Shown one piece after another: positions 1-64,000 of a stretch of 64,000 bases of DNA. Position numbers and translations under genes: made by a program. This stretch comes from Frigoriflavimonas asaccharolytica (GTDB lineage Bacteria > Bacteroidota > Bacteroidia > Flavobacteriales > Weeksellaceae). Where the stretch lies: assembly GCF_013294015.1 (NCBI RefSeq), contig NZ_JABSNO010000003.1:142746-206745 (forward strand), written 5' to 3'. The stretch's first letter is position 1; each line of letters opens with the position of its first letter. A model generated the notes under the pieces. That model had not been told where the DNA came from. It searched no databases and saw only the letters and a list, made by a program, of their open reading frames with translations.

Positions 1-20
1 AATTCTACCAAGAATATTTT

Positions 21-1511
21 ATGGATCAAACAAAAAATCATAAAGAAAATTACCTTCAACAGTTTAAAGAGAGAAGCTACGGAAGAAATCTCTTTAGAAC
101 TAAAGAAGAAGAGCAACTAGACTCTCCAACAGAAGAATGTGGCATATTTGGTTTATATTCGAGAGATGACGTAGATACATTTTCCCTGTCCCAATTTGGC
201 TTATTTGCCTTGCAACATCGTGGACAAGAAGCCTGTGGAATTTCCGTAATGAAAGAGGGAAATATTTTTAATCTAAAAGATGAAGGTCTTGTTCTAGATA
301 TTTTTAAAACAATACGAGAACCAGAAGCATTCATGGGAAATTCTGTAATTGGGCACACAAGATATACCACTGCAGGAGATAAAAAGAAATATAACTTTCA
401 ACCATTTTTTGCTAAAAATGAATATGACCAAATCATATTATCCATCGCTCACAATGGAAATTTAACCAATGCCAACAAACTAAAAAAAGAGTTGGAAGCA
501 GAAGGTGTTGTATTTCGTGCCACTTCAGATTCTGAGGTGATCCTTCGTTTAATTCAAAAAAATCTAGATTTAGGATTGCGTGGGGCAATAAAAGCGACCA
601 TGGAGAAAATAGAAGGTGCCTATTCTGTAGTTGGAATGACGCGTAATAAATTCTTTGCATTTCGTGATTTTAACGGAATCCGCCCATTGGTTTTGGGAGA
701 AATAGATGAGAAAACATTTGTTGTAGCATCAGAGACTGCAGCTTTGGATGCTGTTGGTGGAAAATACATTCGTGATATAAAACCTGGCGAAATTGTTTTT
801 TCTAACGAAAACGAGACCGGTTTGCACAGTTTTATGGTGAAAGAAAATTGCGAAAATAAAATTTGCTCTTTTGAGTATATCTATTTTGCAAGACCAGATA
901 CAGATTTAGAAAACATTAGTGTTTACGATATTCGAGAAAAATCTGGCGAGAAAATTTGGGAGCAAGCTCCAGTAGAAGCAGATATTGTGATAGGTGTTCC
1001 AGATTCTGGAATTCCGGCTGCAATAGGATTTTCCAAAGCTTCTGGTATTCCGTATCGTCCAGTTTTAATTAAAAATAGATATATTGGAAGATCCTTCATC
1101 GTGCCATCTCAAGAAATGAGAGAGCGCATCGTGAATTTGAAATTAAACCCAATAGTACGCGAAATTAAAGGGAAAAGAGTAGTGATAATAGATGATTCTA
1201 TTGTTCGTGGTACAACTTCTAAAAGATTAGTGAAAATTTTGAAAGATGCAGGTGTAAAAGAAATTCACTTCCGAAGTGTTTCTCCGCCCATTATTGCGCC
1301 TTGCTTTTTGGGTATAGATACGCCATCAAAAGATGATCTTATCTGTGCAAATATGTCTAAGGATGAATTGCGAGATTATCTAGGTGTAGATAGTTTGGAA
1401 TTTCTGAGTATGGATAATTTAAAAACAATATTAGGCTCTTCAAATCATTGTTTTGGCTGCTTTACAGAGAAGTATCCTGTAGAAAAAGGCGAAGAAATAG
1501 GATTATTTTAA
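21..1511 (+). CDS. purF: amidophosphoribosyltransferase
   Basis: First committed step of purine synthesis: transfers glutamine amide nitrogen to PRPP to give 5-phosphoribosylamine, in the cytoplasm. The 496-aa protein has an N-terminal nucleophile glutaminase domain; the motif EECGIFGLYS places the likely catalytic Cys at residue 40, so a propeptide of about 39 residues would be cleaved, longer than the 11 residues of Bacillus subtilis PurF. The PRPP loop IIDDSIVRGTTS lies near residue 390. Cysteines near residues 282, 427 and the CFGC pair near 476-479 match the four ligands of the [4Fe-4S] cluster in Bacillus-type PurF. The gene is followed by a strong bidirectional terminator. Its upstream control region is outside the window. 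Recognised with high confidence. Confidence 0.96.
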   Translation: MDQTKNHKENYLQQFKERSYGRNLFRTKEEEQLDSPTEECGIFGLYSRDDVDTFSLSQFGLFALQHRGQEACGISVMKEGNIFNLKDEGLVLDIFKTIREPEAFMGNSVIGHTRYTTAGDKKKYNFQPFFAKNEYDQIILSIAHNGNLTNANKLKKELEAEGVVFRATSDSEVILRLIQKNLDLGLRGAIKATMEKIEGAYSVVGMTRNKFFAFRDFNGIRPLVLGEIDEKTFVVASETAALDAVGGKYIRDIKPGEIVFSNENETGLHSFMVKENCENKICSFEYIYFARPDTDLENISVYDIREKSGEKIWEQAPVEADIVIGVPDSGIPAAIGFSKASGIPYRPVLIKNRYIGRSFIVPSQEMRERIVNLKLNPIVREIKGKRVVIIDDSIVRGTTSKRLVKILKDAGVKEIHFRSVSPPIIAPCFLGIDTPSKDDLICANMSKDELRDYLGVDSLEFLSMDNLKTILGSSNHCFGCFTEKYPVEKGEEIGLF

Positions 1512-1520
1512 AATACAAAA

Positions 1521-1550
1521 AAGCCTGAAATTAAATTTCAGGCTTTTCCT
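1521..1550. terminator. bidirectional terminator after purF
   Basis: Perfect 11-bp arms AAGCCTGAAAT (1521-1531) and ATTTCAGGCTT (1535-1545) with a 3-nt loop, A-rich before and T-rich after. It lies between the convergent purF and outer-membrane protein genes, so it probably serves both. Confidence 0.85.
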
Positions 1551-1575
1551 TTTATCGTAATATATTTTACAAATT

Positions 1576-2226
1576 CTAGAATTTGTAACCTAGTCCTACT
1601 TGAAATACATTATTCATAACTTTGTCTCCAGATACTCTATCTTTTGCAACATCTGTAACTCCTGCTACATATCTTGCATTGATTCCGATATTATTTGTAA
1701 TCCAATATCCAGCTCCGATACCAACACCAAAATTGAATGTATTAACATTATCTTTGATATCAGTCGTTCCGTTTGTAGAAATGGTATTTGTGTTTCCTCC
1801 GCCAGTTGTGGTAACAGAAGAATCCCCTTTTTGTTTAGCACTCATCAAAAATCCAAATTCTGGACCTGCTTCCAAATATAAAGATGGAATTAATTTATAC
1901 TGAAACATTACTGGAACAGCTATGTAATCCAAATCCTGAGAGAAAGAATTTTTTTCTGTAATGGTAGTTGCTCCAAAAGTTGAAACAGTTGTACCATCTA
2001 CTTTACTTCCATATTGAGAATACAAAACCTCTGGTTGAATACTAAAACTTTCAGAAACTGGTAGATTTACAAAAACTCCCGCATTAAAACCGATTTTAGA
2101 TTTTTGATCGCTAAGATCTGCGTCTTTAGATAAAGAAGATACATTCATCCCTCCTTTAATTCCGAATTGTTGTGCAAATGTTAAAGAACTTGCTGCTACT
2201 GCAACTGCTAATACTAATTTTTTCAT
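1576..2226 (-). CDS. outer-membrane beta-barrel (PorT-like/porin family) protein
   Basis: 216-aa exported protein. A typical signal peptide (MKKLVLAVAVAASSLTFA, cleavage before QQ) is followed by FGIKGGMNVSSL, the usual opening of small Bacteroidota OMP_b-brl_2 barrels. Alternating hydrophobic strands continue to a terminal FQVGLGYKF ending in Phe, the usual outer-membrane insertion signal. The central S/T/G-rich loop (about residues 130-155) looks like a surface loop. Substrate unknown; such proteins are abundant in flavobacterial outer membranes and are rarely characterised individually. A TATTTTTG -7 box on the minus strand about 36-43 nt upstream of the ATG suggests a monocistronic mRNA with a leader of roughly 30 nt. 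Confidence 0.85.
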   Translation of the reverse strand: MKKLVLAVAVAASSLTFAQQFGIKGGMNVSSLSKDADLSDQKSKIGFNAGVFVNLPVSESFSIQPEVLYSQYGSKVDGTTVSTFGATTITEKNSFSQDLDYIAVPVMFQYKLIPSLYLEAGPEFGFLMSAKQKGDSSVTTTGGGNTNTISTNGTTDIKDNVNTFNFGVGIGAGYWITNNIGINARYVAGVTDVAKDRVSGDKVMNNVFQVGLGYKF

Positions 2227-2261
2227 AATTTTAAATTTAAATTTATTTATTTTTATTTGAG

Positions 2262-2269
2262 CAAAAATA
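2262..2269 (-). promoter_or_regulatory. putative -7 box of the outer-membrane protein gene
   Basis: Reads TATTTTTG on the minus strand, a match to the Bacteroidota TAnnTTTG element. It would start transcription near 2258, giving a leader of about 31 nt. No convincing -33 element was found. The rest of the 353-bp gap to aroB is AT-rich; the only other symmetry seen is ACTGTAGTACAGT at 2438-2450. Confidence 0.5.
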
Positions 2270-2579
2270 ATGAAAATATGAATTGCGTTATTTATAAATA
2301 TTTATACAAATGTTGCACAATTTATACTCAAATCATTCTTTTGCTATTAGTCACCTCGCAAACAAGATGCCAAAAAATAATAAATCTGATAAATTGAAAA
2401 TATAAACATTTGTTTAATTTTAGTTCATTTTTAACTTACTGTAGTACAGTCGCTTAGATAATGATGAAATTTAGCGTTTAAGTTGGATTTTATTTTTAAA
2501 GTATCTTTATAAATTTGATAATTAACTCCAGATGAAGCAAATTTAGAATTTAATTAAAAAACACACCTTAATTTTAAAT

Positions 2580-3620
2580 CTATTTACTATAAAATTCAAT
2601 GGAATTTTTAATGTTTTTCTCTGCACATTCCACATTGTAACTACAATTTCCTACAGATGTAATTAAAGAAAACATTACTTTTGAATTCTTATTTTTCTTA
2701 TCATTTTTCATCAAGGCTAAGATGTCGTCTATTACAAAATTTAAATTTTTCTTTGGGAAATAGTTGAAAATCTTATCAATAATATGATTTGATAATTCTA
2801 AATCTATTAAATTCTCTAAATAAGAAAGCCTGGTTTCGCAAATCATCCCAATTGCAACGGCTTCTCCATGAGAAATCGGATTGCCAGATCTTAAAAATAA
2901 ACTTTCCACGGCATGTCCAATTGTATGTCCAAAATTTAAAATTTTACGGATATTTTTCTCATGAAAATCTTGGTTGATGATGTTTTGCTTGATCATCATT
3001 GATTCTTTAATATATGCTGAAATACTATCTACAGTGATTTCTTCAATCTGAATTAAATTTTCCCAATGATTTTTGCTATCTACCAAGCCATGTTTCAGCA
3101 TTTCTGCAAAACCACTTATCAATTCTTTTTGAGGCAAAGTTTTCAGAAAATTTGGATTCGCAAAAACGGAATCTGCTAATGCAAACGTACCCACCAAATT
3201 TTTTAAACTCTCCAAGTCTACACCAGTTTTCCCACCAATAGAAGCATCACACATTCCCAAAAGACTGGTTGGAATATTGATGAAGTCTATTCCTCTTTTA
3301 TATATACTTGCTGCAAAACCACCCAAATCTGTGATTACTCCACCGCCTAAATTTATAACTAAAGCATTTCTATCTGCTTCAAATTCTGCAAATACGGTAA
3401 GTAAATTGCAAACTGTTTCTAAAGTTTTATTTTCTTCGCCAGATTCTAATTCTATTATTTCAAAGGGGATATCGATTTCTAAATCACTCAAAAGTATTGG
3501 TAAGCAATGTTCGTGCGTATTTTCATCAACGATAATAAATAATATACTTGGCGATTTTTCTTCTAAATAAGAATTTAACTCTTGAAAATCTTCTGATAAA
3601 AATTGTATTTTGGTTTCCAT
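2580..3620 (-). CDS. aroB: 3-dehydroquinate synthase
   Basis: Second step of the shikimate pathway: converts DAHP to 3-dehydroquinate with NAD+ and a divalent metal. At 346 aa the length is normal. The NAD-binding region includes GGGVITDLGGFAAS and PTSLLGMCDASIGGKTG. The metal ligands are visible as GFAEMLKHG (Glu), NFGHTIGHAVES (His) and SHGEAVAIGM (His). It stands alone on the minus strand, divergent from the downstream-numbered pseudouridine synthase, with 91 bp between the two starts. No other aro genes lie in the window, so it is not part of a visible aro operon here. Confidence 0.95.
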   Translation of the reverse strand: METKIQFLSEDFQELNSYLEEKSPSILFIIVDENTHEHCLPILLSDLEIDIPFEIIELESGEENKTLETVCNLLTVFAEFEADRNALVINLGGGVITDLGGFAASIYKRGIDFINIPTSLLGMCDASIGGKTGVDLESLKNLVGTFALADSVFANPNFLKTLPQKELISGFAEMLKHGLVDSKNHWENLIQIEEITVDSISAYIKESMMIKQNIINQDFHEKNIRKILNFGHTIGHAVESLFLRSGNPISHGEAVAIGMICETRLSYLENLIDLELSNHIIDKIFNYFPKKNLNFVIDDILALMKNDKKNKNSKVMFSLITSVGNCSYNVECAEKNIKNSIEFYSK

Positions 3621-3687
3621 TTTGCAAAATTATTATTAAAAAGTGAATATTTAATCATATTTGAATTTTTTTGAAATTTCAATTTCA

Positions 3688-3695
3688 TATCTTTG
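3688..3695 (+). promoter_or_regulatory. -7 box for the pseudouridine synthase gene
   Basis: TATCTTTG matches TAnnTTTG. Predicted start of transcription is near 3699, leaving an A-rich leader of about 13 nt before the ATG at 3712. TTTG sequences further upstream (3660 and 3670) are not at the ideal spacing for a -33 element. Confidence 0.55.
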
Positions 3696-3711
3696 CAAAA
3701 AATAGAAAACA

Positions 3712-4680
3712 ATGGGCAGAGATAATAGCAACAATGATAAGAAAAAGAAGTCAACAGGTTTTAAGCCAAGAGAAGTTGCTTCAAAACAATCAGGAAGTAG
3801 AGGTGCTGCTCAAGATACAAGCTATAAAGGCAAAAGCGATTATGGTCCAAGCAAATCTGCACCAAAACCGACATTCAAAAAACCTTTTGATAAAAAACAA
3901 GATGATGCAGAAAAAACCAGATCTTTTGTACAAAAAAGAAGATTTGACAAAATTGCAAAAGCAGTTCCAAAAGAAACAATTCGTCTTAATAAGTATATCG
4001 CAAATTCTGGAATGTGCAGCAGAAGAGAAGCAGATGAATTGATAACCCAAGGATTGGTAACCGTAAATGGAAAAACTATTTCCGAAATGGGATACCAAGT
4101 TTTGAGAACAGATAAAGTAATTTTTGATGGACAAGGAATTGTACCAGAAAAACCAGTGTACGTACTTTTAAACAAACCAAAAGGTTATATTTCTGATACA
4201 AAATTTGATAAAGCAGATAAAAATGTAACAGATTTAGTTGCGAATGCATCACCATACAAACTTTATCCCGTTGGCAAATTGGATAGAACTTCTTTGGGAG
4301 TAATTTTGTTGACAAACGACCAATTGATGTTGAAAAAAATGACGCATCCTGCATTTACCCTTAAAAATATATATCAAGTAGCACTAGATAAAAAATTGGA
4401 TAAAGACGATCTACAAGCCATAAAAGATGGGATAAGATTGGACGAAGGTATTGCGGAAGTAGATCACATTTCTTATATAGAAGGACAGGCAAAAAATGAA
4501 ATTGGTATAGAATTACATTTAGGATGGAACAGAATTGTGCGCAGAATTTTCTCTAAAGTTGGCTATGAAGTAGAAGTTTTGGATAGAGTTATGTTTGCCG
4601 GATTGACGAAGAAAAACATCAAACGTGGACATTGGAGAATATTGACAGACCAAGAAGTGAATAATTTAAAGATGCTTTAA
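3712..4680 (+). CDS. rRNA pseudouridine synthase (RsuA/RluB/RluE/RluF family)
   Basis: 322 aa. Residues 1-80 form a Lys/Ser/Gly-rich, highly charged and probably disordered extension. An S4 RNA-binding domain follows (RLNKYIANSGMCSRREAD, roughly residues 93-140), then the pseudouridine synthase catalytic domain, where YPVGKLDRTSLGVILLTND carries the catalytic Asp near residue 190. This family isomerises single uridines in 16S or 23S rRNA; which site is modified cannot be told from the sequence. Basic extensions on this protein are common in Bacteroidota. A strong terminator follows the stop. Confidence 0.92.
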   Translation: MGRDNSNNDKKKKSTGFKPREVASKQSGSRGAAQDTSYKGKSDYGPSKSAPKPTFKKPFDKKQDDAEKTRSFVQKRRFDKIAKAVPKETIRLNKYIANSGMCSRREADELITQGLVTVNGKTISEMGYQVLRTDKVIFDGQGIVPEKPVYVLLNKPKGYISDTKFDKADKNVTDLVANASPYKLYPVGKLDRTSLGVILLTNDQLMLKKMTHPAFTLKNIYQVALDKKLDKDDLQAIKDGIRLDEGIAEVDHISYIEGQAKNEIGIELHLGWNRIVRRIFSKVGYEVEVLDRVMFAGLTKKNIKRGHWRILTDQEVNNLKML

Positions 4681-4704
4681 TATTTAAATTTTTGAACATA
4701 AAAA

Positions 4705-4736
4705 AACTACAATTGTTGAAATTGTAGTTTTTTTTT
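4705..4736. terminator. bidirectional terminator
   Basis: Arms AACTACAATT (4705-4714) and AATTGTAGTT (4720-4729), flanked by A-run and T-run. It lies between the convergent pseudouridine synthase and nicotinamidase genes. Confidence 0.85.
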
Positions 4737-4757
4737 GCATTAAATTATTTAGAAAAT

Positions 4758-5363
4758 TTATCCTAAAATCGTTACGCCATTTTGCAATAATGTAAAGATG
4801 GTTTCTTTATCATTTCCTGGCTTTGCGTTCACAGCTTTGGTTCCGTTAAAGTGTAGGCAAGTAAGATATCCATTTGCTACAGCATCCAAACATGTATATT
4901 TGACGCAATAATCTAAAGCCAAACCAACAATTTCCACTAATTGTATATCTTTAGATTTTAAATAATCATCTAGATCTGTTTTTGTGAAATGATTGTTATC
5001 CTGAAAAGCACTGTAACTATCAATTTCAATATTCAAACCTTTTTGCACAATGTGCGTTGCTTTTTCGATGTTTAAATCTTTTTGAAATTCTGCACCGAAA
5101 GTATTTTGAACACAATGATCTGGCCACATAAATTGATTGATACCATTCAATTTGATAATATCTCCCACTTTTCTACCATTATTAGAAGCAAAACTTTTAT
5201 GATTTGCAGGATGCCAATCTTGAGAAAGCACAATTTCGTCGTAATTATTATCTTCCATCAAAAGATTGATGTATGGTATAATCTGGTTTGCATCTGGAAC
5301 GGCTAAACTTCCGCCTTCGCAAAAATCGTTTTGTACATCTACAATTATTAGGGCTTTTTTCAT
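4758..5363 (-). CDS. pncA: nicotinamidase / pyrazinamidase
   Basis: 201-aa cysteine hydrolase that deamidates nicotinamide to nicotinate for NAD recycling. The catalytic Asp is in ALIIVDVQNDF (Asp9), the metal site in SQDWHPANHKSF (Asp-His-His), and the nucleophilic Cys in the motif LALDYCVKYT near residue 153, as in the isochorismatase-like fold. Length and motif order match PncA throughout. It is monocistronic and divergent from ytxJ. Confidence 0.93.
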   Translation of the reverse strand: MKKALIIVDVQNDFCEGGSLAVPDANQIIPYINLLMEDNNYDEIVLSQDWHPANHKSFASNNGRKVGDIIKLNGINQFMWPDHCVQNTFGAEFQKDLNIEKATHIVQKGLNIEIDSYSAFQDNNHFTKTDLDDYLKSKDIQLVEIVGLALDYCVKYTCLDAVANGYLTCLHFNGTKAVNAKPGNDKETIFTLLQNGVTILG

Positions 5364-5452
5364 GCTGGCGTTTTATAAATAAAGGGAAGTAAAATTTTTA
5401 ATTTTTAGATTTAATTTATTTTAATTAAATTGGCTACAAATTTATAAATAAT

Positions 5453-5827
5453 ATGGGCTTTTTAAATAATATATTTAATAAAAATTCTGAAGAAAACACT
5501 TCAACTTTTTGGAAAAACATAAATTCAGTAGAAGATTTGAATAATGCAATTGCAGAATCAAAAACTAAAAAAGTAATCATTTTTAAACATTCAACCCGTT
5601 GTCATATCAGCAAAATGGTGCTGTCGAGATTTGAAAAAGACGCTGAAAATTTTGAAGGTGATGCAGAATTTTATTTTCTAGATCTGATTGCACATAGAGA
5701 TGTCTCAAATATAATAGCGGAAAATTTGGATGTTACGCATCAAAGTCCGCAATTATTAATATTGGAAAATGGAGTAGTGGTAAAGCATGCTTCTCACAAT
5801 GATGCAAGTTTTAATCTGGTCGAATAG
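5453..5827 (+). CDS. ytxJ: YtxJ-like monothiol bacilliredoxin-family protein
   Basis: 124 aa, thioredoxin-like fold. The region KVIIFKHSTRCHISKMVLSRF carries a single active-site Cys (TRCHISK), as in the YtxJ family linked to bacillithiol redox chemistry. NLDVTHQSPQLLIL holds the cis-Pro region typical of thioredoxin folds. No signal peptide, so cytoplasmic. It likely removes bacillithiol from protein mixed disulfides, an inference from the family. Its stop lies one base from the stop of the convergent lipoprotein gene, so the two transcripts probably overlap. Confidence 0.85.
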   Translation: MGFLNNIFNKNSEENTSTFWKNINSVEDLNNAIAESKTKKVIIFKHSTRCHISKMVLSRFEKDAENFEGDAEFYFLDLIAHRDVSNIIAENLDVTHQSPQLLILENGVVVKHASHNDASFNLVE

Positions 5828-5828
5828 A

Positions 5829-6440
5829 TTATTTCGCTTTCTTCAATTCCGTTAAAATTTTATTTTGCTCTGCCATTAATTTATTAATATTTGTAAGATC
5901 AAAACTATTGGTGTTTTGATATTTTTCTATTTCTGGCAAGGTTTTAAAAATTTTGAAAGAATCGTAATTATCATTGATAATAGTAATATTACTTTTTGCT
6001 GCAGCAATATAGTTTCTCACATTTGCAGTTTTCTCGGCGTAATTATTAAAACTATTTACCATCACACTATCCACTTTTTTTCTCATAAGGGAATCTTTGA
6101 AGGTGGTGGTTTTTTGCTGTGCATCTTTATAATAGTTGTCAGAATTGGCGAGCACATTTTCGTAGACGGAGATAGTTTCCGTGGTTTTTGTATTCAGATT
6201 TTTAATTTGTGTATCCAATTTTGCAAGATTTTTATCTTTTAAAAGTAATTGGCTATAGATATCTTCCACCATTCCAGCATTGGTTCTATATGTTTTCTGG
6301 AAGGGATCGGTAGATTTTGTTTCTATATTTTCCACCACATTTTTTTCTTCACTCGGTAAATCTGCATTCTTTTTTATAGAAGAGTTTTCTTTGCAAGAAA
6401 ATAATAGAATTGGTAGAAGTAAAAAGCCGAATTTTTTCAT
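5829..6440 (-). CDS. lipoprotein of unknown function with coiled-coil
   Basis: 203 aa. The N-terminus MKKFGFLLLPILLFSCKENS is a lipoprotein signal with the lipobox LFSC, so the mature protein should be lipid-anchored at Cys16. The mature part is rich in Lys, Asn and Asp, with heptad-like stretches (about residues 65-140) suggesting an elongated helical or coiled-coil protein in the periplasm or on the outer membrane. No family recognised. It is convergent with ytxJ and lies upstream-numbered of the sigma factor gene on the same strand, 107 bp away. Confidence 0.8.
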   Translation of the reverse strand: MKKFGFLLLPILLFSCKENSSIKKNADLPSEEKNVVENIETKSTDPFQKTYRTNAGMVEDIYSQLLLKDKNLAKLDTQIKNLNTKTTETISVYENVLANSDNYYKDAQQKTTTFKDSLMRKKVDSVMVNSFNNYAEKTANVRNYIAAAKSNITIINDNYDSFKIFKTLPEIEKYQNTNSFDLTNINKLMAEQNKILTELKKAK

Positions 6441-6547
6441 TGAATTTGATGATTTTGAAAGATGATTGTTTTTGTGCCAAAAAGATACAAAAAAAATGCA
6501 AAATATCTAGTATTTTGCATTTTTAATTTTAAAAAATAATTCGAAAA

Positions 6548-7414
6548 TTATTTCCCTAGATAAGATTTCAATATTTTACTTCTCGTATTATGTTTCAATC
6601 TTTTGATGGCTTTTTCTTTTATCTGTCTTACTCTTTCTCTTGTAAGATCGAATGTTTCGCCTATTTCTTCTAAAGTCATTGGATGTTTTCCGTTCAAACC
6701 GAAATACAATCTTACCAAATCTGCTTCTCTAGAAGTTAATGTTTGCAAAGCTCTTTCAATTTCTATTTGTAGAGATTCTAGCATCAAATCTTTATCCGGA
6801 CTAGGAGATTCTCCCGAACGCAATACATCATAAAGGTTAGAGTCTTCTCCTTCTACCAAAGGTGCATCCATAGAAAGGTGACGTCCAGAATTCTTCATAG
6901 ATTCTTTGATGTCTTCCTCGCTCATATCCAAAACTTCAGAAAGTTCTTCCGGAGATGGTGGTCTTTCATTCTCTTGCTCAAGATGTGCGTATGCTTTATT
7001 AATTTTATTAATAGAACCAATTTTGTTCAGCGGCAATCTCACAATTCTAGATTGTTCTGCCAAAGCTTGCAAAATAGATTGGCGAATCCACCAAACAGCG
7101 TAAGAAATAAATTTAAAACCTCTTGTTTCATCATATCTTTTCGCAGCCTTCATCAATCCAAGATTTCCTTCGTTGATTAAATCTGGCAAAGAAAGTCCCT
7201 GATTTTGATATTGTTTAGAAACAGAAACTACAAAACGAAGATTGGCTTTTATCAATTTTTCTAGTGCAACCTTATCACCTGCGCGAATTCTTTGCGCCAA
7301 TTCTACCTCTTCATCTGCGTTGATAAGATCTACCTTACCAATTTCTTGCAAATATTTGTCTAGTGAAGCGGTTTCTCTATTAGTTACCTGTTTGGTTATT
7401 TTTAATTGTCTCAT
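6548..7414 (-). CDS. rpoD: RNA polymerase primary sigma factor
   Basis: 288-aa sigma-70 of the short Bacteroidota type (sigma-A), lacking the long region 1.1 and the non-conserved domain of the E. coli protein. Region 1.2/2.1 starts at [15 protein letters not shown]; region 2.3-2.4 holds [16 protein letters not shown]; region 3 holds [13 protein letters not shown]; region 4.2 HTH holds [20 protein letters not shown]. This factor reads the TAnnTTTG -7 boxes seen throughout the window. It is followed on the minus strand by only a short spacer, with no visible partner gene. Confidence 0.96.
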
Positions 7415-7508
7415 ATATTTTTTGACGTTTAATTTTGATATACAATTATTATACGATACAAAACATAAAAAGGTTACAAAACATTTGATAATTATTATAT
7501 TTCAAAAA

Positions 7509-7596
7509 GATTTGGGCAGCATAATCCGCCTTCCGTTCCCATTCTTTTTTTGCAAAAAAGGAATTCCACTCAAGTCGGGCTGCAAAGTTTCGCTTT
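7509..7596. repeat. probable interspersed repeat-like element upstream of rpoD
   Basis: A block of unusually GC-rich, non-coding sequence inside the 358-bp gap between the divergent rpoD and uvrA genes. It opens with TTTGGGCAGC and closes with GTCGGGCTGC, around a hairpin whose arms are CTTTTTTTG and CAAAAAAG. The composition and the CCGCCTTCCGTTCCC stretch resemble a family of dispersed intergenic repeats I recall from flavobacterial genomes. No second copy is present in this window, so repeat status is inferred. Confidence 0.4.
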
Positions 7597-7728
7597 ATAA
7601 AAAGGTAATTAATGATGTAAAAACAAGAAGTATTATCAACTAAATAATAAAAATTTAATGAGGTTAATAGAAATAAAACCTTTCTAAAAAAACTTTATCA
7701 ATCAATTTATTATCAGCATAAAATTCAT

Positions 7729-7736
7729 TAATTTTG
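7729..7736 (+). promoter_or_regulatory. -7 box of uvrA
   Basis: TAATTTTG matches TAnnTTTG. Transcription would begin near 7740, giving a leader of about 33 nt. No SOS-type operator could be recognised. Confidence 0.5.
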
Positions 7737-7772
7737 TAGAATTGCACTTTCTGCAATATACTTGAATATAAA

Positions 7773-10607
7773 ATGAGCGACAAAAAAGAATATATAGAAG
7801 TTTACGGCGCGCGTGAACACAATCTCAAAAATATAGACGTAAAAATTCCCCGAAATGAACTCGTAGTTATCACGGGATTATCTGGCAGCGGAAAGTCTTC
7901 CTTGGCTTTTGATACCATTTTTGCAGAAGGACAGCGTAGATATATAGAAACCTTTTCTGCTTATGCACGTCAATTTCTTGGCGGCTTGGAACGTCCAGAT
8001 GTAGATAAAATAGAAGGACTTTCTCCCGTAATTGCGATTGAACAAAAAACCACCAACAAAAATCCACGTTCTACAGTGGGTACAGTTACAGAATTGTATG
8101 ATTTTTTACGTTTGCTTTTTGCCAGAGTTTCGGATGCTTACTCCCTTACTTCTGGTAGAAAAATGGTGAATTATACCGAAGAGCAAATTTTAGAAACTTT
8201 GATAAATAATTATCAAGGAGAAAAATTATTATTAACGGCTCCAGTTGTGCGCTCCAGAAAAGGACATTACAATGAACTTTTTATCCAAATGGCAAGAAAA
8301 GGATACGGACAAGCCAGAATTGATGGAGAATTGGTAGATATTGAATACGATTTGAAACTAGATCGCTACAAGACCCACGAAATAGATATTGTAATAGATA
8401 GATGGATCATCGGAGAGAATGCTACCGAATCTAGAATGCCGCAATCTCTGAAAACTGCCATGGAAATGGGAGAAGGAACCATTGGTATTCAAAAATTAGG
8501 AGACACAGAAATAGAATATTATTCTAAAAACCTGATGGATGAAGAAACTGGAAACTCTTTAGAATTACCAGAACCAAATACGTTTTCCTTTAATTCACCA
8601 AAAGGAAGTTGCCCAAATTGCCGTGGTTTGGGAGTAATAAAAGAGATCAATACCAAATATTTTGTAGAAAAACCAACATTATCCATCAACCAAGGCGGAT
8701 TGCTACCTTTAGAAGATATAAAATCTAATAAATATGTGCTAAGCCAAATTAAAAATATACTAGAATTATTTGATTTAGATCTTTCTACGCCGATTGAAAA
8801 AATTCCAAAAGAAGCGATGGATTTTATTTATAATGGACATCATAGAGAGCTTACAAAAGAATTGAAACATGCGGGAATTACAAAAAAAATAAAAGTAAAT
8901 TTTGATGGATTAATTGCTTATATGCAAGAATTAATTGATGATAAAGATAATTACGAAGCCGTACTTTTGGAAAGACATTTCACCACGGAAGAAGTTTGCC
9001 CAGAGTGCAAAGGTGCAAGATTAAAGCAAAGTAGTTTAAGTTTTAAAATCGATGGAAAAAATATTGCAGAAGTTAACGCCTTGAGTTTAACGGATCTTAA
9101 AATATGGATAAAAGAAATCGAAAACTCCTTTTCTGCAAAAAATAAAATAATTGCCTACGAAATTTTAAAAGAATTAGAAACCAGATTACAATTTTTGTTG
9201 GATGTTGGTTTAGAATATCTAAGTTTAAGCAGAAGCACAAGAACGCTTTCTGGTGGCGAATCTCAGAGAATTCGTTTGGCTACGCAAATTGGGTCTCAAT
9301 TGGTGAATGTGCTCTATATTCTAGACGAACCTTCCATTGGTTTGCATCAAAGAGATAACGAAAGATTAATAAAATCTTTGAAGAATCTGAGAGATATCGG
9401 AAATTCTGTTCTCGTTGTAGAACATGATAAAGATATGATTTTAGAAGCTGATGAAGTATTAGACATTGGGCCAAAAGCTGGGAAATTTGGAGGTGAAGTT
9501 CTTTGGCAAGGCAAACCAGCAGATTTACTAAATGCAGATACCGTAACGGCAGATTACCTAACGGGAAAACGAAAAATTGAAATTCCTGCAGAAAGAAGAC
9601 CAGGAAATGGCAAAAAAATTGTGCTGAAAGGTGCAACTGGAAATAACTTGAAAAATGTAAATCTCGAAGTTCCACTAGGGAAACTAGTTGTGGTAACGGG
9701 AGTTTCCGGTGGCGGAAAATCTTCATTAATCAATGGAACTTTGTATCCAATCCTCAATAAACATATTTATAGAGGTGTAAAAGAACCTTTGCCTTACAAA
9801 AAAATTGAAGGTTTGGATGAGATTGACAAAATTGTAGACGTAGATCAGTCGCCGATTGGAAGAACTCCTCGTTCCAATCCGGCTACTTATACAGGAATGT
9901 TTACCACAATTCGTACTTTATTTTCAGAAATGCCAGAAAGCAAAATACGTGGGTACAAACCAGGTCGTTTTTCCTTTAATGTAAAAGGTGGCCGTTGCGA
10001 AACCTGTCAAGGTGGTGGTTTGAAAGTGATAGAAATGAATTTTCTGCCAGATGTTTACGTGCATTGCGAAACTTGCAACGGAAAAAGATTCAATAGAGAA
10101 ACTTTAGAAATTCGCTACAAAGGAAAATCTATTTCAGATGTTCTAGAAATGACTGTGGATGAAGCGGTAGAATCTTTCTCTAAAATTCCAAAAATTTATT
10201 TAAAAGTAAAAACCATGCAAGATGTTGGTTTGGGTTACATTACACTTGGTCAGCAATCTACCACACTTTCTGGCGGAGAAGCGCAACGTATAAAACTCGC
10301 CACAGAATTAAGCAAAAGACAAACAGGAAATACTTTATATATTCTAGACGAACCAACCACAGGTTTGCATTTTGAAGATGTAAAAGTATTGATGGATGCT
10401 ATCAATCAGTTGGTAGATTTAGGAAATTCCTTCATCATTATTGAGCACAATATGGATGTGATAAAATTAGCAGATCACATTATAGATGTTGGTCCAGATG
10501 GTGGAAAAAACGGAGGAACCATCGTCGCAATTGGAACTCCAGAAGAGATTATTAAAAATAAAAAAAGTGTAACTGCGAGGTTTTTAAAAGCGGAATTGGA
10601 GGCTTAA
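7773..10607 (+). CDS. uvrA: excinuclease ABC subunit UvrA
   Basis: 944-aa ABC-type ATPase that recognises bulky DNA lesions with UvrB in nucleotide excision repair. Both ABC modules are intact: Walker [10 protein letters not shown] near residue 34 and GVSGGGKSS near 645, and signature motifs [12 protein letters not shown] and [12 protein letters not shown]. Zinc-binding cysteine pairs are present ([20 protein letters not shown] with CETCNGKRF). Length is normal. A nested hairpin follows the stop directly, and uvrB is not in the window. Start ATG fits the [18 protein letters not shown] opening of the family. Confidence 0.97.
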
Positions 10608-10620
10608 TTTATCTGCATCC

Positions 10621-10671
10621 ACTTTGTCAAAGTTTCAATCCCGATAGCAATCGGGATGACAAAGTTTTTTT
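10621..10671 (+). terminator. nested palindrome and terminator after uvrA
   Basis: Outer arms ACTTTGTCA (10621-10629) and TGACAAAGT (10657-10665) enclose inner arms ATCCCGAT (10638-10645) and ATCGGGAT (10650-10657), followed by a T-run. The inner CCCGAT/ATCGGG hairpin is familiar from many flavobacterial intergenic regions, so this may be both a terminator and a dispersed repeat. The rest of the 326-bp gap to 10933 holds short TTAAGGAATTAAGG-like degenerate repeats and another perfect hairpin, GAACAAAC-AA-GTTTGTTC (10737-10754). Confidence 0.7.
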
Positions 10672-10933
10672 ATGAACTGCGGATTTTTTACCGTTAAGGC
10701 AGTTAAGGAATTAAGGACATGAAGAATTTAAATAAGGAACAAACAAGTTTGTTCTCATTAAGGGAATTAAGAAACTATTTTTTAATAGTAGACGAAGTTC
10801 AAATTTCTTTAAAAAGCTTGATTTTACGACATTTTATCAGATTGAAGATTCGATGGATTTTAATTTTAAATAGTGCCAAATAGTTATCGTTAATTGAGTA
10901 AATTTTGTGGTTTAATTTTTAAATATAAATACA

Positions 10934-11452
10934 GTGAATCCCTTTCTTGATGTAGCTTTACGAAGCATTGCCGTTTATTTTTTCATGTTTGCTGCAATCA
11001 GAATTTTTGGTAAAAACCAACTGTCACAGCTAAATGCGGGAGACATTGTCTTGCTTTTGCTTATTTCCAATGCGGTGCAAAATGCGATGGTGGGTTCCAA
11101 CAATTCTTTAGAAGGCGGTTTGGTTGCAGCAACTGTTCTGTTTGCTCTAAATTTTTTAGTAAAAAAAATAATTTTTAAAAATCCTATAATTAAAAGTTTA
11201 ATTGAATCTGATCCTGTTGTTTTAATTAAAGACGGAATAGTAGATAATATTAAAATGAAAGAACAGCAAGTAAGTTTTGATGAATTAGAAGAAGTCGTTC
11301 GCGAACATGGCGTAGAAAATATAGGAGATGTGAAATTAGCTGTTTTGGAAGTTGATGGTAATATTAGCGTAATTTCAATGGATATAGAAAACAATCAAAC
11401 TAAATTTACACATCATAAAAGAAAATTCCCAAGAAAAAGCCACAAATATTAA
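10934..11452 (+). CDS. DUF421 (YetF-like) membrane protein
   Basis: 172 aa. The likely start is GTG at 10934, since the reading VNPFLDVALRSIAVYFFMF is the conserved opening of the family; the next ATG (10985) would cut the first membrane helix. Three predicted helices lie in residues 5-80, including the conserved RIFGKNQLSQLNAGDIVLLLLISNAVQNAMVG. A cytoplasmic DUF421 domain follows (LIKDGIVDNIKMKEQQVSFDEL) and ends basic (HHKRKFPRKSHKY). Function is not established for the family. The next gene starts 24 bp downstream on the same strand, so the two may be cotranscribed. Confidence 0.85.
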   Translation: MNPFLDVALRSIAVYFFMFAAIRIFGKNQLSQLNAGDIVLLLLISNAVQNAMVGSNNSLEGGLVAATVLFALNFLVKKIIFKNPIIKSLIESDPVVLIKDGIVDNIKMKEQQVSFDELEEVVREHGVENIGDVKLAVLEVDGNISVISMDIENNQTKFTHHKRKFPRKSHKY

Positions 11453-11476
11453 TTTTTAGAATAATTTTATAAAGAA

Positions 11477-11974
11477 ATGAACTACAAAATAAGACCAATG
11501 CTTCCCAAAGATGCTACACGCGTTTTGCAAATTTTCCAGCAAGGAATTGATGGCGGAAATGCCACTTTTGATCAGCATATTCCAACTTGGGAACAGTGGG
11601 ATGAAGAACATGTGGACCAATGCCGTTTTTCTCTACTAGATGAAAATGATAAAGTGGTTGGTTGGTGCGCTTTGCTGAAGGTCAGCTCTCGTGAATGCTT
11701 TCAAGGTGTGGCAGAATTGAGCATTTATGTAGATAATGACAATCACGGGAAAGGTTTGGGTACCATTCTCTTGGAAAAAATAATTTTAGATAGCGAAGAA
11801 AATGGATTCTGGACCTTGCAAAGTGGAATTTTTCCGGAGAATACAGGTTCTATTCACTTGCACGAAAAATTAGGATTTAGAATTATTGGAAATCGAGAAA
11901 AAATAGGTAAATCCAATGGGAAATGGCGAGATATTATTTTGATGGAAAGAAGAAGTACGACTGTAGGAATTTGA
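11477..11974 (+). CDS. GNAT N-acetyltransferase (phosphinothricin acetyltransferase-like)
   Basis: 165 aa covering one GNAT domain: N-terminal IRPMLPKDATRVLQIFQQGIDGGNATFD, central strand AELSIYVDNDNHGKGLGTILLEKII with the acetyl-CoA pyrophosphate loop (HGKGLG, the R/Q-x-x-G-x-G position), and GIFPENTGSIHLHEKLGFRIIG. This pattern is that of the Pat/MnaT subgroup, which acetylates phosphinothricin, methionine sulfoximine or amino acids. The true substrate cannot be told. It probably shares a transcript with the DUF421 gene upstream. Confidence 0.85.
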   Translation: MNYKIRPMLPKDATRVLQIFQQGIDGGNATFDQHIPTWEQWDEEHVDQCRFSLLDENDKVVGWCALLKVSSRECFQGVAELSIYVDNDNHGKGLGTILLEKIILDSEENGFWTLQSGIFPENTGSIHLHEKLGFRIIGNREKIGKSNGKWRDIILMERRSTTVGI

Positions 11975-12034
11975 AAATTTATAAATTTGAGAATTTGCGA
12001 ATATTTGATTTTGTAATTAAATGTACCACATAAA

Positions 12035-12077
12035 ATTTTAAAAAGCCAATCACTTTATGCGATTGGCTTTTTAAAAT
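12035..12077. terminator. bidirectional terminator
   Basis: Perfect 17-bp arms, ATTTTAAAAAGCCAATC (12035-12051) and its complement (12061-12077), around a 9-nt loop. The A/T outer part gives a T-run on both strands. It separates two convergent genes. Confidence 0.88.
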
Positions 12078-12111
12078 TATAGCTAAATAAATTTCAAAAA
12101 TATAGTAGAAT

Positions 12112-13140
12112 TTAGTTTACTTCTCTTTTGTAATATGCTAATCCAAAAGGATTTGTATTTGTAGTAATTGTAGTTTCTGGTGTTATTATATTTCCATTAA
12201 TTGTGTAGGTAGAAACCGTATTCGACATAGAACCAGAATGTGTAACAAACATTTTGTTTCCTGCTTCATTCACTACTACATTGTGTGGAATTGCACTCAA
12301 AGTACTTACAGCACTTCCGTTTAATGCACTATTTGCGGAATTTATAGAATACACTTGGCTTCCCGTAAAATTGGTTACAAAAAGCGTACTTTGGCTCGGA
12401 GAAGGTATTATTCCGTGAGCACCAACCAATGTAGTAGTTGATATTAAACTAAAATCATTTGCATTCAAAGTATAAAATTGATTAGAAACTTGACAGGGAA
12501 CATATAATTTGTTGGTAGAAGGTAGCGCGTAAAGATGTGGATCTTTTCCAACATTCACTTCACCGGTTTTTGCAAAGGTAGAAGTTGAATACATGAAAAC
12601 TCTATCTGGCATAGACGGATTAAAATCTAAAATAGAAACATAAGCCTTTGTTCCATCACTATTTAAAAATACATCATGAGGAACAAAGCCAACATTAATG
12701 GTTTGCACAACGGTATTGGAATTTAAATCTATTACGGAAATGGTTTTATCTACATCATTTACTACCCAAAGTTGTTTCCCAAGACCATCTGCCCACATGT
12801 GAAAAACGCCAACTCCAACATTAATAGAACTTTCTACCTCTTTTGTTTTTGGGTTAATAATGTGCACTTTATTTTGAAATGCATCGCCAACATACAATTT
12901 ATCTTTCGTTGGAACATAAACTACATACATTGGTGCAGCTCCTGGAATTGATAATGTTTTTAATACCTGATTGGTTTTGGCATCTAGAAAACTTACGCTT
13001 CCTGCATTTCGATTTGCAATCAGTACATTTTCTTCAAATACTTTTGGAGGTGCAATTATTTCATCTTCTGTGCTGTTACAAGAAACTAAAAAGGCAGAAA
13101 ACATTACAATTGAAAGAACAGATAATAATACTTTTTTCAT
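12112..13140 (-). CDS. YncE-like beta-propeller lipoprotein
   Basis: 342 aa. The signal MKKVLLSVLSIVMFSAFLVSC carries a lipobox (FLVSC), so the protein is lipid-anchored. The mature part is built of repeats such as VSFLDAKTNQVLKTLSIPGAAP, ISVIDLNSNTVVQTINVGFVPHDV and DKLYVGDAFQNKVHIINPKTKEV, the pattern of seven-bladed YncE/40-residue YVTN propellers (residues 40-335). Function of these is mostly unknown; DNA or ligand binding has been suggested for some. It lies alone between convergent and same-strand neighbours. Confidence 0.85.
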   Translation of the reverse strand: MKKVLLSVLSIVMFSAFLVSCNSTEDEIIAPPKVFEENVLIANRNAGSVSFLDAKTNQVLKTLSIPGAAPMYVVYVPTKDKLYVGDAFQNKVHIINPKTKEVESSINVGVGVFHMWADGLGKQLWVVNDVDKTISVIDLNSNTVVQTINVGFVPHDVFLNSDGTKAYVSILDFNPSMPDRVFMYSTSTFAKTGEVNVGKDPHLYALPSTNKLYVPCQVSNQFYTLNANDFSLISTTTLVGAHGIIPSPSQSTLFVTNFTGSQVYSINSANSALNGSAVSTLSAIPHNVVVNEAGNKMFVTHSGSMSNTVSTYTINGNIITPETTITTNTNPFGLAYYKREVN

Positions 13141-13253
13141 AATTATTTTTTTTAAATAGTCATTTGCAGATCTACGTATTTACTAAGAAATATATACGTA
13201 AGAAATGTATTTTAAATATTTATCAAAAATTAATTATCTCGAATTTTCTTTAA

Positions 13254-14747
13254 TTAAATAAAAAGATAAACACACAGCAAACCAATTCCACCCAAAACGA
13301 TGGTGTAAGGAAGCGCCATTTTCACCATTCTTCCGTACGATAAATCAATTAATGGTGCTAAAGAAGAAGTCAATAAAAATAGAAAAGCGGCTTGTCCGTT
13401 TGGTGTTGCAACACTTGGAAGATTAGTACCAGTATTGATGGCTATTGCTAATTGATGCATGTGCTCTTCCGTTATTTCGCCACGCTCAAATGCACCATGA
13501 ACTTCATTGATATAAACCGTCGCTACAAATACATTATCGCTGATTGCAGATAATAGTCCATTGGCTACATAAAATATAGAAGGTTGCTGTTCAATAGGTT
13601 GTGCTAAAGCAAATTCTATAATTGGTTTGAATAAGTGCTGATCGTGAATCATAGAAACAATTACAAAAAATACTACCAACAAAGCAGTAAAAGGTAATGC
13701 TTCTGTGAACGCTTTTCCTATGGCATGTTCATCCGTAATTCCCATAAAAGCTGTTTGCAAGATGATAATTGCCAAACCGATAAATCCAACGGGTGCAATG
13801 TGCAAAGCCAAAGCAATTACCAATAATCCTGCGGCAACACCTTGAACTATCAACCCATATTTATCTGCTTTAGAACGTTTTGCAGAATTTTCTTCGGTGT
13901 AATTTTCGATTATTGTTCTTACATTTGAAGGTAATTCGGCGCCATATCCAAAAATTTTAAATTTTTCTAATAAGATGGTAGTAAGCAATCCACAAATGAA
14001 AACTGGAATAGTAACAGGTACCATATGCACAAAAAATGCAATGAAATCTTCGCCCATCTTTTCGCCTATTAATAAATTTTGTGGCTCACCAACTAAGGTC
14101 ATTACACCACCCAAAGCAGTTCCTACAACACCATGCATGATGATGCTTCTCAAAAATGAACGAAACTGTACCAATGTATCCTTTATTTCTTCACTATCTG
14201 GTATACCATCATGATTATAATCTGCAGAATAATCTGATCGTATTTTATGATAAATTTCAAAAAATCCTACACAAACGCTTATCAAAACAGCAGTTACTGT
14301 CAATGCATCTAAAAATGCTGAAAGCAAGGCTGCGATAAAAACAACAGAAAATGAAAGTAAAATTTTGGATTTTACCTTCACAAAAACACGGCTAAAAATA
14401 TACATTAATAGTGGTTTCATGAAATAAATTCCCGCAATCATAAAAAGCAAAAGAAGTAAAACCTCTAGATTTGCACCTACTTCTAGATACGCATTTTTTG
14501 CCGTCGTCAATCCTAGAACTACAATTTGAACTGCCAACAAACCACCACTTTGCAAAGGATAGCATTTTAAAGCCATACCCAAACAGAAAATAAATTCTGC
14601 GATGAACAACCAAGAAACTATTTGATGGGCAACATGGATATCCATAAAAAGCGGCAACCCAAAAAAGAGCAACATATTTAAGACCAATAAGCCGAGAATT
14701 GTAAATTTGAACCAAGATGGACTATTGCCCAGAAAACTTTTAAACAT
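13254..14747 (-). CDS. nhaB: Na+/H+ antiporter NhaB
   Basis: 497-aa inner-membrane protein that exchanges internal Na+ for protons. Similarity to E. coli NhaB is clear by eye: [10 protein letters not shown] at the start, [65 protein letters not shown] and [20 protein letters not shown]. About 12 hydrophobic segments. A loop near residues 176-187 reads [12 protein letters not shown], a canonical EF-hand calcium-binding pattern, in a stretch that is variable in other NhaB proteins. A minus-strand TAAATTTG -7 box lies at 14776-14783. Confidence 0.93.
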
Positions 14748-14775
14748 GAAAATAATTTTAACTTTTATAAGTCGG

Positions 14776-14783
14776 CAAATTTA
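14776..14783 (-). promoter_or_regulatory. -7 box of nhaB
   Basis: Reads TAAATTTG on the minus strand, matching TAnnTTTG. Transcription would begin about 25 nt upstream of the nhaB ATG. Confidence 0.5.
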
Positions 14784-14815
14784 CAAAAACTCAATTTAAG
14801 AAAGGTCAAATTTCC

Positions 14816-15130
14816 CTATATTCTAGAATATTGTAAATTCAGTTCGGTTTTAAAAATGATTACAGCTTCACCAAATTTTTTAGAAATGATTTCAGAAATA
14901 TTTACCAATTCGTTTACTATAAATTCTTCCCGCAAATTTTCATCATCAAAAATTAATAGTAGATTGTAATTTTTTCCTTCTGTGATGTAATCACTCGCCA
15001 CTTCGGAGAAATAATATTTTTCTACTTGGTACAAATTTTCTACCAGTTGTTTTAATTCTTTTTGAGTATAAATTTCAAAATTTTCTAGATTATCTTGGTT
15101 CGTATGAAAAGTTAGACTTAATAGGCTCAT
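14816..15130 (-). CDS. DUF4286-like small protein
   Basis: 104-aa soluble protein without signal peptide. The opening MSLLSLTFHTNQDNLENFEIY and the later NYNLLLIFDDENLREEFI and FGEAVIIFKTELN resemble the DUF4286 family of Bacteroidota, small alpha/beta (ferredoxin-like) proteins of unknown role. It lies upstream of nhaB on the same strand (68 bp from the nhaB start) and is divergent from gyrA. Function is not inferred. Confidence 0.75.
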   Translation of the reverse strand: MSLLSLTFHTNQDNLENFEIYTQKELKQLVENLYQVEKYYFSEVASDYITEGKNYNLLLIFDDENLREEFIVNELVNISEIISKKFGEAVIIFKTELNLQYSRI

Positions 15131-15277
15131 TTAATTAATTTTTTAAGTGTTTTTTTGAAAATATATTGGGCAAAAATCGGTAAATATTTTGTAAATTAGC
15201 CCGTCAGTTTAATTAAAATAAAAATGAATTTTTTAAATTTTAAAACTTACTGATTATCAAATAATTAAAAAATATTT

Positions 15278-17914
15278 ATGGAGAAAGAAGGAGAAAGGTT
15301 AATACCTATCAATATTGTAGATGAGATGAAATCTTCTTATATAGATTATTCTATGTCTGTTATCGTTTCTAGAGCATTACCAGATGTAAGAGATGGTTTG
15401 AAACCTGTGCACAGAAGGGTTTTATATGGAATGTACGGTTTGGGAAATTTCTTCAGTAAAAAACATCTAAAATCTGCAAGAATAGTAGGGGAAGTGCTTG
15501 GTAAATACCATCCACACGGAGATACTTCCGTTTATGATGCGATGGTGAGAATGGCACAACCTTGGAGTTTGAGATATCAACAAGTTCATGGCCAAGGAAA
15601 TTTTGGTTCTATGGATGGAGATCCACCTGCAGCAATGCGTTATACAGAAGCAAAACTTCAAAAAATTGCAGATGACATTTTAGGAGATTTAGATAAAGAT
15701 ACCGTAGATTTTCAAAATAATTTTGATGATAGCCTTACGGAACCTAAAGTTTTGCCAACCAAAATTCCAAATTTATTGGTAAATGGTGCTTCCGGTATTG
15801 CAGTTGGGATGGCTACAAATATGGCACCGCACAATTTAACAGAAGTAATAGATGGAATTTGCGCTTATATAGATGATAACGAAATATCTATTGATGATTT
15901 GATGAAGCACATCATTGCGCCAGATTTTCCTACAGGTGGTATTATTTATGGTTATGAAGGTGTTCGAGATGCTTTCCATACAGGAAGAGGTAGAATTGTG
16001 CTTCGTGCAAAAGTAAATTTTGAAGAGATTGGCAATAGAAATGCCATTATCGTTACAGAAATTCCTTACCAGGTAAACAAAGCGGAGATGATTATCCGTA
16101 CTGCAGATTTGGTGAAAGACGAAAAATTGGTTGGAATTCACGAAATACGTGATGAATCTGATAGAAACGGAATGCGTGTTGTTTATGAATTGAAAAATGA
16201 CGCAATACCAAATGTAGTTCTTAATCTTTTGTATAAATATACTGCGCTACAAACTTCTTTCAGCGTTAATAATATTGCATTGGTACACGGAAGACCAGTA
16301 CAATTAAATGTGAAAGATATGATTCATCATTTTGTGGATCATCGTCATGTGGTAGTAGTAAGAAGAACAGAATATGAACTTCGAAAAGCGAAAGAAAGAG
16401 CGCATATTCTAGAAGGCTTCATGAAGGTGATTGGTACGCAAGATGATTTGGATAGAGCAATCTACATCATTCGTCATAGTGCAAATCCAGCTGAAGCAAA
16501 AGAAGGTTTGATAAAAGAATTTGAGCTTTCTGAAATTCAAGCACAAGCAATTTTAGATTTAAGATTGGCGCGTCTTACCGGAATGGAGTTGGACAAAATC
16601 CGCGCAGAATACGACGAAATAATGGCTATGATTGCAGATCTAGACGATATTTTGGCAAATGAAGCTCGTAGATTTCAAATCATCAGAGACGAAATGCTGG
16701 AAATGAAAGAAAAATATGGAGATGAAAGACGTACAGAAATAGATTTTTCTGGTGGAGAAATGTCCATAGAAGATTTTATTCCAAATGAAAGAGTAGTTTT
16801 AACTATTTCTCACGCAGGATATGTGAAAAGAACATCGCTTTCTGAATATAAAATTCAGAGTAGAGGTGGTGTAGGAAATCGCGGTGCAACTACAAGAGAA
16901 GAAGATTTCTTAGAATATATTGTTTCTGCAACAAACCATCAATATATGCTTTTCTTTACAGAAAAAGGAAAATGCTACTGGTTGCGTGTTTTTGAAATAC
17001 CAGAAGGTTCTAAAACTGCCAAAGGTAGAGCAGTACAAAATCTGATCAATATAGAACCAGATGATAAAATTAAAGCATATATCCGTACCAATGATTTAAA
17101 GGATACAGAATACATTAATCAAATGAACGTTGTAATGCTGACCAAAAATGGTACCGTGAAGAAAACTTCTTTGGAAGCGTATTCTAGACCGAGAATTAAT
17201 GGTGTAAATGCAATTGAAATTCGTGAAAATGATCAACTATTGAGCGCAAGATTGACGGATGGAACTTCCCAGATAATGATTGCAACCAAAAATGGTAAAT
17301 GCATCCGTTTTCCAGAAGAAAAAGCAAGAGCAGTTGGTCGTGGATCCATTGGTGTACGTGGTATCTCTCTTGAGAAAGGTGATGAAGCTATTGGAATGAT
17401 CGTTGTGAACGACATGGAAAATGATACCGTTTTGGTAGTTTCTGAAAGAGGTTACGGAAAAAGAACCGCAGTTCTAGATTATAGAGAAACCAATCGTGGT
17501 GGAAAAGGTGTTATCACACTAAACATTACCGAAAAAACAGGTAATCTTATTGCCATACAATCTGTAACAGATGATGATGGATTGATGATTATCAATAAAT
17601 CTGGTGTGGCTATTAGAATGAGCATGGATCAAATGAGAGTGATGGGTAGAAATACGCAAGGTGTAAAAGTGATCAATCTTAAAAAAGACGATGAAATAGC
17701 TGCAATTGCAAAAATAGAAATGGACAAAGAAGTTGCAGAAGAATTGGAAGAAAATGAAGGAGATGAAATCACAGATAGCAACAATCCAGAATTTGAAACA
17801 GAAGAGCAAACCGGAGATAATTCTTTCACAAATTTGGGTGATCCAGAAGTTTTAGAAACTATTGAGGAGGAGGAAGAAGAGTCTAAAAATGATGATAAAT
17901 CTGATGAAGTTTAA
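15278..17914 (+). CDS. gyrA: DNA gyrase subunit A
   Basis: 878-aa topoisomerase subunit that cuts and rejoins DNA, introducing negative supercoils together with GyrB. Active-site Tyr is in [10 protein letters not shown] near residue 121. The quinolone-determining region reads [17 protein letters not shown]. The C-terminal beta-pinwheel has the GyrA box as NRGGKGV (near residue 739), which separates gyrase from topoisomerase IV. The last 60 residues are strongly acidic ([16 protein letters not shown]), a common tail in Bacteroidota GyrA. It is followed after 35 bp by a TPR protein, which may be cotranscribed. Confidence 0.96.
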
Positions 17915-17949
17915 AATTTAATAATAAAATCCAACAAATTAAAATTCTT

Positions 17950-19317
17950 ATGAAAAAAATTATTTTAAGTATAGCAGTACTTTCTGCAACGTTTGCATTT
18001 GCACAAGAGAAAGAAATTAAAGCTGCAAACGACGCTGTTTCAAAAAAAGATATAGCAACTGCTAAAACTCAAATTGAAGCTGCTGACGCAAAATTAAACG
18101 GAAAGTTATATTTATTAGAACCAGAAATTCAAGAGCAATATCTATTTTCCAAAGGCTTTATTTTGTTACAAAGTGGTAAATCTGCAGAAGCTGCAGAAAT
18201 GATTGGAAAAATATCCGAATTAGGGCAAAATAAAATTTACACTGGGAAAAATTCAAATAAAGAAAGAGTATATTATATTGGTAAAGCAGATGCAGATGCT
18301 TCTGGCGTTGCTGGTTTGAAAGAAGAAACTTACCAACCAAAAACATTGGAAACAATAAAACAGTTTGTTGGTCCATTGCTGCAAAAATCTAACCAGGAAG
18401 CAGTTGATGCATACAATTCCAAAAACTATAATGTTGCTGGTCCTAAATTTAAAGAAGTTTATAACTTCATGAAATCTATAGGACAAGAAAATAAACAATA
18501 TTTGTACAATGCAGCTTTAAGTTATGGTTTAGCCAATGATTATTCCGAGGCAAATAGACTTTTCACACAGCTTTTAAATGGTGGTTATGATGGTGTAGAA
18601 ACTACCTACACTGCTAAAGATAAAGATGGCAAAGTTGAACCTTATAGCAAAGCAGTTTGGGAACAATTAAAAAAGAATTCTACCTACAGTGAATTTAAAA
18701 CTGAAAAAAGCAAAAGTATAGAAAGTGATTTGTATGATGCTGCTGTTAAAATACAAATTGAAGGTAAATTGTATGATGAAGCTTTGGTAACGATAGACAA
18801 AGGTTTACAAAAATTTCCTAAAAACTCTTATTTAGCAACTCAAAAAGGTGTTGTTTTATTTAAAACCGGGAAAACAAGTAAATTTATTGCAAGTTTGAAA
18901 CAAACTTTGGCTCAAAATCCTAATGATTCAAGCAATTGGTTCAATCTTGGCGTGATGCAAAGTAATGATGCTACAATGCTAGATGACGCGAAAAAATCTT
19001 ATGCTAAAGCGATAGAGATTGACCCAAAAATGAAAGATGCTTATCGAAATTTAACCTATTTAGAAATTGGAGACGATGCTAAAACGATTGAAGAGTATGG
19101 CAAAATGAAAAAATCTGGCAATATGGAAGAAGCCAACAAAATTTTGAAAGCAAGAAGAGAAAGATTTATAAATGCGATTCCGAATGCAGAAAAATGGTAC
19201 CAAGCAGATCCTACAAATGTGGAAATAGTTTCTCTATTGAAAAACTTTTATCAAACAAGTGGGAACGATGCAAAATTTAAAGAATTTAAAGAAAAAGAAA
19301 ACTCGATGAGTAAATAA
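17950..19317 (+). CDS. exported tetratricopeptide-repeat protein
   Basis: 455 aa with a signal peptide (MKKIILSIAVLSATFAFAQ, cleavage after AFA). Several TPR units are visible, for example SNWFNLGVMQSNDATMLDDAKKSYAKAIEIDPKMKDAYRNL and YDEALVTIDKGLQKFPKNSYLATQKGVVLFKTGK (residues 270-370). Such periplasmic TPR proteins act as scaffolds; no specific role is known for this one. Placed 35 bp after gyrA on the same strand and followed by a strong terminator, so a gyrA-TPR transcript is plausible. Confidence 0.85.
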   Translation: MKKIILSIAVLSATFAFAQEKEIKAANDAVSKKDIATAKTQIEAADAKLNGKLYLLEPEIQEQYLFSKGFILLQSGKSAEAAEMIGKISELGQNKIYTGKNSNKERVYYIGKADADASGVAGLKEETYQPKTLETIKQFVGPLLQKSNQEAVDAYNSKNYNVAGPKFKEVYNFMKSIGQENKQYLYNAALSYGLANDYSEANRLFTQLLNGGYDGVETTYTAKDKDGKVEPYSKAVWEQLKKNSTYSEFKTEKSKSIESDLYDAAVKIQIEGKLYDEALVTIDKGLQKFPKNSYLATQKGVVLFKTGKTSKFIASLKQTLAQNPNDSSNWFNLGVMQSNDATMLDDAKKSYAKAIEIDPKMKDAYRNLTYLEIGDDAKTIEEYGKMKKSGNMEEANKILKARRERFINAIPNAEKWYQADPTNVEIVSLLKNFYQTSGNDAKFKEFKEKENSMSK

Positions 19318-19346
19318 TAATCTTATTTTAAGTTATTTTTTAGAAG

Positions 19347-19375
19347 CAGCGTAATTTTTATTACGCTGTTTTTTA
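19347..19375. terminator. bidirectional terminator
   Basis: Arms CAGCGTAAT (19347-19355) and ATTACGCTG (19360-19368), followed by a T-run on the plus strand. It separates the convergent TPR and DtxR-family genes and touches the end of the latter. Confidence 0.85.
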
Positions 19376-20026
19376 TTTTTTCACCAACAGTTTCTCGGAA
19401 GCTTTTCCACTGAAAGTCGAATTTTTCCCATCTATTTTGACTAAAACACTGTGATCAAAATTTTCTATTTTTAAAACCTCAATTTTACAGCCCAATTGTA
19501 TTTTTTTATCATTCAAATATTCCAAAAAATCTGAATCAGAGAAAGTTACAGACTTAAATATGACAATATCTCCTACTTTGCATTGGCTCAATTTAAGTAA
19601 ATCTTGTGATATTATATTGCCTTCCTTATCTGGTATTGCTTCTCCATGAGGATCAAATTTTGGAAAGTTCAAAATTTCATCCATTTTCTCAAAGAATATT
19701 TCAGATTGTAAATGTTCTAGTTGTTCTGCAATTTCATGTACGTTTTCCCAACCAAAATTCATTTTCTCTACCAAAAACATTTCTGTTAATCTATGTTTTC
19801 TTACAATTAATGCAGCTTGTTTCATCCCTTCCTCCGTCACGATTATGGGTTTGTAACTTTCAAAAATCACCCATTTTTTTTCATGAAATTTTTTCATCAT
19901 GTTATTAATAGAAGGCATTTTTAAATCTAAAAATTTGCTCACTTCATTTACGGTCACTTTTTTATCATCACTACAAAGATGGAAAAGAGCTTTCAAATAA
20001 TTTTCTTCTGTGGTGGTATTTTTCAA
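19373..20026 (-). CDS. DtxR/MntR-family metal-dependent transcriptional regulator
   Basis: 217 aa. An N-terminal winged helix (ENYLKALFHLCSDDKKVTVNEVSKFLDLKMPSINNMMKKF in part, residues 8-60) is followed by the metal-binding and dimerisation domain (RKHRLTEMFLVEKMNFGWENVHEIAEQLEHLQSE, including His and Glu ligands), and a C-terminal FeoA/SH3-like domain (CKVGDIVIFKSVTFSDSDFLEYL). This is the pattern of Mn2+ or Fe2+-responsive repressors of metal uptake genes. No metal transporter lies next to it here, so its targets are elsewhere. Confidence 0.88.
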   Translation of the reverse strand: MKNTTTEENYLKALFHLCSDDKKVTVNEVSKFLDLKMPSINNMMKKFHEKKWVIFESYKPIIVTEEGMKQAALIVRKHRLTEMFLVEKMNFGWENVHEIAEQLEHLQSEIFFEKMDEILNFPKFDPHGEAIPDKEGNIISQDLLKLSQCKVGDIVIFKSVTFSDSDFLEYLNDKKIQLGCKIEVLKIENFDHSVLVKIDGKNSTFSGKASEKLLVKK

Positions 20027-20071
20027 ATTGTTAGATTATATTAAATGCAAAACTAACACTAAAAAAAATAA

Positions 20072-20089
20072 ATCCCAGGTTTCTGGGAT
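20072..20089 (-). terminator. terminator of the lipoprotein gene at 20114-20737
   Basis: Hairpin ATCCCAG (20072-20078) with CTGGGAT (20083-20089), followed on the minus strand by a T-rich run (20061-20070). It lies between two minus-strand genes. Confidence 0.7.
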
Positions 20090-20113
20090 CTAAATTATTT
20101 TAAAATAGTTTTT

Positions 20114-20737
20114 TTAAGGAGTTTGCTGAAAAACTACATTTAATTCTCCGGCATATTCTCCCGCACTTGTTATAGTAGGATATGCAGCTGCAGCAGCAAC
20201 ACCAGTACCATATATAAAATTATTGTAGATAATATTACCAATTGTCAAGGGATAGCTAGTTAAAGCTGGACCTGCAGAACTACCATAGTAATAATAACCA
20301 GCTACATTCATAGTCACGGTATATTGTTTGTCTTTCTGCAAAGCAAGTGCGGCAATATTTTTTGTAATTACGGTGTTATTTGCATTTACGTCTACTACCT
20401 CAGTTCTAATTATAGCTTGTGTAGAAGTATCCCAAATAGTTACACGTACTGCATTATTTATAATAGGTAGTTTTATTTGTAATGCATTCAAATTCCCTTG
20501 TACTTTTGGGGAAATTACCACTCCTACTTCGTAATTTGCACCATTCACAGTATTAGGAGTAGTATCACTCAAGCTTGCCATGTACGCAGACATGGGGCTT
20601 TCTACTGCATAAACGACTGTTGGTATTATAAGTTCGTCGTTATCTTTTCTACAAGATTCTAGAGCGAACATGAATACGAATATCAGTAGCATCTTGCTAA
20701 ATAAATTTTTTGAGGTTGAAAATGTGTTTGTTTTCAT
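20114..20737 (-). CDS. lipoprotein with DUF4082-like beta-sandwich
   Basis: 207 aa. The N-terminus has a Lys/Ser-rich stretch then MLLIFVFMFALESCRKDND, a lipobox at LESC, so it should be lipid-anchored. The mature part has alternating strands with YEVGVVISPKVQGNLNALQIKLP and VRVTIWDTSTQAIIRTE, resembling DUF4082-type sandwich domains found in Bacteroidota surface proteins. Role unknown. The start may be the second Met (MLLIFVF) since lipoprotein signals are usually shorter, but the longer reading begins at a clear ATG. Confidence 0.7.
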   Translation of the reverse strand: MKTNTFSTSKNLFSKMLLIFVFMFALESCRKDNDELIIPTVVYAVESPMSAYMASLSDTTPNTVNGANYEVGVVISPKVQGNLNALQIKLPIINNAVRVTIWDTSTQAIIRTEVVDVNANNTVITKNIAALALQKDKQYTVTMNVAGYYYYGSSAGPALTSYPLTIGNIIYNNFIYGTGVAAAAAYPTITSAGEYAGELNVVFQQTP

Positions 20738-20848
20738 AATTAAATTTTTAGTTGGTTTTTATAGATTTAAATTTCTACTGCAAAGGTTCAGCTTTTAAGC
20801 ATAAATTATTTAAGTGAAAACACTATTTTTTAATAGGTGTTTTTCCTC

Positions 20849-20856
20849 TATTTTTG
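20849..20856 (+). promoter_or_regulatory. -7 box of the threonine aldolase gene
   Basis: TATTTTTG matches TAnnTTTG. Transcription should begin near 20860, so the mRNA would have a leader of only about 9 nt before the ATG at 20869. The box overlaps the in-frame TTG at 20854, which therefore cannot be the start codon. Confidence 0.6.
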
Positions 20857-20868
20857 TATTTTTACTTG

Positions 20869-21897
20869 ATGAAATATTCATTCAAAAACGATTACTCCGA
20901 AGGTTGCCATCCAAATATCTTAAAAGCATTATTAGAAACAAATGAGCACCAGCAAAATGGCTATGGATTAGACGATTACAGTATCGAAGCGCAAAATTTA
21001 ATAAAGAAAAATATTAAAAATTATGACGCCAAAGTATATTTTGTTTCCGGTGGTACGCAAGCAAATATTATTGTAATTTCTGCTTTTTTGCGTCCTCATG
21101 AATGCGTAATTTCTGCAGATCTTGGTCATATCTTAAATAATGAAACTGCTGCGATAGAAGCAACTGGGCACAAAATAATATCTATTCCAACGGAAGATGG
21201 TAAAATAAATCCAAAGCAAATTCAAGACATTATAGATACGCACCAAAATAAACCTCATCAAGTAAAGCCAAAGTTGGTTTATATTTCAAATTCTACAGAA
21301 ATTGGGACTACCTATTCTAAAAATGAATTGCAAATACTTTCTGATTTTTGTATGGAAAATGAGCTTTATCTTTTTATGGATGGTGCAAGGTTAGGAAATG
21401 CAATAATGGCAGAAAACACAGATTTATCTTTAGAAGATATCGCAAAATATACTGATGCTTTCTATCTCGGAGGTACTAAAAATGGTGCACTTTTAGGCGA
21501 AGCAATCATCATTAATAATAAAAATTTGCAACCAGAATTTGATTTTCACATCAAACAAAAAGGCGCACTGCTCGCAAAAGGTAGACTTTTGGGTATTCAA
21601 TTTTTAGAATTGATGAAAGACAATTTGTATTTTCAACTTGCCAAGAAAGCCAATAATCACGCGATGAAAATAAAAGAAGCTTTCGCAAATAAGGGAATCT
21701 TTTTCTACACAGAAAATTTCACCAATCAATTATTTCCAATTTTAAATCTTGCACAAATAGAAAGCTTAGCAGAAAACTTTGATTTCTATGTCTGGAAAAA
21801 AATAGACGAACAAAATTCTGTTATTAGAATCATCACATCTTGGCAAACTCAAGATATTGCTGTTGAGCAATTAACGAATAAAATCCAAGAATTTTAA
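20869..21897 (+). CDS. low-specificity L-threonine aldolase (beta-eliminating lyase family)
   Basis: 342-residue fold-type I PLP enzyme that splits threonine or allo-threonine to glycine and acetaldehyde. The opening MKYSFKNDYSEGCHPNIL is typical. VSGGTQANIIVISAF is the cofactor phosphate region, YLFMDGARLGNA holds the PLP-ring Asp, and YLGGTKNGALLGEAIII holds the Schiff-base Lys. The start at ATG 20869 is chosen because the promoter's -7 box covers the alternative TTG 15 nt upstream. Monocistronic, followed by an Xaa-Pro aminopeptidase with its own 93-bp spacer. Confidence 0.9.
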   Translation: MKYSFKNDYSEGCHPNILKALLETNEHQQNGYGLDDYSIEAQNLIKKNIKNYDAKVYFVSGGTQANIIVISAFLRPHECVISADLGHILNNETAAIEATGHKIISIPTEDGKINPKQIQDIIDTHQNKPHQVKPKLVYISNSTEIGTTYSKNELQILSDFCMENELYLFMDGARLGNAIMAENTDLSLEDIAKYTDAFYLGGTKNGALLGEAIIINNKNLQPEFDFHIKQKGALLAKGRLLGIQFLELMKDNLYFQLAKKANNHAMKIKEAFANKGIFFYTENFTNQLFPILNLAQIESLAENFDFYVWKKIDEQNSVIRIITSWQTQDIAVEQLTNKIQEF

Positions 21898-21990
21898 TCA
21901 ATCCTTAATTCAATCCATTATAAAAATTGTCCTTAAATTAATTTCTAAAAACTATTTTTCTTTGTAAATTACACTCAAATAATAAATTCT

Positions 21991-23763
21991 ATGACTTCCG
22001 CAGAAAAAATTTCTCTTCTTCGTCAGAAAATGACAGAAAATAACATCAACGCATTCATCGTTTATTCCGCAGATCCACACATGAGCGAATATTTGCCAGC
22101 AGAATGGCAAGAAAGAACATGGCTTTCAGGGTTCACAGGTTCGGCTGGTTTTGTAGTAATTACGAAAGAAAATGCAGGTTTGTGGACAGATGGTAGATAT
22201 TTTGTGCAAGCTCCCAAAGAATTAGCAGGTTCTGGTATAGATTTATTTAAAGATGGTATGGATGGAACGCCTAATTATATAGATTGGATCATCTCGGAAA
22301 TCCCAGAAAACGGGACTGTTGCCGTAAATGCAATCGCAACTTCTCATGCAAATTGGGAACTTTTGAGTGAGAAATTAAATTCAAAAAATAGAAAATTAGT
22401 AGATCTTCCTTTATTAAAAGAAATTTGGAAAGATAGAAATTCCAATCTTCAAAAAAATCCTATTTACACGCAACCAATAGAAAGAGCCGGAAAATCTGTT
22501 GCAGATAAATTGAATGATATCCGCAATGAAATGCTCGTTTTAGATGCATCTATTCATATTATTTCAAGTTTGGATGACGTTGCTTGGACCTTAAATTTAC
22601 GTGGAAGCGATGTACAATCCAATCCAGTATTTCTAGCTTACATTATATTAACTAAAAATGAAACTAAACTTTTCGTAGATGTAGAAAAATTAGATGTAGA
22701 TGCTAGAAAACAACTAGATGATGCTTGGGTGAAAGTCTTTCCTTATGAATATTTTGAGAAAGATTTAAAAAACTACTCCAACGAAAAAGTATTGATTTCG
22801 CCGAATAGCAACCAATCTATTTTTGAAAATCTAAAAGAAAACAATACCTTTATAAAAGCTCCAGTTCCAGGAAATTTAATGAAAGCCATAAAAAATGATA
22901 CCGAACTAGAAGGTTTTAGAATTGTGATGCAAAGAGATGGCGTTGCGATGGTGAAATTTCTACATTGGCTTACAAAAAATGTTGGCAATGAAACAATGAA
23001 TGAATTTTCTATCGGCGAAAAACTACGTGGATTTCGTGCAGAAGGGAAAAACTTTGTTGGCGAAAGTTTTGGTAGCATCGTTGGTTTTAAAGAAAATGGT
23101 GCCATAATGCATTATTCTGCTCCAGAAATTGGAAGCAAAGAAGTGACGAAAGAAGATACTATTTTGGTAGATTCTGGCGGGCAGTATTTGGAAGGTACGA
23201 CAGATATTACCAGAACTTTTGCATTGGCAACAGCTTCGGAACAATTTAAAATAGATTGCACGTTAGCTCTAAAAGGTATGATACAACTTTCTATGGTTAA
23301 ATTTCCAAAAGGAACGCGTGGTGTGCAATTAGACGCTTTTGCGAGAATGGCACTTTGGAAAGAAGGCAAAGATTATAACCATGGAACGGGACATGGTGTT
23401 GGAAGTTTTATGAATGTGCATGAAGGTCCGCAAAACATCCGTAAAGATATGAACAATCAGGAATTAATTCCCGGAATGGTTTTGTCTAACGAACCAGGAT
23501 TCTACTATAATGATCATTATGGTATTCGTCATGAAAATTTAATCGCCGTTCGGAAAGTAGAAACCACAGATTTTGGTACTTTCTACGATTTTGAAACCTT
23601 AACTATTTGCCCTTTTGATAGAAATGTTTTGGCTTTAGAAATAATGACAGAATCAGAAATCCAATGGTTAAATAATTACCATAATTGGTGCCAAGAGAAA
23701 CTAGAAAATAGTTTGGAAGGCGAAGTGAAAGAATGGTTTTTGGAGCAGGTAAAAGCGATTTAA
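21991..23763 (+). CDS. pepP: Xaa-Pro aminopeptidase (M24 family, long form)
   Basis: 590 aa, the three-domain long form of aminopeptidase P. Two creatinase-like N-terminal domains (residues 1-300, with WLSGFTGSAGFVVI and LWTDGRYFVQA) precede the M24 pita-bread catalytic domain. Di-metal ligands are visible in ILVDSGGQYLEGTTDITRTF (Asp, Asp), GTGHGVGSF (His), NEPGFYYNDHYGIRHEN (Glu) and the later FETLTICPF (Glu). It removes N-terminal residues preceding proline. No signal peptide, so cytoplasmic. The secreted protein gene starts 30 bp downstream. Confidence 0.93.
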   Translation: MTSAEKISLLRQKMTENNINAFIVYSADPHMSEYLPAEWQERTWLSGFTGSAGFVVITKENAGLWTDGRYFVQAPKELAGSGIDLFKDGMDGTPNYIDWIISEIPENGTVAVNAIATSHANWELLSEKLNSKNRKLVDLPLLKEIWKDRNSNLQKNPIYTQPIERAGKSVADKLNDIRNEMLVLDASIHIISSLDDVAWTLNLRGSDVQSNPVFLAYIILTKNETKLFVDVEKLDVDARKQLDDAWVKVFPYEYFEKDLKNYSNEKVLISPNSNQSIFENLKENNTFIKAPVPGNLMKAIKNDTELEGFRIVMQRDGVAMVKFLHWLTKNVGNETMNEFSIGEKLRGFRAEGKNFVGESFGSIVGFKENGAIMHYSAPEIGSKEVTKEDTILVDSGGQYLEGTTDITRTFALATASEQFKIDCTLALKGMIQLSMVKFPKGTRGVQLDAFARMALWKEGKDYNHGTGHGVGSFMNVHEGPQNIRKDMNNQELIPGMVLSNEPGFYYNDHYGIRHENLIAVRKVETTDFGTFYDFETLTICPFDRNVLALEIMTESEIQWLNNYHNWCQEKLENSLEGEVKEWFLEQVKAI

Positions 23764-23793
23764 AAGTATTAAATACAATAATATCAAAGGTTT

Positions 23794-25050
23794 ATGAAAT
23801 ATGTAGTTGTAGTATTAGCATTGTTTTTTTATACACCAGCTTTTGCAGATTCTAGTTTTTTGTCTGGATTAAATTTCACTACTACGTATAGAGAAAATGG
23901 CGACAATCAATATGAAAGCATCAGTGAGAAAGGAATTTCTACAACCAGTTTTTTATCCAAAATAAATGACGGAAAGGCGACTTTAGGCAGCAAAGTAGCT
24001 TTGCTAGAAGCTCTTTCTTCCTATTATGAATGGGCAGAAAAACCGAAGGGAAATTTTAAGTCTTTTCAAAATGCATTTGCTGCATCTTTGCAAAAAATTA
24101 AGTCTGCGGATAATGAAAAGTATGAAAACGAACTGCTAATGCAGTTGATGTCTGATTATGGAACATCTTCGCCGGATGTATTGAAATACCAATCTTTAGC
24201 AAAAAAAATGCCCAATAGTTTGACAGCACAAACGGTTTCCGTTATGGCTTATGCTTATGATATTTTGTACAACGATAGAAATGATTTTCAAAATATTCAG
24301 AATTTTAGAATGAATTTTTTGAATCCTTACAATGAAAATATAAACAAATTTATTGCAGATGTTCCCATTGAAGTGGCAGAATTATCTGTCGCAGAACTTG
24401 TACAATACACCTTTGATTGTGAAGGCAGATTGAATTGTTTGGTAGATACTTCTAGTCCAAAATCTACCATAGATGGTTTGGATATTCTGTCCAATACCAT
24501 AAAAGACAACATCAACTCTGGTGTGAAAATAGGAGAGATGTACTCTTCAGATTGGTTTGCAACAAAAGATACAGCGTACAATTGGATTAATATTACCGAG
24601 AAAAACATTGAAAAACTAAAAGCTTCCGAAATACAAAAAGCTGAAATGAGGTATTTTTTCAATAACACTTTGTATCAGCTAATGCACAACATAGATTATC
24701 TTACTATAAAATTTACCAGTGGTTCTCTAAACAACGAGCTAAAGAAGTACAAAGCTAAATGCAAGATGGATGCAGTTTGTGCCGCAGATCTTTATGTGAA
24801 AAGTGCCAATACGCAACTTACAAAAAACGGAATCTCTGCAAAAGATATCCAAGCTTTAGAAGCCATCAAAACTGAATATGCAGTAGTTTTTTCTGCAAAC
24901 GTGAATGGATTTGATGGCGCATTTGCCGTTGCAAGCACAGATGGTACACCCGTTTATAATTTTACCAGCAATTTTGATACGCTTCACTATTTGATGATTT
25001 ATCTTTACGCCAATCCAGAAAAAATTTCAGAGATGTATAATATGGAATAG
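23794..25050 (+). CDS. exported protein of unknown function
   Basis: 418 aa with a clear signal peptide (MKYVVVVLALFFYTPAFADS, cleavage after AFA). The mature part is mixed helical with four cysteines in two close pairs (FDCEGRLNCLV near residue 212 and KCKMDAVCAADLY near 330), which could form periplasmic disulfides. No family recognised. It follows the aminopeptidase gene by 30 bp on the same strand and is convergent with the dipeptidase, so it is probably the last gene of a two-gene transcript. Confidence 0.75.
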   Translation: MKYVVVVLALFFYTPAFADSSFLSGLNFTTTYRENGDNQYESISEKGISTTSFLSKINDGKATLGSKVALLEALSSYYEWAEKPKGNFKSFQNAFAASLQKIKSADNEKYENELLMQLMSDYGTSSPDVLKYQSLAKKMPNSLTAQTVSVMAYAYDILYNDRNDFQNIQNFRMNFLNPYNENINKFIADVPIEVAELSVAELVQYTFDCEGRLNCLVDTSSPKSTIDGLDILSNTIKDNINSGVKIGEMYSSDWFATKDTAYNWINITEKNIEKLKASEIQKAEMRYFFNNTLYQLMHNIDYLTIKFTSGSLNNELKKYKAKCKMDAVCAADLYVKSANTQLTKNGISAKDIQALEAIKTEYAVVFSANVNGFDGAFAVASTDGTPVYNFTSNFDTLHYLMIYLYANPEKISEMYNME

Positions 25051-25091
25051 TAATAAGTAACAGATGTATTTCATTTCTGCAGCCATTCATC

Positions 25092-26072
25092 CTAGGCCCA
25101 CAAACGCTCTATAAATCGTTTCGCATTATTAAAACTTAAATTCTCAACCAATTCTTTTCCAAAGCGTTCCTCAAATCCTTTGTTTAATGTTGGGTAGCAA
25201 GCTGCATTCTCGTGCGCGGGAAAATAGAAAGGCAATCTTCCTAAATCTGTAGTTCCTTTGGTGTAAAAATAATCTGCGCCATAGGCAATTGCATGTTCGG
25301 CACCCAAACTTACACCGTGCTGCAAATGATTCGTCAATGCATTTTCATTTTCTAGGTTTACGAAAGCGCGCACGAAATTCAAACCAATAACACCATTTCT
25401 ATGGATGATTTCTTTTGCAAGATCATCTGGTAAATTTCTCGGATGATCAAATATCGGACGGTAATTGGAATGACTGGCAAGAATAGGTATTTGCAAATTT
25501 TGTTTGCTCAAATAGTCCAAAATATCATAAGCCAAAGCATCACTTGTATGCGAAAAATCTATGGCAATATCACGATCAGATAGGTAATCGATCAAGGCTT
25601 TTCCATCGTTTTTCAAACCAGCAGTGGCATAGTTTCCACCGCCAAAACGATTTTCTGCATGATGGGTGAAACTGATGTACAAGACATTTCCTACGTTATC
25701 AATAATTCTTTCTAGGTTTTCAAAACCTTTTTTCAGGGGCAATTCTTCATCACAAAAAGCAGACGCACTTTCTATAGAAGCAATCATTGCTATGTTTTCC
25801 TCGGTTTCAAAAGTGGATAGATGCTGCTTTTCAAAACGATACAATTCATTATCTTCTTCATTCAACTTATGGAAGATTTCGCTTTGTTGCAAACCAAATT
25901 CGTGGCTTTTTGCTTCCACCGGTGCAAATATCGCCATGGTTTGCAACTTCACATTCCCCGACTTCAAATAGGGAATTGCGCAACCAATTTCTGATGTATC
26001 ATATATGGTAGCATTCGTTTTGGTAAGATAGCTTAGTAGATCGCAGTGAAGATCGATGATGGGTTCGCTCAT
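25092..26072 (-). CDS. membrane dipeptidase (peptidase M19, renal dipeptidase family)
   Basis: 326-aa TIM-barrel metallopeptidase. The first zinc site is IIDLHCDLLSYL (His-x-Asp); the bridging Glu lies in MIASIESASAF; a later His is in DFSHTSDALAYDIL and the motif ILASHSNYRPIFDHPRNLPDD is diagnostic for the family. No signal peptide, so it is probably cytoplasmic, acting on dipeptides. At 49 bp downstream on the same strand lies the quinone oxidoreductase gene, which in transcription order precedes it. Confidence 0.9.
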   Translation of the reverse strand: MSEPIIDLHCDLLSYLTKTNATIYDTSEIGCAIPYLKSGNVKLQTMAIFAPVEAKSHEFGLQQSEIFHKLNEEDNELYRFEKQHLSTFETEENIAMIASIESASAFCDEELPLKKGFENLERIIDNVGNVLYISFTHHAENRFGGGNYATAGLKNDGKALIDYLSDRDIAIDFSHTSDALAYDILDYLSKQNLQIPILASHSNYRPIFDHPRNLPDDLAKEIIHRNGVIGLNFVRAFVNLENENALTNHLQHGVSLGAEHAIAYGADYFYTKGTTDLGRLPFYFPAHENAACYPTLNKGFEERFGKELVENLSFNNAKRFIERLWA

Positions 26073-26121
26073 GGTTTTTATTTATGTTTGAATTAATTTT
26101 ATTGATAATGAGTTTGCAAAG

Positions 26122-27096
26122 TTAATCATTCACCAATAAAATCTTCCCTATATGCTCGCTGCTTTCCATCAATCGTTGTGCATCTGCAGCTTGGGCGAGC
26201 GGAAAAGTTTTGTAAACCACAGGTTGTATTTCTTTAGAAAGAAACATCGGCCATATATTTTCTTGTACTTCTTTTGCAATGCGGGTTTTCACTTCTGCAG
26301 GTTGCGGCTTTAGAAAACTACCCGTCAATACTAGATTCTTGGCCATTATGGTACGCAGGTTGATGTTCACATCCATGCTATTCATCCCGTTGATGTAGAC
26401 CAAACGGCCTTTCTGATTCAAGATAGTCAGATTTTTTTGTGTGTAATCTCCGCCCACCATATCTAGAATTACGTCTATTTTCTCGTCTTTCCAGATATTT
26501 TCAAAGCTTTCTTTCTTATAGTTAATCACTTTATCCACGCCCATGTTCTTTAGGTATGCTACTTTATCATCCGTTCCAGCAGTTGCGTAGGTTTCGCAAC
26601 CCCAGGCTTTTGCCATTTGCAATCCCATGGTACCAATGCCACTAGTGCCGCCATGAATTAATAATTTCTCGCCTGGTTTCAAGTTTCCATGGTGGAATAT
26701 ATTAAACCAAACCGTGAAAACTGTCTCCGGTATTGCCGCGGCATCTATAAGATTAATGCCTTCTGGAATGGGAAGACAGTGAGAACTTTCTACCGCTACA
26801 AATTCTGCATAGCCGCCATCTGCAATAAGAGCACAAACCAGATCTCCCACTTTTTTGTCTGTCACAGCTGCTCCAAGTTCTATCACCTCGCCAGAAACTT
26901 CTAGACCGGGAATTAAGCTTGTTGGGGAATTTTTGCCGTAGGTATTTGTATTTTCTCTGGTGATGATGTCGCTTCTATTGATGCCGGCTGCTTTTATTTT
27001 TATCAATACCTGATGGCTTTCTGGTTTTGGTGTAGGCGTATCTTGTAATTCTAAAACTTCCGGTCCACCGGATTTTGTGATGTGTATTGCTTGCAT
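26122..27096 (-). CDS. NAD(P)H-quinone oxidoreductase (zinc-less MDR, PIG3-like)
   Basis: 324 aa, medium-chain dehydrogenase/reductase fold. The GroES-like part is residues 1-120 (KIKAAGINRSDIITRENTN, PGLEVSGEVIELG) and the Rossmann NADPH site is LLIHGGTSGIGTMGLQMAK. No catalytic zinc cysteines are seen. The N-terminus MQAIHITKSGGPEVLEL is typical of the TP53I3/PIG3-like group that reduces quinones. It lies between the dipeptidase and the MmeI-like gene, only 7 bp after the stop of the latter, so it may be on the same mRNA by readthrough. Confidence 0.9.
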   Translation of the reverse strand: MQAIHITKSGGPEVLELQDTPTPKPESHQVLIKIKAAGINRSDIITRENTNTYGKNSPTSLIPGLEVSGEVIELGAAVTDKKVGDLVCALIADGGYAEFVAVESSHCLPIPEGINLIDAAAIPETVFTVWFNIFHHGNLKPGEKLLIHGGTSGIGTMGLQMAKAWGCETYATAGTDDKVAYLKNMGVDKVINYKKESFENIWKDEKIDVILDMVGGDYTQKNLTILNQKGRLVYINGMNSMDVNINLRTIMAKNLVLTGSFLKPQPAEVKTRIAKEVQENIWPMFLSKEIQPVVYKTFPLAQAADAQRLMESSEHIGKILLVND

Positions 27097-27103
27097 TGTG
27101 TTT

Positions 27104-29857
27104 TTATTTAATTTCTTTCTTCTTCGTCTTTTTCACTTTCTCTTTGCTAAAAAGGTCTTTGGTGTACTTTTCATACAGTTCAAAAAGGAATACCATTCTA
27201 TTGGCTTCACTGGCAAAAGCTTGCGGTCTGTAGGCAAGATCTACCATTTTATCTAGTTCATTGTGGGCTTTTACGAGTGCAGGTGGCATCGTAAGAGGAT
27301 CATAAAGATCTGCCAAAGAGCTTGTAGGGAATTGCAACCTTGCATCTAAAACCTTTTGTGCTGCCGCTTCTATATTAGCAATTTGTTTCTCTGTTGGGTT
27401 CTCTGGCCAAGGGAAGTTATTGTAAACTATTGTATTTGAATATCTGTAATCGCTTTTCAATCTGCCACAAACAATACTTGTCCAAGACATATGCATAACT
27501 GATGTTAAAATTCCGAAGTGGAATAGAGTTGACTTCTCTAATGCAAAAGCACTATCACTTATTATATTATCTGATTTTAAATAACCAATGGGAATATATT
27601 TTCTATTTTCAGATGATACTCGTGGGATAATTATATAATCATCTGTTGGCTGTCTCTCCTCAATGAATAGTGATGGCAAATCTGCCCATCTTCTCGTAGC
27701 GGCTTTAGTGCTTTTAAGTCTAAAATTTTTAACACTATCTAATCTAATTAATAATTTTTTATTTATTTTAATTTCTTGGGGGCTAACATTCTTTAACCAT
27801 AAACACCATCGAGATTTATTGTTAATAAACTCAAAACTTCCCACATATCGTTTTATAAAATTTATATTATCCTTGTCTTCATTAACTAAATTGCATTTAT
27901 CGTCATCACTTAAAAGTAAAAAACCACCATCTGTGGGTGAGCTACCTTTGATCATTTCAGGAACTTTGCAAAGAGGCTTAGATCTTCTTCCAATAATAAT
28001 ATTTGTTGCATCTACTAAATAAGGATTAATGTTGTTAGCCTTAATTTCATGCGCTTCTCCTTTTATATCTTCATATTCGAAAATTGACTTTTTTACAATA
28101 TCAAAATTAGCAAAACCGATTATTACGCAAAATACCGCTGCATTACCTTTTGCTTCATTACTCCATTTAAACGTTCTGTGTGCAAAATGAATTTTAATAT
28201 CATAAATGTTGAGCATTTGTCCCCAAAGAATATTCGTTTGCTCGCCTTGTACTATAGAATTTGTAGAAACAAAAGCCACCTTAATATCTGTGTTTTGAAT
28301 GTACTTCGCCGCTTTTATATACCAACCACTCACATAATCTAATGTGCCACTCCCTTTGCAATTATCTAATTCTTTCACAATTTGATTTCTTTGTAATTGC
28401 GTCATAATATTAGCTCCAATAAAGGGCGGATTGCCGAGAATGTAATTTAAATCAGATGTAGCAACTACACTTTCCCATTCTGTTTCCAATGCGTCACCAT
28501 GCACAATCTTCGCAGATTTCGTTAGTGGCAAACGCACAAAGTATTGTCCAAATTCATTGCTTATCTGCATATTCATTTGGTGGTCTATCAGCCACATCGC
28601 TACTTCGGCAATTCTAGCAGGGAATTCTTCGTATTCAATTCCATACATCATATCCACATTTAACCAAATGATTTCGCCAATGTTTAGAAAGCCTTGTCCG
28701 CTAGTGTTGCTTGCACGCAAAATTTCCATTTCTAGCAAACGCAATTCTCTATAAGTAATAACCAAGAAGTTTCCGCAACCGCACGCAGGATCTAGAAATT
28801 TCAATTCACTTACTTTTTTATGAAATGCGGGTAGTTTGTTCTTATTGGTTTTTATGCTTTCAAACTCTGCCCAAAGCTCATCTAGAAAGAGAGGCTTTAT
28901 AAGTTTGAGGATATTCTTTTCACTTGTGTAGTGCGCTCCCAGATTTCTGCGCTCTTTCGGGTTCATTACACTTTGGAACATCGAGCCAAAAATAGCTGGC
29001 GATATTTTGCTCCAATCTAAGATGCAACAATCTAGCAAGGCTTGTCGCATTTTGGTATCAAAGCTTGCGGTGGGCAATATCTCTTCAAATAATTTCCCGT
29101 TCACGTAGGGAAAATCTGCCAATTGCTCGTCAAGATTTTTAAAACGTTTGTCTTCTGCAGTATTTAAAACCTGAAAAAGCTCTTGCAATTTACCCGCAAG
29201 ATCGCTCCCATCGATAGCAGTGCGTTGTTCTACATACTCTTGAAATTGATCTTTGTTGAAGATGGTAGTATCTTCTGCAAACAACAAAAATAAAATTCGA
29301 ACAAGATAAACCTCCAAAGGATGCCCGGTGTAGCCAATCTCTTCTAAGCGATCATGCAGTTTTCCCATTAGTTCTGCTGCACGTATATTCGCCGGATCTT
29401 GTTCTTTGTATAGCTTCTTTTGGTAGCCTAAGAGATATCCAAAATGCTGTACATTCTGCACAAGATCTTTTAATTGGAATTCAATGGTTTTGCTTTCTTC
29501 CAAATCGTATAAGCGGAAGTTCTCAAAATCGCAGATCAATATGTATTTCGGAAGTTCGTGTTGTTTCAAACCATGCGTATAGTCGATGGCTTGTTGGTAA
29601 GCTTTGTCTAGATTTTTACCTCGGCTTTTCATTTCTATTAAGATGGTGCCTTTCCAAAGAAGATCGATATAGCCATCTCTATCATCCAATTTTTTCACCT
29701 TATGTTCAAAAGTAGAAACACGTTTTCTGGTGATACCAAATACATTGAAAAATTCTACGAGAAAAGGTTTGGCGTCGGCTTCTTCATTAGAGGTATCTGC
29801 CCATTCTTTGCTAAATTGTAGCGCACGGTCCTTTATTTCGTTCCAGCTTAAAGCCAT
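27104..29857 (-). CDS. MmeI-like type IIL restriction-modification enzyme
   Basis: 917-aa single-chain enzyme that both methylates adenine and cleaves DNA. The N-terminal nuclease has Asp65 followed by EMKSRG (Glu75, Lys77), the D-x9-ExK pattern of MmeI. A helical connector follows, then the N6-adenine methyltransferase with motif I FLDPACGCGNFL near residue 355 and motif IV NPPFIGA near 480. A target-recognition region fills about 600-820, ending in YSNTIVYNNFPWP, which is conserved in the family. It needs no partner subunit. Upstream lies a 276-bp gap with tandem palindromic repeats belonging to the HU gene side. PglX of BREX was considered, but that is larger and lacks this nuclease. Confidence 0.88.
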   Translation of the reverse strand: MALSWNEIKDRALQFSKEWADTSNEEADAKPFLVEFFNVFGITRKRVSTFEHKVKKLDDRDGYIDLLWKGTILIEMKSRGKNLDKAYQQAIDYTHGLKQHELPKYILICDFENFRLYDLEESKTIEFQLKDLVQNVQHFGYLLGYQKKLYKEQDPANIRAAELMGKLHDRLEEIGYTGHPLEVYLVRILFLLFAEDTTIFNKDQFQEYVEQRTAIDGSDLAGKLQELFQVLNTAEDKRFKNLDEQLADFPYVNGKLFEEILPTASFDTKMRQALLDCCILDWSKISPAIFGSMFQSVMNPKERRNLGAHYTSEKNILKLIKPLFLDELWAEFESIKTNKNKLPAFHKKVSELKFLDPACGCGNFLVITYRELRLLEMEILRASNTSGQGFLNIGEIIWLNVDMMYGIEYEEFPARIAEVAMWLIDHQMNMQISNEFGQYFVRLPLTKSAKIVHGDALETEWESVVATSDLNYILGNPPFIGANIMTQLQRNQIVKELDNCKGSGTLDYVSGWYIKAAKYIQNTDIKVAFVSTNSIVQGEQTNILWGQMLNIYDIKIHFAHRTFKWSNEAKGNAAVFCVIIGFANFDIVKKSIFEYEDIKGEAHEIKANNINPYLVDATNIIIGRRSKPLCKVPEMIKGSSPTDGGFLLLSDDDKCNLVNEDKDNINFIKRYVGSFEFINNKSRWCLWLKNVSPQEIKINKKLLIRLDSVKNFRLKSTKAATRRWADLPSLFIEERQPTDDYIIIPRVSSENRKYIPIGYLKSDNIISDSAFALEKSTLFHFGILTSVMHMSWTSIVCGRLKSDYRYSNTIVYNNFPWPENPTEKQIANIEAAAQKVLDARLQFPTSSLADLYDPLTMPPALVKAHNELDKMVDLAYRPQAFASEANRMVFLFELYEKYTKDLFSKEKVKKTKKKEIK

Positions 29858-30024
29858 ATAATTTGATGTTAGGTGAGAAAATTTTTATTTTCTGGTGAAT
29901 AGAAAATCTAAAAAGTAAATATACTAAAGTAAACTTTAAAACTGGCTACAGTCTATATATAAGTATCATTTTTTGTTGAGTGTAGTAATGTTTTTATAAA
30001 CCAATACCACCCCCAAAAAAAAAA

Positions 30025-30125
30025 CCTGCGCACGTTTCAAAATAAACATGCGCATGTTCGGAGGGAAACATGCGCATGATTGAAGGCAAACATGCGCATG
30101 TTTGAAGGTAAACATGCGCATGTTT
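30025..30125. repeat. 22-bp tandem repeats with the palindrome CATGCGCATG
   Basis: Four copies of AAACATGCGCATG start at 30044, 30066, 30088 and 30110, a strict 22-bp period, preceded by a degenerate fifth unit (CCTGCGCACGTTT, from 30025). Spacers read TTCGGAGGG, ATTGAAGGC, TTTGAAGGT. Each unit holds the perfect palindrome CATGCGCATG. The array ends 8 bp from the HU-like gene's stop codon, so it would be in that gene's 3' untranslated region. Function unknown. Confidence 0.9.
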
Positions 30126-30133
30126 TTTAAATT

Positions 30134-30520
30134 CTACTTTTCTTTGGTGAAAGTGGCTGTTTTCAGAGCATCGCTGATGCGTTTTCCCGGTCGGTAGTTC
30201 ACTTTTGCACCTTTGATCATGCTGACATTAAATTTATCTTCGGATATTGCTCCCTCACTAGAAATACCTGGCGAAAAACTGCCGAGCTTATCCATACGGA
30301 CCGTTTTTCCATTGGCGAGTTCTTTCTGAATTACATTTTCTAAAGCGATGATGACGCCCCGAATGTCTGCCTCACTTAGTGCGGAGAATTTCTCAATTTC
30401 TTGCACTAATTCATCTATGGTAGTCTCGCCGTCGGATTTTACGAGCGCATACCATTTTTTTGTGCCGCCACCCGTGATCCCAGGTTCACCGCGCTCAATA
30501 ACTGAATACTTAATTGGCAT
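30134..30520 (-). CDS. HU/IHF-like histone-like DNA-binding protein
   Basis: 128 aa, the longer Bacteroidota HU-like form. An unusual opening (MPIKYSVIERGEPGITGGGTKKWYALVKSDGE in part) replaces the usual first helix start, then TTIDELVQEIEKFSALSEADIRGVIIALENVIQKELANGK is the helical dimer body and VRMDKLGSFSPGISSEG the beta-saddle, ending with VNYRPGKRISDALK. It should bend or coat DNA as a homodimer. A row of palindromic tandem repeats directly follows the stop. It may be viewed as the last chromosomal architectural gene before the MmeI-like enzyme, but they are separated by 276 bp. Confidence 0.88.
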   Translation of the reverse strand: MPIKYSVIERGEPGITGGGTKKWYALVKSDGETTIDELVQEIEKFSALSEADIRGVIIALENVIQKELANGKTVRMDKLGSFSPGISSEGAISEDKFNVSMIKGAKVNYRPGKRISDALKTATFTKEK

Positions 30521-30768
30521 AATGTTTTGTTTTTAGTTAATTATTAATGTGAAATAAGCGTATTCCTATTGTTAAAAGGATTTTTAAATTTACATAAATA
30601 ATTCATTACAAATGCAAGCTTAAATAATTAAATTTATAAGGAATTTGTAATCTTGTAATGATACCAATAAAGCTGTGGTTTTAAAATTCAACAAAAACAT
30701 TATAAACCAAGACTCTGCCGATGTTGCTTCCATATTTTTCTTAAATTTGAAGAACTTACCCATCACTA

Positions 30769-32058
30769 ATGAAAAAACTAGGCACCATCCTTTTCCTCAT
30801 CTTCGCCATCTTTATTTCTGCGCAACTTTCGCCCCTAGAAAAAGTGCTGGAAGAGGCAGATGCTCATTACAACAAAAACGAATATGCACTTGCGATACCT
30901 TTGTACAAAGAGTATTTTGAAAATGATCAAAAAGATTATGAATCCTATGATCGTTTGGGAATTTGCTACTACAGAATAGATGATTTTGAAAACGCTAGGC
31001 AAAATTTTCGTCGGGCAGCATTGCTCTGTCCCGTAGATCAGAAAACAAAACTCGCCAGTTATTATTCCAATTTGTCGGCTGCTTATTCTCATCTCGATGA
31101 TAATGGAAAAGCGTTTGACTATGCCTTAAAAGCATATCGAATAGATCAAACTTCGCATACACTTTTCAATGCGGCATCTATGGCAAATAATATTGGACGC
31201 TGCACAGAAGGTTTGAAACTGCTAGACGACACCAAATTGCCTATGGAAAATGAATACAACGCGCTCTACGGTATGTGCAACTATAGAGAAGGCAGGTATG
31301 AAGATGCCATCAGGTATTATGAATTATTCTTTTCCAGTTTTGATGCAAAGACAAATACGGTAGATTTCATAATCCCGGATGAGAAATTTATTTTGATGAA
31401 ATGCTATATAAAATCTGCGACAGAAGCTGAAAATGAACTGAGCGAAGAGCGGGTGCAAAAGATAACAACACTCTATCTAGATCTTTCTAAAGATAAAGTA
31501 ACACAGAAAAAAATGCTAAGATATCTTGCGGTAGAAGACAACAGTTGGAATAAAAATGAAATTTCTGTGAGGCTGGTGAAAAATTTAATTAAGAAGAATG
31601 AGCGTGAGATTTCTGCGAAGGATAAAATCTTTATGAAGCTGGCAGAAAAAGGTTTGAAAGATACCTACAAGATAGCAGATGATTATCTAAAAACAAATAC
31701 CATCACGGATGAGAAGGAATTGTTTGTAATGAAAACCTTTAGATATCTTGGTTATTTGTATACCGTAATTGGTGATGATGCAGATACCACACTTGTGATT
31801 GCTGAGGCAGACATTAAAAAGCTTAAATTTCTTTTTGATGATATCTATCCGAAAAAGGACTACACAGACGAAGAAATGCTGGAGTCAATGTTGATTCCTC
31901 TGCACACAACTTTGGACGTTTTCAGAAAAATTGCAAAAACACCGGAGAACCAAAAAATATTTGTGCCTACTGTGAGAAAAATAGTTGGGGACTTTCCGAA
32001 TACGAAATACCGAGATTTTTTGCGCAAACTGATGGATGCTGGTTATCTAGAGAATTAA
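30769..32058 (+). CDS. exported tetratricopeptide-repeat protein
   Basis: 429 aa with a signal peptide (MKKLGTILFLIFAIFISAQ). TPR units are visible in residues 20-200: LEKVLEEADAHYNKNEYALAIPLYKEYF, ESYDRLGICYYRIDDFENARQNFRRAALL and AYSHLDDNGKAFDYALKAYRIDQ. The C-terminal 200 residues are helical without a recognised domain. Probably a periplasmic or membrane-associated scaffold; role unknown. It ends about 100 bp before dinB on the same strand, but dinB has its own -7 box. Confidence 0.8.
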   Translation: MKKLGTILFLIFAIFISAQLSPLEKVLEEADAHYNKNEYALAIPLYKEYFENDQKDYESYDRLGICYYRIDDFENARQNFRRAALLCPVDQKTKLASYYSNLSAAYSHLDDNGKAFDYALKAYRIDQTSHTLFNAASMANNIGRCTEGLKLLDDTKLPMENEYNALYGMCNYREGRYEDAIRYYELFFSSFDAKTNTVDFIIPDEKFILMKCYIKSATEAENELSEERVQKITTLYLDLSKDKVTQKKMLRYLAVEDNSWNKNEISVRLVKNLIKKNEREISAKDKIFMKLAEKGLKDTYKIADDYLKTNTITDEKELFVMKTFRYLGYLYTVIGDDADTTLVIAEADIKKLKFLFDDIYPKKDYTDEEMLESMLIPLHTTLDVFRKIAKTPENQKIFVPTVRKIVGDFPNTKYRDFLRKLMDAGYLEN

Positions 32059-32147
32059 CGGCTTTAAATATAGAGCAGACACTCAACAAAATCATCAAAC
32101 CTGATACATCGCAATTGCAGAAAGAAAAAGCATATTTCTTTTTTACT

Positions 32148-32155
32148 TAAATTTG
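32148..32155 (+). promoter_or_regulatory. -7 box of dinB
   Basis: TAAATTTG matches TAnnTTTG. Predicted start of transcription is near 32159, directly at the presumed non-AUG start codon of dinB, so the mRNA should be leaderless. Confidence 0.6.
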
Positions 32156-32159
32156 AATT

Positions 32160-33242
32160 CTGGATACTAGCCGAAAAATAATACATGTAGATATGGATGC
32201 ATTTTATGCATCTGTAGAGCAAATGGATTTCCCAGAATTGCGCGGGAAAGCATTGGCAGTTGGTGGCGAAACGCGTGGAGTAGTAGCTGCAGCAAGCTAT
32301 GAAGCTCGGAAATTTGGCGTGCGGTCTGCAATGCCGAGTTCTATAGCCAAGCAGAAATGTCCGCATCTAATATTCGTGAAACCACGGTTTGCGCGCTACA
32401 AAGAAATCTCTCAACAGATACGCAAGATCTTCTATGATTATACAGATCTGGTAGAGCCACTTTCTTTGGATGAAGCCTATCTAGATGTGACAGAAAATAA
32501 AAAGAATATTGCATCTGCGAATGATCTCGCCAGGGAAATACGGAAGAGAATCTACGAAGAAGTTGGCATTACGGCTTCTGCGGGTATTTCTATCAATAAA
32601 TTCCTTGCAAAAGTAGGGTCGGATATCAACAAACCCAACGGGCAGAAAACCATACATCCCACCCAAGTGTTGGAGTTTCTAGAAGCTTTGCCCATAGAGA
32701 AATTTTACGGTGTAGGAAAAGTGACGGCCGCAAAAATGCATACCTTGAAGATTTTCACGGGTGCAGATTTAAAAATAAGAAGTCTGGAAGATCTCACCAA
32801 TATATTCGGAAAGTCTGGGCTTTTTTATTACAATGTAGTTCGCGGCATCCATACGAGCGAGGTGAAGCCTAATCGCATACAGAAGAGTGTTGCCGTAGAA
32901 GAGACCTTCTGGGAAAATTTGGGAGATGAAGCAGAAGTATTTGAGCAATTGCAAATCTTGAGCGAAGAACTTGTGAATAGATTGTCAAAGAAAGAGATTA
33001 AAGGAAAAACGCTGACATTAAAGATAAAATACGAAGATTTTTCGCAATTTACGAGAAGCAATACGCAGGAAATTTATTTCGAAAGCGTGGGTGATTACTA
33101 TCTTACTGCCAAAAATCTCTGGCAATTGCGACCTTATGACAAAGCAATTCGGCTTTTGGGATTATCGCTTTCTAATCTCAACACAAACGAGAAGAAGCAA
33201 GTTTCTGTACAACTGAAAATCCCGTTCGAAGGTTTTTATTGA
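32160..33242 (+). CDS. dinB: DNA polymerase IV (Y family)
   Basis: Error-prone translesion polymerase. The first ATG in the frame (32193) would start at MDAFYASVEQ and lose the catalytic Asp of IIHVDMDAFYA (the Asp8 equivalent), so the true start must be upstream. An in-frame TGA lies at 32154-32156, leaving only ATT (32157) or CTG (32160) as plausible starts; CTG is used here, giving about 360 residues. The second catalytic pair is in EPLSLDEAYLDVT. The helix-hairpin-helix thumb includes KFYGVGKVTAAKMHTL. The little-finger domain covers the last 120 residues. A -7 box ends 4 nt before the start. Confidence 0.88.
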   Translation: MDTSRKIIHVDMDAFYASVEQMDFPELRGKALAVGGETRGVVAAASYEARKFGVRSAMPSSIAKQKCPHLIFVKPRFARYKEISQQIRKIFYDYTDLVEPLSLDEAYLDVTENKKNIASANDLAREIRKRIYEEVGITASAGISINKFLAKVGSDINKPNGQKTIHPTQVLEFLEALPIEKFYGVGKVTAAKMHTLKIFTGADLKIRSLEDLTNIFGKSGLFYYNVVRGIHTSEVKPNRIQKSVAVEETFWENLGDEAEVFEQLQILSEELVNRLSKKEIKGKTLTLKIKYEDFSQFTRSNTQEIYFESVGDYYLTAKNLWQLRPYDKAIRLLGLSLSNLNTNEKKQVSVQLKIPFEGFY

Positions 33243-33977
33243 TTATTTGTATTCTTTCCCGTTGAATTTTAAGATTTTAGTTTTTGTAGATTTCGTTTCT
33301 GCAAAATCACAATCGCCGTTTTTCAAGAAGTTATGTGTTTTGGTAATGTTGAATTTAACTTTAATATTTTTAAGGTCTTTACTTTTTTCCTTCGTTAGAT
33401 CTATCAATCCTATGGAATCTACAAAATCGCCGGCACAATTGGTATCCCATTCTCCATTAGATTTATCGAGTTCAAAATCATCTAAAACTTTCACCAACTG
33501 ATTGTTTTTAATCATGAACAAAGAAAAGAGCGTAATATCATAAGGATTTGGTCTGCTCATTCCGATAAAGTTCACGCGAATTCCAAAAGCTCTGGTCTTT
33601 TCATTTAAGTTGTAAAGACCGGTATCTATTACGATATTGTCTAATCTTACAGCATCGGAAGTGTAGGCATTTAAAACTTGGTATTTTGCAACAATTTTCC
33701 CGGTGGTATTGTTGGCAATGATGATGTTTACATCTATATCGAAATAATTTTCATCAAAATTTTCTTTCCCATCTTCCGAATATTTTGGTAAGATGTAGAT
33801 AGAATTATCTGGCGAATTGGGCATTTGCTTTTCGCTATACAATTGTAGTTGAATAGCACTTTCTGGTATCTTTAGTTCCTTCAAAATTTTGCTAGCAATT
33901 GGGCTTAAATTTTCTTGTGCAGATATTACTGGAGAAAATAGAGCAAGTAAGATGATGAGGATTATATTTTTTGTCAT
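33243..33977 (-). CDS. exported protein of unknown function
   Basis: 244 aa with a signal peptide (MTKNIILIILLALFSPVISAQ). The mature part is predicted beta-rich with charged loops; a single pair of cysteines (TNCAGDF and GDCDFAE) could form a disulfide. No family recognised. It ends exactly at the base after the dinB stop, tail to tail, and its 5' side opens onto a 475-bp gap before mnmE. Low sequence complexity is absent, so it looks like a real gene. Confidence 0.7.
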   Translation of the reverse strand: MTKNIILIILLALFSPVISAQENLSPIASKILKELKIPESAIQLQLYSEKQMPNSPDNSIYILPKYSEDGKENFDENYFDIDVNIIIANNTTGKIVAKYQVLNAYTSDAVRLDNIVIDTGLYNLNEKTRAFGIRVNFIGMSRPNPYDITLFSLFMIKNNQLVKVLDDFELDKSNGEWDTNCAGDFVDSIGLIDLTKEKSKDLKNIKVKFNITKTHNFLKNGDCDFAETKSTKTKILKFNGKEYK

Positions 33978-34157
33978 GGTTGATCTTTTAGATTACTATT
34001 GAATTATAATCAATTCAGCACTTGTATAAACTTTATATTTTACACCGATTGATTCATATTTTCAAGAAATCAAATTTAATAAATTTTAAAATATGAACCT
34101 ATTGTGCATTTAGATTTTAAAGTATAAAACTCTTAATATCAATTAACTAAAAAATTG

Positions 34158-34304
34158 AAACGCAAAGTTATTTTAGTGATATCACAATTGAGAAAGCAAA
34201 GAGGAATCTGCAAGCAGATTTGATTAAGCGTTCGCTTCAAATGCGAATATTCGCATTCTTTGCTTACTTAATGTAAATGTAATTGATTGAAATTCTTTGC
34301 GTTT
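34158..34304. other. multi-branched inverted-repeat element upstream of mnmE
   Basis: Nested complementary arms: AAACGCAAAG (34158-34167) with CTTTGCGTTT (34295-34304); inside, AAGCAAAG (34194-34201) with CTTTGCTT (34258-34265); and within that, three consecutive perfect hairpins, AATCTGC/GCAGATT (34205-34220), AAGCG/CGCTT (34226-34237) and an 18-nt palindrome AATGCGAAT/ATTCGCATT (34240-34257). GTGATATCAC lies at 34176-34185. No ORF of coding character covers it. Another inverted repeat, ATAATATGA/TCATATTAT, lies at 34332-34366. It could be an RNA or a palindromic repeat; nothing else is seen in this 475-bp gap. Confidence 0.5.
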
Positions 34305-34440
34305 AAAAATATGTAGACGAATGAAAGACAGATAATATGAGTATATCTGGAGCACAATCATATTATGTAAATGAATAGTGGTTTTAGGGAAATCAATAAT
34401 CAATGCAGTAAATATCAACCAAGAATATTTTAAATAATTG

Positions 34441-34448
34441 TAATTTTG
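34441..34448 (+). promoter_or_regulatory. -7 box of mnmE
   Basis: TAATTTTG matches TAnnTTTG and ends 4 nt before the mnmE ATG. Transcription should begin at or next to the ATG, giving a leaderless mRNA. Confidence 0.6.
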
Positions 34449-34452
34449 CGGT

Positions 34453-35931
34453 ATGAACAATCATCTCAATCAAGATACTATTTGTGCTATTGCAACTGCT
34501 AATGGAATTGGCGCCATAGGAATAATCAGAATTTCTGGAGAAAAATCCATAGAAATTGCTCAGAAATGTTTCAAAGGAGAAGATCTAACGAAAGTAAGTT
34601 CTCACACTGTTCACTATGGTTTTATTGTTGAAAAGAGCCAAGAATCAAGTGCCAAGAATGAAGACTTGGATATCAATCATCTTTCAATAAATATCGAAGA
34701 AATCAAACCTGATGAACTAATAGATGAGGTAATGGTTGCGGTTTATAAAGCGCCGAAAACCTTTACTGCAGAAGATTCTGTCGAGATTTCTTATCATGGT
34801 TCGCCGCATATTGCCAAGAAAATACTAGAAGTTTTGGTGAAAAACGGTGCAAGATTAGCAAAAGCGGGAGAGTTTACCATGCGTGCATTTATGAACGGCA
34901 GGATAGATCTTGCACAAGCAGAATCCATCGCAGATTTGATTGCAAGTGAAAATGAAGCCTCTAGAAAAGTAGCATTGAATCAACTTAAAGGTGGAATTTC
35001 AAATGAAATATCTTTGTTGCGTGGCGAATTATTAAACTTTACTTCTTTTTTAGAATTAGAATTAGATTTTGGAGAAGAAGATGTAGAATTTGCAGATAGA
35101 ACAGCTTTGAATGCACTTTTAGATAAGATAGAGCATAAATTGAACTCGTTAATTGAAAGTTTTCAGTATGGAAATGCGGTGAAAAATGGGGTAGAAGTTG
35201 CCATAATAGGAAAACCAAATGCAGGAAAATCTACGCTTCTCAATGCATTGTTAAAAGAAGAAAGAGCCATCGTTTCGGATATTGCAGGAACTACCAGAGA
35301 TACGATAGAGGAAGTGTTGCACATCAAAGGAAATGCATTCAGATTTATTGATACTGCAGGTTTACGCGAAACTGCGGACGAAATAGAAAAGATTGGGGTT
35401 GCAAAAGCGAAGGAAAAAATAGCTTCTGCAAAAATCCTCTTGTATTTGTATGATGAATTTGATTCTAGCGCAGCAGAAGTGATCAGTTTCATAAAAGAAT
35501 TTGAGCGCAAGGATTTGAAAATCATTTTATTGCACAATAAAATAGATTTGAACGGTGGTTATTTTGAAAATGAATTAGACACCAAAATAAAAAATGCTTT
35601 GTTTCCAGATGTTACCAATACCATAATCGGAATTTCTGCAAAAAACGCAGAAAGCGTTGAAGCCATAAAAACGGAACTTTCGCATTATATAGAAGATTTA
35701 AAAGATACAGAAAGCAATGTGATCGTTACAAATCAAAGGCATTATGAAGCTTTGAAAAACTCTTTAAGTGCAATCAATTTAGTAAAAGAGACGATAGCAT
35801 CTCAAATCTCATCGGAACTTTTGGCTTTTGAACTTCGAAACGCTTTAGAAAACCTGGGAGAAATCTCTGGAGAATTTACAAATGATGAAGTTTTGGGAAA
35901 TATTTTTTCTAAGTTTTGTATCGGGAAATAA
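34453..35931 (+). CDS. mnmE: tRNA uridine-5-carboxymethylaminomethyl modification GTPase
   Basis: 492 aa. With MnmG it modifies wobble uridine 34 of certain tRNAs. The N-terminal tetrahydrofolate-binding domain starts MNNHLNQDTICAIATANGIGAIGIIRISG; the GTPase inserted in the helical domain has P-loop IGKPNAGKSTLLN, DIAGTTRDTI, DTAGLRE and NKID; the C-terminus FSKFCIGK carries the conserved catalytic Cys. Residues about 55-80 (KSQESSAKNEDLDINHL region) are an acidic insertion of about 20 residues not usual in the family. The 3' end is intact, and a mobile element begins directly after it; in other bacteria (SGI1) this same gene end is an integration site. Confidence 0.95.
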   Translation: MNNHLNQDTICAIATANGIGAIGIIRISGEKSIEIAQKCFKGEDLTKVSSHTVHYGFIVEKSQESSAKNEDLDINHLSINIEEIKPDELIDEVMVAVYKAPKTFTAEDSVEISYHGSPHIAKKILEVLVKNGARLAKAGEFTMRAFMNGRIDLAQAESIADLIASENEASRKVALNQLKGGISNEISLLRGELLNFTSFLELELDFGEEDVEFADRTALNALLDKIEHKLNSLIESFQYGNAVKNGVEVAIIGKPNAGKSTLLNALLKEERAIVSDIAGTTRDTIEEVLHIKGNAFRFIDTAGLRETADEIEKIGVAKAKEKIASAKILLYLYDEFDSSAAEVISFIKEFERKDLKIILLHNKIDLNGGYFENELDTKIKNALFPDVTNTIIGISAKNAESVEAIKTELSHYIEDLKDTESNVIVTNQRHYEALKNSLSAINLVKETIASQISSELLAFELRNALENLGEISGEFTNDEVLGNIFSKFCIGK

Positions 35932-36039
35932 ATATGTTTTCTTTTAGTTTCTTTTGTATTCTTTTGTTTGATAATCAGTAATTTATGCAGTTTTTGTTTT
36001 CGTATGTTGTTCTTTGTTAGTACTTTTGTTTCTACTTAA

Positions 36040-36076
36040 GTACTACTTTATTTATCATTATTGATTAAAGTAGTAC
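36040..36076. promoter_or_regulatory. inverted repeat upstream of the integrase gene
   Basis: Perfect 11-bp arms GTACTACTTTA (36040-36050) and TAAAGTAGTAC (36066-36076) with a 15-nt spacer, ending 21 bp before the integrase ATG. A further AGTACTT copy of the half-site lies just upstream (36019-36025). It could be an operator or integrase arm sites near the left attachment end. Confidence 0.55.
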
Positions 36077-36097
36077 AAGTAATACAAATTGCAATTT

Positions 36098-37237
36098 ATG
36101 AAAATCTCATTAAATAAAAGAAAATTGAAGGATGGAAGATTAAGTCTTTCTATTGAATATTACAAAGGATCGGAAATTAACGATGAAGGAAAGCGAAGAC
36201 ACCTTCGTAATTATGAAAATTTAGATTCTTATTTATTATCAGATCCAAAAACTGCTAAAGAAAAAAAGGAGAATAAAGAAACATTGGAGTTTGCGGAAAA
36301 TGTTCTCGCAATTAGAAAAGCAGAATTTGTCCAGGGAAAATTTGATATTAAAAATTCTACTAAATCCAAAAGGACATTTCTTAAATATTTTGAAGAGCTT
36401 ACTGAAGAAAAGCAGAAAAAAGATTCGTCTAATAATTATGGCAATTGGTATTCAACATTGCAACATCTAAAAAATGTTATTTCCAAGAATGTAACATTTG
36501 ACGATATTGACGAAATTTTTGTAAAAAAAGTTCGCACCTATTTCGAGAATGAAGCCATTACTAAAAGTAATCTATCGCTCTCCCAAAATTCTAAATATTC
36601 TTATTTCAATAAATTTAAAGCTTCGCTAAGAAGTGCATTTGATGATGGTTATTTATCAATAAACTACGCCACTAAAACAAAATCGTTTGACCAAGCAGAA
36701 AGTCAGCGAGAGTATTTGACATTTGATGAAATGCAATCTCTCGCAAAATCTGACTGTAAATATCCAGTTTTAAGAAATGCTTTTCTATTTTCTTGTCTTT
36801 CCGGCTTACGTTGGTCAGATATTAATAATTTATTGTGGTCTGAAGTACGAGAAGAAGGAGAAAATATTAAAATAAATTTTCGACAACAGAAGACTGATGG
36901 AGTAGAGTATCTCTATATTTCAAAGCAAGCTCGTGAATTATTGGGATTAAGAAAATCTCAAATGGATAGGGTGTTCACTGGTTTAAAATATGGAATGACT
37001 TACAATACCGAATTAGTGCGATGGTGCAATCGTGCCGGAGTTTCAAAACATATTACTTTTCATTCTGCCAGACACACTAATGCGGTTTTGCTTTTGGAAA
37101 ATGGTGCAGATATTTATACGGTTTCCAAGAGATTAGGACATCGTGAAATTAGAACTACAGCGATTTATGCTAAAATAGTGGACAAAAAAATGCAGGAAGC
37201 GGCGGAGATTATACCTGAATTAAATTTAACTTTTTAA
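36098..37237 (+). CDS. tyrosine recombinase/integrase of the mobile element
   Basis: 379 aa from ATG 36098 (an in-frame TTG lies 9 nt upstream). The N-terminal arm-binding domain opens MKISLNKRKLKDGRLSLSIEYY, followed by a core-binding SAM-like domain (residues 95-200). The catalytic domain shows Arg in SCLSGLRWSD, Lys in FRQQKTDG, His-x-x-Arg in FHSARHTNAV, His in RLGHREI and Tyr in TTAIYAKI. This is the family of Bacteroidota integrative elements. It lies 166 bp after the stop of mnmE, in keeping with integration at the mnmE 3' end. Confidence 0.92.
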   Translation: MKISLNKRKLKDGRLSLSIEYYKGSEINDEGKRRHLRNYENLDSYLLSDPKTAKEKKENKETLEFAENVLAIRKAEFVQGKFDIKNSTKSKRTFLKYFEELTEEKQKKDSSNNYGNWYSTLQHLKNVISKNVTFDDIDEIFVKKVRTYFENEAITKSNLSLSQNSKYSYFNKFKASLRSAFDDGYLSINYATKTKSFDQAESQREYLTFDEMQSLAKSDCKYPVLRNAFLFSCLSGLRWSDINNLLWSEVREEGENIKINFRQQKTDGVEYLYISKQARELLGLRKSQMDRVFTGLKYGMTYNTELVRWCNRAGVSKHITFHSARHTNAVLLLENGADIYTVSKRLGHREIRTTAIYAKIVDKKMQEAAEIIPELNLTF

Positions 37238-37246
37238 AAAATAAAT

Positions 37247-38155
37247 ATGGAACTCATTTACTTTGGTGACAAAACGAAAAATAATCAATTGCTAATCTTG
37301 TTAATACCTTCATTATTAGTACTTAATTTTCTAAACATAAGATTTTTTGAAAGTATCAATATTTTTAAATTACTAATTGGTGTAGGAACGATAATTTACA
37401 TGTTTTTATTCTTGAAAAAATTACTAAGTGTATATCAATCTAAAAATTTTGTTGAGTACCTATCTTGCGAATTTCAAAGAAGTAAAGTATTGATGAGTGT
37501 GATTTTTATTATATTAATGGGTTATTCCATATATTTAGTTTCAGAAAAAGAAATCACATTTTACGGGTATAAAGTACTTTTCTATCAAAGGTCAATTGCA
37601 ATTACGCTTTTTGTTGTTTGCTTGATGAATTTAAAGGTTTTAAAAGATTTAATATCTGTCAAGTTTTTAGCTTATCCTGAAAAAAATCTTCCAGAAAAAA
37701 TTGAAAATTTTAGCGTTAATACTACTGATTCTGATGAAATTTTTGATTTGCAGACATTACTTCTAAAAAGCAAAAGTAAATATTTAGGTGTTAGTTTTTC
37801 GAATCAATATGATTATTACAAAATAGGAGAAGATTTATTTGATTTTAAATTTATAACAAACAAAGAAAATAACAAAGAATCCGTAATTCATGATTTTGTA
37901 AATTTTATTGAGGGTAATCCCTTGAAATTTGAACTACTTTGGATTGATAAAAATCCAACAAGTACTAAAGAAGTTACCTATTCATGTTTATTGTTGTTAC
38001 TAAAAAATATTGGGATAAAACAAGCCGCAGATTCTCGCGATAAATTTATTAAAAATAGACTCATGAATAACATAAAGTTTTATGGAAAAATTGCAAAGAT
38101 TGGTTCGATTAAATCTGCTTTTTCTAAAACACACAAAAATCAAAATTCTGATTGA
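37247..38155 (+). CDS. membrane protein of unknown function on the mobile element
   Basis: 302 aa. Four predicted membrane helices occupy residues 15-135 (LLILLIPSLLVLNFL, LLIGVGTIIYMFLFL, VLMSVIFIILMGYSIYLV, AITLFVVCLMNLKVL), and residues 150-302 are a soluble, charged cytoplasmic domain with no recognised fold. It starts 9 bp after the integrase stop, so it is cotranscribed with it. A hairpin at 38194-38219 follows. Possible roles are entry exclusion or cargo, but nothing supports one over another. Confidence 0.7.
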   Translation: MELIYFGDKTKNNQLLILLIPSLLVLNFLNIRFFESINIFKLLIGVGTIIYMFLFLKKLLSVYQSKNFVEYLSCEFQRSKVLMSVIFIILMGYSIYLVSEKEITFYGYKVLFYQRSIAITLFVVCLMNLKVLKDLISVKFLAYPEKNLPEKIENFSVNTTDSDEIFDLQTLLLKSKSKYLGVSFSNQYDYYKIGEDLFDFKFITNKENNKESVIHDFVNFIEGNPLKFELLWIDKNPTSTKEVTYSCLLLLLKNIGIKQAADSRDKFIKNRLMNNIKFYGKIAKIGSIKSAFSKTHKNQNSD

Positions 38156-38193
38156 AGAAATTTAATAATTGATATAGTTGTAAAATCTAAAAG

Positions 38194-38219
38194 AGACTAA
38201 CATATCTTTTTGTTAGTCT
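38194..38219. terminator. hairpin, possible terminator
   Basis: Arms AGACTAACA (38194-38202) and TGTTAGTCT (38211-38219), followed by a T-rich stretch and two more TTAGTCTAT copies. It may end the integrase transcript. Confidence 0.5.
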
Positions 38220-38294
38220 ATTATTCTTTATTAGTCTATTGCTACGTTTTTAGTTCTTTTATTCCTTTGTCGGATAAATTTAATAAAAACAATT

Positions 38295-38594
38295 ATGAGC
38301 AAAGATGAAGTAATTCTATCAGTTTTAAATCAACTACTTGAAGAGTTGGGTGTAATAAAAGAAAACTTATTTTTATCAAAGAAAATTTTCAACGTAAAGG
38401 ATTTTAGTAAATATAGTGGATTTAAAGAGTCATATATTTATAAAATCAGAGGGGATATAAATTATTCGAAACCAAATGGAAAAATGGTATTCTTTAAAAA
38501 GGACGATGTTGAAAATTATCTTTTAAGAAATCCGAGCAAATCCAAATTTGCTATAGAGCAGGAAGCGATTGAATTTTCTACTAAGAAAAAATAG
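38295..38594 (+). CDS. small helix-turn-helix protein (excisionase-like)
   Basis: 99 aa. A leading helix is followed by NVKDFSKYSGFKESYIYKI and INYSKPNGKMVFFKKDDVENYLLRN, the winged HTH_17/MerR-like layout shared by excisionases and small element regulators in Bacteroidota. It ends 6 bp before the replication initiator gene, so it is likely cotranscribed with it and could control excision or replication. Assignment rests on the pattern only. Confidence 0.75.
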   Translation: MSKDEVILSVLNQLLEELGVIKENLFLSKKIFNVKDFSKYSGFKESYIYKIRGDINYSKPNGKMVFFKKDDVENYLLRNPSKSKFAIEQEAIEFSTKKK

Positions 38595-38600
38595 TCAAAC

Positions 38601-39593
38601 ATGCTCAATGATAAGACTTTTATTTCTAAACCTCGCAAGAAAGTTCTTTTCTCAAATGATTTTCGAGAGGTTTTAATTACGCAAGATACTTCGATTATAG
38701 AGCAAAGAATAATTACTATTATTCTTACTTCGATAAAAGATGCACAATCTCTATTAATCCCAATTAAAGTTCAATTTGACAATTCTACTATTAAGCAATT
38801 GTCTTTTGATGATTGTTATGATGGTTGGGCAAATCAAGGAGTCTGCGAGTTTTTAATTTCTTTAAATCAATTAAATCCAGAAAGAAAAATGAGAAATTCT
38901 GCGATACAAACAGCATTGGTAAATATGTCTAACATTAATTGGTTCAGATTAAGAGATGAGACGATCAATGGTTATAAAGCTGTTCCATTTATTATCGAAC
39001 CAAGATGGAATACACAGAACATTTATTTCAAAATGGATAAGGCTGTGATGAAACATTTGCTAAATATGAGCCAGTTTTTTCCTTTAAGAAATGATCTAAC
39101 ATTTAAAGCTTCAACTCCAAATACATTAAAATTCTTATTATGGCTTTTAAAATATCAAAAATTTGGTGGCGTAGAAAAAGAGTACTTCCAACTTTTAAAG
39201 GAATTGGCAATTCATATAAATAAATACGATAGCAAATACAGATTTGAGCGAGATTTTCTAAAATCAGTTAAAGCAGATCTGGACAGTGATAATGATATTA
39301 GCTTCAATTACAGCTTCAGTAATAATAAATACCGATTTGTAATTTATAATACGAAAATATCAGTGGGCAAAAGTGAAGTTTTTGTGTCAATAAATGATTT
39401 ACAGATTAGTAGATCCTTAAAATATTTAAAAAAGAGACGATTGCTGAAAGAAAAAGATTTGAGGGTTTTAAAGCAGCTATATGACGTTCATGGATATTCT
39501 GCTTTAGCAACTCAAATTAAAAGAAAAATTAAACCAGACATATTCGGAGATGAATTTATAAAAGCGATTTTTAAACATCTTGAAAATGTTTAG
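38601..39593 (+). CDS. replication initiator protein (Rep_3/RepB-like)
   Basis: 330 aa. Opens with FSNDFREVLITQDTSIIEQRIITIILTSIKDA and continues with two predicted winged-helix domains, the layout of plasmid initiators that bind iterons. Central stretches such as RNSAIQTALVNMSNINWF and LRNDLTFKASTPNTLKFLLWLLKYQ fit the family. The first of five iterons overlaps its stop codon, the strongest argument for its role. It would start replication of the excised circle or keep it during transfer. Confidence 0.82.
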   Translation: MLNDKTFISKPRKKVLFSNDFREVLITQDTSIIEQRIITIILTSIKDAQSLLIPIKVQFDNSTIKQLSFDDCYDGWANQGVCEFLISLNQLNPERKMRNSAIQTALVNMSNINWFRLRDETINGYKAVPFIIEPRWNTQNIYFKMDKAVMKHLLNMSQFFPLRNDLTFKASTPNTLKFLLWLLKYQKFGGVEKEYFQLLKELAIHINKYDSKYRFERDFLKSVKADLDSDNDISFNYSFSNNKYRFVIYNTKISVGKSEVFVSINDLQISRSLKYLKKRRLLKEKDLRVLKQLYDVHGYSALATQIKRKIKPDIFGDEFIKAIFKHLENV

Positions 39594-39908
39594 GATATTA
39601 TCTCCATGGATTAGGATATTATCTCCATCAATCTGGATATTATCTCCATGGATTTGGATATTATCTCCATGAATTTGGATATTATCTCCATAAAATTGAA
39701 AAATATTAGGCGATTTTTCTAATGTTTATGGTGGTTTCCAATGGTTCAAAATTAACCCCTTAATTATATTAATGTTATTACTTAATTAATTCTTTTATAA
39801 ATAATAATAGATGTGGATAAAAAAACAATAATTAAAAATTTTTAAAATGCTGATTTTTAGTTGATTAAAGATTTATCTAATTCAGTCAAATTTGGATATT
39901 ATCTCCAT
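39593..39908 (+). other. iteron-type replication origin of the element
   Basis: Five direct repeats of GGATATTATCTCCAT start at 39593, 39614, 39635, 39656 and 39677 (exact 21-bp period); a sixth identical copy lies at 39894-39908. Between them are a very AT-rich stretch (39715-39890), a candidate unwinding region, and a perfect DnaA box (TTATCCACA on the minus strand, 39812-39820). With the Rep gene directly upstream this is a classical theta origin. The remainder of the gap to 40029 shows nothing else. Confidence 0.88.
39812..39820 (-). promoter_or_regulatory. DnaA box
   Basis: Perfect TTATCCACA on the minus strand inside the AT-rich part of the iteron origin. Confidence 0.75.
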
Positions 39909-40029
39909 AATTCTATTTTTTGCTTTTGAAAAGAAAAAAAATAAATATTTATAGTCGGAAAAAATATTAGCTAATTATCTCAAATAAATTTGATTGATAT
40001 AATTTTTAAATAAAAAAACAACCTGGCGG

Positions 40030-40926
40030 ATGATTAGAAAAACAGTTTATAATTGCACAAAAATAAATAAGATTTCATTAGTTGAAATTTTAAAATCATT
40101 TCAAATTAGTTCGGTGAAAACTAGAGGCGATGAAGTTTGGTTTTTAAATCCTTTTCAGCAAGAAAGAACAGCATCTTTTAAAGTAAATGTAACATACAAT
40201 TCGTGGTTTTTATTTTCAGAGGGAAGCAAAGGTTCTGTTGTAGATTTCTTAATAAGATTTTTGAAAACTGATATTGCAGGAGTAATTTCTTGGGCAAACA
40301 ATCAACATAATTTTTCTTCTTTTCAACAGCAAAAAATTTTGGAAAATGAAATTAAAACCGAAAAGAATTATAAAATTTTGAAAGTTGAAGACGAAATCTC
40401 GCATCCGGCACTTATTGAGTATTTAATAAAAAGAAAAGTTTACAATCAAAGAAAATTTTTAAAAGAAATACATTACGAAGTTTCAAATAATCGTGGTGAT
40501 GCTAAAAGGTTTTTCTCGCTAGCATTTCCAAATAACTCTGAAAATTCTTATGAACTATCTTCTTCAATTTGGAAAGGATGTTTAGGAAAAAAAGATTTGA
40601 CGTTGATAAAAAATAATTCTAATACGGTTATTATTTTTGAATCTTTTTTTGATTTTTTGAGTAAGCTAGAATTGGATGAAATTAGTAATAAAGTTGATCA
40701 AAATTTTTACGATTTCTTAATATTGAATTCAGTTTCAAATATAGACCGCGCATTAAATTTTTTAGAAAATTACTCAGAACATTTAATCTTTTGTGATTTA
40801 GATGATGCGGGGAATATTGCTACAAAAAAGATTTTAGAAAAATTTCCGAATGCAAAAGATTGCCGAGAAATTTATAAAAACTATAAAGATTTGAATGAAA
40901 ATTTAATGTCAAAAATTGGACAATAG
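40030..40926 (+). CDS. Toprim-domain primase of the mobile element
   Basis: 298 aa. The N-terminal part has VWFLNPFQQERTASFKVN and SWFLFSEGSKGSVVDFLIRF, matching the DNA-binding domain of DnaG-like primases but without the CHC2 zinc cysteines, as is usual in Bacteroidota element primases. The C-terminal Toprim fold has its Glu in VIIFESFFDFLSK and its Asp-x-Asp in HLIFCDLDDAGN. Probably makes primers for replication or for the transferred strand. It lies between the origin and the mobilization genes, as in NBU-like elements. Confidence 0.85.
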   Translation: MIRKTVYNCTKINKISLVEILKSFQISSVKTRGDEVWFLNPFQQERTASFKVNVTYNSWFLFSEGSKGSVVDFLIRFLKTDIAGVISWANNQHNFSSFQQQKILENEIKTEKNYKILKVEDEISHPALIEYLIKRKVYNQRKFLKEIHYEVSNNRGDAKRFFSLAFPNNSENSYELSSSIWKGCLGKKDLTLIKNNSNTVIIFESFFDFLSKLELDEISNKVDQNFYDFLILNSVSNIDRALNFLENYSEHLIFCDLDDAGNIATKKILEKFPNAKDCREIYKNYKDLNENLMSKIGQ

Positions 40927-41079
40927 TTGACTACAAATTTAACACAGAATTAAGAAGCAAGAAGATGCGAGTCTTAAGAGACAACGCATTGATTTATAGA
41001 GTGTTAATCATTGACAAGTCAATAATTTTACACATCATCTGACCACAACAAGTCGTAAATAATTAACAATAAGTAAGTT
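40927..41079. other. candidate origin of transfer region
   Basis: 153-bp gap just upstream of the mobilization genes. It holds a 14-nt palindrome, ATTGAC-AA-GTCAAT (41010-41023), and TCTTAAGA. In mobilizable elements oriT is usually next to the relaxosome genes; no nick site could be recognised, so this is inference from position and symmetry. Confidence 0.35.
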
Positions 41080-41658
41080 ATGAATAATATTAGTGGGCAA
41101 AATATGTCCAAATCAGCAAAACATATCAGAATATCAGAGTACACTCATACACGATTATTGAGAGCAAAAAAAGACTTTAAGTTTTCAAGTATTGATGATG
41201 TAATTGCTTATTTATTTGACGCAAAAAAAGATATCTTATCTAACAATCAAACTGTTGAATTTAAAGAAAAATACATCTTAAACATAGAAGAAAATATTTA
41301 TAAAAGACTTGAAAGTACACATAAAAGATTGGGGCAATTTGAGAAAAGTTATTTCAGAAAAATCATTGATTCTTCAAATATTTTAGAACAATTTAATCAG
41401 AATGTTTTAAAAATTGTAAATGGAGATATTGATAAAACTGCTTCAGATCAATCTGATTATTACAAAGAAAAATTTAAAGAATTTAAAGAAAATATTCGCA
41501 TGGCTGAAAATAAAGCTTACGCTGCTGAAAAAGAAGTTAGAGATTTAAAACAAAAAATTGAACGGATAAAAAATGAATTTAAGTTAAATAATAGAATGTA
41601 TATTAAGTCTTATGATGCATCTTTTAAACCAGAGATATTTGAACAAATATTTAAGTAA
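41080..41658 (+). CDS. mobilization accessory (MobC/relaxosome-like) protein
   Basis: 192 aa. The N-terminal KHIRISEYTHTRLLRAKKDFKFSSIDDVIAYLFD has the form of a ribbon-helix-helix DNA-binding domain, and residues 125-175 (KEKFKEFKENIRMAENKAYAAEKEVRDLKQKIERIKNE in part) form a coiled coil. Its stop overlaps the relaxase start by one base (TAATG), so translation is coupled. It likely binds oriT and helps the relaxase. A second in-frame Met (residue 9) may be the true start. Confidence 0.75.
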   Translation: MNNISGQNMSKSAKHIRISEYTHTRLLRAKKDFKFSSIDDVIAYLFDAKKDILSNNQTVEFKEKYILNIEENIYKRLESTHKRLGQFEKSYFRKIIDSSNILEQFNQNVLKIVNGDIDKTASDQSDYYKEKFKEFKENIRMAENKAYAAEKEVRDLKQKIERIKNEFKLNNRMYIKSYDASFKPEIFEQIFK

Positions 41659-43094
41659 TGCACATTTCATTTACAGCAAATCATTCAGCAAATTCTAGTA
41701 GCTGCAAAGGATTAATGGAATATTTAGATAAAGAAAACTCTAGTAGAGAAAAATCATTTGATAATTATTTTTCATCATATTTAGAAGAGAAGGAGAATGA
41801 CTTTGACAAAGAATTGTTGCAAGAAAATTTATTTTTCACCAATGATGATCCGGAAGGTAATCCCACTTTTCTTGAACAGAATGAAGCGACAAATTTGATT
41901 GATGATAATTTGAGTTCAAGAGCGAAAGAAAATGAAAGTAAATTTTTCATGCTAAACATTTCCCCCAGTAAAGCTGAGTTGGATCATATAGAAGAATTAG
42001 TAAAAATGGAAATGTATGACCAAGGATTTCATCAAAGGGATCTTCAAATATTAAGTCAAACTGAAGAAGGACAAAGGCAAATTGATATAGTTAAGAACAA
42101 TTTATTTCATCAAAATTTAAGAGAATATACAAAAGAAGTTATGGCAGATTATGCTGATAATTTTAATAGAACTGTTTACAATAATCCTAATAATTTGCCT
42201 AACCAAAAAGAAGAAAAAATAATTAATGATTTTGCTAAACAAAAAATATCTGAATCCGGAATAGCTAATGCAGATGCTAAATATTCAGAATTTTATCAAA
42301 ATTACAGAGAGCAGAAAGCAATGGAGATGGGTAAAGATTTAACTGTTCGACCTATGACTGAAAGAGATTTGGTCTGGATTGCAAAAATTGAGGAAAAACG
42401 TACTTACAAAGGCAATGACCGATGGGTTATTGAAAATAAAAAAATTAATAAAAGTATTGAAAAAATTAAAAATGATATTAATTTATCTGAAAGCAAGAAG
42501 GAAAGAAAAATTATTGATTTGCAGGAACAACTTAATAAAGATAGAGCAACTGGTTTAGTAGTAAAAGAAGGCATGGAAAAGGGTGGTAAACAGTATCATA
42601 TTCACGCTGTTGTTTCCAGATATGATAATTGTCCAAATAGAAGATTTAAGAAATCAATTTCACCATTAGCAAGTCAAAGACATTCTAAAATTGCAGGTAA
42701 AGAAGCAATTGTAGGATTCGATAGAAATGAATTTTATATCAAAGTTGAAAGAAGTTTTGATGAAAAATTTAGATTTGAAAGAACTCGCTCCTATGAGAAA
42801 TTCAATCAAATAAAGAATGGTCATAAAAAGAACAATAATATTAATGTTATCCCTTCAAATGTATTACAGCAATCAAGTAATAAATTAATTAATAAAGCAA
42901 TTCAACCACTAAAACAAGAACTCAATGAAAAATTAGGGTTTAATGAGTTAAAAAAATTAGATATTAATACTACGATTAGTAAAGAATTAGGTTTCAGAAT
43001 TCCAATGAGTATTCCTAAAACACCTTTGCAGGTTGCAACCAAAATAGTTAATATTTTTTTAGGTAAAGCTCGTGATCATGGAATTGGCTTCTAA
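41658..43094 (+). CDS. relaxase/mobilization protein (DUF5712-like)
   Basis: 478 aa. The opening MHISFTANHSANSSSCKGLMEYLDKEN is characteristic of a Bacteroidota mobilization family (DUF5712, BfmA/BtgB-like). The relaxase metal-binding pattern His-x-His appears in KQYHIHAVVSRYDNCPNRRF near residue 315. A Lys-rich helical stretch precedes it. It would nick oriT and pilot the strand using the conjugation machinery of another element, since no mating-pair genes are present in the window. Translationally coupled to the gene before it. Confidence 0.85.
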   Translation: MHISFTANHSANSSSCKGLMEYLDKENSSREKSFDNYFSSYLEEKENDFDKELLQENLFFTNDDPEGNPTFLEQNEATNLIDDNLSSRAKENESKFFMLNISPSKAELDHIEELVKMEMYDQGFHQRDLQILSQTEEGQRQIDIVKNNLFHQNLREYTKEVMADYADNFNRTVYNNPNNLPNQKEEKIINDFAKQKISESGIANADAKYSEFYQNYREQKAMEMGKDLTVRPMTERDLVWIAKIEEKRTYKGNDRWVIENKKINKSIEKIKNDINLSESKKERKIIDLQEQLNKDRATGLVVKEGMEKGGKQYHIHAVVSRYDNCPNRRFKKSISPLASQRHSKIAGKEAIVGFDRNEFYIKVERSFDEKFRFERTRSYEKFNQIKNGHKKNNNINVIPSNVLQQSSNKLINKAIQPLKQELNEKLGFNELKKLDINTTISKELGFRIPMSIPKTPLQVATKIVNIFLGKARDHGIGF

Positions 43095-43116
43095 TAAATG
43101 GATTTAAACTGCTGAA

Positions 43117-43701
43117 TTATTTTTCATTATGTAAATTTAGTATCGAATTCTCAAAATTTCCCATTGTTTTAATTTCATCGTACTGGGTTGCATATTCATT
43201 TACAATATGTAAATATTGCTGTTTTGTAATTGTATTAACATCTTGTGGAATATCTTTCATTATATTACAAAACTGTATATAAATGTAGATTTGAATTTCC
43301 TTTGCGAAATTTTCAGATTTGCTTAAACATTCTTGAAAAATATAGAGATCATCGCCGAATTTTAATTCCTTTCCGGGATTTGCAGCCTTCTTTAAAATTA
43401 AAATAGATTGAATGTGCGTTCTAAAATGGCTATTAACATAACATAGCATTAAGTTCGTGATATCTTTTTCATTAAGCAGCTTTTTAAATTTAATGATTGA
43501 GTTTTCCATATACTTTTGAGCAATATAAACTTTGACATCTTCCTCTAATTCTAAATTTTCATATTTTAGTAAGTTTATAATGTCATTATTTAATTGAATT
43601 TCTTGATTTTTAGAATATTTCGGTTTTACGATGCTTCCGAAAAGATAAATGTTAATAAATTTTTGTAAAACTTTTAAGTAAGGAATGTTTTCTGTGTCCA
43701 T
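43117..43701 (-). CDS. unknown protein on the mobile element
   Basis: 194 aa, opposite in strand to its neighbours. Helical, charged, no signal peptide, no recognised family. It follows the relaxase gene tail to tail with 22 bp between. Upstream of its start lies the long palindromic element at 43749-43914. It could be a cargo or regulator; the evidence does not decide. Confidence 0.6.
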   Translation of the reverse strand: MDTENIPYLKVLQKFINIYLFGSIVKPKYSKNQEIQLNNDIINLLKYENLELEEDVKVYIAQKYMENSIIKFKKLLNEKDITNLMLCYVNSHFRTHIQSILILKKAANPGKELKFGDDLYIFQECLSKSENFAKEIQIYIYIQFCNIMKDIPQDVNTITKQQYLHIVNEYATQYDEIKTMGNFENSILNLHNEK

Positions 43702-43748
43702 TTTCTTTTTTAATTACAGTTAGTTGTATTTCTGTTAATAAAAAATGA

Positions 43749-43914
43749 AAAAGCGTGGAACTAAAATCAATCCGTAATAGAGGTACTAGGAGACCCAACA
43801 TCCAGAAAGACTTAGCCCACGCTCAAAAGTATTGAGCACAGGCGAAGTCTACCGATTTATGGATGTAAAGAAGATTCCTAGTTTTCTATTACCAAAAAAG
43901 ATAGCTTCGCTTTT
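43749..43914. other. 166-nt extended imperfect palindrome (structured non-coding element)
   Basis: Seven nested complementary arm pairs share one axis: AAAAGCG/CGCTTTT (43749, 43908), GTAATAGA/TCTATTAC (43774, 43885), ACTAGGA/TCCTAGT (43785, 43876), CATCC/GGATG (43799, 43861), AGACTT/AAGTCT (43808, 43845), GCC/GGC (43815, 43841) and GCTCAA/TTGAGC (43821, 43832), with small internal loops. No coding sequence is apparent. It sits exactly between the mobilization module and the defence cargo. It may be an ncRNA, a single-strand hairpin used in transfer or replication, or a small palindromic mobile element. Confidence 0.7.
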
Positions 43915-43938
43915 GCGTTTATTATTTAGATGTCAAAT

Positions 43939-44251
43939 TTACTTAAAATATTTTTCCTCGATAGCAGAATTAATGAGATTTATCAAACTTATTCCCTGTT
44001 CTGCAGAAAGCATTTTTAATTGCTTCAATCGGTCTGATGGAATGTGTAATGAAAATAACACTTCATCCTTTTTTTCTTTCAAAGCAACTACTTTTTGCGC
44101 AGGTGTTTTTACCTGTGATTGCTTTGCTTTCCCTATTAAATCTGAAAAATTTTGCTTTACCGTTTTTTATATTTTTTTTAAAAATATTGCGGTGATTAAA
44201 TTTCCTATTCACCGCAAATTTGCGGTGAATAAATAATTTTTCTTTGCTCAT
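43939..44251 (-). pseudogene. frameshifted small ribbon-helix-helix-like protein
   Basis: The minus-strand frame ending at 43939 encodes VKQNFSDLIGKAKQ... and SLHIPSDRLKQLKML, then GISLINLINSAIEEKYFK, which looks like a genuine small DNA-binding or partition-type protein. That frame closes upstream at 44167-44169 without an ATG. The likely original start, MSKEKLF at 44251, is in another frame, so a single-base shift in the A/T runs near 44145-44180 is implied. Its first 30 codons are also filled by copies of TCACCGCAA, including a 24-bp perfect palindrome at 44207-44230. A short internal TTG start (44082) could still give a 47-aa product. Confidence 0.55.
44207..44230. repeat. 24-bp perfect palindrome with extra half-site
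   Basis: Half-site ATTCACCGCAAA followed at once by its complement, without a spacer. A third TCACCGCAA-type half-site (read as TTGCGGTGATT) lies at 44187-44197. It falls in the 5' part of the broken gene on the minus strand and could be an operator or an insertion scar. Confidence 0.75.
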
Positions 44252-44260
44252 GAAAAATAT

Positions 44261-44288
44261 GTCCAGTTTTTTGCATAATAAACTGGAC
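44261..44288. promoter_or_regulatory. probable AbiEi operator
   Basis: Perfect 9-bp inverted repeat GTCCAGTTT (44261-44269) and AAACTGGAC (44280-44288) with a 10-nt spacer. The spacer holds the TTTTTTG that may be the -33 element of the abiE promoter (the -7 box follows 23 nt later). AbiEi proteins are known to repress their own operon by binding inverted repeats there. It also lies between two divergent genes. Confidence 0.7.
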
Positions 44289-44296
44289 ATTTTTCT

Positions 44297-44304
44297 TATA
44301 TTTG
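44297..44304 (+). promoter_or_regulatory. -7 box of the abiE operon
   Basis: TATATTTG matches TAnnTTTG. Transcription should begin near 44308, leaving about 12 nt before the ATG at 44320. It is the only clear promoter noticed before the long series of same-strand defence genes. Confidence 0.65.
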
Positions 44305-44319
44305 TTTTTCAATAAATAA

Positions 44320-45042
44320 ATGAAAACAACTGATTACATTGCAAATACTATCAATCGCCTTCCTAAAGGTTATGTCTTCACGTATGATGATTTTCAAAAA
44401 GAGGTCAATAACAAAGAAGCCATTATCAAAGCATTGAATAGAATGGCGGTTTCTGGAAAGATTGAAAAAATTTCAAAGGGTAAATATTATAAACCAGAGA
44501 AAACTGTTTTCGGAAATTTAGAACCTTCACAAAGACAGATTGTGAAAGATTTACTTGAAGATAACGGAAAGGTTGTTGGTTACCTAACAGGATTGAGTAT
44601 TTATAACCAATTGGGATTTACAAGTCAAGTAAGCAATACCATTCAAATTGGTAAAAATGAAATCCGACCACAATTTGAGCGAGGAAGATATTCTATCTCT
44701 TTCGTAAAGCAGAAAAACACAATTAACAAAGAGAATATTCCTTCTTTACAATTGCTTGATGTTCTACGATTTATTACTAAAATTCCCGATTCAACTATTG
44801 AAAATACAATCAAAAGATTTATTGAACTTTTAAAGAATAAGGAGTCCAAAGAAATTTCTAATTTGCAGCGGCTCGCCTTGAAATACCAACCTTCTGTGCG
44901 GGCATTATTGGGTGCAATATTGGAGCAGGTTAATTTGGATGACATAGAGATATTAAAAAAGTCACTTAATCCAATTACAAAATATAATTTCAAAGGAGCG
45001 GATAAAGTTCTTACTACAAGTGAAAAATGGAATATTAGATGA
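44320..45042 (+). CDS. AbiEi-type antitoxin/autoregulator (DUF6088 family)
   Basis: 240 aa. The N-terminal winged helix KGYVFTYDDFQKEVNNKEAIIKALNRM with the wing GKIEKISKGKYYKPE is the DNA-binding domain of AbiEi-like proteins; the rest is an alpha/beta domain including GYLTGLSIYNQLGFTSQ. In type IV toxin-antitoxin systems AbiEi opposes the toxin and represses the operon. An inverted repeat at the promoter supports autoregulation here. The stop overlaps the toxin start by four bases (ATGA), giving coupled translation. Confidence 0.88.
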   Translation: MKTTDYIANTINRLPKGYVFTYDDFQKEVNNKEAIIKALNRMAVSGKIEKISKGKYYKPEKTVFGNLEPSQRQIVKDLLEDNGKVVGYLTGLSIYNQLGFTSQVSNTIQIGKNEIRPQFERGRYSISFVKQKNTINKENIPSLQLLDVLRFITKIPDSTIENTIKRFIELLKNKESKEISNLQRLALKYQPSVRALLGAILEQVNLDDIEILKKSLNPITKYNFKGADKVLTTSEKWNIR

Positions 45043-46010
45043 AGTTGCACGAAAATAAAACCCTTTTTAATCAAGCAGTTCGGTTCACTGCACAAGAATT
45101 AGGCATTCTTGATATTTATGTAGAGAAAGATTATTGGGTAACATTTGCTTTAAAAATAATTTTCAGCAGTGAAGTTGCTGAATACACCATATTTAAAGGT
45201 GGAACAGCCTTGTCAAAATGCTATGGAATTATAGAAAGGTTTTCTGAAGATATTGATTTGGTAGTCGTGAAATCTTCCGAAGATTCTGGAAATCAATTAA
45301 AAATAAAAACTAAAAAAATATCCCAAGTTTTAAATCCTTATTTCCCAGAAATTGAAATCGAAGGAATTACTCAAAAGATGGGAATGAATAGAAAAACAGC
45401 ACATTCTTATGCAAAAGAATTTACTGGAGAATACGGGCAGGTTCGAGATACAATTATCGTTGAAGCATCTTGGTTAGGTTATTTTGAACCTAATGAAGAA
45501 AAGGAAATTAAAACTTTAATAGCAGAAATGATGTTGAAAACTAACCAAACTCAATTGATCAGTGAATACGGTTTAGAACCATTTAAAGTTTCAGTCTTAA
45601 TGCCAACAAGAACATTGTGTGAGAAAATAATGAGTATCGTTCGATTCTCTTATTCAGAAGATGCAATTTCAGATTTAAAAAGCAAAGTGAGACATATTTA
45701 CGACATCCACCAATTATTAAACTTGCCTGAAATATTAGACTTTTTCAATTCCAAAAAATTTGATGAAATGCTTTTGAAAGTGGCGCAAGATGATATTGTG
45801 AGTTATAAAAGTAATAACGAATGGTTGAAAAATCATCCTAAAAATGCTTTGGTATTCGCTGATAGAATTAAAGTATGGAAGGAAATTGAGCCAGTTTATA
45901 ACCAAGATTTCGGAAAACTGGTTTACGGAGAATTGCCAGATTCGGAAAAAATGTTAGAAACACTCGAAAAAGTAAATGATAGATTACAAAATATTGTTTG
46001 GGATTTATAA
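45039..46010 (+). CDS. AbiEii/AbiGii-family nucleotidyltransferase toxin
   Basis: 323 aa. The nucleotidyltransferase signature is clear: YTIFKGGTALSKCYGII followed by ERFSEDIDLVV (the Gly-Gly...Asp-x-Asp pattern, residues 50-75). A later PTRTLCEKIMSIVRFS and KVRHIYDIHQLL are also typical. Family toxins add nucleotides to tRNA acceptor ends or otherwise block translation, causing growth arrest on phage infection. The four-base overlap with the antitoxin gene keeps the ratio fixed. It is followed after 26 bp by hsdM. Confidence 0.9.
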   Translation: MKLHENKTLFNQAVRFTAQELGILDIYVEKDYWVTFALKIIFSSEVAEYTIFKGGTALSKCYGIIERFSEDIDLVVVKSSEDSGNQLKIKTKKISQVLNPYFPEIEIEGITQKMGMNRKTAHSYAKEFTGEYGQVRDTIIVEASWLGYFEPNEEKEIKTLIAEMMLKTNQTQLISEYGLEPFKVSVLMPTRTLCEKIMSIVRFSYSEDAISDLKSKVRHIYDIHQLLNLPEILDFFNSKKFDEMLLKVAQDDIVSYKSNNEWLKNHPKNALVFADRIKVWKEIEPVYNQDFGKLVYGELPDSEKMLETLEKVNDRLQNIVWDL

Positions 46011-46036
46011 TTAAAGTAGATTAAGAAAAGAGAAGT

Positions 46037-48148
46037 ATGACAAACGAACAAATCAAAAAATTAGAAAAAGACCTTTGGGATTCTGCCAATTCGCTACGTG
46101 CTTATGGCGGATTAAAAGCTGCAGATTATGCAGTTCCCGTTTTAGGATTAATTTTTCTACGTTTTGCGGATAATAAATATTCCCATTTTGAAGCCGAAAT
46201 ACTTCAGGAATTTAATGCTGAAAAAGGAACTCGATTAGAAAGAAGCATAGAATCTATTGCCTTATCAAAATGTGGTTTTTATCTGCCCGAATATGCGAGA
46301 TACGATTATCTTTTAGCTTTACCAGAAGACCAAAGTTTAGCAAAGAAACTGCGCGAAGCGATGGAAGGTATTGAAAAACACCAAGACGAAAAATTTCAAG
46401 ATGTGTTGCCAAAAGAAGCTTATTTTGATATTGAAAAAAAGAAAGCGGACATTTTACCGCAATTGCTGAAAACATTTTCTGACATTCCGAAAGATGCAAC
46501 TGGAGATATTTTCGGAAAAATTTACGAATTCTTCCTGGGAGAATTTGCCATGAGCGAAGGACAAAAAGGTGGAGAGTTTTTTACCCCAACTTCGGTCGTT
46601 CGTTTTATAGTAGAAGTGATAGAACCTTATGCTGGAAAAATCTATGATCCTGCATGTGGTTCCGGCGGTATGTTTGTGCAAAGTGCGCATTTTGTGCAAC
46701 AAGCCAATCACGACCTCAATGACATTTATGTTTACGGACAAGAATATATGGGCGAAACGGCACGTTTGGCAAAAATGAACTTAATGGTCAACAATATTCG
46801 TGGTGAAATTACCGAAACCAATTCCTACGAAAACGATCCTTATGAAGGTTTAGGAAAGTTCGATTTCGTAATGGCTAATCCACCATTTAATGTAAAATCT
46901 GTAAAAGAAAGCACCGTAAAAAACGACGAACGTTTCTACAAATACGGCTTACCAAAAAACAAAGGCAAAAACACCAACGACAGCATTACCGATGCCAATT
47001 ATCTTTGGATTTCTTTATTTGCAACCTCGCTTAACGAAAATGGAAGAGCAGGTTTTGTAATGCCCAATTCTGCTTCGGATGCCAGTAATTCTGAATACGA
47101 AATCCGTAAAAAAGTAGTAGATAGTGGTATTGTAGATTGCATGGTTTCTATGCCTTCTAATATGTTTCTCACGGTAACTTTGCCGGCAACACTTTGGTTT
47201 TTTGATAAGCAGAAAGCAAATACCGAGCGAAAAGACAAAATTCTTTTTATTGATGCCCGAAATACTTACCATCAAATAGACCGTGCTCATAGAGAATGGA
47301 AAGAAGAACACATTCAAAATCTCACAGCAATTGTGCGTTTGTACCGTGGTGAAAATGAAAGGTATTTAGCATTAGTAGAACGTTATATTTTGCAAACTTT
47401 AGATACCAGCGAAAATATTCCCGAAAGTTTTGCGGCATATCAAACTATTTTAAAAAGAAGCATTACCAATTTGCAACAGTATGCAAAAGATAGTAAAGCG
47501 AAACATAAACCCGAAGCTTATAAGAAATTGACAGAAAGTGGTTTGCTACAAAACATAGAAAATTTATCATTTCCCGTCATTGCACTTCCTGTCATTGCGA
47601 GGAATAGCGCCATCTCAACCAACGAGCAACAACTTTCTTACACCAAAGCTTTAGCAGATTATATTTCTCAATTGCAAGAATTAGAAACTAATTTAAAAGC
47701 CAATAAAGACAGTTTGCTGGAAATTTTAGCAGTTGCAGACAAACAATTGAAAGTAAAAGCAGATAAAGATTGGAATGTTTTGGGCTTAAACCAAGCAAAA
47801 GAGATAGACGAGTTGCACCAAAATTTTAAAAGTAGCATTGAAGAAGTTGCTTATTTCCATAATAATATAGATTGGCTACAAAGCCGTTTCCCAGAAGCGA
47901 AATATGCAGATGTGGTTGGTTTGTGCAAAGTTGCCGATAAAAACACTGAACTTATTGAGCAAGATTATTCTCTAAATGCAAGTAGGTATGTTGGTGTTGA
48001 AATTGAGGGCGATGATTTAAGCAAAGATATGTTCTTGCAATCGCTAATTAAAAAGAAAGATTTACTATTTCAATTAAATTTGAATGATGTTAAGAAAACA
48101 CAAGAAATCGAAAAACAACTATTATTTTTAATCGATGAATTGGGATAA
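46037..48148 (+). CDS. hsdM: type I restriction-modification methyltransferase subunit
   Basis: 703 aa. The HsdM N-terminal helical domain (LWDSANSLRAYGG... PVLGLIFLRFADNKY) precedes the N6-adenine methyltransferase with motif I YDPACGSGGMF near residue 205 and motif IV FVMANPPFNV near 278. The C-terminal 200 residues are helical and longer than in E. coli HsdM. At residues about 512-532 the peptide FPVIALPVIARNSAIS is out of character: its DNA (47571-47620) holds two copies of GTCATTGC and GCGAGGAATAGCG, like a widespread palindromic genomic repeat, inserted in frame. It overlaps hsdS by 14 bp. Confidence 0.93.
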   Translation: MTNEQIKKLEKDLWDSANSLRAYGGLKAADYAVPVLGLIFLRFADNKYSHFEAEILQEFNAEKGTRLERSIESIALSKCGFYLPEYARYDYLLALPEDQSLAKKLREAMEGIEKHQDEKFQDVLPKEAYFDIEKKKADILPQLLKTFSDIPKDATGDIFGKIYEFFLGEFAMSEGQKGGEFFTPTSVVRFIVEVIEPYAGKIYDPACGSGGMFVQSAHFVQQANHDLNDIYVYGQEYMGETARLAKMNLMVNNIRGEITETNSYENDPYEGLGKFDFVMANPPFNVKSVKESTVKNDERFYKYGLPKNKGKNTNDSITDANYLWISLFATSLNENGRAGFVMPNSASDASNSEYEIRKKVVDSGIVDCMVSMPSNMFLTVTLPATLWFFDKQKANTERKDKILFIDARNTYHQIDRAHREWKEEHIQNLTAIVRLYRGENERYLALVERYILQTLDTSENIPESFAAYQTILKRSITNLQQYAKDSKAKHKPEAYKKLTESGLLQNIENLSFPVIALPVIARNSAISTNEQQLSYTKALADYISQLQELETNLKANKDSLLEILAVADKQLKVKADKDWNVLGLNQAKEIDELHQNFKSSIEEVAYFHNNIDWLQSRFPEAKYADVVGLCKVADKNTELIEQDYSLNASRYVGVEIEGDDLSKDMFLQSLIKKKDLLFQLNLNDVKKTQEIEKQLLFLIDELG
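47571..47620 (+). repeat. in-frame repeat fragment inside hsdM
   Basis: CGTCATTGCA (47575-47584) and TGTCATTGCG (47590-47599) followed by AGGAATAGCG. GTCATTGCGAGG is the core of dispersed palindromic repeats seen in many bacterial genomes. Here it is read through in the hsdM frame. Identification is by memory of the motif. Confidence 0.45.
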
Positions 48149-49442
48149 AAAAACACTTGGCGAAATATATAAAATTGAAAAAGGTTCAGTACAAACAGGA
48201 CCTTTTGGATCTCAACTTCATGAATCAGATTATAAGCAATCTGGTGTTCCTGTAATTATGCCAAAGGATATAAAAAATGATAAACTTGATTTGTCAAATA
48301 TTGCATTTATTTCAGACGATGATGCCAAAAGACTTTCGCAGCATATTGTTAAAAAAAATGATATTGTATGTCCAAGACGAGGTGAAATAGGAAAAAGAAT
48401 TATTATTGATGATGATAATGTTGGTGCTTTTTGTGGGACAGGATGTATTCGATTGAGAGGTTCGGGCTCAATACTCAATCAAGAATTTTTGTTTTATTTT
48501 TTGAAGCAGCCTACAGTTGTGAAATGGATAGAAAATCAAGCAATTGGTGCTACAATGATGAATCTTAATACCTCTATTTTAAAAAGTATTCCAATTAAAT
48601 ATCCGAAAATAGATTCCCAAAAAAATATTGTGAAAATTCTATCTTCTTACGATGAATTAATAGATAACAACAAACAACGCATTTCGCTATTAGAAGAAAT
48701 GGCAGAAGAAATCTACAAAGAATGGTTTGTGCGGTTGCGTTTTCCGGGTTATGAAAATACCAAAATTGCAGATGGTTTGCCGGAAGGTTGGGAGAAAAAA
48801 CCAGTTGATGAATTCAAATCTTTTAGTATGTCAAAAGCCAAACTGAAAAAATTTAATGGTACAAAAACATATTTAGCAACAGCCGATGTAATTGAAATTA
48901 ATATTACAGGAAGCGGTGAAATTATTGATTGGGAAAATAAACCATCCAGAGCTCAATTACTTCCAGAATTAAATTCTGTCTTTTTTGCAAGAATGAGTAA
49001 TACTTACAAAGTTTTAGTTTTTTGTAAATCAAATCAAGAACTTGTAGATGAATTAGCACTAACAAGTGGTTTTTTAGGTTTAAAAGCAATTAATGAAGAA
49101 TCATTACCCTATTTATTTTGGTTAATAAAAAGCAATACATTTCATAATTACAAAGATGTATTTTCAAATGGAGCAACTCAAGTTTCATTAACAAATGATG
49201 GATTTCATAAAATTAAATTGATTGAGCCATCTTTGGATGTAATAGAAAAATTTGGTAAAACAACTTTGGCTTTTTTAAGTGAAATAATTACGCTCAACAA
49301 AAAAAACCAACTTTTACAAGAAACCCGAGATTTACTATTGCCAAGATTAATAAGTGGTAAGTTGAGTGTGGAGCATTTAGTGGAAAAAGAAGAACTGATG
49401 ATGGTTGCAGAAGAGAGAGCGGAATATAAAAAGGTAAAGTAA
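48135..49442 (+). CDS. hsdS: type I restriction-modification specificity subunit
   Basis: 435 aa with two target-recognition domains. The first begins KTLGEIYKIEKGSVQTGPFGSQLHESDY and ends in the conserved helix ILSSYDELIDNNKQRISLLEEMAEEIYKEWFVRLRFPGYE; the second starts near residue 215 (LPEGWEKKPVDEF) and ends LNKKNQLLQETRDLLLPRLISGKLSVE. Together they define a bipartite recognition site that cannot be read from sequence. Start overlaps the hsdM end by 14 bp; the helicase gene begins 5 bp after its stop. Confidence 0.93.
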   Translation: MNWDKKTLGEIYKIEKGSVQTGPFGSQLHESDYKQSGVPVIMPKDIKNDKLDLSNIAFISDDDAKRLSQHIVKKNDIVCPRRGEIGKRIIIDDDNVGAFCGTGCIRLRGSGSILNQEFLFYFLKQPTVVKWIENQAIGATMMNLNTSILKSIPIKYPKIDSQKNIVKILSSYDELIDNNKQRISLLEEMAEEIYKEWFVRLRFPGYENTKIADGLPEGWEKKPVDEFKSFSMSKAKLKKFNGTKTYLATADVIEINITGSGEIIDWENKPSRAQLLPELNSVFFARMSNTYKVLVFCKSNQELVDELALTSGFLGLKAINEESLPYLFWLIKSNTFHNYKDVFSNGATQVSLTNDGFHKIKLIEPSLDVIEKFGKTTLAFLSEIITLNKKNQLLQETRDLLLPRLISGKLSVEHLVEKEELMMVAEERAEYKKVK

Positions 49443-49447
49443 AACTT

Positions 49448-52400
49448 ATGGCAAATTACAACTTAAATAATCCCTACGATTTGGATACTATGCGTTTAAA
49501 CTTTGACGATTTTTCTGCTGAAGAATGGGATGATTATATTGTATTAGCCAAAGAAAAGAAAATAGAATATAAAAGTGTTGGTGTCTTGATGGATGCTCGT
49601 AAAAAAGCAGGGCTTTCAAAATATTTTAACGACAGATTGATAAAATGGGCGTTAAACATTGTCGATCAATTAGATTCTATGTCCGATGATGATGAAAAAA
49701 ATGAAAAAGCCATTGAACTTTTTGAGAGCGATACTTTCAATATGCCAGTTTCTCACGCCACTTTTCGTGTAGCATGGCATGATAACAAATGGAACGGAAG
49801 TATTTGCAATAATCCAGAAAACAATACTTTTTGTAATGGTTTTCATTCTTTACTTTCTGAACGTATAAGAAAAAGGAAGGATGAACACATGGCAGAAGAA
49901 ATTGCTAATAAAGGGAGAAAATTGAGCGAAATAGATTATTTGCCGCCTTGTTTTTGGTCAATTAATTTATTTGGAAGCGAAGCTGTAAAAGTGAAACATG
50001 ATAATCCTGCTGCATCGAATCTCGCATTGATAGAAGAAGAGTTGCCAAAAAATTCGATGTTGAGTTGGCCATTTTCTGTTTCATTTACCAGAACTAAAAA
50101 AGAACAAACAGAAAGTGGTGCATATCCAAAAAATTTGGAAGAAGTTAGAATCCCAAGATTCAATGCAAAACTACATGAAGGCAAGAGTATTGCATTTATG
50201 TATGCTAAATTTAGCAACCCAATTACAGAAGAAGAGCAGCAATATTTGGTGGTTGGTGCAGGAATTATAGACAGTAAGGAAAAAGCATCAGAGATTAAAC
50301 ATTTTGGTCCAGAAGAAGTAATAGAAGAGATAAAAAAAAGACCGCAAAGTAATTTTAAATACAGAAATTTCCCAAGTATGAATTGGGCAATGCGTTTCTC
50401 TTTTGATGATTATACTTCCATTAGAATGCCATACCATGAATACTTGGAAGAAGCAGATAAATTAGACGACGAAGCAAAAGATACTTTTCTTGATAACATA
50501 AAAGTTGCGATAACAGAACCAGAATTAGAATGGTGTTTTAAGTATGTTGCAATGGATATTGGTGATGATGAAGCCATCTATATATTGACAAAGATGCGAA
50601 AAGCATTATTGACTTGTAAAGATGATGGCGTTGTTGCGCGAGCAGAAATGCTGGAAAAAATAGAAAAAATTGATAATTTATTAGAATTTGCATGGTCTTC
50701 CAGATCATATTTTCCGGGATTTGCCAGTTTGTCAAGAGTACTGCTGAATAAAGAACAAGAACCAATATTTGAGTTAGATGGATTTTACAATGATTTTAAA
50801 GAAGATACTGAAGAACCAGATATTGAGTTAGAAAAAATAATTCTTGATGTTAATAGCAATGTAAACTTTAAAAGATATTCTAAATCAATTAATGAATTAA
50901 AAGATAGATTAGAACAACGACATATTAGTATTAAGCAATTCCTTACGTTGTCTATGCTTAACCTGAAACCGTTTCAATTCTCAAGGGTGCTTTCTGGAAA
51001 ATTAAAATTACCTGATAAATGGATTAGAAATTTTGATGACGATGTAAAAAGTTCAACAAAGTTGATTGATATTATTGCAAATCCTTATTTACTTTACGAA
51101 GATTATGAATATTGGCAAGATTCTCACGATGATGTATATGGTGAGGAATTAGATGCGCCAATTGATCTATTTAAGATTGATATTGCATTTTTTCCGCATA
51201 CACAATTTAAACAAAGAATTGAATTGCAGAGAACAATGAGTTTTAGCGATAAGCGAAGAATTAGAGCTGTTGTTTTAAGACATTTGAATACGCTTGAAAA
51301 TTCTGGAGATTGCTTTACAGATGCTAAAAACTTGCAAAATGCAATTAAATCTTATCCATTGTATTATGAATTAGGGAATGATTATCAATTTCCTGAAGAT
51401 CTATTTCATCCAGTAAATTCAGACTTATCTAATCATTTTCACGATGATTCTAAAAAAATAGTTTTGGTTGAAGCAAATGAGACCACCTATTTTTACTTGT
51501 CAAAAGTTTATAATGCTGAGAAAAACATAGAAGAGAAACTTAAGACCTTGCTTAGAGCAAATGATAATAAGGAACAATTTCCAAAGGTTGATGATTATAT
51601 TAAAAATTCAGTTGATAAGCTGAAGGAAATAATAGGAAATAGTTTTGAGGAAGAGTTATTCAAATCTGAGAGACAAAAATTATTTAAAAATGTATTTAAA
51701 AAGAGATTCTTTATCATTTCCGGTAGCGCAGGAAGTGGTAAATCTTATGAGATTTTAAAAATTATAAGCCATTTAGAAGAAAATGAAAATCAAAAATATT
51801 TGTTGCTTGCACCAACTGGAAAAGCAGCATTAAGATTAAACAATGATGCCGATCATAAAAACATCACTGCTTCTACTATTGACAAGTTTATAAGCGATGT
51901 CAAGAATAAAAAAATTAAAGTTTCAGAATTAAAAGACTACAAAAATGTAATTATCGATGAAACTTCAATGGTAGATTTATTAAAATTTGAAAAACTATTA
52001 AATATATTTAATTTTAAAGAACCGTCTTTCAAACGACTGATTTTAATAGGCGATCCTAATCAATTACCAGCAATTGGTTATGGTAGATTATTAGCAGATT
52101 GTATTAGTTATTTAAGGACTCAAAATAAATACCATGATAATTACATTGAATTAGAGTCAAATTGCAGGTCTGAATTAAAAGAAAATGAAGTTCTAAAATT
52201 AGCATCGGCTTTTAAACAAGGTGGTGAATTTGATCCTAATTTACTTGCAAAGTTCAAAAATAAAGAAGCCAATATTTCAGAAGGATTCCATGCAAATTAT
52301 TGGACAACTAAAGAAGAACTCTACAATCAAATTGAAAAAGAATTTAATAGACTTACAAGTGAAGAAAATTTAGAAGGTACAAATGCCGAAAAACTAAATT

Positions 52401-53437
52401 CAATACTTGGGTTAGATGAAAAAGGCGAGTTAGATATAAATAATTTTAATATTGAAAATTTTCAAATCCTTAGTCCATACAATGGACAATTTTCAGGAAC
52501 CAGTAAAATCAATGATTACATACAGAGAATATTTAAAAAAGATATTAAATTAGAATTCAGTAAAGGACAATACAAAAAAGCAGATAAATTAATCAGAACC
52601 CAAAATTATTACGATAAAAAAGAATTGGTGCTTTCAAATGGTACAATGGGTTTTATTAATAATAAAAAAAATGAATCATTTTATTATGAAAATAGTGATG
52701 GAGTGGCAAATATCTCATTCTACAATATTCGAGCAAATGAAAAAGAAGCATTTGAATTAGCTTATGCAATATCAATTCACAAATCTCAAGGTAGTGGTTT
52801 TAATCATTTGTTTTTAGTATTGCCTGCACGTTTTGGTCTGTTATCGAAAGAATTGGTTTATACCGCATTGACAAGAACAAAGAAGACAATTACCTTATTT
52901 CTTCAAACCAATGATGAAAAGATTAATACCGTTCTGGAAATCGCACAAAGTAGATCAAAATCTGGCTCGAGATGGACAAGTTTAATGTTAGATAAACCAT
53001 TTAGATTTTATAATTTAGAACCTGAACCCAATGTTTATGTAGAATCGAGAGTTGAACTATTAATCTATCATTTACTTTTGAAAAAAAGAGATGAATTAGG
53101 TATTGATAATTTTAATTTTTCTTACGAATGTAAACCTATAATTAATGGTAAAGAAGTAAATATAAAAACAGATTTTACTATTTACGCAGGAAATAAACAA
53201 TGGTATTGGGAGCATTTAGGTTTGCTCGGTCAAAGTAAATACGAATGGACTTGGCAAAATTTAAAAAAGAAAACATATCAAGCTGCAGGAATCTGGGATC
53301 AGATTTTAACAACAGATGAAACAAATGGCATTAATCCAAGCAAAATTGAGGAATTAATTGACTTGATTGTTTCAGATAATGTAACAACAGAAGATAAACA
53401 CAATCAATATTCTAATCATCATTATTACCTAAGATAA
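49448..53437 (+). CDS. large RecD-like SF1 helicase with nuclease-like C-terminus inserted in the type I locus
   Basis: 1329 aa. Residues 1-740 are an unrecognised region with a distinctive block near residues 105-170 (RVAWHDNKWNGSICNNP, NTFCNGFHSLLSERI, DYLPPCFWS). The helicase core follows: Walker A ISGSAGSGKSYE near 760, Walker B VIIDETSMVD near 835, GDPNQLPAIGYG near 868, and motifs V/VI IHKSQGSGFNHLFL and YTALTRTKKT near 1110-1140, as in RecD/UvrD-type enzymes. Near residue 1240, TDFTIYAGNKQWYWEHLG resembles the degenerate PD-(D/E)XK end domain of some helicases. It is not part of a standard type I system; it sits between hsdS (5 bp) and hsdR (1 bp), so it is cotranslated with them and probably works with or beside the restriction complex. 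Confidence 0.85.
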   Translation: MANYNLNNPYDLDTMRLNFDDFSAEEWDDYIVLAKEKKIEYKSVGVLMDARKKAGLSKYFNDRLIKWALNIVDQLDSMSDDDEKNEKAIELFESDTFNMPVSHATFRVAWHDNKWNGSICNNPENNTFCNGFHSLLSERIRKRKDEHMAEEIANKGRKLSEIDYLPPCFWSINLFGSEAVKVKHDNPAASNLALIEEELPKNSMLSWPFSVSFTRTKKEQTESGAYPKNLEEVRIPRFNAKLHEGKSIAFMYAKFSNPITEEEQQYLVVGAGIIDSKEKASEIKHFGPEEVIEEIKKRPQSNFKYRNFPSMNWAMRFSFDDYTSIRMPYHEYLEEADKLDDEAKDTFLDNIKVAITEPELEWCFKYVAMDIGDDEAIYILTKMRKALLTCKDDGVVARAEMLEKIEKIDNLLEFAWSSRSYFPGFASLSRVLLNKEQEPIFELDGFYNDFKEDTEEPDIELEKIILDVNSNVNFKRYSKSINELKDRLEQRHISIKQFLTLSMLNLKPFQFSRVLSGKLKLPDKWIRNFDDDVKSSTKLIDIIANPYLLYEDYEYWQDSHDDVYGEELDAPIDLFKIDIAFFPHTQFKQRIELQRTMSFSDKRRIRAVVLRHLNTLENSGDCFTDAKNLQNAIKSYPLYYELGNDYQFPEDLFHPVNSDLSNHFHDDSKKIVLVEANETTYFYLSKVYNAEKNIEEKLKTLLRANDNKEQFPKVDDYIKNSVDKLKEIIGNSFEEELFKSERQKLFKNVFKKRFFIISGSAGSGKSYEILKIISHLEENENQKYLLLAPTGKAALRLNNDADHKNITASTIDKFISDVKNKKIKVSELKDYKNVIIDETSMVDLLKFEKLLNIFNFKEPSFKRLILIGDPNQLPAIGYGRLLADCISYLRTQNKYHDNYIELESNCRSELKENEVLKLASAFKQGGEFDPNLLAKFKNKEANISEGFHANYWTTKEELYNQIEKEFNRLTSEENLEGTNAEKLNSILGLDEKGELDINNFNIENFQILSPYNGQFSGTSKINDYIQRIFKKDIKLEFSKGQYKKADKLIRTQNYYDKKELVLSNGTMGFINNKKNESFYYENSDGVANISFYNIRANEKEAFELAYAISIHKSQGSGFNHLFLVLPARFGLLSKELVYTALTRTKKTITLFLQTNDEKINTVLEIAQSRSKSGSRWTSLMLDKPFRFYNLEPEPNVYVESRVELLIYHLLLKKRDELGIDNFNFSYECKPIINGKEVNIKTDFTIYAGNKQWYWEHLGLLGQSKYEWTWQNLKKKTYQAAGIWDQILTTDETNGINPSKIEELIDLIVSDNVTTEDKHNQYSNHHYYLR

Positions 53438-53438
53438 A

Positions 53439-56400
53439 ATGGCATATCTACAAGAATCACACATAGAACTCGCAGATATTAATTTCTTTACAGAGAAGTT
53501 AGGATACACGCATATAAACGCTTGGGAAAAAAAACTCATCGGCAGAGTCACGCTTAAAGATGTGGTTTTAGTAGATAGATTGAAAACTGCTTTGCAAAAT
53601 TTAAACAAACATTTACCCCAAGATTGCATCGATCACGCTATTTATGAATTAACCAAAAGTAGAGCGACTCTTACGCCAATTATGGCAAATAAAGAAATCT
53701 ACGAACTCGTAAAAAACGGTATTCAAGTTCAGTATAAAAATGATTTGGGCAGGGAAGAAAACGATTATGTAAAAGTTTTCGATTTTGATAATAAAAAAAA
53801 CAATGATTTTCTTGTGGTTTCACAACTAAGTATAGAATATCAAGAAACCCAAAACATCACCAGAAGACCGGATTTATTACTCTATATCAACGGTTTGCCA
53901 TTGGCAATGATTGAATTAAAAAATGCCACCGAAAAAGTAAAAGTTGGTTTTGATAAAAATTTGAAAGATTATAAAAGAGATATTCCACAACTGTTTTGGT
54001 ATAATTTATTTGTTTGTATTTCCAACGGAATCCAAACCAGAGTTGGTAGTTTTAATGCACCTTGGGATCATTTTTTCTCTTGGCTTAAATTGACTGATAC
54101 CGCAATCACTCATGAGCAACCAAGCAAAGATGAAATAGAATTAGAGAGCCAAAGGACAGGCGAACATTTAAGTTTAAAAATCTTTGGTGAAGGACTTTGC
54201 AAAAAAGATAACATCATCGATTATTTTGAAAATTTTGTATTGTTTCACAAAAGCAAAGTGAAAATTATTGCAAAAAACCACCAATACTTAGGCGTTAATA
54301 ATGCAATTTTGGCTTTGCAAAACAAAGAAAATAACCTGGGGAAGTTAGGAATATTTTGGCACACACAAGGTTCAGGAAAATCGTATTCTATGATTTTCTT
54401 TTCCAAAAAAATACAGAGAAAGGTAGTTGGTAATTGGTCGTTTTTAGTGATAACGGATAGAAAAGATTTGGATAGTCAGATTTACAGAAATTTTCTGGAA
54501 ACAGAAGCGATTGTAGAAACTAAAGATCAAAAAGAAAATTATTTCAGACCGAAAGATAAAGTAAAGCTTCGAGAATATTTGCAATCTAACCGAGCGTATA
54601 TTTTCACTTTGATTTTTAAATTCGGTATAGAAAAAGGAAAAAATTATCCACAATTAACCGATAGAAAAGATTGGATCGTGATTGTAGATGAAGCGCACAG
54701 AACGCAGTACAAAGGGTTAGCAGAGAATATGCGTATTGCTTTGCCAAATGCTCAATACATTGCTTTCACAGGAACACCTTTGTTGAAAAGTGAATTGACA
54801 AAGGATTGGTTTGGCACTTATATTTCGGAATACAATTTTGCACAAAGTATTGAAGATGGCGCAACAGTACCGATTTTCTATAAAAAAAGTGTACCAAGAG
54901 TTGAGCAAATAAACCCAGATTTGGTAGGAGAAGCCGCTGAAATTTTGGAAGATGAAAATCTTTCTGAAGAGCAAAGAACCAAATTAGATAAAGAATTTTC
55001 TACGTTAATGAACGTAGTAAGAAGAGATGATCGATTAGAAGAAATTGCGGAGCATATAGTAAAGCATTTTCCATATCGTTTGGATGTTGTGGATGATGAA
55101 GGAAATCGCCGACCTATGAAAGCAATGGTGATAAGCATTGACAAGTTCACGGCAGTTAGGATGTTTGATAAAGTTCAATTTCATCTGAAAAAAGAAATAA
55201 AAGAACTTCGGAAAAAAATTGCCACCGAAACCAATTCTGAAATAAAAGCAAGATATGAGAACGCAATAAAGTTCATCAATGAAACTAAAATGGCGGTTGT
55301 AATAAGCCAAGAAGGAAGTGATAAAGAGGAAAGAGAAAAATTTGAGAAAGAAGGTTTAAATATTATTCCTCATCGTGCTTTAATGGATCATCCAGATGAA
55401 GATGGTCGAAATATTGAAGATTATTTTAAGGATCCTAACAACCCTTATCGTATCGTTTTTGTAACAGCAATGTGGATGACAGGTTTTGATGCACCTTCAG
55501 TTTCCACCCTTTACTTAGATAAACCATTGCAAAATCATACTTTAATGCAAACCATTGCAAGAGCAAATCGTGTAATTGAAGGAAAGAAAAACGGTTTGGT
55601 TATCGATTATTTTGGAGTTTTTAGAAATTTGAAAAAAGCTTTAGCAGCTTATGCAGAGGGAACAAAAGGTAAAAATAATGATGATGACGGAGAAGACGAA
55701 TTCCCTGTAAAAGAGTTTACAGAATTATTATCTTTATTGGAACAAGCAATTGTAGAAGCCAAAGTATTTTGTAAAGAATTAGGCGCAGATGTAGATGAGA
55801 TTTTATCCATAGGTGAAAGAGGATTTAAAGAAATTGAATTGTTTCAAGAATTTGCCAATTTGATTTTGGCTAAAGATGAACATAAGAAACAGTTAGGTTT
55901 ATTTGTAAACACCATCGTTTCACTTTATGATTCTGCTAAACCCGAAGTCTATGATTTTCCAAAAGTAAAAAAGGATAGAGATGTTTTGCAATATTTACGG
56001 GATGTAGTTGATAGAAATGTAAATCAAGATGAAGCCATCGAACGAGCTAAGAAAAAAATAGAAAATTTATTGGATACAAGCATTATCGGAAAAGGAGATC
56101 TGCAGGAGCCAAAAGCGGAATATTTTATAGATACTTCCAAGCAAATTGATTTGAGTAAATTGAATTTTGAATCGCTGAGAAATGAATTTCCAGAAAGAAA
56201 ACACAAAAATATTCAGTTTGCAGATTTAAGAGAGTTGCTTGAAATAAAATTAAGTCAAATGATGGCTCAAAACAAAACGAGAGGATCATTTTTAGCCAAT
56301 TTTCAGAAAATAATAGATGATTATAATTCTGGCAGTCTATCTATAGAAGAAGCTTACGAAGATTTACTAAAGCAAGCCGAAGCGCTGAGTAAAGAGCAAT

Positions 56401-56732
56401 ATCGAGCTGCTAAAAATGAAATGACCGAAGAAGAGCAGGAACTTTTTGATTTATTAAAAAAAGAAAAGCTAACGAAAGAAGAAGAAAAATCTGTTCGTTT
56501 AGCAGCGAAATCTCTGTTGAAAAAATTATATGATGCTAATAACAAAATACTGATTCAAGAATGGCATAAGGAAAAAGCAACGCAAGAAAAAGTAAGATGG
56601 GAAATTCAAAACTTGTTAAGTAAGTCTTTACCAGAAGCTTCTTATGACAGATTGGTGTTTTCCCAGAAAGTAGATGTAACGTTTCAGCATTTTTATGAAT
56701 TAGCACAAATGGGGAGAGGGTTTGCTTATTAA
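53439..56732 (+). CDS. hsdR: type I restriction endonuclease and translocase subunit
   Basis: 1097 aa. The N-terminal PD-(D/E)XK nuclease shows Asp and ExK in ITRRPDLLLYINGLPLAMIELKN (Asp near residue 145, Glu and Lys near 158-160). The SF2 translocase has Walker A FWHTQGSGKSYSM near 308, DEAH box IVDEAHRTQYKG near 415, and motif VI QTIARANRVIEGK near 705. The C-terminal 300 residues are helical and bind HsdM/HsdS. Its ATG follows the helicase stop by a single base. Cleaves unmethylated DNA far from the recognition site after translocation. Confidence 0.94.
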   Translation: MAYLQESHIELADINFFTEKLGYTHINAWEKKLIGRVTLKDVVLVDRLKTALQNLNKHLPQDCIDHAIYELTKSRATLTPIMANKEIYELVKNGIQVQYKNDLGREENDYVKVFDFDNKKNNDFLVVSQLSIEYQETQNITRRPDLLLYINGLPLAMIELKNATEKVKVGFDKNLKDYKRDIPQLFWYNLFVCISNGIQTRVGSFNAPWDHFFSWLKLTDTAITHEQPSKDEIELESQRTGEHLSLKIFGEGLCKKDNIIDYFENFVLFHKSKVKIIAKNHQYLGVNNAILALQNKENNLGKLGIFWHTQGSGKSYSMIFFSKKIQRKVVGNWSFLVITDRKDLDSQIYRNFLETEAIVETKDQKENYFRPKDKVKLREYLQSNRAYIFTLIFKFGIEKGKNYPQLTDRKDWIVIVDEAHRTQYKGLAENMRIALPNAQYIAFTGTPLLKSELTKDWFGTYISEYNFAQSIEDGATVPIFYKKSVPRVEQINPDLVGEAAEILEDENLSEEQRTKLDKEFSTLMNVVRRDDRLEEIAEHIVKHFPYRLDVVDDEGNRRPMKAMVISIDKFTAVRMFDKVQFHLKKEIKELRKKIATETNSEIKARYENAIKFINETKMAVVISQEGSDKEEREKFEKEGLNIIPHRALMDHPDEDGRNIEDYFKDPNNPYRIVFVTAMWMTGFDAPSVSTLYLDKPLQNHTLMQTIARANRVIEGKKNGLVIDYFGVFRNLKKALAAYAEGTKGKNNDDDGEDEFPVKEFTELLSLLEQAIVEAKVFCKELGADVDEILSIGERGFKEIELFQEFANLILAKDEHKKQLGLFVNTIVSLYDSAKPEVYDFPKVKKDRDVLQYLRDVVDRNVNQDEAIERAKKKIENLLDTSIIGKGDLQEPKAEYFIDTSKQIDLSKLNFESLRNEFPERKHKNIQFADLRELLEIKLSQMMAQNKTRGSFLANFQKIIDDYNSGSLSIEEAYEDLLKQAEALSKEQYRAAKNEMTEEEQELFDLLKKEKLTKEEEKSVRLAAKSLLKKLYDANNKILIQEWHKEKATQEKVRWEIQNLLSKSLPEASYDRLVFSQKVDVTFQHFYELAQMGRGFAY

Positions 56733-56781
56733 TGCTTTTTCCGATTGAAATAAAGGATCATCAAAATTTACAAATATATTT

Positions 56782-57570
56782 ATGGTTTACCACTACACAA
56801 GTATTAAAACTCTTGGATTAATATTGAAGAATCGTAAGATAAGATTCACAAGATTTGATCTTTTAGATGATCAAACAGAAACCGAAGGTTTACCAGAACT
56901 ATTACAAAAAAGGTACTTTCTATCTTGTTGGGTTCATGAAGAAAGAGAAAATATACCTCAATGGGCAATGTATGCGAGTGAAGGAGTACGGATAGAGTTT
57001 CCAGCGAAGTGGTATAAAAAGCACCCGATTCCAATTGCGGGAACAGATAAAGTTATGTACAGTTTTCCTGTTCCGGACGATCAGTTTCTTAAAAATATGT
57101 TTTTAATTCTGCCATTTAAAGAATATTTTAACGTGGAGAAAGGTTATACTTTTGTTCCACCACTTGATGAGCAAGATGGTCTTTTAACAAAAGTTATTTA
57201 TTCTGAAGATTATGTAAAATTAAAGGAAAGTTATTGGAATAATTCTGAAGATGGTAATGAAATTAAAATGATTCACCAAGCAGCGCCAATTAAATTTAAA
57301 GATTCATACTGGAGTTTTCAGAATGAAATTAGATATTACATTCAAGCAGTAGTGAAATATGAAGATGTTTTTAAATTACCACAATTTTTAGATGTTGAAA
57401 TTTCGGACGAAGCTTTGAAAAATATTAAAGTAAAATTATATCCCAATTGTTCAGAAGAAAATAAAATATTGGTGGAAAGTTTATTGAAAAATTTCTTACC
57501 TGATATTGGTCTTTCTTCGTCAATTGAAAGAAGCAGATTAGATGGAAAATATAGACCAAAAAACACATAA
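56782..57570 (+). CDS. DUF2971 protein
   Basis: 262 aa. The start MVYHYTSIKTLGLILKNRKIRFTRFDLLDDQTE, followed by FLSCWVHEERENIPQWAMYASEGVRIEF, is the DUF2971 pattern: a Tyr-His-Tyr-Thr opening, a Leu-Asp-Asp motif, and a Ser-Cys-Trp segment before a Met-Tyr motif. The family resembles ADP-ribosyl-transferase-like or NAD-binding folds only weakly and has no known activity; it is frequent in mobile and defence regions. It follows hsdR by 49 bp and precedes the next gene by 7 bp. Confidence 0.82.
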   Translation: MVYHYTSIKTLGLILKNRKIRFTRFDLLDDQTETEGLPELLQKRYFLSCWVHEERENIPQWAMYASEGVRIEFPAKWYKKHPIPIAGTDKVMYSFPVPDDQFLKNMFLILPFKEYFNVEKGYTFVPPLDEQDGLLTKVIYSEDYVKLKESYWNNSEDGNEIKMIHQAAPIKFKDSYWSFQNEIRYYIQAVVKYEDVFKLPQFLDVEISDEALKNIKVKLYPNCSEENKILVESLLKNFLPDIGLSSSIERSRLDGKYRPKNT

Positions 57571-57577
57571 GTAAAAG

Positions 57578-59446
57578 ATGAAGGACGATATAGACATGCT
57601 TATTGAAGATTGTATTAGAAATACAAAAACACAATATGGAAGTACAAATTCTCTTATTACAAAAGGATTGATTGATTCCGGCGTAGTTTATAAAATTGTA
57701 AATAGCACACTGGAAATATTTGAAATTAATTTGAATTCAAAACTTTTCAATGAGCGGTTATTGATATATTCCGAACAAATTTTAAAGAAGAAACTTCCAA
57801 ATGATATTGATGATGCACATTTATTTGTAGATGAATTTTTTGAAAAGATTCAATTTTATAATGGAAATTATATATGGACAAGCGCAAGACAAGTTGCTAC
57901 CTGTTTACTTTCGTATATATTTCATTTACTTGATTCTCAGGGGCAAGATTTAAAAAAGTATTATAGTTCATTAGGCAAAGAAAAAAAAAGATCTACTTTC
58001 CATATTCATTTTGAACAAGCTTTTTTAGAATTTATTTCAAAAGCAGATTCGCTCGCAGATCTTAAAAAATATATTTTGAGCATTGCAGATGATCCGAACA
58101 GGCATCATGAAGCAGAATCTTTTGTTAGAAATTTACCCAAAGATAATGCTGAACTTTCAAAAAGTTTATTTTATGATGTTTTAAAAGAAGACTCTAAAAT
58201 AAAACATTTTTTTTTACCAAAATTATTATATGGCTTTATAGATGTAGAATTCGATTTTGCTTTTACTGAATCAATAAAGTTAATTTCAGAAGAACCGTCG
58301 ATTGCCTTATTTATATTTGGGCGTTTAAAATATAAATCTGAAAAAGAAATTATTGAAATTGATAAAGCTATAGGAACAATAACAGTTGCAGATAATATGA
58401 TTGGAGAGTATAGTTACTATCTCTGTAATTTAATAAGTAATTTTCATATTCCCAACAGTATAAAAACAAAATACTTCGAAATTTTAGAAAATTTAATAGA
58501 AACTTCTGAAGAAAATAATTTAAGTGCAGTTTTCCACAATATAAATTACAGCTTAAAAAACTGCGATGAAGAGAAATATAAGCTGCTCCACCTTTATTTA
58601 ACTAAAACAAAAAATCTACAAGTAATAAAAGATTTTTTTTACCAAATTGAAGATCCCAAATACCTATTTCATTTATTGAAGTTAATGCATTCAACTGGTG
58701 GATGGAGAGCGTCCTTAAACCTATTTGAAAATGCAATAGGGAATTTTTGGAATATAAATCAGAACCTAACACAACAATGTATATTCGATTTATTTACTAA
58801 TCGGAGGTATAGTTTACTGGGCGCTCAAGTAATAATGACGGGTTATTTGGAACCTATTCCAATTGATTTAACGAAGGCTACAGAAAATCAACAACTTAAT
58901 GCAATTGATGGGTTTTGTAAACATCCAATCTTTTTTGAAAGGCTTTTACCTTTACTTTTACCGTTGAGAAAATCAAGATCAAAACAAATAAAAAATCATC
59001 TTGTTGCTCAATTATCTATTTTAATAAAAGAAGCTTATGGTAAAGTTCTTTTTGAATTAATTACTTCTCAAGTTTCAAACACAAAAACAGACAAGCAATT
59101 TATTACTAGAATTGAAGCAGCTCTCGATGAATATTTAGATGATAAAAAAGAAAGAGAAGAAATCAATGAATTTAATCCCTATTTTAATGAAAAGGAACTG
59201 ATGAATCTATATTATGGGTTGCAAAATGAAAGTCAATCAAAAGCCAGAAAAGATGCTAATACAGGTTCTATTTTTAATGAATTAGCTACTACGAAAATAA
59301 TTGTGAGGGGAAATTCTTGGAAGTTTGGGGATAATGAAATTAGTCCATTAGGGAAAGTTAGTATCAGCGCTATGATAGATAAAAGAGCTTACAAAGATCC
59401 TGAAGCTTTTGAAAATTTACTAAATAATTTTGAGCATGGAGATTAG
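57578..59446 (+). CDS. unrecognised 622-aa helical protein of a two-gene unit
   Basis: 622 aa, no signal peptide. The sequence looks like a continuous alpha-helical array, for instance the stretches PSIALFIFGRLKYKSEKEI, YLTKTKNLQVIKDFFYQIED and FERLLPLLLPLRKSRSKQI. The last 60 residues change character (SIFNELATTKIIVRGNSWKF, then FGDNEISPLGKVSISAMIDK) and may be a small separate beta domain. No family was recognised. It overlaps the next gene (11 bases, by ATG 59436) and follows the DUF2971 gene by 7 bp, so the three form one unit. A sensor or scaffold role for the nuclease partner is only inference. Confidence 0.75.
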   Translation: MKDDIDMLIEDCIRNTKTQYGSTNSLITKGLIDSGVVYKIVNSTLEIFEINLNSKLFNERLLIYSEQILKKKLPNDIDDAHLFVDEFFEKIQFYNGNYIWTSARQVATCLLSYIFHLLDSQGQDLKKYYSSLGKEKKRSTFHIHFEQAFLEFISKADSLADLKKYILSIADDPNRHHEAESFVRNLPKDNAELSKSLFYDVLKEDSKIKHFFLPKLLYGFIDVEFDFAFTESIKLISEEPSIALFIFGRLKYKSEKEIIEIDKAIGTITVADNMIGEYSYYLCNLISNFHIPNSIKTKYFEILENLIETSEENNLSAVFHNINYSLKNCDEEKYKLLHLYLTKTKNLQVIKDFFYQIEDPKYLFHLLKLMHSTGGWRASLNLFENAIGNFWNINQNLTQQCIFDLFTNRRYSLLGAQVIMTGYLEPIPIDLTKATENQQLNAIDGFCKHPIFFERLLPLLLPLRKSRSKQIKNHLVAQLSILIKEAYGKVLFELITSQVSNTKTDKQFITRIEAALDEYLDDKKEREEINEFNPYFNEKELMNLYYGLQNESQSKARKDANTGSIFNELATTKIIVRGNSWKFGDNEISPLGKVSISAMIDKRAYKDPEAFENLLNNFEHGD

Positions 59447-61202
59447 AAATTTGATCGTTAAAGAATATTTGGAATCTTTGACAGAGAAAGATGAACTCAA
59501 TAAAATTTTTCCGATTCTGCTGGAAGCACAAGGATTTGAAATTCTAACTAAACCTACTGAAAATCTGGGTCTAAAGGAATATGGAAAAGACATTGTGGCT
59601 ATCGGAATTGATGCAGAAGACGGAATTAAAAAAAGGTTTTATTTTGAATTAAAAGGTGGTGCTGATAGAGACATTACTGAAAATAAATTTTATGGAAAAG
59701 ATGGGATACAAGACTCTCTTGCACAAGCAAGTTATAATCCTTTCCTGTCAGCATATCCCCAGTTTGAAAAACTTCCATTAAAAGTTGTTATAGTCCATAA
59801 TGGAACTATTGAAGGAAAGATTCAAAGTACATTAGAAGGAATGTTTATTAATCTTCAAAAATCACTAGAAAATACCTCATTTGAGAGGTGGGACATTTCT
59901 ATACTTACAAAACTATTTACTGAAAAACTTTTTAACGCTTATTTACTTGTTGATACTTATAATGTAAGACTATTTAATAAAACTTTAATCAACCTCGATG
60001 CTGATGAAAATGTTTCCAAAGAATTTCATGAAATATTAGAAAATCTGCTATCTAAATTTCAATTTAAAGGGGCGAAATTAAGACCAAATAGGCACAACCA
60101 AATGTTGTTTGAAACTTTGAAATTAATCTCATTTATAATATTCACAGAGTCAAATGGATATAATAATTTAAACATTGCAAAAAAGTATATTTTGTGTTTG
60201 TTAATCAAGATGTGGCATTGGATTCTTAAGAATAATTTAGAGAAGGATAAGTCTGTTATTAAATATTTTGATCAAGTATATCAATTTTATTTTGATGAAG
60301 TAATGCAATCCTACTTCGAAAAAACCTTACCGATTGCTTTGAAGAAAGATGGAATATATTATGAAAACGCTGGAATGTATGAAGAGATGGGGTATAATTT
60401 TAGAGCATTCGAATTTTTAGAGTTTTATACTATTTTCATCAATTATTGGCTGATAAATAATACTTCTAGAAATGACAGAGAAAATGCAAGATTAATGTTA
60501 GTTGATATTATAAATAATAATAAGGTTTGTATGAAACCCTTGATCGATTATCATTCAAATGTTATAATTTCCATCATTAATTTATTTTTAGAATTAGGCG
60601 ACATTGATAGTGCCAAATCATATATGAAAGCCGTTATTCATAAAATAAAAACGAGGAAAATAAACAATAATTTCTTACCTGATGCGAATAATAGTATGGA
60701 AAATGTCATCAAATTTAGAATGACAGGGACAAAACCAGTCTTCTATTCAGATTCAACATCACCATTACTTTCAATGCTTTTTATATATGTCGCAATTTTA
60801 GATTTAAAAGCGGAATATTATCAATTGAGAGAATTTGTTTCAGAATACAAAATTGATTTAGGTTATTTTGTACCTCATTTTGGGATTAATTCAACTTCCC
60901 ATCATTTGATAGAAGATCTGGAAAATGATTTTGAAGAGCAGTTATTTTCTAAATCTCATTTTAATGAAGGTTACCAGCGCGATCTTGAACTGCAGCAAAT
61001 TGATTATAATAATTTAAACGAAAGGAAAAAATTGAGTTTTTCTGCCTTTAAAGAAAAGATTTTATTAACTAAAGATGAATTTGAGTATGTTTATAGAACA
61101 ACTAATTCTGGATATCCATTGATGAAGGATTTCGCTCATATTTATTTTCACACACCTTATTTTCCTGATACTTGGAAAAATTATATTGAGCGTAATATGT
61201 AG
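59436..61202 (+). CDS. unrecognised protein with N-terminal PD-(D/E)XK nuclease-like domain
   Basis: 588 aa from ATG 59436 (an in-frame TTG lies 6 nt earlier). Residues 15-160 look like a restriction-endonuclease fold: a leading helix (DELNKIFPILLEAQGFEI), then the core EYGKDIVAIGID with the Asp, and RFYFELKGGADRDI with the Glu-x-Lys, followed by LPLKVVIVHNGTIEG, a typical third strand. The remaining 430 residues are alpha-helical, with TPR-like character in places (IISIINLFLELGDIDSAKSYMKAVIHKI). No known defence family was recalled with confidence. The tight overlap with the preceding gene suggests that the two products act as a complex. Confidence 0.75.
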   Translation: MEIRNLIVKEYLESLTEKDELNKIFPILLEAQGFEILTKPTENLGLKEYGKDIVAIGIDAEDGIKKRFYFELKGGADRDITENKFYGKDGIQDSLAQASYNPFLSAYPQFEKLPLKVVIVHNGTIEGKIQSTLEGMFINLQKSLENTSFERWDISILTKLFTEKLFNAYLLVDTYNVRLFNKTLINLDADENVSKEFHEILENLLSKFQFKGAKLRPNRHNQMLFETLKLISFIIFTESNGYNNLNIAKKYILCLLIKMWHWILKNNLEKDKSVIKYFDQVYQFYFDEVMQSYFEKTLPIALKKDGIYYENAGMYEEMGYNFRAFEFLEFYTIFINYWLINNTSRNDRENARLMLVDIINNNKVCMKPLIDYHSNVIISIINLFLELGDIDSAKSYMKAVIHKIKTRKINNNFLPDANNSMENVIKFRMTGTKPVFYSDSTSPLLSMLFIYVAILDLKAEYYQLREFVSEYKIDLGYFVPHFGINSTSHHLIEDLENDFEEQLFSKSHFNEGYQRDLELQQIDYNNLNERKKLSFSAFKEKILLTKDEFEYVYRTTNSGYPLMKDFAHIYFHTPYFPDTWKNYIERNM

Positions 61203-61220
61203 AGAAAAAATGAAAATAAA

Positions 61221-63176
61221 ATGAAACCACTCACAAAATCCCGCTTCAAATTAGGCTTACAATGTCCAAATAAACTTTACTTTACTGGTAAAGCGGAATA
61301 TGCCAATAAAAAAATTGAAGATTCATTTTTAGAAGCTTTGGCACAAGGTGGTTTTCAAGTGGAAGCTCTCGCAAGACTTCAATATCCCAAAGGTATTTTT
61401 GTAGATGCTGAAAACTATGAATATGACAAAGCTGTTTCAATTACCAAAACAGCAATGGAAGAAAATAGTACATGCTTGTATGAAGCTGCTTTTGCGACAG
61501 AAAATTTATTTGTAAGATCTGATATTGTAGAGAAAAATGGATCCAAGGTAAAACTCATTGAAGTGAAATCTAAATCTTTTGATCCCAATGAACCGAACTC
61601 TTTTATAGGTGTAAGAGGTGTAATGGTTGCTGCATGGAAACCATATCTTTTTGATTTGGCATTTCAAAAATATGTAGCGCAAAAAGCATTCCCAGAACTT
61701 GAATTTACTGCGTACTTGATGTTGGCTGATAAAACAAAAAAGGCAACTGTTGATGGTCTTAATCAAAAGTTTAGAATCCGAAAAGATACAGATCCAAGAA
61801 AAGAAATTGATTTGAAAATTGAAAACGCAGATGAAATTGGGGAATCTGTTCTTTGTGAAGTGAATGTTGATGACATTATCAATGCAATATTAAATGGTTC
61901 TTATCCCTATTTTGATGGTTTATCTTTTCCAGAAACAGTGGATTTATTACAAAACTATTGGATTGAAGATACTTATGCCAATTATCCCTGTAACCATAGC
62001 GCTTGCAAAGCATGTGAATTTAAAACTACTGCTTTGGAAGAAGAAAGTGGTTTTCTTTCAGGGTTTAAACATTGTTTTACAAAGCAATTTGGGTGGACTG
62101 AAAATGAATTTGAAAAACCTAGTGTTTTAGAAATTTGGGATTGTAGAGATGGGAAATTATTAGATAGTGGGAAAATTTTAATGGAAGATTTAACTGCCGA
62201 AGATTTAAAATTAAAACCCGAAGCAGGAAAAATATCACGGACAGAAAGGCAAATGCTACAAGTAGAAAAAGCAGTTGCAAAGGATTTTAAACCTTATGTT
62301 TTAGTTGATGATTTAAAAGCCGAAATGAACTCGTGGAAATTTCCACTTCATTTTATAGATTTTGAAACTAGTACCGTTGCAATTCCTTTTACCAAAGGAA
62401 GAAAACCTTATGAGCAAGTCGCATTTCAGTTTTCTCACCACATACTTTACGAAAATGGTAAAGTTGAACATAAAACGGAGTTTATAAATGATATTCCTGG
62501 TGAATTTCCTAATTTCAAATTTGCAAAGGCATTAAAGGAAGCACTGCAAAATGATGAAGGAACAATTTTCAGATTTGCTGATCATGAAAACACGATTGTG
62601 AATGCGATTATAAAACAGATGAATGATAGTCCTAATTTTGAAGATGAAGAACTTATCCTGTTTTTAAAATCGATAAGTCATTCGTCAAAAAATTCTACTG
62701 AAACTTGGATAGGAGGAAGAGATATGGTAGATCTCCGTAAAATTATCTTACATTACTACTATAATCCACTTACAAACGGATCAAATTCGTTGAAATATGT
62801 TTTGCCGGCAATTCTAAATACGAGTGAATTTCTTAAAGAAAAATACAGCAAACCTCTATCTGAAATCCAGATTACGAGTAAAAATTTCAATAATGATCAT
62901 ATTTGGTTACATTTTGAGAATGATAAAGTTATTAATCCTTACCAACTTTTACCAAAGCTTTTTGCTGAATGGGATTTAGAAAAAATTGAAGAAACAATTT
63001 CAGATATAGACACCATTGCTGATGGTGGTGCTGCATTAACTGCTTATTCTAAACTGCAATTTACAGATATGTCTCATGACGAAAGAAGCGAACTCAGAAA
63101 ATCACTTTTAAAATATTGTGAACTTGATACACTTGCAATGGTAATGCTTTATGAGCATTTGAGATATGATTTTTAG
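61221..63176 (+). CDS. DUF2779 protein: Cas4-like Fe-S nuclease fused to a DEDD exonuclease
   Basis: 651 aa. An early Cys in KLGLQCPNKLYF (residue 15) and a late cluster CNHSACKACEF (residues 256-264) form the four-Cys Fe-S pattern of Cas4/AddB nucleases; between them KLIEVKSKSF (near residue 112) supplies the Glu-x-Lys active site. From residue 370 comes an RNase H-fold exonuclease: LHFIDFETSTV (Asp-x-Glu) and the final KYCELDTLAMVMLYEHL (Asp). This pairing defines DUF2779 (TM0106-like) proteins, whose role is unknown but which are thought to process DNA ends. It follows the previous gene by 18 bp and ends the defence series. Confidence 0.85.
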   Translation: MKPLTKSRFKLGLQCPNKLYFTGKAEYANKKIEDSFLEALAQGGFQVEALARLQYPKGIFVDAENYEYDKAVSITKTAMEENSTCLYEAAFATENLFVRSDIVEKNGSKVKLIEVKSKSFDPNEPNSFIGVRGVMVAAWKPYLFDLAFQKYVAQKAFPELEFTAYLMLADKTKKATVDGLNQKFRIRKDTDPRKEIDLKIENADEIGESVLCEVNVDDIINAILNGSYPYFDGLSFPETVDLLQNYWIEDTYANYPCNHSACKACEFKTTALEEESGFLSGFKHCFTKQFGWTENEFEKPSVLEIWDCRDGKLLDSGKILMEDLTAEDLKLKPEAGKISRTERQMLQVEKAVAKDFKPYVLVDDLKAEMNSWKFPLHFIDFETSTVAIPFTKGRKPYEQVAFQFSHHILYENGKVEHKTEFINDIPGEFPNFKFAKALKEALQNDEGTIFRFADHENTIVNAIIKQMNDSPNFEDEELILFLKSISHSSKNSTETWIGGRDMVDLRKIILHYYYNPLTNGSNSLKYVLPAILNTSEFLKEKYSKPLSEIQITSKNFNNDHIWLHFENDKVINPYQLLPKLFAEWDLEKIEETISDIDTIADGGAALTAYSKLQFTDMSHDERSELRKSLLKYCELDTLAMVMLYEHLRYDF

Positions 63177-63215
63177 AATTTATTTGAGATATTTTTTTTA
63201 AAATATTATTCCGTG

Positions 63216-63269
63216 AGCCGATTAAAAATATTAATTGGCTCATAGTTTTATAATTCATGAGCCGAAAAA
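63216..63269. repeat. TGAGCC inverted and direct repeats after the defence cargo
   Basis: TGAGCCGATTAA (63216-63227) faces TTAATTGGCTCA (63233-63244), complementary except for one G:U-compatible mismatch, and a third TGAGCCGA follows at 63260-63267. It lies 40 bp after the last cargo gene, so the first pair can act as a terminator; the third copy hints at a recombination or insertion mark. Confidence 0.6.
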
Positions 63270-63347
63270 AAACACATCTGAAAATTAGAAAATTTCATTT
63301 GTAAAGAATGAAAATAGTTTGCTTTTGAAAAGAATAAAAGCATTTCT

Positions 63348-63599
63348 CTAAACCAAAACATCCTCTATAATTTTATCAAGTATAGTTTGTGGCAAAGTAT
63401 TTAGATAAGACATCGTAGATTGAATATCCTTATGCCCAAGTGCTTCTTGAATAATATCTATGGAAACATTGTTGAATTTTAATGCGGTTGCAAAAGAGTG
63501 TCTTGCGCAGTAATAAGTGTTTTTTTTGTGATATTTAATTTATTCATTATAATCTTCAAATTAGGATTTACAAAATCTCTTAAATAAGTAGCAGATTTT
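63348..63599 (-). pseudogene. remnant of a tyrosine recombinase (C-terminal fragment)
   Basis: On the minus strand one frame reads YLRDFVNPNLKIIMNKLNITKK and a second reads TYYCARHSFATALKF, NNVSIDIIQEALGHKDIQS and TMSYLNTLPQTILDKIIED, ending at a stop at 63348-63350. Together they are the end of an integrase: His-x-x-Arg (ARHS), His (LGHKD) and the Tyr (MSYLN) are present, but the two parts are joined by a frameshift at a run of eight A, and the upstream frame is closed by a stop near 63600. The N-terminal two thirds are gone. It marks an older integration at this spot. Confidence 0.8.
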
Positions 63600-63650
63600 T
63601 ATATGTTGAACTCTTATTAATGTTTTCTCTTAAAATACCCTTAGATTTTG

Positions 63651-63658
63651 TATATTTG
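63651..63658 (+). promoter_or_regulatory. -7 box of the HipB-like gene
   Basis: TATATTTG matches TAnnTTTG. Transcription should begin near 63662, leaving about 48 nt before the ATG at 63710. Confidence 0.5.
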
Positions 63659-63709
63659 TAATACATTAATGTTAATTATCAACTATTTATCTTATTAATT
63701 ACTACTATA

Positions 63710-64000
63710 ATGGTATTTATTTCTTTAGCAAAAGCACAGAAACAATTGGTTCAAAATATTCGTGAACGGCGATTATTGATGGAGCTTACACAAGAAGGAT
63801 TGTCAGAAAGATCGGGAGTTCCATTATCTACATTGAGGAAATTTGAGCAGAAAGGTCTAATTTCTTTAGATTCTTTTTTAAAAATACTTTCTGTAGTAGG
63901 AGGTTTAGAGGAAATGATGAACGTTTTGAAACCAATAAAGCCCAATTTTAAATCAATTGATGATGTACTAAAAGTAGAAAATGAAATCACAAGAAAAAGA
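63710..64000 (+). CDS. HipB/XRE-family antitoxin-like regulator (partial, cut by window end)
   Basis: The open frame from ATG 63710 runs off the window after 97 codons. It reads LAKAQKQLVQNIRERRLLM, then ELTQEGLSERSGVPLSTLRKFE with QKGLISLDSFLKILSVVGG, a standard lambda-repressor-like HTH close to HipB. Such a gene is usually followed by hipA, a kinase toxin; that would lie outside the window. It is probably the first gene of another toxin-antitoxin pair, either on the same element or on the neighbouring chromosome. Confidence 0.8.
   Translation, partial: MVFISLAKAQKQLVQNIRERRLLMELTQEGLSERSGVPLSTLRKFEQKGLISLDSFLKILSVVGGLEEMMNVLKPIKPNFKSIDDVLKVENEITRKR

Follow-up and report, generated by a model that had tools for sequence, protein, structure and literature searches.

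The gene pair at 57578 to 61202 of a 64,000-nucleotide stretch of Frigoriflavimonas asaccharolytica DNA (the window) is, as judged from its protein sequences, a member of the Olokun defence system belonging to a Bacteroidota clade, with an anti-phage role assigned by family membership. The best explanation of the pair, and probably the right one, is that OloB is a nuclease effector with a complete E19, D54, E73-x-K75 layout and that OloA acts as its scaffold or sensor; the activity, the complex and the target are what we infer here. Olokun is an anti-phage defence system that received its name in Millman et al. 2022 (Cell Host Microbe), as cited in PMC10121019 (its reference 7), and its mechanism is given as unknown or not characterised in PMC12926258 and PMC12592470.

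Both genes lie on the forward strand. The oloA gene (57578..59446) encodes 622 amino acids and oloB (59436..61202) encodes 588 from the ATG at 59436, while the list of open reading frames also offers a TTG start at 59430, which leads to the same stop at 61202 and a protein of 590 aa; the OloB residue numbers E19, D54, E73 and K75 follow the 590-aa numbering. Given the ATG start, the genes overlap by 11 bases (59436..59446). This overlap of a 622-aa and a 588-aa gene had been described in a first-pass annotation of the DNA and is borne out by the open reading frames and the printed sequence, as are the motifs KDIVAIG and FELKGG that it had read in the second protein. OloA matched the PADLOC model PDLC03925 with residues 115-618 (E 2.7e-53, profile positions 60-589 of 596) and OloB matched PDLC03926 with residues 7-587 (E 4.8e-124, positions 2-555 of 556). 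The order oloA then oloB, adjacent and on the same strand, is shared with Olokun and kept across 45 loci, and the approximate protein lengths are shared as well. Since both proteins match named PADLOC models over most of their length, the pair is Olokun and no new system. The first-pass annotation had considered it possibly new, a proposal that it held refutable by a match to an already named defence system, and such a match, to Olokun, is what was found; the defence role that it had proposed is upheld through the same family membership. Its statement that the 622-aa protein belongs to no recognised family is true of Pfam and NCBIfam, where neither OloA nor OloB had a significant match, and fails for PADLOC, which recognises OloA. 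A phmmer search of OloB against PDB sequences gave no match.

Counting weak partial matches, OloB was found in 9 of 395 genomes of a phylum sample and in 11 of 395 of an order sample. When an alignment of five relatives, with the patterns YGKDI and one ending in YF, was used to scan GTDB genomes, 35 OloB loci were added, the nearest of which (75 % identical) came from Epilithonimonas lactis and an uncultured Chryseobacterium. No match was obtained when genome contigs were scanned with a single sequence. No OloB relative was found in IMG/VR viral contigs, and searching phage records with either the oloAB DNA or an OloB of the classical clade found none. An OloA-like gene was located directly upstream at all 45 OloB loci examined, some of which look like one genome reached twice (L048 and L026; L062 and L023). 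At 44 of them this gene matched the OloA profile, with a spacing of -52 to +8 bases, and the genes overlapped in 40 of 44 measured pairs, a number that may be overstated because some starts are the longest possible. The 45th locus, L067, carries a short upstream homologue that shares 27-29 % identity with the short OloA proteins of L068 and L069. The two-gene unit seen in the first reading is thus conserved, and the rare co-occurrence against which it was to be checked was not observed. Distances between OloA proteins and between OloB proteins correlated over 25 loci (r 0.92; none of 5000 permutations was as high), a value that includes shared ancestry and does not prove contact on its own.

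Bacteroidales MAGs and Klebsiella plasmids carry short forms of OloA, of about 300-326 aa (L067:9012-9992, L068:9049-10020, L069:9034-10011 and L078:3096-3998), with a full-length OloB still encoded directly downstream. In E. coli ET350, a gene for a CHAT-domain protein precedes a short-form oloAB by about 110 bases (L091:599-5579). At two further loci (L019:8631-14089 and L026:8233-13652) oloAB is directly flanked by genes on both sides; in L019 the family matched by both of these is that of the RlaP-type nucleotidyltransferases (PF10127), and the downstream flanking genes of the two loci share 82 % identity.

The oloAB locus is part of a defence island, carried on an element with an integrase gene. 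Genes for a tyrosine integrase (36089-37237), a primase-like protein and a DUF5712 protein all follow mnmE on this element, with the integrase and DUF5712 genes just behind mnmE. AbiEi/AbiEii (44320-46010) is also present in the window, and past it come, in this order, HsdM, HsdS, the PDC-S68 helicase, HsdR, a DUF2971-like gene, oloAB, a DUF2779 protein and HipB-HipA. The DUF2971-like gene (56782..57570, forward strand) is directly upstream of oloA and has a weak Pfam match below the cutoff (E 0.063). The context given in the first-pass annotation was confirmed, with type I restriction-modification (HsdM, HsdS, HsdR), this weak DUF2971-like gene, the DUF2779 protein downstream and the integrase. 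At a threshold of 1e-10, the 132 neighbours of oloAB matched 175 PADLOC models and 108 control genes from stretches of related genomes matched 18, these being counts of models and not of genes, as one methyltransferase can match many models. The PDC-S68 candidate of PADLOC (1741 bits) is a RecD-like helicase of 1329 aa encoded at 49448-53437, between hsdS and hsdR of the type I operon. The genes for the HipB-like regulator and the HipA kinase start just downstream of the DUF2779 gene, at 63710, and run past the end of the window (L029:9710-11232). Near 57409, 14 bases of the mnmE region recur, which was treated as chance. The DUF2971 gene was rejected as a general third subunit, being found only in the window and in L040 among the loci searched.

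The structure of OloB was predicted with AlphaFold2 from 33 sequences (mean pLDDT 89.1, pTM 0.87). The model has an N-terminal alpha/beta domain with the order alpha-beta-beta-beta-alpha-beta, followed by a mostly helical remainder, and its residues 1-167 (59430..59930, forward strand) adopt the helix-sheet core fold of restriction-type nucleases. Using VIA-align, this domain was matched to the FokI cleavage domain (residues 391-559; Z 10.6 over 145 residues), to residues 2-166 of Avs4 (Z 9.1), to MspJI (Z 8.4) and to AspBHI (Z 7.6). Foldseek returned no match for OloB at E 0.001 or better, and its top-ranked matches for the full-length protein were to helical repeats only; the nuclease match emerged with VIA-align. 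Of the features of the PD-(D/E)XK superfamily, the alpha-beta core fold is thus found in the predicted model and its structural matches, and the D...(E/D)xK residues in the window's OloB are D54, E73 and K75. These data support the prediction that the N-terminus of OloB is a PD-(D/E)XK-type nuclease core, in line with the earlier reading of a restriction-type nuclease N-terminus and a helical remainder and with the structure prediction proposed to check it. The fold is shared with the nuclease domains of FokI, MspJI and AspBHI, but none of their recognition domains was recognised in OloB and sequence identity is low (9 %). Avs4 is a STAND ATPase, whereas no ATPase domain was recognised in OloA or OloB in a Pfam search.

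Lamassu was considered as well. Matches to LmuA, LmuB and LmuC occurred for two members. The pair in the window had no match to LmuA or LmuB in PADLOC at E 1 and lacks an LmuB-type partner. Distant OloB-like proteins of 490-498 aa (L020:9669-13662, L027:8957-12923 and L028:6072-10240) do have a C-terminal part that also matches LmuA, at the LmuA C-terminus. Each adjoins a large partner of 834-891 aa; that of L027 is HEAT-like, those of L020 and L028 are OloA-like, and these pairs possibly represent a system between Olokun and Lamassu.

For OloA, the AlphaFold2 model obtained from 28 sequences (pLDDT 85.8, pTM 0.70) is that of a HEAT-type solenoid, which agrees with the large helical partner noted before. 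The nearest shapes were PP2A-A, importin and other HEAT/ARM solenoids (Z 7-9). The structural matches of the helical part of OloB were not distinctive, and no functional analogy is drawn for OloA or for this part because such PDB matches do not exceed what is typical of helical repeats. Residues 562-594 of OloA were predicted with low confidence. The segment of residues 576-600 (VRGNSWK...EISPLG; 59303..59377, forward strand; pLDDT ~40) ties for the most conserved 25-aa block of the protein, with an invariant G578. As it is conserved yet predicted with low confidence, it fits a candidate partner-binding segment that would become ordered upon binding.

The putative active site of OloB is built from residues that differ in their conservation. 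E19 (codon 59484..59486), an acidic residue that opens the helix preceding the sheet, with a presumed active-site role, D54 of GKDI (59589..59591), the candidate catalytic Asp, and K75 of FELK (59652..59654), the candidate catalytic Lys, are each present in 47 of 47 OloB sequences. E73, the Glu of E-x-K in FELK (59646..59648; all four codons are on the forward strand), is Glu in 34 of 35 members of the Bacteroidota clade and in none of the 12 others, where Ala, Val, Thr, Ser or Ile is found. Because the GTDB scan used YGKDI, D54 was selected for in part of the window's clade; E19, E73 and K75 were not selected for by the scan patterns, and the second clade came from profile searches or tblastn. 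Of the 12 others, some are encoded in genomes of the window's own phylum and the rest on plasmids of cyanobacteria, alphaproteobacteria and gammaproteobacteria; one of the 12, L021, has a long branch and an unsure placement. The branch dividing the two sets has an SH-aLRT of 99, and the E73 label needs two changes on the tree. The OloB of E. coli (L090, a prophage-linked locus) has Ser at this position, in contrast to the OloB of the window in its separate clade. As E73 is confined to the window's clade, the Glu of E-x-K is a trait of a branch and not of all Olokun, and its lack in the classical clade means that the canonical ExK is not required by the OloB family. No report of this split was found.

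Loss of the ExK Glu in a restriction-endonuclease fold can accompany loss of catalysis. It is conceivable, if rather unlikely, that the OloB domain binds nucleic acid without cutting and that the OloA-OloB complex blocks phage by binding or sequestering DNA, since the Glu is replaced in every classical-clade OloB aligned, including that of E. coli; however, the invariance of E19, D54 and K75 throughout, classical clade included, is hard to explain without catalysis, and the clade of the window retains the full motif. A further proposal, which we put forward tentatively and regard as somewhat doubtful, is that two catalytic forms of Olokun exist: one, in Bacteroidota, whose D-ExK is complete, and another that is widespread (E. 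coli, Klebsiella, Rhizobium, cyanobacteria) and has the Glu replaced, in which E19 would supply the second acid or catalysis would be altered.

The extent of the system can be questioned too. Only 7 bases separate oloAB from the gene before it and 18 bases from the gene after it, spacings that would suit a larger operon with the DUF2971 gene and the DUF2779 protein as functional parts, and a DUF2971-like homologue (51 % identical) occupies the same place in one relative, L040, the only such case among the loci searched. We consider this improbable, as L038 and L039, the closest relatives, have Lamassu genes directly upstream instead (LmuB in L038), and no DUF2779 homologue was present at any other locus searched. 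An unrelated defence system that merely resembles Olokun would account for the missing Pfam and NCBIfam families and for the small identity to the E. coli proteins (about 20-22 % for OloB, PADLOC membership being by profile), but it is largely refuted and very hard to uphold given the long matches to both Olokun models, the equal gene order and the intermediate sequences that connect both OloB clades.

In the preferred explanation, a nuclease effector with its solenoid partner, OloA would most likely bind OloB as scaffold or sensor; upon infection, the OloA-OloB complex would release or position the nuclease, and the OloB nuclease domain, once released or positioned, would cut DNA. Predicted folds of both proteins, a set of invariant residues and the split in the ExK motif are hereby added to what is known of Olokun. 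The OloB fold, the OloA solenoid and the invariant E19, D54 and K75 provide specific residues for mutation, and an initial biochemical assay for nuclease activity is better made in the clade whose motif is intact. If there are indeed two forms of Olokun, these may differ in substrate or in cell outcome.
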